DNA from: a virus
Reading direction: 5' to 3' (one strand)
Virus record (IMG/VR): IMGVR_UViG_3300020160_003038
Location: 1 to 33,105 of that record
Length of the DNA stretch: 33,105 bases
This document shows positions 1 to 33,105 of the stretch, one piece after another. The notes below the pieces were generated by a model. That model had not been told where the DNA came from, did no database searches, and saw only the letters and a list, made by a program, of their open reading frames with translations. How positions within the stretch are numbered: the first letter of the stretch is position 1; each line of letters starts with the position of its first letter. The position numbers were made by a program, and so were the translations under genes.

Positions 1-476
1 GAACTGCTGTCGATCTGATTCACAATTCCATTCAAGTTAACCGCACTAAATCTATCAAACTCGTGAGAATTCATGAGTCTGGTGATTTCTTCTCTGGTGC
101 ATATCTTGACGCCTGGATTCAAGTCGCCCAGCGCAATCCTGATCTTAAGTTCTATGCTTACACTAAATCTTTGGACCTGTTTCTGTTTCTGAATCTGCCA
201 GAAAACTTCTTTATCACTGCATCTAAGGGCGGCAAGTATGATCATTTCATTGATCAATTCAACCGCTATGCTGTCGTTGTTGCTGATGAACAAGAGGCAG
301 AATCACTGGGTCTAAGTGTAGATCACGATGATTCTCACTGCTTCGGTGATAAACCATTCGCGCTACTTGTGCATGGAACACAACCTAAAGGCAGTGCATT
401 AGGCGCCGCTATTCGTCTGCGTCGTGCTAAAGGTCTCCATGCTGGATACAACGCCAAAAACAAAGTGGCGGCGTAG
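1..476 (+). CDS. GP88-family protein, 3' part (5' end outside window)
   Basis: The reading frame is open from base 3 to the TAG at 474-476, so the gene begins upstream of the window; the GTG at 63 is only an internal codon. The visible part is about 157 residues. It has the block RIHESGDFFSGAYLDAW followed by a run ending FYAYTKSLDLF, which I recognise as typical of the 'gene product 88' (GP88) family named after a mycobacteriophage L5 protein and common in marine T4-like phages. The biochemical function of that family is not established. The C-terminus is short and basic (LRRAKGLHAGYNAKNKVAA). A strong hairpin follows directly, so it is probably the last gene of its transcript. Base composition is visibly richer in G+C than in the structural genes further right. 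Family assignment is from memory of the motif; no enzymatic role is claimed. Confidence 0.7.
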   Translation, partial: TAVDLIHNSIQVNRTKSIKLVRIHESGDFFSGAYLDAWIQVAQRNPDLKFYAYTKSLDLFLFLNLPENFFITASKGGKYDHFIDQFNRYAVVVADEQEAESLGLSVDHDDSHCFGDKPFALLVHGTQPKGSALGAAIRLRRAKGLHAGYNAKNKVAA

Positions 477-485
477 AGTATACTT

Positions 486-510
486 AAGGGGGGAGCAATC
501 CCCCCTCTTA
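486..510 (+). terminator. GC-rich hairpin terminator after the GP88-family gene
   Basis: A perfect 7-bp stem (GGGGGGA at 488-494, TCCCCCC at 499-505) closes a GCAA tetraloop, which is a GNRA-type loop. It starts 12 bases after the stop codon at 474-476. The downstream tract is TCTTAATT rather than a clean run of T, so it is an imperfect intrinsic terminator or an RNA 3'-end stabilising hairpin. Confidence 0.75.
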
Positions 511-538
511 ATTAACACCAACCCATTGCATTCTGATC

Positions 539-667
539 ATGTTCGTTATTAAGTATTTCGCCCCTTATGGTGGCGGTTGGAGAACAAAATCGTTCGCCAC
601 TCGTGATGAGGCAGAGCGTATGATTGCGTTCTATCAGAGTTGTGGAAGTCCTGCATCTTATGCCTGA
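539..667 (+). CDS. Small conserved-looking protein, 42 aa
   Basis: ATG at 539-541 and TGA at 665-667 give a 42-residue protein starting MFVIKYFAPYGGGWRTKSFA and continuing with TRDEAERMIAFYQSCG. The pattern of an opening beta strand, a glycine turn and an amphipathic helix with DEAERM is like other short cyanophage proteins I have seen, but I cannot name a function. No good Shine-Dalgarno sequence precedes it; the preceding terminator at 486-510 implies its own promoter or read-through. It could be a chance ORF, but the protein-like composition and the even use of charged residues argue for a real gene. Confidence 0.55.
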   Translation: MFVIKYFAPYGGGWRTKSFATRDEAERMIAFYQSCGSPASYA

Positions 668-671
668 TTAG

Positions 672-722
672 TATTCGTTCGTGGGGCGCAGTTGTTTATA
701 CATAGCGCCCCTATTCGTTCGT
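672..722. repeat. 11-bp direct repeats flanking a perfect 7-bp hairpin
   Basis: TATTCGTTCGT occurs at 672-682 and again at 712-722. The 29 bases exactly between them form a hairpin with stem GGGGCGC (683-689) and GCGCCCC (705-711) and a 15-base loop. Further TTCGT units occur at 542-546, 740-744 and 748-752. The hairpin could terminate transcription of the 42-codon ORF; the directly abutting repeats are not needed for that. Confidence 0.7.
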
Positions 723-870
723 ATCAGCAGGTCTTATCATTCGTGCGTTCGTGATTTGCAGTCCTTATGGGTCGGCGGGGGGGCGCCCTTTAATCCCATG
801 GGTCCCTTATAATCTATAAACGACCCAGATCGACCTCTATATATCACTCTACACAAAAAATTCCGCGCCC
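723..870. other. Non-coding, relatively GC-rich spacer
   Basis: I see no credible ORF here. It contains two perfect 8-bp palindromes (GGGCGCCC at 781-788 and CCCATGGG at 795-802), a distant inverted pair TGGGTCG (768-774) and CGACCCA (821-827), and a TATAAT hexamer at 808-813 with no matching -35 box. These may be protein-binding or folding elements, but nothing assigns them a role. Composition changes towards the AT-rich style of the rest of the window at about 810-870. Confidence 0.4.
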
Positions 871-910
871 CACAAAGATTCTCCAAAACCCACAAAGATT
901 CTCCAAAACC
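871..910. repeat. 20-bp perfect tandem duplication
   Basis: The unit CACAAAGATTCTCCAAAACC at 871-890 is repeated exactly at 891-910, and the CC at 869-870 continues the periodicity upstream. The second copy ends 12 bases before the TATAAT at 922-927, so the repeat sits where upstream promoter contacts or a regulator would bind for the following mini-gene. Confidence 0.85.
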
Positions 911-927
911 TCAAAATACTATATAAT
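899..927 (+). promoter_or_regulatory. Possible promoter of the AbrB-like gene
   Basis: A consensus -10 hexamer TATAAT at 922-927 lies 30 bases before the ATG at 957. The hexamer 17 bases upstream is TTCTCC (899-904), a poor -35 match that falls inside the second copy of the 20-bp tandem repeat. It may therefore depend on an activator or on an early-phage mode of recognition. Evidence is limited to the -10 match and position. Confidence 0.35.
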
Positions 928-956
928 TTTGAAAAGGGTAATACACAATACTTAAT

Positions 957-1130
957 ATGAAAAAAAATCCCGGAGAAATTTTTGAGTCCGTACAGGTCGA
1001 TCCAATTAGTGGAGACTATTATGTGATTATTCCAGAGAGTATTGCCAACGAACTCTCATGGTACGAAGATACTCAAATTAGTTTTAAAGTCGAAGGAAAC
1101 GACGTTATTCTCACAGAACACGAAGATTGA
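957..1130 (+). CDS. AbrB/MazE-like mini-protein, 57 aa
   Basis: ATG 957-959 to TGA 1128-1130. Residues 8-53 follow the swapped-hairpin pattern of the SpoVT/AbrB/MazE fold: a strand (SVQVDP, 11-16), a Gly-Asp turn (19-20), the YYVIIPESIANELSW stretch (21-35) that matches the family's 'vIPkeiaeeLgw' core, then EDTQISFKVEGNDVILTE (37-54) in place of the usual 'Gd.v.f.vegg.i.l'. Family members are DNA-binding transition-state regulators or antitoxins, usually dimeric. No toxin gene is adjacent, so a phage transcription regulator is the more natural reading. Its stop codon overlaps the -35 box of the next promoter at 1127-1155, which would allow autoregulation or control of the glycosyltransferase operon. 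The fold call is by pattern only; the DNA-binding role is inference. Confidence 0.6.
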   Translation: MKKNPGEIFESVQVDPISGDYYVIIPESIANELSWYEDTQISFKVEGNDVILTEHED

Positions 1131-1155
1131 CAATGTATAGATAATGGTGTATGAT
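1127..1155 (+). promoter_or_regulatory. Consensus sigma70-type promoter upstream of the glycosyltransferase
   Basis: TTGACA at 1127-1132, a 17-base spacer and TATGAT at 1150-1155 form a near-perfect host sigma70/SigA promoter. The expected start is about 1162, some 16 bases before the ATG at 1178. The -35 box overlaps the TGA of the AbrB-like gene. This is an early-type promoter, unlike the TATAAATA late promoters of the structural genes. Confidence 0.8.
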
Positions 1156-1177
1156 ACTTCAGTAATCACTTGAAATT

Positions 1178-1936
1178 ATGGCTAAAGGATTTACAGTAAA
1201 AGCAAAGGCGCCCGAAACGTCTACAACAGTACCCGAATGGGACTACGAAAAAGCAAAAGAAATGATAAGGGGCAAATCCATTGTGTTTTGCCTTCCAGGT
1301 AGGGGAGTTTCTTACACCTACTTGAAGAGTTTTGTACAACTCTGCTTCGACCTCGTGCAATCAGGGGCAAGTATTCAAATCTCACAAGATTATTCATCAA
1401 TGGTAAATTTTGCCCGCTGCAAATGTTTAGGGGCGAATGTACTGCGTGGACCGAATCAGATTCCCTGGGATGGCAAACTGAATTACGATTGGCAACTTTG
1501 GATTGACTCGGATATTGTTTTTAATTCTGAAAAGTTTTTCCAACTAGTTCTGATGGAAAAAGATATCGCCGCCGGTTGGTATGCAACCGAAGATGGTGTA
1601 ACTACATCAGTTGCACACTGGTTGGAAGAAGATGATTTCCGCAATAATGGTGGAGTCATGAATCATGAAACAGTGGAGAGTATCTCGAAGCGTCGTAAAC
1701 CATTCACAGTAGATTATACTGGATTTGGATGGGTACTAATTAAGAACGGTGTATTTGAACATTCAGAAATGAAGTATCCTTGGTTTGCACCCAAAATGCA
1801 AGTCTTTGATTCTGGAGATGTTCAGGATATGTGTGGAGAAGATGTATCATTCTGCCTCGATGCTATCGCAGCAGGTTATGAAATTTGGTGCGATCCTCGT
1901 ATCAGAGTTGGTCACGAGAAGACAAGAGTAATCTGA
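1178..1936 (+). CDS. GT-A-like glycosyltransferase, 252 aa
   Basis: The protein carries the features of a nucleotide-sugar glycosyltransferase with a GT-A fold: an N-terminal strand and turn IVFCLPGRGVSYTYLKSF (residues 35-52), an acidic metal-binding DSD at 110-112 within WIDSDIVF, the acceptor-side TGFGWVLIKNG (181-191), the GEDVSFC motif (220-226) where an acidic residue usually acts as base, and a C-terminal GHEK (245-248) that can supply a metal-ligand histidine. It lacks signal peptide and membrane segments, so it is cytoplasmic. In phages such enzymes modify host surface glycans, phage DNA or virion proteins; the substrate here is unknown. It follows a consensus promoter at 1127-1155 and is followed 5 bases later by the next ORF. 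The start ATG fits the promoter position; there is no clear Shine-Dalgarno. Confidence 0.75.
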   Translation: MAKGFTVKAKAPETSTTVPEWDYEKAKEMIRGKSIVFCLPGRGVSYTYLKSFVQLCFDLVQSGASIQISQDYSSMVNFARCKCLGANVLRGPNQIPWDGKLNYDWQLWIDSDIVFNSEKFFQLVLMEKDIAAGWYATEDGVTTSVAHWLEEDDFRNNGGVMNHETVESISKRRKPFTVDYTGFGWVLIKNGVFEHSEMKYPWFAPKMQVFDSGDVQDMCGEDVSFCLDAIAAGYEIWCDPRIRVGHEKTRVI

Positions 1937-1941
1937 TACAA

Positions 1942-2121
1942 ATGGCAGAAGCATACAATATTCTTTGTAAGGGGAGAAGAATTTATTCACATCTCACAGA
2001 AGAAGAATACTTTGATGTGATGGAGGATCTGTCTCTAGAATTCTATCAGACAGGTTCTCCAGATCCACAAGATCTTGAAACTGAAATTTTGACTACTATT
2101 ATGGAGAAAACTAATGTCTAA
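1942..2121 (+). CDS. Conserved hypothetical protein, 59 aa
   Basis: I chose the ATG at 1942, five bases after the glycosyltransferase stop (1934-1936); an in-frame upstream ATG at 1885 would overlap that gene by over 50 bases and add a low-quality basic extension. The product starts MAEAYNILCKGRRIYSHLTE and continues EEYFDVMEDLSLEFYQTGSP. It is acidic, helical in aspect and resembles a family I associate with T4-like marine phages, with no known function. Its end overlaps the next start by 8 bases (2114-2121), so translation is probably coupled. Confidence 0.7.
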   Translation: MAEAYNILCKGRRIYSHLTEEEYFDVMEDLSLEFYQTGSPDPQDLETEILTTIMEKTNV

Positions 2122-2257
2122 GCGACCATCACTGTCTGGTAACATTATTGAATCAAAACCTAAAAAGACTCGTCAAGGAACTGGTGCTCATACCAAGTAC
2201 GCCGCTACTTCTCGCAATTCATCTCGTAAAAGATATAGAGGGCAAGGTAGAGGATGA
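2114..2257 (+). CDS. Small, very basic conserved protein, 47 aa
   Basis: ATG 2114-2116 to TGA 2255-2257, starting inside the preceding gene and ending in an ATGA overlap with the next. The sequence starts MSKRPSLSGNIIESKPKKTR and ends with RNSSRKRYRGQGRG. It is rich in Arg, Lys, Ser and Gly, lacks acidic residues apart from one Glu, and looks unstructured and nucleic-acid binding. I recognise the overall sequence pattern as recurrent in T4-like cyanophages, but no function is known to me. Overlap at both ends makes a chance ORF unlikely. Confidence 0.75.
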   Translation: MSKRPSLSGNIIESKPKKTRQGTGAHTKYAATSRNSSRKRYRGQGRG

Positions 2258-2910
2258 GTCAACTTCTTGTAAATATTCCCTCAAAAAAGGTATGGGTGCG
2301 TAAAGAATACTTACGCGATTTACAAGATAGTCATGAAGAATTTGTAGAAGGCGTTTGGGTATCGGCAAAGTCCATACCTGGACGCGCTTTTTATTTTGAG
2401 ACCTATCTTCCCGAATATGGTGCATTATATGATAAGTTACCAATTTCTGCATTTGTCTCGTCCCCAAAAACTCCAAAACCAGATTTGGATCTTCCAAATC
2501 TTCAATTTTGGAATTGTATGGACTATGGGGTTCGATGTATTGTAAAGCAACACATCTCTACAATGGATTTTGAAGTGCATAGTCGTAACTATGGAAATTT
2601 GCACGGAGAATATTTGTTTACTTTAGACAACTTTCATGCTGATCCCGATATAATTGATTCTAATGTCAGTGAAATTCCTGAAGAACATAAGTCACATAAT
2701 TGCATTATGCTTGAAAATGGACAATTTTGTTTATACCCAAATAATCGAATGAGAGTTTATGATCTGTCGATTACTCCAGAAAACCCAAAAACTCCAGATT
2801 TTAAGGTTTCGACACATTTCTTTCAAGTCGAGAATGGATTAAAATGGGGAAGACTGGGAGATACTGATGAATATTTTTGGAAAACCCCAGAAGAAAAACA
2901 AAATAAATAA
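2254..2910 (+). CDS. Conserved T4-like marine phage protein of unknown function, 218 aa
   Basis: The ATG at 2254 overlaps the TGA of the basic mini-protein (ATGA), so the two are co-translated. Typical stretches are FVEGVWVSAKSIPGRAFYFE and TYLPEYGALYDKLPISAFV in the N-terminal third, FWNCMDYGVRCIVKQ in the middle, EEHKSHNCIMLENGQFCLYP and KWGRLGDTDEYFWKTPEE at the end. I recognise these as a family found beside speD and the baseplate genes in marine T4-like phages. It is soluble, mixed alpha/beta in character, with no signal peptide or membrane segment. The ordered, Trp/Tyr-rich motifs suggest an enzyme or binding fold, but no catalytic signature can be named. Confidence 0.75.
   Translation: MSQLLVNIPSKKVWVRKEYLRDLQDSHEEFVEGVWVSAKSIPGRAFYFETYLPEYGALYDKLPISAFVSSPKTPKPDLDLPNLQFWNCMDYGVRCIVKQHISTMDFEVHSRNYGNLHGEYLFTLDNFHADPDIIDSNVSEIPEEHKSHNCIMLENGQFCLYPNNRMRVYDLSITPENPKTPDFKVSTHFFQVENGLKWGRLGDTDEYFWKTPEEKQNK
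2902..2909 (+). promoter_or_regulatory. Candidate T4-style late promoter before speD
   Basis: AATAAATA at 2902-2909 matches the late consensus except for its first base. It lies at the very end of the upstream gene and about 40 bases before the speD ATG. In an AT-rich genome this could occur by chance, so confidence is low. Confidence 0.3.
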
Positions 2911-2948
2911 GTTTTTAGTGCAGGTTTTATGCCTTGGAACGCTTTTCA

Positions 2949-3275
2949 ATGGGTAGACACCTCCTGTTAGAGGTGTATGATGTTAATCACGACCTAATTA
3001 ACAATGGAATTGTCCTTGAAGAGGTAATGCTCAAAGGTATTAATCGGGCGGGAATGACCATCCTGAACATCTTCAAGCACTGTTTTATACCACAAGGATG
3101 TACAATCGTAATTGCGCTTGCTGAAAGTCATGTATCGTGCCATACATGGCCAGAAGAAGGTTGTTTGGCAATAGATGTTTACACATGCGGCGAAGGAAAT
3201 CCAAAATTAATTGCATTAGAACTATTAAAATATCTCAATTCAGATAATTATTCTCTTAGAGAAGTAAATCGTTAA
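2949..3275 (+). CDS. speD: S-adenosylmethionine decarboxylase proenzyme
   Basis: SpeD removes the carboxyl group of S-adenosylmethionine to give the aminopropyl donor for spermidine synthesis. The 108-residue product has the short bacterial-type length and the diagnostic block AESHVSCHTWPEEGCLAIDV (58-77) followed by YTCG. Ser60 is the residue that becomes the pyruvoyl cofactor after self-cleavage between Glu59 and Ser60; His65 and Cys80 match the processing and proton-donor residues known from the Thermotoga maritima enzyme. I chose the ATG at 2949, giving the family-typical start MGRHLLLEVY; a TTG at 2934 would add five residues. A 7-bp inverted repeat lies just after the start (2957-2963/2970-2976). 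speD is a recurrent auxiliary metabolic gene of T4-like cyanophages; spermidine may help charge balance of packaged DNA, which is inference. No speE is visible. Confidence 0.93.
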   Translation: MGRHLLLEVYDVNHDLINNGIVLEEVMLKGINRAGMTILNIFKHCFIPQGCTIVIALAESHVSCHTWPEEGCLAIDVYTCGEGNPKLIALELLKYLNSDNYSLREVNR

Positions 3276-3283
3276 ATAGGAAT

Positions 3284-3335
3284 AGGAGATAGCAACCTCC
3301 TTCATAAAAGTTCTGTTTTTACTAAAAAACAGGAG
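3284..3335 (+). promoter_or_regulatory. Structured leader with alternative AGGAG/CTCCT pairing
   Basis: Between speD and the 58-codon ORF, AGGAG (3284-3288) can pair with CTCCT (3297-3301), and the same CTCCT can instead pair with the Shine-Dalgarno AGGAG at 3331-3335. A second hairpin, CTGTTTTT (3313-3320), loop ACTA, AAAAACAG (3325-3332), covers the first two bases of that Shine-Dalgarno. The loop AAC (3294-3296) can also pair with GTT (3310-3312) to make an H-type pseudoknot. Together these would expose or hide the ribosome site of the ORF at 3341. No known riboswitch class is confidently matched. Confidence 0.45.
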
Positions 3336-3340
3336 CTAAA

Positions 3341-3517
3341 ATGTTATTCGAATCCGGAGATTCTCAAAAAAGAATAATTCAAGAAGTTATGCATGATTAT
3401 GCACCAAAGCATAATCTTAAAAAGCAAACTGAATTACATGAAAAAATTCGTAATGATATTGACTATGATGATTGGGATTATGGAACTGAACCAAATTATG
3501 GTTCTTCATGGAAATAG
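3341..3517 (+). CDS. Small acidic-tailed protein, 58 aa, unknown
   Basis: ATG 3341-3343 to TAG 3515-3517, with AGGAG five bases upstream, one of the clearest Shine-Dalgarno sequences in the window. The protein starts MLFESGDSQKRIIQEVMHDY, has a central basic and polar helix (KHNLKKQTELHEKIRN), and ends in an acidic aromatic tail (DIDYDDWDYGTEPNYG). I do not recognise a family. The preceding leader can fold over the ribosome site, so translation may be regulated. The late promoter at 3519-3526 begins one base after its stop, so it belongs to the upstream transcript with speD rather than to the baseplate operon. Confidence 0.65.
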   Translation: MLFESGDSQKRIIQEVMHDYAPKHNLKKQTELHEKIRNDIDYDDWDYGTEPNYGSSWK

Positions 3518-3518
3518 A

Positions 3519-3526
3519 CATAAATA
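3519..3526 (+). promoter_or_regulatory. T4-style late promoter before gp25
   Basis: CATAAATA at 3519-3526 matches the T4 late promoter octamer TATAAATA except for its first base and lies 23 bases before the gp25 ATG, in a short AT-rich gap. Its position at the start of the baseplate operon supports function with the phage late sigma factor (gp55-type). Confidence 0.65.
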
Positions 3527-3549
3527 AAAGATAGAAATTTAATTCTCGA

Positions 3550-3951
3550 ATGGCAATACAAAGGATATCTAGATCGTTTAAAGATATTAGTTTATCCTTT
3601 GATCCTCATCCGGTGACAAAGGATCTACCAATACTCAAAAATGAGCGAGCAATTACTAGATCAATTCGAAATCTAGTAGAAACAATTCCAACTGAAAGAT
3701 TTTTTAATTTATCACTTGGATCTGAAGTTCGTTCAAGTTTATTTGAATTTGTAGACTATGGTACTGCTTCAATTGTACAAAATCAAATTGAAACTACAAT
3801 TGAAAATTATGAACCAAGAGTTAATAATGTCAAAGTGGAAGTAGATCCTCAACCAGATAATAATTCATTTGAAGTTACTGTTATATTTGATATTATCGGA
3901 CAACAATTTCCCACACAACAATTTACATTTCTACTAGAGGCAACCAGATAA
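3550..3951 (+). CDS. gp25: Baseplate wedge protein gp25
   Basis: This 133-residue protein has the length of T4 gp25 (132 aa) and its core: a polar N-terminus, the RSIRNLVETIPTERFFNLSL segment (37-56), LFEFVD, and the conserved Glu-Pro-Arg (YEPRV, about 88-92) that defines the gp25/TssE family. gp25 sits in the wedge core bundle next to gp6 and gp7 and helps start sheath assembly; it has no credible lysozyme active site despite the historical 'lysozyme-like' family label. It is the first gene after the CATAAATA late promoter, and gp6 starts two bases after its last base. Confidence 0.9.
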   Translation: MAIQRISRSFKDISLSFDPHPVTKDLPILKNERAITRSIRNLVETIPTERFFNLSLGSEVRSSLFEFVDYGTASIVQNQIETTIENYEPRVNNVKVEVDPQPDNNSFEVTVIFDIIGQQFPTQQFTFLLEATR

Positions 3952-3952
3952 A

Positions 3953-5845
3953 ATGCCTTTTACTAAATTTACAAATCTAGACTTTGATCAAATAAGAACA
4001 TCTATCAAGGATTATCTCCGTGCTAACTCTACATTCACGGATTTTGACTTCGAAGGATCCAATTTCTCCGTACTAATCGATACCTTAGCATACAATACTT
4101 ATATTACCGCATTTAACTCAAATATGATTGTGAACGAATCCTTTTTGGATTCTGCAACACTCAGAGAGAATGTAGTTTCACTCGCAAGAAATATTGGATA
4201 CACTCCACGCTCCAAAACCTGCTCCAAGGCACAGGTAACGATTACTGGCACTACCACTGAAAATACTTCATCAGTAACTCTTCCAGCCGGTTTGGTGTGT
4301 GTAGGAACCGCAAATGATACTTCATACATCTTTTCTGTTCCAGAAAATATCACAACAAAAGTAAATAATGGATCTGTTACTTTCGATAAGATTGATATTT
4401 ATCAAGGAACATTCTTAACAAAAACTTTTACGGTAGATGGATCTCTTGATCAAAGATTTATTTTAAATAATTCTAATATTGATAGTTCAACGATTTCAAT
4501 TTATGTTAAGGGTATCCAGGATAGTGGATTAGGAATCAAATATTCATTGGTTGATAACATCTTAAATATTGATTCAACATCAGAGATTTATTTAATTCAA
4601 GAAGTTCAAGATGAAAAATATGAGATTATTTTTGGTGATGGTAGATTTGGAAAGAAATTAGAGAACAATACTGTTGTAACAGTTCATTATATTGTAACCG
4701 ATGGAAAAGATGGAAATGGTGCTTCTAAATTTACATTTCAGTCTACATTAAAAACTTCTTCAGGAACACCGGTTATTTTAAATGGATCTATTGTTGCAAC
4801 AAACCAACCTTCCCAAAATGGTGCAGAGATAGAAGAAATTAATTCAATTAAGTACTTTGCCCCAAAAATCTATTCATCACAGTACAGAGCAGTAACTGCT
4901 CGTGACTATGAGGCAATTATTAAGAAAATTTACCCAGATACTGAATCTGTGGCAATTGTTGGTGGAGAGGAAATGATTCCACCAGAGTATGGGACAGTTA
5001 CTATTAGTATTAAACCCAAGGGTGGTACATATGTTTCATCCTTCAATAAAGAACAAATTGCAAATAAACTAAAGCAATACAGTGTTTCTGGTATTAATCA
5101 AAAAATTATTGATCTCAAAATACTCTATGTTGAGATTGATAGTGCGGTTTACTATAATTCTGCTCAAGTATCCGCAGAAGAATCTTTAAAGACGAAGATA
5201 TTTAATTCACTTACAGAATATTCCAAATCGACAGATTTAAATAAATTTGGTGGAAGATTTAAATACAGTAAAGTTTTGCAAATTATTGATAATACAGATG
5301 TTTCGGTTACATCCAATATCACAAAAATTAAAATTAGAAGAGATCTTAAAGCACTAATAAATCAGTTTTCTCAATACGAATTATGTTTTGGAAATAAATT
5401 TCATACAAATTCTAAAGGTTATAATATTAAATCTACCGGATTTAAAATTGCCACAGAAACTGAAATGCTGTATTTTACAGATACACCAAATACTGATGGA
5501 TTAACTGGAATTATATCAGTTGTAAAGAAAAATCCAACATCTGAAGGAAAAATTCAAATTGTTGTACAATCTGCAGGAACTGTAGATTATGTGAAGGGGG
5601 AAATTAAATTAGGAACGATTAATATAACTTCTACTGAGAAGGAAAATGATATTGTCGAAATTCAAGCATATCCAGAATCAAATGATGTAGTTGGATTAAG
5701 AGATCTATATTTGAGTTTTGACATTTCAAAAAGTTCAATAAATATGGTTAGGGATGTAATTGCATCTGGAGATGAAATATCTGGAACAACATTTACCAGA
5801 GATTATTATACATCAAGTTACTCAAACGGAAACCTAACAAGATAA
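3953..5845 (+). CDS. gp6: Baseplate wedge protein gp6 (baseplate J-like)
   Basis: Length 630 residues, close to T4 gp6 (660). The N-terminus FTNLDFDQIRTSIKDYLRAN and the segment SVLIDTLAYNTYITAFNSNM (about 44-63) are typical of gp6 and gpJ proteins. The baseplate-J-like core lies at about 300-400, including YRAVTARDYEAIIKKIYP and a glycine/proline loop (GGEEMIPPEYGTV). In T4, gp6 forms dimers that close the inner ring of the baseplate and controls sheath contraction with gp25 and gp7. Gene order gp25-gp6-gp7 is the T4-like cyanophage order. A four-base gap separates it from gp7. Confidence 0.9.
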   Translation: MPFTKFTNLDFDQIRTSIKDYLRANSTFTDFDFEGSNFSVLIDTLAYNTYITAFNSNMIVNESFLDSATLRENVVSLARNIGYTPRSKTCSKAQVTITGTTTENTSSVTLPAGLVCVGTANDTSYIFSVPENITTKVNNGSVTFDKIDIYQGTFLTKTFTVDGSLDQRFILNNSNIDSSTISIYVKGIQDSGLGIKYSLVDNILNIDSTSEIYLIQEVQDEKYEIIFGDGRFGKKLENNTVVTVHYIVTDGKDGNGASKFTFQSTLKTSSGTPVILNGSIVATNQPSQNGAEIEEINSIKYFAPKIYSSQYRAVTARDYEAIIKKIYPDTESVAIVGGEEMIPPEYGTVTISIKPKGGTYVSSFNKEQIANKLKQYSVSGINQKIIDLKILYVEIDSAVYYNSAQVSAEESLKTKIFNSLTEYSKSTDLNKFGGRFKYSKVLQIIDNTDVSVTSNITKIKIRRDLKALINQFSQYELCFGNKFHTNSKGYNIKSTGFKIATETEMLYFTDTPNTDGLTGIISVVKKNPTSEGKIQIVVQSAGTVDYVKGEIKLGTINITSTEKENDIVEIQAYPESNDVVGLRDLYLSFDISKSSINMVRDVIASGDEISGTTFTRDYYTSSYSNGNLTR

Positions 5846-5849
5846 TAAT

Positions 5850-8800
5850 ATGATACAGACGGGATTTGAGTCTAGAGTCAAAATACAGCAAATAATTGAC
5901 AACCAACTTCCAGAATTTATACTGGATGAAAGTCCCAAAGCTTCAGAATTTTTGAAGCAATATTATATTTCTCAGGAATATCAAGGTGGTCCTGTTGATA
6001 TTGCAGAGAACTTAGATCAATATTTAAAACTAGATAATTTAACTCCAGAGGTGGTTGTAGGTAATACTAGTCTTAGTAGCAACATTACCTCTACAGTCGG
6101 GATTATTACAGTAACAAGTACAAAAGGATTTCCCCAAAAATATGGTTTGATTAAAATTGGTGATGAAATTATCACTTATACTGGTATTACCACTAATACT
6201 TTTACTGGATGTATTCGTGGATTTAGTGGTATTACTTCATATCATGCAGTATCCAATCAGGAAGAATTGGTATTTTCTACTTCAAAATCTTCAGTACATA
6301 CCTCAGGATCTTCTGTACAAAATTTAAGTTCTTTATTTCTAAAAGAATTTTATAAAAAACTAAAATATACATTAACTCCAGGATTGGAGGATGTAGATTT
6401 TGTTTCCGATTTAAATGTAGGAAACTTTATTAAAAATGCAAGATCTTTTTATCAATCTAAAGGTACTGATGAATCTTTTAGAATTTTATTCAATATTCTT
6501 TTTGGAGTAACTCCAAAAATAGTAAATTTAGAAAATTTCTTAATTAAACCTTCTGCTGCACAATATGTAAGAAGAAAAGTTGTTTCTGCAGAAAGAATTT
6601 CTGGAGCTGGAGATCCTTCAAAATTAGTTGGACAATCAATTTTTAAATCTACCGATCCTACTACCAGTGCATCAGTATCTGAAATAGAAATATTTACCAA
6701 AAGTAATACAAAATATTATAAAATTTCACTTTTTATTGGTTATGATGAAAGATCTGCAATTGAAGGAGACTTTACTATTACGCAGAATACAAAATGTTTA
6801 GAAAATGTTTCCATAGGATCCTCTGTTATTTCAGTTGATTCTACAATTGGATTTAAAGAATCTGGAACTATTGTATCTGGAAATAATACAATAAGTTATA
6901 CGGATAAAACAATTAATCAATTTTTGGGATGTACTGGAATAAATGAAGTACTTAATTCCATAGATAATATAAGATCTGATGAAATTTATTTTGGATATGA
7001 AAATGGGGATACTACTAAAAAAGTAGAATTTAGAATCACCGGGGTACTATCCGAATTTGTACCAGTATCACAATCTTTTAAAGTTTCTGTTGGAGATGAA
7101 ATTTCAATAAAAAGTCTAGGAGAACTAATTGAAGATACTGGTAGTTCTTATAAAGAAATTTTTGCAAACTCTTGGATCTATAATACAAGTTCTAGATATG
7201 AAATAGAAACCTTTATTGAATCAAAACCAAAACTTAAAAGCACCACTAATAAATCAAGTTTAAAGGTGGGAGATATTGTTGAAATTGTAGAAAGATATAG
7301 TAATATAGTAAGATATCCAACTACAATCTCAAATGTACCTTATGTCAAATCTATTAATAACGATCTAAAAACACTCGAATTAAATGATTTTTCTTTGAGT
7401 GGTTGGTATTCTAGTAGTGTAGAGTACGATTTAAGAAGAAAGGTGAATAAAGCAAGCAGTTCTACAATTCCAATTGAATATGGAAATGATACCATTTTAT
7501 CTGACGTATTGAATGTATACAATGAAAATGATGATTATGCATATGTCGCTTCAAATTCATTTCCCTCAAACAATAAAAATTTACTGAGACCTTATACTTA
7601 TCAGATAACTACAGATACTATATCTTCAATCGCTTTTCAGTTATCAGATAAAATTGATGAAAATTATTATAGTACAATAAATTTTAATGATCCAGTTCCA
7701 TTTATTACTGGAGATAGAGTTTATTATCAACCAAGTTCATCCGTTATTTCTGGATTAGAAACTGGATCTTATTATGTCGAGGTTCAAGGAAATAATAAAA
7801 AAATCAAATTGTATGATTCAAAATCTTTTATTGGTAGCAATAATTATATAAAATATTTAAATTCAACCCTCAATTCGCAAAATACTCATAGATTTGTTTT
7901 ATACTCACAAAAATCTGAAACTATTAGTGGTCAAAAAATACTTAAAAAATTTCCATTAAACCCAAATACTGAAAATGGGAATGGTGAATTGACTCAACCA
8001 GGTTCAATTGGAATGTTAATCAATGGAGTTGAGATTGAAAATTATAAATCAAATGATAAAGTTTATTATGGGCCTTTGAAATCTATAAACGTTTTAAATG
8101 GTGGAAGTAATTATGATGTTATAAATCCACCATCAATTACAATTTCTGCTGGGTTGGGAATAACTGCATTAGTTCAACCAGTTTTAAGTGGAAGTATTAA
8201 AAAAGTATTTGTAGATGCTCAAGATTTTGATATTAATACTATTGTATCAATTGCAGTAACTGGAGGTAATGGAAATGGGGCAGTATTAGAACCCATTTTG
8301 AAGCAAAGATTTCGTGAAATTTACTTCGATGGTAGATTGTCTACAAATTCTGGTGGAGTAGACTATGAAAATGAAACTATAACATTTTTAACTAATCATA
8401 ATTTAAATGATGGGGATAGGGTAATTTATAATTCCAATGGAAACGATGCAATTGGTATCGGAACTTTTGGTAAATCGAATAATAATCAAAATATAAGTTT
8501 ATCCAATAATTCTGAATATTATATAAAAAAAGAAAGTAACAATACTATCAAACTATACCCATCTTTTTCGGAGTATTCAGTTGGAATTAACACAATAGGA
8601 TTTACTGAAGTATATAACTCTGGAATTCACAAGTTTACATCACTATCCAATAAAAAAACAATATCGGAAATTAAAGTAATTAATGGTGGCCAAGGATATC
8701 AAAATAGAAAGTTAATTGTAAACCCAACAGGAATATCTACTATAAATCATACAATTAATTTTAATAGTCATGGATTTAATGAGGGAGATCTCATTGAGTA

Positions 8801-11800
8801 TAATTATCAAACAACATCAATTGTAGGTCTTTCTTCAGCATATCAATATTATATTTCAAAATTGGATGATAATTCTTTTAGATTATTTAATGCTGGAATT
8901 GGAGGAACAAATCTTTCAAATTACAATAGAAAAAATTATATTAAATTTTCTTCAACAGGATCAGGATATCAATATTTTAAATATCCCGATATTTCAGTTT
9001 CGATAACTTATTCTAGGGAGAGTTCTAGCACCTATACTACTATTATAGCAACCCCTGTGGTTAGGGGAAGTATTATTGATACATATTTGTATGAAAGTGG
9101 TACAGGTTATGGATCAACTAACTTAAATTTTCACAAAAAACCACTAATTGCAATAAAGACGGGAAAAGAGTCTCAGGTAAAACCAGTTATTATTAATGGG
9201 ACAATTGATTCAGTTAATCTTCAATATGGGGGATATGATTACTATTCTGTCCCAGATTTGATCATAACAGATCCTACTAATTCTGGAACAGGTGCAGAAT
9301 TAAGACCAGTTATATCAAATGGAAAAATAACTTCGGTCCAAATTACTAATCCTGGAATAGGATATTCAACTTCCACAACTATCTTAGTAAAATCTTCAGG
9401 TATTAATGCACTTCTTGATGTTAATGTTAGAGAATTAACTGTCAATAATAATGTAAAACTTGGAAATGAAATACTAATTGAAAAAGGTAATAATTTGCAA
9501 TATGTAATTTCTGGATATTTTGATACTCTTAGGAATTCATTCAATGATATTGATTCAAAACATTCTGAAATTATTGGATGGTCATATGATGGAAATCCAA
9601 TATATGGACCATATGGGTATCCTGATCCAGAAGTAGAATCTGGATTAAAACTCTTGACTTCTGGATATACGCAGAGTACCTCCAATGTTTTTGATAGACC
9701 TAGTGTATTTGATGGAGGATTCTTTGTAGAAGACTATGCATATACAAATTCTGGCGACTTAGATGAATATAATGGAAGATTTGGAAAAACTCCAGAATTT
9801 CCAAATGGAGTTTATGCATATTTTGCCACATTAACAAGTCAAACTTTAGTACCAACATTTCCATATTTTATTGGAAACAAGTATAGGTCAAATTATATTG
9901 GTGATAATTTAAATATTGACCAATCATTTGATTTTAATAATTCATCCTTAATTAGAAATACCTTTCCATATAAAATTTCCGATAAGTATGCTTCTAATGA
10001 TTTTATAATTGAGTCAAATGAATTCTCAAATCAAAAATCAGTTATTGAATCAGTGACAGAAGGATCTGTAGAAAATTTTGATATCTCAAATTTTGGGTCA
10101 GATTATAAAATTAATGATTCTCTAGAATTTGATAATGACACATCTGGGGGTGGATTAATTGTAAAAGTATCTTCAATAAAGGGAAAGGAAATTGTAAATC
10201 TTAATACTTCAGTACAAACTTATGAAAGCGTTGTTTTTAATTGGAAAAATGAAGGTGAAGTAAAAGCATTTATCAAACCATATCATACATTATCCAATAG
10301 TGATTATATTACAATTTCTGGATTTTCTACTAATCTAAGTCAATTAAATGGATCCTACCAAATAGGAGTTACTTCATATTCATCTTCTTGCATTTCTTCA
10401 ATAACTTCATCAACAGTAGGATTTTCTACTGAAATTTATGTATCCCAATTACCTTCAGAACCAATATCAGTTGGAAGTAGTATTGTTATTGGCAATGAAA
10501 CATTAAAAGTTCTGGAAATATTTAAAAATTTAAATATTTTGAAAGTTCAAAGAGGTTCTAGTGGAGTATCTCATACTGCAACAACACAAATAAATTTCTT
10601 GCCAGATTATTTTACATTTACAAATAATACCAATTATTTTGATTCATATTCAACTGATAAAGTTTATTTTAATCCAAAAGAAAGTATTGGAGTTGGTACA
10701 GATGTTGGAATTACAAGTTCAATAACTTTCAATTTTGGAGTTTCTTCAATAACTAGAATAATTCCAACGAAAGGAATTTATATTGAAAATCATCCATTTA
10801 GAGACAATCAAAAAGTTATTTTTGAAAAAACTACCGGTGCTCCCCAACTTTCTATATCAACTACATCTAATCTTGCAGATGCGGTTAGTTTTCCAAGTTC
10901 TGGAAATTCTCAAATAGCATATATTGTAAACAAAAATAAAAATACAATAGGGATAAAAACAAGTATAAATTCTGCAGAAGTATTTTTTACAAATATTAAC
11001 GGTGCCAATGATGATGAATATTCTTTTAGTAGTACTTATGATCAAGTAATTGGTAATGTAGAAAAAATCAAATCTACGGTTTCAGTTTCTACTTCACATA
11101 ATTTGACTAATGGAGATTTAATTGATCTTATTATTAATCCAAATTTATCAGTTGGTATTGGTACTTCAACTTCAATTTATGTAAAAAGAAACTCAATTGA
11201 CAATAAGATTCTTATGAATCCTATTGGATTCAACTCAACTGGTATTAGTACACAAACAAATACTATCACAATTAATTCTCATAACTTAAATACTGGGGAT
11301 AAAATCTACTACTCATCAACAGATTTAATTGCATCAGGATTATCTACAGGATCATATTTTGTATATAAAGTTGATAACAATAAGATTAAACTTTCTGAGA
11401 CATATACAGATTCCGAGGTTAATCCACCGGTAGTAGTAAGTATTGCAGGTACTGGTGGAAAATATCAAAATATTTCATTAATAAATCCACAAATAAAAAC
11501 TGTTAAGAATAATGATCTAGTATTCAAATTATCCGATTCTTCTTTATCTGGATACAAATTTAAAATTTATTATGATCAGGAATTTAAAAATGAATTTGTT
11601 TCTACCGCAACAACTTCAGGATTTACACTGATTGGTGTTGGAACTGTAGGAGTATCTTCAACTGCATCAGTAACTATAAAATATGATAGTAATTTACCAA
11701 CCAAGTTATATTATAATTTGGAAAAATCTGGATACATAAGTACTTCTGATAAAGATGTAAGTAACTATTCGGAAATATTATTTGTTGATAGTCAATATAC

Positions 11801-14800
11801 CAATGCCTATTCAGTTTTTGGTGTAGGAACAACAACTTTCAATATTACATTGAATAAGATTCCAGAAAAATTAACATATTCTCAGGATGAATGTGATGTT
11901 ATCGAATATTCCACAACTTCCATCTCATCAAAAGGACCTATTGATAAAATTAACATCATATCCGGAGGAACTGGATATAAAAAACTTCCATCACTTTCCG
12001 GATTCAATTCTGAAGATGGAAAAGATGCTTATGTCATTGCAAAATCAAAAACAATAGGATATCCAAAAGAGGTTAGAATTATTAATGAAGGTTTTGAGTA
12101 TTCTTGCGATAAAACTTTAAGGCCGGATGCTTATATATCACCATTGATTACAATTGAAAATTCAAATACAATTTCAAAAATTAATATTTTGGATGGGGGA
12201 AGGAATTATGTAAATGCACCTTCTATCACGGTTGTTGATTCGGAAACTGGAGAGAAGATAGATAGTGGAATTTTAGAAGCAACTCTATCCGGAAGTTCAA
12301 TTAATTCTTTAAATATTATTCAAGAACCAAAAGGATTACCACCAACAACAGTAAAATTATTTGCTACAAATAATACTAATGGAATTAGTATTCAAAAAGT
12401 TGAATCATCATCTAGTGGAATTTTTACATGTGCAATAACTACTCCAAGTTTAGGATTTAGTACAAATCCATTTAGTATTGGTGATAAAGTATTTGTTGAG
12501 GGAATACAAAAACAAGGTATTGGATCTGGATTTAATTCTGAAGACTATGGTTATGAGTTCTTTACTGTCAGCAATTATGATAATAGTGAGATTTTAGATA
12601 GAGTTACATTTAATATTTCCGGATTAACAACAAATACTGGAGTAGCAAAAACCATTCAAGATTCAGTTGCAAATATTATAAAATATGATGATTATCCAAA
12701 ATTTGAAATTATACAAAAAATATCTTATTTTAGAATTGGGGAAAAAATTATTTCTGATGGAATAGAGAGGGATTTGATTATCTCAAATTCCGAAAGTAAT
12801 TTTATTAAAGTATATGGTACTTATAATCTTTCATTAGGTGAAGTTATAATAGGAAAAGAATCTGGAAATATTGCAACAATAAGTAAAATAGAACCAAATC
12901 TAGGAAAATTTAAAATTGATTATGCAGTAGAAAAACAAAATGGTTGGGCAAATGATATTGGAAAATTAAATGAAGATACCCAGACAATTTCTGACAATGA
13001 TTATTATCAAAATCTTTCATACACCATAAAAAGTCCTATTGGGTATGATAATTTAAAAACATCAGTAAATAATTTACTCCACACCAGTGGGTTGAAAAAT
13101 TTTGCAGATACGCAAATTACATCTAATGGCAAATCTGGAATCTCAAGTTCACAATATTTAAATATAGTTTATGATATAATAGGAGAAAATAGAGTTGATA
13201 CGATTTATAATTTTGATTTAGTTAAAGATATTGATGTAGTAAATAACTCTTCAAAGTTTATAAAATTAAATAAAAAAAGATTATCTAATTATACTGATTG
13301 TATAACTAATAAAGTTTTGAAAATAGATGATGTAAGTAAAAGATTTTCTGATTCTGATGGAAATCCTTCAACATTTTTAAATATTTTAAAAATTGATTCT
13401 TCAAATTCATATAATGAATTTCTTTTTAGAATTTCAAATACTTCTAATAATCAAATTCAATTGACAGAATTGATTGTATTATCTGATCAAAATAATGTAT
13501 TTCAAATACAAAAGAATTCCATATTCAATTCCAATAGTGATACTGAATATGGAGCATTTTCAATATATGAAGATGAAATAGGCGAGAATTATCTACAATT
13601 TATTCCAACAAATCCATATGATTATGATTATGATATCAAATTAATTAGAAGTAAGTTTAACTCATCTTTGGCGGGAATTGGGTCTACATCTATAGGATTT
13701 GTCAATCTTACTGGTGCAGCAACGACTTCAATGTCTGGAGTAACAACTTCAATTATTTCTATTCCAACATATAAATTTGAATCATTGTATGCAAATGTTC
13801 AAATAATTAATAATATTAATAATTCAACCAACCAAATGAATTTTGTTGATGTTTATTTAAACTACGATGGAACACATACTTATATTTCCGAATATTATGT
13901 TGATTCAGAGTCTTCAACAAATAATTATTCTGGCAATTTAATTGGAACTTTTGGTGCTAGCATTTCATCCGGAATAATATCACTAAACTATACCAATAAT
14001 TCATCAAGTCTAGTCAATATTCGTTCAAAAATTGTTGGGTTTGGAACAACTGCAGTTGGAGTAGGAACTTATAGATTTAAATTGTCAGGAGAAATAGATG
14101 GTTTAGAGCAGACTGCAATATATCAATCAAATTATTTGAAAAATGTTTCTCTAGCATCCACAACTCTAACAACACTAAACAAATTTAATTTTAATGCAAT
14201 CAAATCTTTTGTTAAAGTAGGTATAGGATCTACTAGTGCTTTACACAAAATATTATTGATTCAAGATGGAACAAACTTTTATATACAACAATCAGCATTT
14301 CTTTCACTTGAAGGTTCATTGGGAATAGGAACATTGGGAATAGGAACTTTTGGTGGAGAATATTCTGGAAATAATTTTGAATTTAAATTCTATAAAGATT
14401 CAAATATAAATTCAAATATTGATATTCTTTCATTTAATCAATGTATATACACTGATGTAAATGGTGACAATATTCCACCAAATCTTTCCTATGGTAAAGT
14501 TGATGAATCTTTTGAAATTCTCCAATATAATTCAATTAATGGAGATAGAATTCGTAGATTAGATTTTGATTTGAAAACTAATGGAAATCCAATATTTGCA
14601 AAAATCTTTGATCCTATTGATAGTACGGTTTTAAATCTTTCAACCGGCGAATTTATAATTAAAAATCATTTCTTTAGCAATCTTGAAAAATTAATTTATA
14701 CTCCAAAATCTACATTTATTGGAATAGGAGAAAGTTCTGTAGGAATAGGATCAACATTAAATTCAGTTGGTGTGCTTACCAATAGATTACCATCCGAAGT

Positions 14801-17540
14801 TTATGTTATTAAAATATCTAATGATACATTCAAATTATCTACTAGAAGAGATTATGCATCATTAGGAATAGGGGTAACATTTACTTCTTATGGTCTAGGA
14901 AATGCTCATCAACTTGAAATGGATCACAAAAATGACAAATCATTAATTATTGTTGATAATATTGCACAATACCCGTTAATTTATACTCCCATAAATTACA
15001 GTCTTTTTAATAATGGAGGTCAAATTAATAGTTCTTCAACTATATTCTCTTTAAGTGGAATTTCCTCAATATCACCAAATAATATACTTAAGATTGATAA
15101 TGAATATATGAAGGTTATTTCGGTTGGATTTGGAACTACAAGTATTGGTCCTATAACTAATGCTGGATCTTTTTCATTGGTCGAAGTTTCTAGAGGTTTT
15201 GTGGGATCATCTGCAACTACTCACCAAGATACTGTCGGAATTGCAACAATTTATACAGGATCTTACAATATTGTTGGAAGTAAAATTTTCTTTGCAGAAG
15301 CACCAAGAGGAAATCCACAATTAAATATAGATAGGGGCAATTTGTCATATGAAACTTCCGATTTTTCTGGAAGAGTATTTTTAAGAAATGATTATAGTAC
15401 AAATCAAATTTATGATGATTTATCCTATAAATTTACAGGAATAGGGAGGACATTTACATTAACTAGTCAAGGAATTAATACGGTGGGACTAGGATCTACT
15501 GGAGGAAATGGAATTCTTTTCATAAATGGAGTTTTCCAAACACCCACGACAGATAATAATCCAAAAAATAATTTTAAAATTATTGAAAATTCTGGAATAT
15601 CAAGTGTTATATTTTCTGGTATTACATCTGCTAATAGTTTAGATGTACTCACATCACAGTTTGATGTTAATCAAAATCAAACTCCAAGAGGAGGAATAAT
15701 AGTTTCTCTTGGATCATCCCTTGGGTTGGGTTATGCACCTCTTGTTGGGGCATCCGTAACAGCAGTTCTAAATGGAGGAAGTATTATATCTGTTGGATTG
15801 GGAACAACAGATAATTTGGGTTCTGGATATAATGGTATTGTTTCTGTAGGGGTAAGTGTATATCAAAGTGGACATCAAGGTACTCCAGCAGCAATAACAG
15901 CATCTGTTGGTGCTGGTGGAACCCTGTCATTTAATATTGTTTATGGTGGTGACGGATATACAAATCCAAAAATATTAGTTTCTCCACCATCTTATGAGAA
16001 TTTAGAAGTCATTGGTGTGTCCAGATTGGGGATAGGAACAACAACTACCACAGGAATTGGATTACTACTGACAGTTGATGTTGACGCGGGTATTACTTCT
16101 TCTACTGGAATAGGATCTACATATTTTGGCGTATCATCGTTCAAAATTTCTAGACAAGGATATTCATTTAATCGTGGAGATGTATTTAAACCGGTCGGAT
16201 TAGTTACAGATAAAAGATTATTATCTCCAATATCCGAATTTAAATTAACAGTTATAGAAACATTTTCGGATTCTTTTGCTGCTTGGCAGTTTGGGGAATT
16301 TGATTATATAGATTCTGTAAAAAATTATCAAGATGGACTAAGAACTAGATTTCCATTATACTACAATTCCAATTTACTTAGTTTTGAAGCTGCCGAGGAT
16401 TCTCTTATAGATTTAAACAATTTATTATTAATCATTATTAATGGAGTTATCCAAGAACCTGGGGTTTCATATCAATTTGCAGGGGGAACATCCTTTATAT
16501 TTACTACTGCACCAAAATTTGAAGATGATATTGCAATATTCTTTTATAGAGGAACTAAGGGATCTGATAGTAAACTTGTTTTAAATATACCTGAAACTAT
16601 AAAAAAAGGTGATACTGTTCAAATACTTAAAAGAAATGATATAAAAGGAACCTTGTCTCAAAATGAAAGGGTAGTATTTGATTTAACAAGTTCTGATAAA
16701 TTTGAAACTGATTTGTATTCTGGTCAAGGTGTAGATAGTATTAATAATAAACCAATGAGTTGGACTAAACAGAAAAAGGATAGTTTTATTAGTGGTGAAA
16801 TAGTTTATAAATCCAGAGATTCAATAGAGTCTTTGGTTTATCCAACTACAAACATAATTAAAGATTTTTCAACTACCGATAAAGAAATTTTTGTAGATAA
16901 CGCACAATTCTTTAATTATGAAAATGAGGGGTCTCCACAATTCAATGCCATAATTATTGATCCAAATTCTGTAAATACTGTTGGATTGGTTACCAATTTC
17001 AAAAAAGAAGTTATAACTAATATTTCTTTAGTTGAAGGTTTTTCAGGAATCATTACTGGCATAGGTACAACATCTGGAATAGGAGTTCCTTTAGCACTCA
17101 AATTTTATTTAAATTCTGTTGGAGCAGGACTTTCGGCTGGTTATCCAATTTATATTTGGAATACTAATGTTGGAAAAGGAGTTACTTCAATTTATAATTC
17201 AAATTCTTCAGTTGTTGGAGTTGGAACTACTTTCTTAGATAATATCTACAATATCAGTGCATATTCTGTCAATATTAATGATGTTGGCATCATTACTTGC
17301 AACATACTGTCATTAACTTCTACAGTAGGACTTGCGACTTCTGGATCTATGGTCGGAAATTTCTCTTGGGGTAAAATGTCCGGATTCTCCAGATCTAGTT
17401 CTCCAATTTCAATAGGTGTTACTGGAAAAATTGTTGATGTTGGATTGTCAACTTTTTCAACAATTCAGAGAAGAAGTAGTTCTGAGCAAGGTATTGGTGT
17501 AAGAGGTACTGGATCATTACCCAAAAAAATATCTGAATAA
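5850..17540 (+). CDS. gp7: Giant gp7-like baseplate wedge protein, 3,896 aa, repeat-rich
   Basis: The position between gp6 and gp8 and the N-terminus (residues 1-60 and 160-250, including SLFLKEFYKKLKYTLTPGLE and KGTDESFRILFNILFGVTPK) identify the marine T4-like gp7, which starts wedge assembly. T4 gp7 has 1,032 residues, so this is nearly four times longer. The rest is built from recurring beta-rich modules: a 'GDEII..RG..G...H' module (about 102-140, 1539-1580, 3078-3128); at least seven 'H..L..GD.(V/I).Y...YYV....IKL' modules (about 607-661, 841-907, 966-1016, 1643-1705, 1741-1790, 1804-1852, 2935-2997); at least nine GG-x-GY motifs; a YHYH-like domain (about 1235-1330: GWSYDGNPIYGPYGYPD, then LDEYNGRFGKTPEFPNGVYA); and two 'INGV.Q.P' modules (about 3193-3257 and 3490-3570). 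It lacks a signal peptide or membrane segment. The extra modules probably project from the baseplate rim; binding of host or fibre is inference. The frame is unbroken over 11.7 kb. Confidence 0.85.
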   Translation: MIQTGFESRVKIQQIIDNQLPEFILDESPKASEFLKQYYISQEYQGGPVDIAENLDQYLKLDNLTPEVVVGNTSLSSNITSTVGIITVTSTKGFPQKYGLIKIGDEIITYTGITTNTFTGCIRGFSGITSYHAVSNQEELVFSTSKSSVHTSGSSVQNLSSLFLKEFYKKLKYTLTPGLEDVDFVSDLNVGNFIKNARSFYQSKGTDESFRILFNILFGVTPKIVNLENFLIKPSAAQYVRRKVVSAERISGAGDPSKLVGQSIFKSTDPTTSASVSEIEIFTKSNTKYYKISLFIGYDERSAIEGDFTITQNTKCLENVSIGSSVISVDSTIGFKESGTIVSGNNTISYTDKTINQFLGCTGINEVLNSIDNIRSDEIYFGYENGDTTKKVEFRITGVLSEFVPVSQSFKVSVGDEISIKSLGELIEDTGSSYKEIFANSWIYNTSSRYEIETFIESKPKLKSTTNKSSLKVGDIVEIVERYSNIVRYPTTISNVPYVKSINNDLKTLELNDFSLSGWYSSSVEYDLRRKVNKASSSTIPIEYGNDTILSDVLNVYNENDDYAYVASNSFPSNNKNLLRPYTYQITTDTISSIAFQLSDKIDENYYSTINFNDPVPFITGDRVYYQPSSSVISGLETGSYYVEVQGNNKKIKLYDSKSFIGSNNYIKYLNSTLNSQNTHRFVLYSQKSETISGQKILKKFPLNPNTENGNGELTQPGSIGMLINGVEIENYKSNDKVYYGPLKSINVLNGGSNYDVINPPSITISAGLGITALVQPVLSGSIKKVFVDAQDFDINTIVSIAVTGGNGNGAVLEPILKQRFREIYFDGRLSTNSGGVDYENETITFLTNHNLNDGDRVIYNSNGNDAIGIGTFGKSNNNQNISLSNNSEYYIKKESNNTIKLYPSFSEYSVGINTIGFTEVYNSGIHKFTSLSNKKTISEIKVINGGQGYQNRKLIVNPTGISTINHTINFNSHGFNEGDLIEYNYQTTSIVGLSSAYQYYISKLDDNSFRLFNAGIGGTNLSNYNRKNYIKFSSTGSGYQYFKYPDISVSITYSRESSSTYTTIIATPVVRGSIIDTYLYESGTGYGSTNLNFHKKPLIAIKTGKESQVKPVIINGTIDSVNLQYGGYDYYSVPDLIITDPTNSGTGAELRPVISNGKITSVQITNPGIGYSTSTTILVKSSGINALLDVNVRELTVNNNVKLGNEILIEKGNNLQYVISGYFDTLRNSFNDIDSKHSEIIGWSYDGNPIYGPYGYPDPEVESGLKLLTSGYTQSTSNVFDRPSVFDGGFFVEDYAYTNSGDLDEYNGRFGKTPEFPNGVYAYFATLTSQTLVPTFPYFIGNKYRSNYIGDNLNIDQSFDFNNSSLIRNTFPYKISDKYASNDFIIESNEFSNQKSVIESVTEGSVENFDISNFGSDYKINDSLEFDNDTSGGGLIVKVSSIKGKEIVNLNTSVQTYESVVFNWKNEGEVKAFIKPYHTLSNSDYITISGFSTNLSQLNGSYQIGVTSYSSSCISSITSSTVGFSTEIYVSQLPSEPISVGSSIVIGNETLKVLEIFKNLNILKVQRGSSGVSHTATTQINFLPDYFTFTNNTNYFDSYSTDKVYFNPKESIGVGTDVGITSSITFNFGVSSITRIIPTKGIYIENHPFRDNQKVIFEKTTGAPQLSISTTSNLADAVSFPSSGNSQIAYIVNKNKNTIGIKTSINSAEVFFTNINGANDDEYSFSSTYDQVIGNVEKIKSTVSVSTSHNLTNGDLIDLIINPNLSVGIGTSTSIYVKRNSIDNKILMNPIGFNSTGISTQTNTITINSHNLNTGDKIYYSSTDLIASGLSTGSYFVYKVDNNKIKLSETYTDSEVNPPVVVSIAGTGGKYQNISLINPQIKTVKNNDLVFKLSDSSLSGYKFKIYYDQEFKNEFVSTATTSGFTLIGVGTVGVSSTASVTIKYDSNLPTKLYYNLEKSGYISTSDKDVSNYSEILFVDSQYTNAYSVFGVGTTTFNITLNKIPEKLTYSQDECDVIEYSTTSISSKGPIDKINIISGGTGYKKLPSLSGFNSEDGKDAYVIAKSKTIGYPKEVRIINEGFEYSCDKTLRPDAYISPLITIENSNTISKINILDGGRNYVNAPSITVVDSETGEKIDSGILEATLSGSSINSLNIIQEPKGLPPTTVKLFATNNTNGISIQKVESSSSGIFTCAITTPSLGFSTNPFSIGDKVFVEGIQKQGIGSGFNSEDYGYEFFTVSNYDNSEILDRVTFNISGLTTNTGVAKTIQDSVANIIKYDDYPKFEIIQKISYFRIGEKIISDGIERDLIISNSESNFIKVYGTYNLSLGEVIIGKESGNIATISKIEPNLGKFKIDYAVEKQNGWANDIGKLNEDTQTISDNDYYQNLSYTIKSPIGYDNLKTSVNNLLHTSGLKNFADTQITSNGKSGISSSQYLNIVYDIIGENRVDTIYNFDLVKDIDVVNNSSKFIKLNKKRLSNYTDCITNKVLKIDDVSKRFSDSDGNPSTFLNILKIDSSNSYNEFLFRISNTSNNQIQLTELIVLSDQNNVFQIQKNSIFNSNSDTEYGAFSIYEDEIGENYLQFIPTNPYDYDYDIKLIRSKFNSSLAGIGSTSIGFVNLTGAATTSMSGVTTSIISIPTYKFESLYANVQIINNINNSTNQMNFVDVYLNYDGTHTYISEYYVDSESSTNNYSGNLIGTFGASISSGIISLNYTNNSSSLVNIRSKIVGFGTTAVGVGTYRFKLSGEIDGLEQTAIYQSNYLKNVSLASTTLTTLNKFNFNAIKSFVKVGIGSTSALHKILLIQDGTNFYIQQSAFLSLEGSLGIGTLGIGTFGGEYSGNNFEFKFYKDSNINSNIDILSFNQCIYTDVNGDNIPPNLSYGKVDESFEILQYNSINGDRIRRLDFDLKTNGNPIFAKIFDPIDSTVLNLSTGEFIIKNHFFSNLEKLIYTPKSTFIGIGESSVGIGSTLNSVGVLTNRLPSEVYVIKISNDTFKLSTRRDYASLGIGVTFTSYGLGNAHQLEMDHKNDKSLIIVDNIAQYPLIYTPINYSLFNNGGQINSSSTIFSLSGISSISPNNILKIDNEYMKVISVGFGTTSIGPITNAGSFSLVEVSRGFVGSSATTHQDTVGIATIYTGSYNIVGSKIFFAEAPRGNPQLNIDRGNLSYETSDFSGRVFLRNDYSTNQIYDDLSYKFTGIGRTFTLTSQGINTVGLGSTGGNGILFINGVFQTPTTDNNPKNNFKIIENSGISSVIFSGITSANSLDVLTSQFDVNQNQTPRGGIIVSLGSSLGLGYAPLVGASVTAVLNGGSIISVGLGTTDNLGSGYNGIVSVGVSVYQSGHQGTPAAITASVGAGGTLSFNIVYGGDGYTNPKILVSPPSYENLEVIGVSRLGIGTTTTTGIGLLLTVDVDAGITSSTGIGSTYFGVSSFKISRQGYSFNRGDVFKPVGLVTDKRLLSPISEFKLTVIETFSDSFAAWQFGEFDYIDSVKNYQDGLRTRFPLYYNSNLLSFEAAEDSLIDLNNLLLIIINGVIQEPGVSYQFAGGTSFIFTTAPKFEDDIAIFFYRGTKGSDSKLVLNIPETIKKGDTVQILKRNDIKGTLSQNERVVFDLTSSDKFETDLYSGQGVDSINNKPMSWTKQKKDSFISGEIVYKSRDSIESLVYPTTNIIKDFSTTDKEIFVDNAQFFNYENEGSPQFNAIIIDPNSVNTVGLVTNFKKEVITNISLVEGFSGIITGIGTTSGIGVPLALKFYLNSVGAGLSAGYPIYIWNTNVGKGVTSIYNSNSSVVGVGTTFLDNIYNISAYSVNINDVGIITCNILSLTSTVGLATSGSMVGNFSWGKMSGFSRSSSPISIGVTGKIVDVGLSTFSTIQRRSSSEQGIGVRGTGSLPKKISE
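14317..14346. repeat. 15-bp perfect tandem repeat inside gp7
   Basis: CATTGGGAATAGGAA occurs twice in direct succession (14317-14331, 14332-14346), encoding LGIGTLGIGT in frame. It is a likely site of recent in-frame slippage and one instance of the GIGT motif scattered through gp7. Confidence 0.85.
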
Positions 17541-17545
17541 TGGAT

Positions 17546-17553
17546 TATAAATA
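17546..17553 (+). promoter_or_regulatory. T4-style late promoter before gp8
   Basis: A perfect TATAAATA octamer lies in the 30-base gap between gp7 and gp8, 17 bases before the gp8 ATG at 17571. It would allow gp8 and the 2,445-residue protein to be made independently of the 11.7-kb gp7 message. Confidence 0.75.
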
Positions 17554-17570
17554 TAGAAAAAACTAGTAAT

Positions 17571-19124
17571 ATGTCTGCAGTTGTAACAGATCAATTTAGA
17601 ATTATAAATGCAAGTAATTTTGTAGATTCTGTGACAGATTCTACAAATGCATATTATGTATTTCTTGGGTTGACAAATCCTACACAAGTTGGATTTGGGA
17701 GAACTACTGATTGGGATACTGATCCACCAGCACCGGTTGATAATTTGGATTATCTATCCCATTATCATGACACTTCAATTTTTGGTAAAAGAATTATAAG
17801 TTCAAATATTAGAAGAATTATAAGAAAGATTGAATGGACTGCTAATACAAAATATGAAATGTATAGGCATGATTATAGTAGTTCAAATTTAAGTCCATTA
17901 AGTCAATTAAGTAGACTTTATGATACAAACTATTATGTTCTTAATAGTGATTATAGAGTTTATATTTGCATTGATAATGGATCTTTGGGTAAAAATCCAT
18001 CTATTGGCGGATCTTTAGATGAACCAAAATTTACGGATTTAGAACCATCTCCGGCCGGAGAAAGTGGAGATGGATATGTTTGGAAATATCTTTTTACAGT
18101 TTCACCATCAGATGTAATTAAATTTGATTCTACAGAGTATATTGTTGTTCCCAATGATTGGGATAAACCTATCAATGATATTACTGATTCTGAAATAGTT
18201 AGAGTTAAAGAAAACGGCGATTCTACTGCCAACAATAATCAAATTAAAAAAGTTTATATCGAAAATGGTGGAAGTGGATATAGTACTGGAACTTGTGATA
18301 TTCTAGGTGATGGTACAGGAGGTAGAGTTTTAGTTGAAACTGAAGATAGTGTGGTAGTTTCAACCACCGTCGTTACTGGAGGTAGTGGATATACTTACGG
18401 TATAGTTGATTTGGGACCCGTTCAACCAGCAACTCTCACCAATAAGGCAAAACTTATACCAATTATTCCTCCATCTAAGGGACATGGGTATGATCTATAT
18501 AAGGAATTAGGTACTGATAGAGTTTTAATTTATGCGAGATTTGATGATTCTACGAAGGATTTTCCAACAGACTCTAGTTTTTCACAAATTGGTATTTTAA
18601 AGAATCCAACTACATACAGTAGTAATGAAATTTTTAAAGATAATCAATATTCATCATTGTATTCAATCAAATTATCTTCCGGTACTCCCACGATTGGACA
18701 AAAAATTACACAAACAGTCACTGGAATTGGAACTGCGAGAGGATATGTTGCTTCTTATGATAGTGAAACTAAAGTTTTAAAATATTATCGAGATAGATCA
18801 TTATTCTTTGGATCTACTGGCAATAGTGATCAAACAGATTACGATGATGTAAGTGATAATTCAAAAGTATTGTCATTTAGTTCATCTGGAGGATTAATAT
18901 CTCCTTTTAGTGGATCTATTGATGTATCTTTTGGAAATCCTACTCCTACAAATAAAGTTACTGTAGGAAATAAGGTTATAGACTTGGGTGTTACTTTCAC
19001 AAATGGATTGGCAAATCCAGAGATAAATAAATCATCGGGAGATATTATTTACATTGATAATAGACCTCTAGTCTCTAGAAGTTCACGACAAAAAGAAGAC
19101 ATTAAAATTATCCTGGAATTTTAA
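17571..19124 (+). CDS. gp8: Baseplate wedge protein gp8
   Basis: The 517-residue product starts MSAVVTDQFRIINASNFVDS, the pattern I associate with gp8 of marine T4-like phages, and contains YYVFLGLTNPTQVGFG and YVWKYLFTVSPSDVIKF. T4 gp8 has 334 residues and, as a dimer, bridges gp7, gp6 and gp10 at the outer wedge. The extra length here includes a two-copy glycine-rich repeat at about 228-284 (IENGGSGYSTGTCDILGDG and VVTGGSGYTYGIVDLG) of the same type as in gp7 and gp14, plus a C-terminal domain ending SRQKEDIKIILEF. It has its own late promoter and is followed six bases later by the next gene. Assignment rests on N-terminal motif and gene order. Confidence 0.75.
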   Translation: MSAVVTDQFRIINASNFVDSVTDSTNAYYVFLGLTNPTQVGFGRTTDWDTDPPAPVDNLDYLSHYHDTSIFGKRIISSNIRRIIRKIEWTANTKYEMYRHDYSSSNLSPLSQLSRLYDTNYYVLNSDYRVYICIDNGSLGKNPSIGGSLDEPKFTDLEPSPAGESGDGYVWKYLFTVSPSDVIKFDSTEYIVVPNDWDKPINDITDSEIVRVKENGDSTANNNQIKKVYIENGGSGYSTGTCDILGDGTGGRVLVETEDSVVVSTTVVTGGSGYTYGIVDLGPVQPATLTNKAKLIPIIPPSKGHGYDLYKELGTDRVLIYARFDDSTKDFPTDSSFSQIGILKNPTTYSSNEIFKDNQYSSLYSIKLSSGTPTIGQKITQTVTGIGTARGYVASYDSETKVLKYYRDRSLFFGSTGNSDQTDYDDVSDNSKVLSFSSSGGLISPFSGSIDVSFGNPTPTNKVTVGNKVIDLGVTFTNGLANPEINKSSGDIIYIDNRPLVSRSSRQKEDIKIILEF

Positions 19125-19130
19125 AGAAAA

Positions 19131-22100
19131 ATGGCACAAAAAACAAATTTAAATGTTAGTCCATATTATGATGATTTTAATTCTGAGAAGAATTATTATA
19201 AAGTTTTATTTAATCCAGGGCGCCCAGTTCAAGCTAGAGAATTAACGACTTTTCAATCGATTCTTCAGAATCAAATAGAATCTTTTGGTAGTCATATGTT
19301 TAAAGAGGGATCTATGGTGATCCCAGGTAACATAGGATATGATGGTCAATATTACTCAGTAAAACTTAATCCTACCAATTTTGGTATTGATGTTTCGGTA
19401 TATATTAATTATTTTGTAGGTAAAAAAATAACCGGACAATCTTCAGGAACAACCGCAATTATTCAATATGTTGCATTACCTGATGGAAATAATGTAACAG
19501 ATTTAACAATATATGTAAAATACTTAGATTCTGATAATAATTTTAAATTTAATGCATTTGAAGATGGAGAATCTTTATCTGCAGATGAAAATATAATATA
19601 TGGAAATACTACGATTAATGCTGGAACTCCTTTTGCATCATTAGTTTCATCAAATGCAACTTCTATAGGATCTGCAGTTTCTATTGCAAAGGGTGTATAT
19701 TTTGTTAGGGGATATTTTGCTAATGTAGAATCGGATACATTGATTCTTGACAATTATACAAATACACCATCGTATAGAGTAGGTTTAAAAATTGATGAAT
19801 TGGTTATAACTTCTAAAGATGATAAAACATTATATGATAATGCTAAGGGATTTACAAATTATGCAGCTCCAGGTGCAGATAGATTTAAAATTAATCTAAC
19901 CTTAACAAAAAAACTTTTAACAGACACAAATGATACAGATTTTATTGAATTGCTGAGAGTTCGAGATGGAAAGATTAAAAAAATTGAAACACAAACTCAA
20001 TATTCTTTAATCAAAGATTATTTTGCACAAAGAACTTATGATGAATCTGGAGATTATTCGGTAAATCCATTTATCCCTTCAGTACATAATTCATTAAATG
20101 ATAGACTTGGTAATAATGGAATATTTTTTAGTAATGAAAAAACTGATCAAGGAAATACACCATCTGATGATTTGATGTGTATAAAAATATCTCCAGGAAA
20201 ATGCTATGTTAAGGGATATGATGTAACTACAACTGGAACAACAATTCTTGATGTTGATAAACCTAGAGATAAAGAAACTATATCTGGAGCAAATGTACCA
20301 TTTGAGATGGGCAATCTTCTGAGAGTTAATAATGTTTCCGGAACACCAAAATTTAATGCAACCATAGATCTTTATCATTTAAGAAAAAATTCAACTTCAT
20401 CTCCAAATGGTACAAAAATTGGAGATGCTAGAGTATATACGCTGAATTTAACAGATGCTGCATATTCAAATGCATCTACAAAATGGGATTTATACTTATA
20501 TGACATTCAAACATATACTAAAATAACATTAAATTCTACAATATCTTCTTCGGATTTAAAGAAAACTTCATTTATTAAAGGAAAAAGTAGTGGTGCAAGT
20601 GGATATGCTACCGCCGATGGGAGTGGAGTTGTAGAGGTGTATCTGCGCCAAACTTCAGGATCATTTTCTGTTGGAGAACAAATTGAACTGGATGGAGTAA
20701 ACTTTCCAAGAACAATTAAATCAGTTCAAACATACTCTACAGATGATATTAAATCAATTTATCAATCAACTGCTACATCTGGATATACAATTGCATTTAT
20801 TGCAGATTCTTATCTTGAAAAATTTACATTACCAAATGGAGTAATATCAGTAAATATTGATGGAAGTACTGGGAGTACGACTGCTAATGGATCAATTTTT
20901 ACTGGAATAAAAGTAGGAAGTATTATTAGATATCAAGAACCTGGAGCAACAATAGAAACTTTTAATAGAGTAACTGAAGTTTCATCTGATGGTCTTTCAA
21001 TTACACTTAGTGCAATTACTAGCGTTTCAAATGTATGTGAGGGAAGTCTACCATCCACTGGTCAATATAATGTTTCAATTGGAGCACCAACCATAAGAAA
21101 TAATAGTTCCGGATTTTTGTATGCAGAACTGCCAGATAAAAATATTGCATCTGTTAATTTATCTGGATCTAATCTGTCAATTTCTTCACAAATATCCAAA
21201 AATGTATCATCAAATAGTTTAAGTTTTAGTACTTCAGATTTTACTGGGATCACCAGTTCATTTTTACAAACATTTGATGAGGAGAGATATTCAATTCACT
21301 ATTCTGATGGTGTAATAGAACCATTAACATCTGATAAATTTTCATTATCTGGAAATACAGTAACTATAAGTAATTTAACTAAATCAACTGACACTGGATC
21401 TATTGTTAATGCATCATTAATTAAGAATGGAATTACCACTAAGAAAAAGGAATATAATAGAAGCCGTATAGTTAATATAACAAGATCAAAATATGCACAA
21501 TCTGGTAGTAATGGAAATTCATCAGTTAATGATGGATTAACATATAATAAGTTTTATGGTTTAAGAGTTCAAGATGAAGAAGTATGTTTAAATTATCCCG
21601 ATGTATCAAAAGTTCTAGCAATTTACGAATCTTTTGATACTAATGCTCCAGTATTAGATCAAATAGAATTCAGTTCAAGTGCAAATGTAAGTACAAATGC
21701 AATAATTGGTGAAAATATACTGGGAAATTCTAGTAAAGCAGTAGCACGAGTAGTAAAAAAATCAATTTCCAATCCAAATATTTTAGAAATTGTATATCTA
21801 AATGAAAATAAACTCTCTTCTGCAGAGTCTGTATTATTCGAAGAATCTAATATTAATACAGATATTGTTTCAATAACTGAAGGAAAATATAAAAATTTAA
21901 CATCTTCATATAAGTTAGATAAGGGGCAAAAAGAACAATATTACGATTATTCTAGAATCATTAGAAATGATAATACTACACAACCATCTAAGCAATTATT
22001 GATAGTATTCGATCATTACACTGTACCAACAAGTGATTCTGGAGATGTATTCACAGTATTGAGTTATGATGAACAAAGATTTTTGAGTGATATACCTTCT

Positions 22101-25100
22101 ATTGGATCCAAAGGTGTCAGATGCTCAGATACTTTAGATTTTAGACCAAGAGTTCCAGTATTTTCTTCAACGACTAAATCTCCATTTGATTTTGATTCAA
22201 GAACTTTTACTAATGATCCCAGAATTATTTTATCACCTAACGAAAGTTCTTTGATTGGATATGATTATTATTTGGCAAGAATTGATAAATTATATGTAAA
22301 TAAATTTGGAGTTTTATTACTTCAACAGGGTGTTTCTGCAAAATCACCAAAACCTCCAACTAAAAATGATGATGTAATGGAAATTGCAACCATTACTTTA
22401 CAACCATATCTTTATAGACCTTCCGACGCAAAAATAACTCTCGTTGATAATAGAAGATATACAATGAGAGACATTGGTTCAATTGAAAATAGAGTAGGAA
22501 ATCTAGAAAGAGTCACTTCCTTAACATTACTTGAATCTTCAACTGCATCACTTCAAATTCAAGACGCACAAGGAAGGGATAGATTCAAAACTGGATTTTT
22601 TGTGGATGACTTTAAAAATTATAGTTTGATCAATATGGATGTATCCAGAATTCAAGTATCACAATCTGGATCATCTATTGGTGGAAATGAATTGAGACCT
22701 ATTATAAGTAGGAACACCCTTAAAAGTCAATTAGCACCAGCATCTAGTACAACTGATGAAACATTAGATTTATCGGCAAATTTTGAGTTGTTAGACTCAA
22801 ATGTACAAAAAACTGGAAAAGTTGTAACTTTGAAATATAAGTCTGTTGATTGGATAGAGCAACCTTTTGCAACCACGCAAGAAAACGTAAATCCATTCCA
22901 TATTTTGGAATATATTGGAAGTATAAAACTTACTCCTGAGGAAGATCGTTGGGTTAGAACTGTACAATTGTCAGATAGGCAAGTTTCTGTATCAGTAAAT
23001 CTTAAATTGGATCTTGGGATTGCCAATTTACAAGATGTTAATACAACAGGAGAATCTACAGGTAGTGGAAGTGTGGTAAGATATGAAACTGAAGTATTTG
23101 ATCGTAGTAATGTAGTAAAAAATAGTTCTTCAAGTATAAATGCAACTTCAGAAAGAATATTTTTAGGATCTTCTGCAGATCAGTATATGAGATCCAGAAA
23201 TACTGAATTTTCTGTATCTTCATTAAAAGCAAAAACACAATTTTATCATTTTCTTGATGGGAATAGTGCCGTTGACTTTCTACCAAAACTTTTGGAGATA
23301 GCAAATGATAGTACATTGCAAAATTATGGATCATCGAAGCAATTTAGTGTTGGTGAAACTGTAATTGGAACTTACGGTGGACAAGATTTAATTACTTTCA
23401 GAGTTGCTTCTGGAGATCATAAGTATGGGCAATTTAATTCTCCATCTAAAACATATCAGATAAATCCCTATTTTCCAGAGGAAAAATTATCTTCAACATA
23501 TAGTTCTTCATCAAAAGTTTTAAATATTGACACTTACTCCTTATGTGAAGAAGCACAAGGGAAATATTATGGATATGTAGTAAAAGGTATGAGATTGGTT
23601 GGGCAAACTAGTGGGGCAGTTGCGTATGTCAAAGATCTCAGATTAATTACTGATAATTATGGGGATTTAATTGGAACATTTTTCATAAAGGATCCAAATA
23701 CAAATCCTGCTCCTACAGTAAGAATTAATACTGGTAAGAAAACATTTAAATTAAATTCAAGTGCTACTAATGAAGTACCACTTCCAGGAAATAAAGATCT
23801 TTCCAGTGCAGAAGCACTTTATACTTCAGAAGGAACAATTGAAACGTTTGAAAATGTTGTTACAACTACTACAACTAATGTTGAAACAACACAAACTCAA
23901 GTATGGAAAGAATATGTGACTCATGCCAGATACTATGATCCTTTAGCACAGACTTTTGCTGTTGGTGGTAAAATTGAGGCACCTTCTGCTATTAATACGA
24001 ATGACGATTCAAATGGTGCATTTGTAACAGCAGTTGATTTATATTTTGCCACAAAGGATAGTGGAAATAATCCAGTAAGAGTTGAAATAAGAACTGTAGA
24101 ATTTGGAACACCAACAAGATCTGTTCTTGGAACTCCTGCTGTACTAAGACCTGAAGATATTTCAATTTCCGATAATGGAGAAGTTGCAACTCATGTAGTA
24201 TTTCCATCACCAATTTATTTGGCTCCAGGAAAACAATATGCAATCGTAGTTATTGCTGACACTAGTGATAAGTACTACTTATGGACTGCAGTGATGAAAG
24301 AGAAGACAGTCAATACAGCATCTTTACCAGCTGCTGATCAAGTAAGATATACTCAGCAATTTTCTCTTGGTAGATTATATAAATCTCAAAATGGTGCAGA
24401 ATGGACTCCAAGTGATGATCAAGATTTGAAATTTAAACTTTATAAAGCAGAATTTACATCAGATACTGGAACAGCATTTTTCTACAATCCAACATTGGAT
24501 GAAAGTAATGGATATGTTCAAAGACTGAATAATAATCCATTAACAACATTACCAAAAACTACTACTATTGGTATTACAACTTCATATATTCTTTCCAGTA
24601 TATTAACGCCAGGAAGAAAAATTGGAGAAAATACAATTACATATAGATATGGGACTATAGTTGGTACTGGAAGTTCAGTTTCTTCTGTAGGACTTACTAC
24701 TGGCGGAAAAAATTATGTTGACAGTAGTAATGCACAAACATTCAATATTACTGGAAAAGGATCTGGTTTAGTTTTAAATATTTCAACATCTAATGGTGTA
24801 ATTACTGGAACTCCAACTATCGTATCTACAGGACATGGATATGCAGTGGGAGATGTTGTTGGAATTGTCACATCAAGTGTGGGAGTAAGTACTGCAACTG
24901 GTGCAGACGCAAGAATTACTATTACAGGAAATAGTAGCAGCATTGATACCTTATATCTTACAGGAGTTCAGGCGGAAGACTTTACTAAGACTGGAAGTTC
25001 AAACTTAGTATATTATAGCGACTCTGGAACTAGGGTTTCTCTTGCAAATACTTACATAACCAGTTCTTCAGTAACTCCACAAACAAGTCCAACAGATATA

Positions 25101-26468
25101 AATTCTGGAAATTTCTTAAAAGTTGATCATTTTGATCATGGAATGTATTCAAATACAAATCAATTAACTCTCAAAAATGTTCAATCTGGTATCTCTCCAG
25201 TTGTACTGACTTCAGAGTTACTTGCAGAAAATATAACTTCAATTAGTATTGGCGCTGGAGATACTACAAATTTTGCAACTTTTGAAGAAATTTCAGTAAG
25301 TCCAACTAATCCTGGATATGTAAAAATCAACAATGAAATTATTGGATATAGCAACGTTAGTGCTAGTGGAATTTTAACGATAATTTCTGGGGGAAGAGGA
25401 ATTGATTCAACAATTGTTTCTACTCATCCAATTAATAGTCTAGTGTATAAGTATGAATTAAATGGTATTTCATTGAGAAGAATTAATAAGACACATGATA
25501 TTAGTGATCTCAACATTGGACTAGATGGATATTATCTAGAAATTGATACCTCAGCAAATGGAAATGGTATAAATCGAAGTACTGATGGATCTTTTGCAGG
25601 TGCTCCTCAACTTTCATTTATGAGCAACCAAACTATTGGTGGATCTGGAGTTTTAGCAACAGAAAATATTCAATTCAATGCTTTAGTACCAACTTATGAT
25701 ATTTTAACCCCAGGATCTGCAACTTCAGTAGATGCAAAAATTAGATCTGTAAGTGGTACTAGCATAGGTGGAAATGAAACTTCATTCTTGGATAAAGGAT
25801 TTGAACCAGTTCAATTGGGGCAATTGAACAATTTAAATTCAACACGAATTGTATGCTCCAAAATAAATGAATCTATAAAATTAACCAATTTACCTAGAAA
25901 TAAATCATTTACTACAGGAATAACATTTAAGACAACAGATAAAAATTTATCTCCAGTATTATTCACTGACATCGCATTTACTGAATTTTATAGCAATAGG
26001 ATTGATAAACCAATTTTCAATTATGCATCTGATGATAGAGTAAATTCCCTACTATATGATCCACATTCTGCAGCATATGTTTCTAATATAATTTCATTGG
26101 GTAATCCGGCAAAATGTTTGAAGGTTATTTTATCAGCATACTGCCACGAATCTTCAGATTTTAGAGTCTTGTATAGTTTAAATAGGGCAGACTCTAGTGA
26201 AATTTCCCAATCATTTGAACTTTTCCCAGGATATGATAACCTTACATATAATAATAATGATCAATATGTTTCTATAGATCTATCCAAAAATAGTGGAAGA
26301 CCTGATCGTAAAGTACCTTCAAGTTTAAATGGAGAATTTAGAGAATATGAATTTACCGCAGATAATTTAGACTTATTCATTGGATATAGAATTAAAATAG
26401 TAATGTCAGGAACAAATCAAGCGTATGTTCCCAGAATTAAACAACTTAGAACACTAGCAGTACGATGA
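19131..26468 (+). CDS. Very large DUF4815-type virion structural protein, 2,445 aa
   Basis: The N-terminus (NVSPYYDDFNSEKNYYKVLF, then PVQARELTTFQSILQNQIE) is the signature of DUF4815 phage tail proteins. Further blocks of that family appear at about 960-1010 (SIGSKGVRCSDTLDFRPRVP) and 1109-1127 (RYTMRDIGSIENRVGNLER), so the domain is spread over about 1,150 residues with insertions. About 1600-1790 is a separate beta-sandwich-like unit (YYDPLAQTFAVGG; VRVEIRTVEFGTPTRSVLG; LAPGKQYAIVVIADTSDKYY). At about 1851-1915 and 2043-2103 it carries GG-x-Y and 'GY.KI..EII.Y...GGRG....HP' modules also found in gp7. The C-terminus ends IKQLRTLAVR. Location after gp8 is where T4 has the outer-baseplate genes gp9-gp12, so a peripheral baseplate or fibre-network role is likely; homology to any one of these is not shown. 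It overlaps the next gene by four bases. Confidence 0.8.
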   Translation: MAQKTNLNVSPYYDDFNSEKNYYKVLFNPGRPVQARELTTFQSILQNQIESFGSHMFKEGSMVIPGNIGYDGQYYSVKLNPTNFGIDVSVYINYFVGKKITGQSSGTTAIIQYVALPDGNNVTDLTIYVKYLDSDNNFKFNAFEDGESLSADENIIYGNTTINAGTPFASLVSSNATSIGSAVSIAKGVYFVRGYFANVESDTLILDNYTNTPSYRVGLKIDELVITSKDDKTLYDNAKGFTNYAAPGADRFKINLTLTKKLLTDTNDTDFIELLRVRDGKIKKIETQTQYSLIKDYFAQRTYDESGDYSVNPFIPSVHNSLNDRLGNNGIFFSNEKTDQGNTPSDDLMCIKISPGKCYVKGYDVTTTGTTILDVDKPRDKETISGANVPFEMGNLLRVNNVSGTPKFNATIDLYHLRKNSTSSPNGTKIGDARVYTLNLTDAAYSNASTKWDLYLYDIQTYTKITLNSTISSSDLKKTSFIKGKSSGASGYATADGSGVVEVYLRQTSGSFSVGEQIELDGVNFPRTIKSVQTYSTDDIKSIYQSTATSGYTIAFIADSYLEKFTLPNGVISVNIDGSTGSTTANGSIFTGIKVGSIIRYQEPGATIETFNRVTEVSSDGLSITLSAITSVSNVCEGSLPSTGQYNVSIGAPTIRNNSSGFLYAELPDKNIASVNLSGSNLSISSQISKNVSSNSLSFSTSDFTGITSSFLQTFDEERYSIHYSDGVIEPLTSDKFSLSGNTVTISNLTKSTDTGSIVNASLIKNGITTKKKEYNRSRIVNITRSKYAQSGSNGNSSVNDGLTYNKFYGLRVQDEEVCLNYPDVSKVLAIYESFDTNAPVLDQIEFSSSANVSTNAIIGENILGNSSKAVARVVKKSISNPNILEIVYLNENKLSSAESVLFEESNINTDIVSITEGKYKNLTSSYKLDKGQKEQYYDYSRIIRNDNTTQPSKQLLIVFDHYTVPTSDSGDVFTVLSYDEQRFLSDIPSIGSKGVRCSDTLDFRPRVPVFSSTTKSPFDFDSRTFTNDPRIILSPNESSLIGYDYYLARIDKLYVNKFGVLLLQQGVSAKSPKPPTKNDDVMEIATITLQPYLYRPSDAKITLVDNRRYTMRDIGSIENRVGNLERVTSLTLLESSTASLQIQDAQGRDRFKTGFFVDDFKNYSLINMDVSRIQVSQSGSSIGGNELRPIISRNTLKSQLAPASSTTDETLDLSANFELLDSNVQKTGKVVTLKYKSVDWIEQPFATTQENVNPFHILEYIGSIKLTPEEDRWVRTVQLSDRQVSVSVNLKLDLGIANLQDVNTTGESTGSGSVVRYETEVFDRSNVVKNSSSSINATSERIFLGSSADQYMRSRNTEFSVSSLKAKTQFYHFLDGNSAVDFLPKLLEIANDSTLQNYGSSKQFSVGETVIGTYGGQDLITFRVASGDHKYGQFNSPSKTYQINPYFPEEKLSSTYSSSSKVLNIDTYSLCEEAQGKYYGYVVKGMRLVGQTSGAVAYVKDLRLITDNYGDLIGTFFIKDPNTNPAPTVRINTGKKTFKLNSSATNEVPLPGNKDLSSAEALYTSEGTIETFENVVTTTTTNVETTQTQVWKEYVTHARYYDPLAQTFAVGGKIEAPSAINTNDDSNGAFVTAVDLYFATKDSGNNPVRVEIRTVEFGTPTRSVLGTPAVLRPEDISISDNGEVATHVVFPSPIYLAPGKQYAIVVIADTSDKYYLWTAVMKEKTVNTASLPAADQVRYTQQFSLGRLYKSQNGAEWTPSDDQDLKFKLYKAEFTSDTGTAFFYNPTLDESNGYVQRLNNNPLTTLPKTTTIGITTSYILSSILTPGRKIGENTITYRYGTIVGTGSSVSSVGLTTGGKNYVDSSNAQTFNITGKGSGLVLNISTSNGVITGTPTIVSTGHGYAVGDVVGIVTSSVGVSTATGADARITITGNSSSIDTLYLTGVQAEDFTKTGSSNLVYYSDSGTRVSLANTYITSSSVTPQTSPTDINSGNFLKVDHFDHGMYSNTNQLTLKNVQSGISPVVLTSELLAENITSISIGAGDTTNFATFEEISVSPTNPGYVKINNEIIGYSNVSASGILTIISGGRGIDSTIVSTHPINSLVYKYELNGISLRRINKTHDISDLNIGLDGYYLEIDTSANGNGINRSTDGSFAGAPQLSFMSNQTIGGSGVLATENIQFNALVPTYDILTPGSATSVDAKIRSVSGTSIGGNETSFLDKGFEPVQLGQLNNLNSTRIVCSKINESIKLTNLPRNKSFTTGITFKTTDKNLSPVLFTDIAFTEFYSNRIDKPIFNYASDDRVNSLLYDPHSAAYVSNIISLGNPAKCLKVILSAYCHESSDFRVLYSLNRADSSEISQSFELFPGYDNLTYNNNDQYVSIDLSKNSGRPDRKVPSSLNGEFREYEFTADNLDLFIGYRIKIVMSGTNQAYVPRIKQLRTLAVR

Positions 26469-26671
26469 TAAAAGTTGAAGGACATCCCAATTTATATCGG
26501 GATGAACAAACTGGTGCTATTATCAATCGTGACACAATAGCGTATGACAATTATGTAAATTCTCTTCATAAAAGAGATTCTCAAAAAAGAGAAATTGATA
26601 ACATAAAAAATGATATAAATGAGATAAAATCTTTACTGAAACAATTGCTTGAAAAAAATGGATCCCTCTAA
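26465..26671 (+). CDS. Small coiled-coil protein, 68 aa
   Basis: The ATG at 26465 overlaps the TGA of the 2,445-residue protein (ATGA), so it is translated by coupling. The N-terminus (VEGHPNLYRDEQTGAIINRD) is a compact motif that I recognise from marine T4-like phages; residues 36-64 form a charged heptad-like helix (IDNIKNDINEIKSLLKQLLE). The combination suggests a small oligomerising tail or baseplate accessory protein, but no role is known to me. Confidence 0.75.
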   Translation: MIKVEGHPNLYRDEQTGAIINRDTIAYDNYVNSLHKRDSQKREIDNIKNDINEIKSLLKQLLEKNGSL

Positions 26672-26834
26672 GATAGAACTTAATTCAATATCAAAACTTT
26701 TTGAATATGAAAAAATTTCAAGAGAAATAGAAAATTGTGAAGATGTTGAAATTTTAAAAAATATTTCTAAATCTTATGTAAAACTCTATTTTGCACAACA
26801 AGAATGTTTATTGAGTTTGAATACTAACACATAA
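26658..26834 (+). CDS. Small helical protein, 58 aa
   Basis: I chose the ATG at 26658 rather than the TTG at 26649; it overlaps the preceding gene by 14 bases. The product (MDPSKIELNSISKLFEYEKI, then ENCEDVEILKNISKSYVKLY) is a short helical protein of a type seen in marine T4-like phages at this place. Function unknown. It ends 0 bases before the TATAAATA late promoter region that starts at 26835, so it is the last gene of the gp8 transcript. Confidence 0.7.
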   Translation: MDPSKIELNSISKLFEYEKISREIENCEDVEILKNISKSYVKLYFAQQECLLSLNTNT

Positions 26835-26842
26835 TATAAATA
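26835..26842 (+). promoter_or_regulatory. T4-style late promoter before the neck/terminase operon
   Basis: A perfect TATAAATA in the only gap between the small helical ORF and the 114-residue virion protein, 24 bases before the ATG at 26867. It would drive the chain of overlapping genes through gp15 and probably gp16. Confidence 0.8.
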
Positions 26843-26866
26843 AAAAAGAGATCCGGTATTGTATAA

Positions 26867-27211
26867 ATGGCTGCAGTATATGTTAGCAATCTAGTCATTA
26901 ATGCTGGGGCAGATTTTAGCCAAATTTTTACCTTAGAAAGTATCTCTACAAATTCAGTTTTGGATTTGTCTACTTATACAATTACCTCACAGATGCGAAA
27001 GCACTCTGCTAGTTCATCTTCAATCAATTTTGTCTCCACTGTAGTAAATCCATCTGAGGGCACTATAAAAATTGGATTGACCAGTACAACTACAAAGAAT
27101 ATAAAACCAGGAAGATATATTTACGATATTAATGCTTACAATTCTTCTGATGGAATCACATCTAGAGTAATTGAAGGAATGGTTTTAGTGAGGGAAGGGG
27201 TAACTAGGTAA
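26867..27211 (+). CDS. Small beta-rich virion-type protein, 114 aa
   Basis: The sequence (MAAVYVSNLVINAGADFSQI; TITSQMRKHSASSSSINF; GRYIYDINAYNSSDG; VIEGMVLVREGVTR) shows alternating strands like an immunoglobulin-type or BppU N-terminal-like sandwich. I recognise it as a recurrent small structural protein of T4-like marine phages that precedes gp13. The MVLVREGVTR ending is characteristic. First gene after the TATAAATA promoter; its TAA shares an A with the next ATG (TAATG). Confidence 0.7.
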   Translation: MAAVYVSNLVINAGADFSQIFTLESISTNSVLDLSTYTITSQMRKHSASSSSINFVSTVVNPSEGTIKIGLTSTTTKNIKPGRYIYDINAYNSSDGITSRVIEGMVLVREGVTR

Positions 27212-27543
27212 TGGCAGATATAAGAGTAAGAGTTGGACAACCAGATTTACATGTAAATGTAGGTCAGCAAGGTGCCATAAAAGTATTGGCATCAAATACT
27301 GCCCTCGTGGGTGGAATTTCAACATATGCTTTTAATGCAGATTTTGCTACTATTGCAGGTATTGCAACCTTTGCAACAAAATCTGGCATAGCAACATCGG
27401 TAATTGGTGGTATTGCATCAGTCTCTCACCTCTATGTGAGCGGTATATCAACTTTTGTTGGCATAACTACATTTACTGGTGATGTATATTTTAGCGGTAA
27501 TATTATTGGAAATTTAACATCAATAGATGGAGGTAGCTTCTAA
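27211..27543 (+). CDS. Small repetitive beta-structured virion-type protein, 110 aa
   Basis: Starts at a TAATG overlap. After MADIRVRVGQPDLHVNVGQQ the protein turns into a low-complexity Ala/Gly/Ile/Thr/Ser sequence with a short period (DFATIAGIATFATKSGIATS; LYVSGISTFVGITTFTGDVY), as in intertwined beta-helical stalks of phage fibres and spikes. The final FSGNIIGNLTSIDGGSF resembles short repeat stalk ends. A trimeric stalk or plug is plausible; nothing shows its partner. The next gene again starts by TAATG overlap. Confidence 0.65.
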   Translation: MADIRVRVGQPDLHVNVGQQGAIKVLASNTALVGGISTYAFNADFATIAGIATFATKSGIATSVIGGIASVSHLYVSGISTFVGITTFTGDVYFSGNIIGNLTSIDGGSF

Positions 27544-28385
27544 TGGCAAAACCAAATACTAGGCAAGAACTGATAGATTATTGTCTAAGGCGCCTGGGTG
27601 CTCCTGTATTGGAAATAAATGTGGATGAGGATCAAATAGATGATCTAGTTGATGACGCCCTCCAGTACTTCTATGAGAGGCACTTTGATGGTGTTGAGAG
27701 AATGTATTTAAAATATAAAGTAACGCAACAAGATTTGAATAGGGGTCAGGGTAAAGGAACAAATGGAGTTGGAATTGTAACCACTACAGGATCTGCAAAT
27801 ATTAGTGGTATTGGTACTACAACTTTCAATTTTTATGAGACTTCCAATTTTATTCAAATTCCAGATTCAGTAATTGGAATTGAAAAGGTATATAAGTTTG
27901 ATACTAGCGATATTTCTGGAGGAATGTTTAGTATTAAATATCAGTTATTTTTAAATGATCTTTATTACTTCAATTCTGTTGAACTTCTCCAATACGCTAT
28001 GGTTAAGTCATATTTGGAAGATATTGATTTCCTATTAAAAACTGATAAACAGATACGATTCAATAAAAGACAAAATAGAATGTATTTGGATATTGATTGG
28101 GGAGCACAAAAGGCAGATACATTTTTTGTAATTGACTGCTATAGGATATTAGATCCAAATGATTTCACTAAAGTTTATAATGATAGTTTTCTTAAAAAAT
28201 ATCTTACGGCATTAATTAAAAGGCAATGGGGACAAAATCTTATTAAATTTAGAGGAGTTAAATTGCCAGGTGGTATTGAATTGAATGGTAGAGAAATATA
28301 TGATGACGCAGAAAGAGAAATCTCAGCAATAACAGAAAGAATGTCAATGGACTACGAACTTCCACCTTACGATTTTATTGGATAA
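27543..28385 (+). CDS. gp13: Neck protein gp13 (head completion)
   Basis: At 280 residues it is near T4 gp13 (309). The N-terminus MAKPNTRQELIDYCLRRLGA and the acidic EDQIDDLVDDALQYFYERH are diagnostic of T4-like gp13, and the C-terminal part has RQWGQNLIKFRGVKLPGGIE and YELPPYDFIG. gp13 and gp14 form the neck that joins the filled head to the tail. A short glycine/threonine insertion at about 68-95 (including SGIGTTTFNFYETSNF) uses the GIGT motif that also recurs in gp7. TAATG overlaps tie it to both neighbours. Confidence 0.88.
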   Translation: MAKPNTRQELIDYCLRRLGAPVLEINVDEDQIDDLVDDALQYFYERHFDGVERMYLKYKVTQQDLNRGQGKGTNGVGIVTTTGSANISGIGTTTFNFYETSNFIQIPDSVIGIEKVYKFDTSDISGGMFSIKYQLFLNDLYYFNSVELLQYAMVKSYLEDIDFLLKTDKQIRFNKRQNRMYLDIDWGAQKADTFFVIDCYRILDPNDFTKVYNDSFLKKYLTALIKRQWGQNLIKFRGVKLPGGIELNGREIYDDAEREISAITERMSMDYELPPYDFIG

Positions 28386-29788
28386 TGGCACTTAATCCCT
28401 TCTTTTTACAAGGATCTCCCGGAGAACAAAGACTCGTTCAGGAATTGATTAACGAGCAATTGAAGATTTATGGTGTCGAAGTATTATACATTCCTAGAAA
28501 ATTTGTAAGGAAAGAAACTATCATAAGAGAGGTTACTGCTTCAAGATTTGATGATAACTTTGCTTTAGAAGCATATGTAAGTAATTATGATGGATATGCT
28601 GGATCTGGAGATATTTTAACTAAATTTGGAATGAGTCTAAAAGATGAACTAACGATTATTATTTCAAGAGAAAGATTTGAAGATTTCATAGCACCATTTT
28701 TAGATAGTATGAGTAATGATGAAATTATATTATCCACAAGACCAAGAGAAGGAGATATTATATATTTTCCATTGGGTAAAAGATTATTTGAAGTTAAATT
28801 TGTAGAGCATGAACAACCATTCTACCAATTAGGAAAAACTTATGTTTATGAATTAAGATGTGAACTCTTCGAATATGAAGATGAAATTGGTGGTTTTAGT
28901 GATATCAATTCTGTTGTAGAAGAAATAGATGGAACCTTACAAAATCAAGGGTATATTACATCATTACAATTATTTGGAAGTGGTCAACGAGCAACGGCAT
29001 CTTCTGGTATTGGAAGTGGATATGTGAGAAAAATTACTCTTTCAAATGATGGATATGATTACGTTGGAATTCCTACTGTTTCAATTACGCCAGCGCCATC
29101 TGGAGGGACAACAGCTACTGCAGTTGCATTTACTACATGCAGAGGAGATGTTTGTTCCATTAAAGAAATTTTATTAGTAAATACCGGGTCAGGTTATACT
29201 GTAGCACCTTCTATAACAATTTATCCGAACGGTAATGGAAGAGGTGCTGAAGCTTCATGCGAAATAGTTACAGGTTATAGTGGAATTACGTCTATTGGAA
29301 TTCAAACTTATGGGCAAGGTTATGTCGGAATTCCTACGGTTTCAATTACACCAGCTCCTACTGCAGGTTTAGCAATAACTGCAGTAGGACGAGCAGTTGT
29401 TGGTACTTCTGGAAGTATAACTGATATCCTTATCATAGATGCTGGAGTGGGATATTTAAGTGCTCCAGGTGTAACAATAGCACCTCCCCGATTACTTACT
29501 GGAATTGGAACATATAAATTTAATGAAATTGTTACAGGATCAATTTCTGGAACAACTTCTAGGGTTAAATCTTGGTTTAAAGATACGAAACTTCTTGAAG
29601 TTGGCGTAATTGATGGTGCATTCGAACCTGGAGAAATAATTGTTGGATCTGCATCATCGGCAAGATACACACTTAAGAATATATCTAAAAGTGAATTTGC
29701 TGATAAATATGAACAAAATGATGAAATTGAAAATGAGGCAGATCTCATTGTAGATTTTTCAGAATCAAATCCATTCGGTAACTATTAA
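28385..29788 (+). CDS. gp14: Neck protein gp14 with an inserted repeat domain
   Basis: Residues 1-205 (including GSPGEQRLVQELINEQLKIY, IPRKFVRKETIIREV and ERFEDFIAPFLDSMS) and the end of the protein match gp14, a head-completion/neck protein that acts with gp13. T4 gp14 has 256 residues; this one has 467. The extra 200 or so residues (about 205-440) hold four copies of a 'G.GY..(I/A)P.(V)(S/T)I.P' unit (about 211-241, 268-283, 309-325, 355-368) and a following beta segment (about 376-440). Such units are shared with gp7 and gp8, so this looks like a decoration domain inserted into a neck protein. TAATG overlaps at both ends. Confidence 0.85.
   Translation: MALNPFFLQGSPGEQRLVQELINEQLKIYGVEVLYIPRKFVRKETIIREVTASRFDDNFALEAYVSNYDGYAGSGDILTKFGMSLKDELTIIISRERFEDFIAPFLDSMSNDEIILSTRPREGDIIYFPLGKRLFEVKFVEHEQPFYQLGKTYVYELRCELFEYEDEIGGFSDINSVVEEIDGTLQNQGYITSLQLFGSGQRATASSGIGSGYVRKITLSNDGYDYVGIPTVSITPAPSGGTTATAVAFTTCRGDVCSIKEILLVNTGSGYTVAPSITIYPNGNGRGAEASCEIVTGYSGITSIGIQTYGQGYVGIPTVSITPAPTAGLAITAVGRAVVGTSGSITDILIIDAGVGYLSAPGVTIAPPRLLTGIGTYKFNEIVTGSISGTTSRVKSWFKDTKLLEVGVIDGAFEPGEIIVGSASSARYTLKNISKSEFADKYEQNDEIENEADLIVDFSESNPFGNY
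29063..29358. repeat. Two near-identical 35-bp copies inside gp14
   Basis: Bases 29063-29097 and 29324-29358 differ at 4 of 35 positions by my count and encode the same VGIPTVSITPAP in frame. The conservation at third positions indicates recent duplication or gene conversion within the repeat domain of gp14. Confidence 0.8.
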
Positions 29789-30585
29789 TGCTAGGAACTT
29801 ACTACTATCACCATATTATAAGAAAGACAATTGTTGCTTTTGGGACAGTTTTTAATCAAATCCATATCAAACATCAAGATGCCGAAGGTTCCCCATATAG
29901 TGAACTTAGAGTTCCATTGGCATATGGACCAATGCAAAAATTTCTTGCAAGACTTGAGCAACAAGCAGATTTAAATAAACCAGTTCAAATTACATTACCA
30001 AGAATGTCTTTTGAAATGGTATCTATTAAATATGATCCAACTAGAAAAGCAGGGGTAACACAATCTTTCAAAGCATCTAATGGGCAAAATTTAAAAAAAG
30101 TTTATATGCCAGTTGCATATAATATTGGATTTGAATTGAATATTTTTACAAAATTAAATGATGATGCCTTACAAATTGTAGAACAGATTCTTCCATATTT
30201 TCAACCAGCATTTACTCTTACCGTAGATTTAGTAGATTCAATTGGGGAAAAAAGAGATATTCCTCTTGTACTAGACGATATTTCATTTAAGGATGATTAT
30301 GAAGGAGATTTCTCTACAAGAAGATCATTAGTTTATACTTTAAGATTTACAGCAAAAACTTATCTGTTTGGTCCTATTGCTGACACTACTGATGGTCTAA
30401 TCCGCAAAGTACAAGTCGATATGTATACAAGTACCGATACCGTAAATGCTAAGAGAGAAATGAGATATACTGTAGTTCCAGATCCTATTGATGCTGCACC
30501 AGGAGATGATTTCGGATTTAATGAAAATTGGGAATTTTTTAATGATTCCAAATCTTATAGTCCAACACAACAAATAGATATTTAA
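29788..30585 (+). CDS. gp15: Tail sheath stabiliser / tail terminator gp15
   Basis: The 265-residue product is close in length to T4 gp15 (272). Typical stretches are LGTYYYHHIIRKTIVAFGTV, PLAYGPMQKFLARLEQ, MPVAYNIGFELNIFTK and LRFTAKTYLFGPI. gp15 forms the hexameric ring that ends the tail tube and sheath and connects to gp14 of the neck. Starts by TAATG overlap with gp14, keeping neck and tail-completion proteins in one translation chain. A 12-base gap precedes gp16. Confidence 0.9.
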   Translation: MLGTYYYHHIIRKTIVAFGTVFNQIHIKHQDAEGSPYSELRVPLAYGPMQKFLARLEQQADLNKPVQITLPRMSFEMVSIKYDPTRKAGVTQSFKASNGQNLKKVYMPVAYNIGFELNIFTKLNDDALQIVEQILPYFQPAFTLTVDLVDSIGEKRDIPLVLDDISFKDDYEGDFSTRRSLVYTLRFTAKTYLFGPIADTTDGLIRKVQVDMYTSTDTVNAKREMRYTVVPDPIDAAPGDDFGFNENWEFFNDSKSYSPTQQIDI

Positions 30586-30597
30586 TTATTAATTAAC

Positions 30598-31026
30598 ATG
30601 GCAAATAATTTTGAATCTATTGATAAGGCATTGAATACTGAAAGTAGTATTATTGAGGTTGAATCTAAAACATCAGATATTGAATTAATAAAAACAACTC
30701 CAGATGACATTCAAAAAGATTATGAATATACTAGAGCAAATTTATATTCTTTAATTGAAAAAGGTCAAGAAGCAATTAATGGAATATTGGAACTTGCTGG
30801 AGAAGGTGGAAGTGCGAGAGCATATGAAGTTGCTGGACAAGTAATTAAGAGTGTTGCAGATACTACCGATAAATTAATGGATCTTCAAAAGAAAATAAGG
30901 AGTATTGAAGATGATGCGGTAAAGACCACTAATAATGTGACAAATAATGCAGTATTTGTTGGATCAACTTCAGAATTGCAAAAATTATTGAAACAGGGTT
31001 TTCTAAATAATAAAGATAAATCTTAA
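30598..31026 (+). CDS. gp16: Small terminase subunit gp16
   Basis: At 142 residues it is slightly shorter than T4 gp16 (164). The central helical hairpin with ARAYEVAGQVIKSVADTTDK and LMDLQKKIRSIEDD is the oligomerisation coiled coil of T4-like small terminases; the N-terminal part (TTPDDIQKDYEYTRANLYSL) and the C-terminal VFVGSTSELQKLLKQG are conserved too. gp16 forms rings that regulate the large terminase gp17 and DNA recognition during packaging. The large-terminase gene does not follow directly, which is unusual: eight bases after the stop comes the 491-residue mosaic gene. Confidence 0.87.
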   Translation: MANNFESIDKALNTESSIIEVESKTSDIELIKTTPDDIQKDYEYTRANLYSLIEKGQEAINGILELAGEGGSARAYEVAGQVIKSVADTTDKLMDLQKKIRSIEDDAVKTTNNVTNNAVFVGSTSELQKLLKQGFLNNKDKS

Positions 31027-31034
31027 TCATATAA

Positions 31035-32510
31035 ATGCAACTGAAATCTCATAGAACAGTTGAACAGATTGCAAGGAAACATCGCATGGATGTCTCAGAT
31101 ATTCAGAGGCAACTTGATATGGGAATTCCTATTGAACATGAGCATAGTCGCAATAAAATTTTAGCTACAGATATTGCTCTTCAGCATTTGGATGAGATTC
31201 CAGATTATTATACTCGTCTTAAAAAAATGGAAGCATCTGCAAAGAAAGAACATAAAAAGTTCAAGGATGTGAAAGAAGATGCAGTAACTGACCTTCAAAG
31301 AGGTATTACTGAATTACCTGATGCATCTTATGATTCCATTGATAATTTAATGAGACGCATTATGAAGAAAAGAAAAATGAGTGCCAAACAACTTCATAAT
31401 GATTTTGCCGATAAACACAATCAAACTCCAGATACTTGGGCAAAAAAGAACATGAAAGAAGAAAAAGGTCTTTGGGACAATATACATGCTCGCAGAGAAA
31501 AAGGACTTCCTAGAAAAAAACCAGGACAAAAGGGATATCCAAAAACTTTAGATATTGAAGAAGGTTTAAAGCAAGCACGTAAAAATGTTGGTGCTAGCAA
31601 GTGTTGGCCAGGTAAAGTTGCTAAAGGGACAAAAATAAAGAACGGTGAAGAAGTTCCAGACTGCCGCCCCATCAAAGAAGAATCTGGAGTAAGATATTGC
31701 CCAAAATGTGCAAAAGATGAAACTCGTGATGAGTGCAAATATGGACAAAAGTATTGGGATATGTTCTCAATGCCCATTACTTTAAAAGATTATACACCAA
31801 ATACTCCTCATCCTGGAAATATGCCAGAAGAAAAGGATCATGAGTATTCAATGGCTCGTTCTGAATTGGATACAATCATGAATGCTACAAAGAGATTGAA
31901 GAAAAAGATGAAAGGAGAAGGTAATATTAAAGCATGGGTTCAATCAAAAATTACCAAAGCTGCAGATTATATTGATACCGCCGCCGATTATATGGATAGT
32001 GGTGAGAGTAAAGTAAACGAGGATGTTACGATTGAAGACGCAAATGGAAATACATTTATTCAGATTATTGATATTATCAAAGCAGATCGTCTTGTAAAAG
32101 AAGCAAAGAAAATGAAGGGTGAAGACCCCTGCTGGAAAGGATATGAGATGATTGGCAAAAAGAAAAAGGGTGGTAAGGAAGTACCAAATTGTGTTCCAAA
32201 AGAGCAGAAATCTTTTGATTCTTTTATGACAGAAGCATCACCTGCTTGGCAAAGAAAAGAGGGAAAGAATTCTGAGGGTGGTCTAAATAAAAAAGGGATT
32301 GCTTCTTACCGCAAAGAGAATCCTGGATCAAACCTCTCACTTGCGGTCACAACAAAACCATCCAAATTAAAAAAAGGATCAAAATCAGCAAATCGTAGAA
32401 AGTCATTTTGTTCCCGTATGAGTGGAATGAAAGATAAACTCACATCAGCAAAAACTGCCAATGATCCCAATTCAAGAATAAATAAGTCATTGAGAAAGTG
32501 GAATTGTTAG
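31035..32510 (+). CDS. Basic multi-domain mosaic protein, 491 aa, between gp16 and the right-hand gene
   Basis: The protein strings together small domains that I recognise as recurrent in marine phages. Residues 1-68 (VEQIARKHRMDVSDIQRQLD ... ALQHLDEIPDYYTRLKKME) match the DUF5661 pattern. Residues 90-140 hold a second helical unit (ELPDASYDSIDNLMRRIMKK ... PDTWAKKN). A 'CW-(x)n-G-K/G-K-E-V-P-(D/N)-C' loop occurs twice (C190-C210 and C366-C386). A Cys cluster (C222, C225, C234) could bind zinc. Residues 401-491 form a Lys/Arg-rich tail (AWQRKEGKNSEGGLNKKGIA ... SRINKSLRKWNC) typical of another uncharacterised marine-phage domain, perhaps DUF6321. No catalytic residues can be named. It is highly basic and probably binds DNA or sits in the prohead. 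The ATG at 31035 is eight bases after gp16. Confidence 0.75.
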   Translation: MQLKSHRTVEQIARKHRMDVSDIQRQLDMGIPIEHEHSRNKILATDIALQHLDEIPDYYTRLKKMEASAKKEHKKFKDVKEDAVTDLQRGITELPDASYDSIDNLMRRIMKKRKMSAKQLHNDFADKHNQTPDTWAKKNMKEEKGLWDNIHARREKGLPRKKPGQKGYPKTLDIEEGLKQARKNVGASKCWPGKVAKGTKIKNGEEVPDCRPIKEESGVRYCPKCAKDETRDECKYGQKYWDMFSMPITLKDYTPNTPHPGNMPEEKDHEYSMARSELDTIMNATKRLKKKMKGEGNIKAWVQSKITKAADYIDTAADYMDSGESKVNEDVTIEDANGNTFIQIIDIIKADRLVKEAKKMKGEDPCWKGYEMIGKKKKGGKEVPNCVPKEQKSFDSFMTEASPAWQRKEGKNSEGGLNKKGIASYRKENPGSNLSLAVTTKPSKLKKGSKSANRRKSFCSRMSGMKDKLTSAKTANDPNSRINKSLRKWNC

Positions 32511-32511
32511 T

Positions 32512-33105
32512 ATGTCGTCGGAACTAAATGATTTTTTTAAATTATTAGCGGAAGATAAGAAAAAGAAAAAAGACGAATTTGATTCTGTAGTCGGAGACTT
32601 GGGATTAGATTCACTTTTTAATGAATTTGCAACACTTAAGAAAAAGGAAAAGGAAAAGAAAGTAGAAGAGCAAAAAGAACAAGAATCTATTATAGGTGAA
32701 ATCACTTTAGATTCTGTTTTTGAGGAAGTTGCTAATTTAAAGAAGGAAACTAAAAAGAAAAAGGTACAAGAACAAAAAACAGTTCAGGCATTTGAGAAAT
32801 GGTTGTACTCAGAGACAACCAAAGAACAAGAACAAATTATTGAGGATGTAATTGAAGAATCTTTAGATGAAGTTCTTGAAGTATTGGACGATCATAAAGA
32901 AGTACTTGAGCGACCAACTTTAATTGAAAAATCATTAGGTCTTCTTGCTGAACCTCCAAATGTTAAGCAACAACAGGATCCATTAACTCCACTGGATCAA
33001 AAGTTTGCAACACTTGAAGATTTACAAAAACATTACAGCACTTTCCTTTCTCGTATTCAACAACAACTTTCCACATTAGGTGGAGGTGGAGAAACTCGTT
33101 TAAGA
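32512..33105 (+). CDS. Charged repeat protein, 5' part (runs off the right end)
   Basis: An uninterrupted frame of 198 codons starts at ATG 32512, one base after the preceding TAG ends, and is still open at the window edge. Three copies of an 'L(N/D)xxFxxxA/L..KKK' unit occur at about residues 5-20, 32-48 and 66-84, each followed by a Lys/Glu-rich coiled segment. It then has an acidic helix (IIEDVIEESLDEVLEVLDD), SLGLLAEPPNV, PLTPLDQKFATLEDLQKHY and the glycine run GGGGETRLR. I recall this C-terminal pattern from marine T4-like virion proteins, where a beta-structured part follows. Function unknown; a scaffold-like or fibre-anchoring N-terminus is inference. Confidence 0.7.
   Translation, partial: MSSELNDFFKLLAEDKKKKKDEFDSVVGDLGLDSLFNEFATLKKKEKEKKVEEQKEQESIIGEITLDSVFEEVANLKKETKKKKVQEQKTVQAFEKWLYSETTKEQEQIIEDVIEESLDEVLEVLDDHKEVLERPTLIEKSLGLLAEPPNVKQQQDPLTPLDQKFATLEDLQKHYSTFLSRIQQQLSTLGGGGETRLR

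Follow-up and report, generated by a model that had tools for sequence, protein, structure and literature searches.

A mosaic protein gene next to gp16 in a cyanophage-like genome fragment carries a T4-like capsid-targeting signal and may encode a precursor of capsid-internal proteins

The region to the right of gp16 in the IMG/VR record IMGVR_UViG_3300020160_003038 raises the question of what this virus encodes where the large terminase gene, gp17, could be expected. The window analysed here is the entire record, 33105 bases comprising a T4-like structural module, and its closest matches are to Kyanoviridae that infect Synechococcus. As originally predicted, the gene next after gp16 (phrog_445 'terminase small subunit', E 8.6e-54; Pfam PF11053 DNA_Packaging, 1.8e-5) encodes a 491-aa protein, hereafter the mosaic, and then comes a second ORF, ORF2 (Table 1). 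The further claim that gp17 is missing did not hold. The record is a fragment whose end falls within ORF2, and in all 64 fetched loci that extend as far as gp17, that gene lies on the right-hand side of gp16, beyond whichever gene or genes intervene. Terminase_6N had no match anywhere in the record, and Pfam and PHROG scans of the mosaic and ORF2 returned no terminase match. Amongst the relatives, gp17 was found directly 3' of the mosaic in L086, L090, L145 and L053 and after the ORF2 homologue in L147, L129, L099 and L102, whilst in many other loci two other genes, of ~102-aa and ~430-aa families, preceded it. Because locus L147 displays the order ORF2 (331 aa), a 261-aa gene and then gp17, gp17 would be expected roughly 1-3 kb past the window edge, to the right of ORF2. 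Its apparent absence is a contig-end effect, and it has not been replaced by the mosaic. ORF2, described at first as unknown, proved to be so only in part: it has hits to tail-fibre PHROGs (phrog_30742, E 7.6e-17), and a match to annotated tail-fibre proteins was found over residues 141-198.

Table 1. Features of the gp16-mosaic region and their positions in the 33105-base window (within a sequence, here and in the text, a slash marks a known or proposed cut site)
Feature	Position	Strand	Basis
TATAAATA, candidate late-promoter octamer of T4 type, 25 nt upstream of the ORF that starts at 26867	26835..26842	+	suggestive only
Head-tail adaptor	27543		PHROG and Pfam
Head closure	28385		PHROG and Pfam
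Tail sheath stabiliser gp15	29788		PHROG and Pfam
gp16, small terminase subunit, left neighbour of the mosaic	30598..31026	+	PHROG, Pfam
491-aa mosaic, DUF5661...DUF6321; proposed precursor of capsid-internal proteins	31035..32510	+	domains, same-site relatives, virion homologues
DUF5661 domain, residues 10-66, helical	31062..31232	+	Pfam E 2.5e-15; model pLDDT mostly >90
Other candidate [ILVM]xE prohead-protease sites E81, E142, E176, E215, E265, E329, E356	31269..32102	+	family enrichment
First CW...EVPxC loop, C190-C210	31602..31664	+	predicted beta-hairpin (194-212)
Cys cluster module RYCPKC...C, residues 220-236	31692..31742	+	alignment
Second CW...EVPxC loop, C366-C386	32130..32192	+	predicted beta-hairpin (370-388)
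Internal capsid-targeting-like KSFDSFMTE, residues 392-400, proposed cut after E400	32208..32234	+	T4 template, PMC9026906
Basic DUF6321 cargo, residues 401-491	32235..32507	+	10.0 kDa, net +18, pI 10.8
ORF2, tail-fibre-like structural gene, 5' portion only (truncated at the window edge)	32512..33105	+	PHROG matches

Some observations on gp17 and on promoters were made alongside. The gp17 genes of several relatives (L099 at 11770-16005, L097, L102, L027, L043, L115 and Synechococcus phage B23, L002) are interrupted in two places, around residue 90 and around residue 270, with L099 and L097 carrying both interruptions. The former is intein-like in B23 and lies in the Walker A region; the latter is about 1 kb long, involves frame changes in L043 and L115, and had no Rfam match. 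Judging by sequence, 'tail sheath protein' and 'terminase large subunit' are apparently interchanged as gene names in the GenBank entry of S-SRM01 (L001:15821-19782). The octamer TATAAATA occurs only twice in the window, at 17546-17553 and 26835-26842 on the + strand, each time 25 nt upstream of an ORF start (17571 and 26867), and the second of these ORFs is the first in the series of genes that leads up to the mosaic. With fewer copies than expected by chance (2 vs ~7), the identification of these octamers as T4-type late promoters is suggestive only.

The mosaic belongs to a known cyanophage family, DUF6321/T4-GC119, and its homologues include the S-SM1 and P-RSM4 proteins labelled T4-GC 119. 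It matched 518 phage records, and nearly all of its relatives sit between gp16 and gp17, as in S-SRM01, DSL-LC02, B23, S-SCSM1, S-CREM2 and others. We found no literature on DUF6321 and DUF5661, and the papers searched proposed no function for the family. From its position the gene had originally been linked to packaging. An accessory factor working with gp16 and gp17 would be consistent with a site conserved in nearly all loci and with the very basic C-terminus. However, the g15-g18 stretch of cyanophages has been described as hyperplastic and as a site where genes of host origin have been inserted (PMC2984593, PMC3037559), and therefore position alone is a weak guide to function; plastocyanin, PTOX, gnd and zwf are housed in the same insertion region. 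DUF6321 also occurs as a standalone protein in a pelagiphage and in the T7-like cyanophage (podovirus) P-SCSP1i, where an 84-aa product (L170:2959-3213) is flanked by major capsid and tail-tube genes, and homologues of the mosaic are present in finished virions (see below). The paper describing the P-SCSP1u cryo-EM structure does not mention the standalone DUF6321 product among its modelled proteins. A packaging role is thus not supported and is the least probable of the readings weighed here; nor is the mosaic a substitute for the packaging motor.

The architecture originally proposed for the mosaic was confirmed in each of its parts. The DUF5661-like head corresponds to a match to PF18905 at residues 10-66, above the curated cut-off (57 bits vs 27), and both copies of the duplicated CW...EVPxC loop (C190-C210 and C366-C386) are predicted beta-hairpins. 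The Cys cluster comprises C222, C225 and C234 of the RYCPKC module, which together with R220 are invariant across 59 sequences; C459 and C491 complete the cysteines of the protein. The basic C-terminal domain, residues 401-491, contains a match to DUF6321 (PF19846) at residues 410-489 (E 3.8e-18; 66.3 bits vs a curated cut-off of 28.5), and its charge fits a nucleic-acid-associated internal protein. An AlphaFold2 model built from 59 sequences consisted of separate folded islands joined by low-confidence linkers (pTM 0.26), namely DUF5661, a helical unit at 83-140, the two beta-hairpins, a helical pair at 268-321, and DUF6321, which when modelled alone was helical with a pLDDT of 75.6. Searching solved structures with the mosaic sequence gave no match, the fold search with the whole model gave no PDB match with E<=0.001, and that with the DUF6321 model gave zero PDB matches. 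Fold matches in BFVD were mostly to members of the family. A weak N-Ada/DNA match (E 1.6) was set aside.

Directly upstream of DUF6321, residues 392-402 of the mosaic read KSFDSFMTE/AS. This segment conforms to the aromatic-xx-aromatic-[ILMV]-x-Glu pattern of the T4-type capsid-targeting sequence (CTS), with F394, F397, M398 and E400 at T4 CTS positions 4, 7, 8 and 10. In T4, the first ten residues of IPIII are sufficient for capsid targeting, CTS residues 4 and 7 are the most important for targeting, residues 8 and 10 are important for processing, and cleavage by gp21 follows L/I-X-E (PMC9026906). T4 ipII and ipIII both start with MKTYQEFIAE/A, whilst the signal in the mosaic is internal and the N-terminus of the protein, MQLKSHRTVEQIARKH, carries no capsid-targeting signal. 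Across 41 non-redundant family members the strict motif was counted 10 times, against 1.1+/-1.1 in shuffled and 1 in reversed sequences, although such shuffle controls overstate significance given that family members are related to each other. A relaxed pattern lacking the hydrophobic residue was dropped as evidence, as its count was high in reversed sequences too (18 vs 31). Amongst 128 members, strict internal copies were nearly all K[ST]FxxF[MVI]xE/A, apart from a few that differ at the first two residues, and the x positions (T4 positions 5, 6 and 9) varied freely. The strict motif preceded DUF6321 in only 21 of 118 DUF6321-bearing members, and a looser FSNWR form was present in 53 of the 118. 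A gp21-type site, FLSE/ASPT, was also identified near the N-terminus of the S-SRM01 capsid protein.

Similar tags were carried by neighbouring genes. The gene after the mosaic starts MKxFxxF[IL]xE in 65 of 102 loci, and phage S-SZBM1 encodes a standalone protein, SSZBM1_192, that begins MKTFKQYITE/A and has DUF6321 at its end; the mosaic therefore resembles an in-frame fusion of a gene of this kind to further modules on its upstream side. At the same S-SZBM1 locus, SSZBM1_194 (L166:1541-3664) encodes 707 aa that include a SAM-lyase domain and match DUF3008 weakly, and has an internal YREFIAE/G nearly identical to the YQEFIAE of T4. The T4-like CTS and prohead-protease signal before DUF6321 is the new element here, the family, the hyperplastic region and the virion homologues being already known.

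Detection of homologues in virions has been published for two phages. Mass spectrometry of S-SCSM1 virions identified 45 proteins (PMC9602691), and ORF29 of this phage, which contains CW, RYC and DUF6321 modules and adjoins terL, is recorded as a 'virion protein'. The virion proteome of S-CREM2 includes ORF136 (8 unique peptides) and ORF137 (4) (PMC10665884 Table 3), which are the two genes separating gp16 from gp17. Coverage of ORF137 was just 4.1% (4 peptides); its C-terminal end is DUF6321-like by alignment, and the S-N03 counterpart scores above the Pfam cut-off. Both proteomes (PMC9602691, PMC10665884) place these homologues in the virion as a whole. The original prediction also named head assembly or DNA condensation, with virion absence and unrelated sites as the contrary outcome; two homologues were found in virions, relatives are nearly all at the same site, and a T4-type signal precedes the basic domain, so that this part pointed in the right direction. 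An ordinary, uncut structural or head-decoration protein, in which the motif is an inherited remnant of fusion rather than a targeting or processing signal, would likewise be found in virions, and would suit both a gene that adjoins neck and tail genes and a strict motif confined to a minority of members. We nonetheless consider it unlikely, since the motif is retained at the T4 determinant positions while its neighbours vary, and since the same motif is found elsewhere in the genomes of these phages, on virion-borne enzymes.

In S-CREM2, scanned with the strict N-terminal pattern starting within residue 14, this tag was present only on gp6 (SAM hydrolase), gp14 (kinase) and gp154 (cytidylyltransferase). 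All three were positive by mass spectrometry, compared to 0/167 tagged amongst undetected ORFs (Fisher p=0.013), a value that is partly post hoc as the N-termini of gp6, gp14 and gp136 had been seen before the formal test. The Cas9-like gp12 has the strict pattern at residue 19, and near forms occur on gp13 and gp136. S-SCSM1 contained five start-codon tag candidates genome-wide, two of them at annotated gene starts: ORF91 (NMNAT), a virion protein, and ORF30, which has a perfect CTS yet is not recorded as a virion protein. The virion cytidylyltransferase S-SZBM1_140 begins MRFRQFIIE/A; the tagged cytidylyltransferases are mutually homologous, so that the tagged virion enzymes come from three proteomes but do not amount to three independent proteins. 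MK[ST]FxxF-tagged ORFs were also present in the uncultured relatives G001 and G003, where the Pfam matches amongst those scanned were one cytidylyltransferase-like and one DPBB. In the open-access papers searched we found no earlier statement that a T4-type tag loads head cargo in cyanophages. These tags bear on whether the mosaic is instead a cytoplasmic host-takeover protein that co-purifies with virions through its sticky basic domain. The authors of the proteomes do allow carry-over for some such proteins (PMC10665884, PMC9602691), but CTS-like tags occur on detected non-structural enzymes and are near absent elsewhere, and we regard carry-over of the mosaic as highly improbable.

Two side observations concern other proteins of these genomes. 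A DPBB/RlpA-like protein of an uncultured relative (L202:11473-11856) is tagged MKTFKQFMTE/A and may be head cargo that acts on the cell wall. The virion proteins S-CREM2 gp160 (L176:28342-29235) and S-SCSM1 ORF97 (L179:43121-43306) carry a copy of the capsid-protein arm GFTGxxAxxGPxAGYDPLM, which in the capsid protein lies shortly after the presumed cut site; such copies are possibly another route into the head.

Candidate cut sites were also enriched at module boundaries across the family. In 41 representatives, the frequency of [ILVM] two residues before Glu was 0.40 just upstream of modules compared to 0.18 elsewhere, and [ILVM]xE was found upstream of DUF6321 in 36/41 (13.4 expected), of CW loops in 31/36 (11.9 expected) and of the WFK module in 19/23 (4.9 expected). 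The RYC module showed no such excess upstream in these representatives, and the excess at ACYHK appeared only in a wider window chosen afterwards (22/28 vs 12.4). The mosaic itself has eight [ILVM]xE sites near module edges; its total count is mildly raised (10 vs 6.4, p 0.08), and their concentration in linkers within this one protein was not significant (p about 0.2). Family-wide enrichment at module boundaries is strong, whilst multi-site polyprotein processing is less certain than a single cut at E400. It is conceivable, and we propose it only tentatively, that the mosaic is a true capsid polyprotein cut by gp21 at up to eight sites (E81-E356 and E400), its beads being packaged and injected together, and that cyanophages swap both beads and whole enzymes by means of the T4-type tag.

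Taken with the locus, the domains and the motif, the virion homologues make it probable that the mosaic is synthesised late as a precursor from which capsid-internal ('ejection') proteins derive, in the manner of T4 IPI-III and Alt. We infer that KSFDSFMTE/AS would dock the chain onto the prohead scaffold core, and that a gp21 cut after E400 would release the 91-residue DUF6321 piece (+18). The freed piece would remain in the head, presumably bound to the DNA, and then enter the host, whilst the upstream beads (DUF5661, the CW loops and the RYCPKC module) would be carried along and perhaps also released at [ILVM]xE sites between them.

The mosaic shares with T4 IPI/IPII/IPIII and Alt the aromatic, aromatic, I/L/M/V and Glu/Ala residues at equal spacing, a basic cargo, homologues in virions and a T4-like head module. 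It differs in its cargo domains and in that its processing is predicted, and because its signal is internal, between modules, rather than N-terminal as in T4, we describe it as working like the T4 CTS internal proteins and not as a member of that group. With other T4-GC119/DUF6321 proteins it has the gp16-gp17 locus and the C-terminal domain in common, but its module order and upstream beads are different. The polyvalent injected phage proteins (PMC7824862) similarly place many domains on one chain and are proposed to enter the host with DNA; they carry recognised effector enzymes, whereas none was found in the mosaic, although at the corresponding S-SZBM1 locus a neighbouring protein does contain a SAM-lyase domain. 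Internal head proteins of phiKZ and SPN3US are processed by a prohead protease that cleaves after Glu within a short motif (PMC5694885), as proposed here, but in a giant-phage lineage, mostly with long propeptides and with A or S at P3.

Cyanophage proteome papers have reported virion enzymes, including a SAM hydrolase, a kinase, NMNAT and a Cas9-like nuclease, and have left undecided whether these are cargo or contamination. A T4-type signal on just these virion enzymes and on part of the widespread mosaic family would provide a sequence rule predicting injected cargo in one of the major virus groups of marine and fresh waters, and makes injection testable. It appears that T4-like cyanophages use a T4-type tag to load cargo into their heads.
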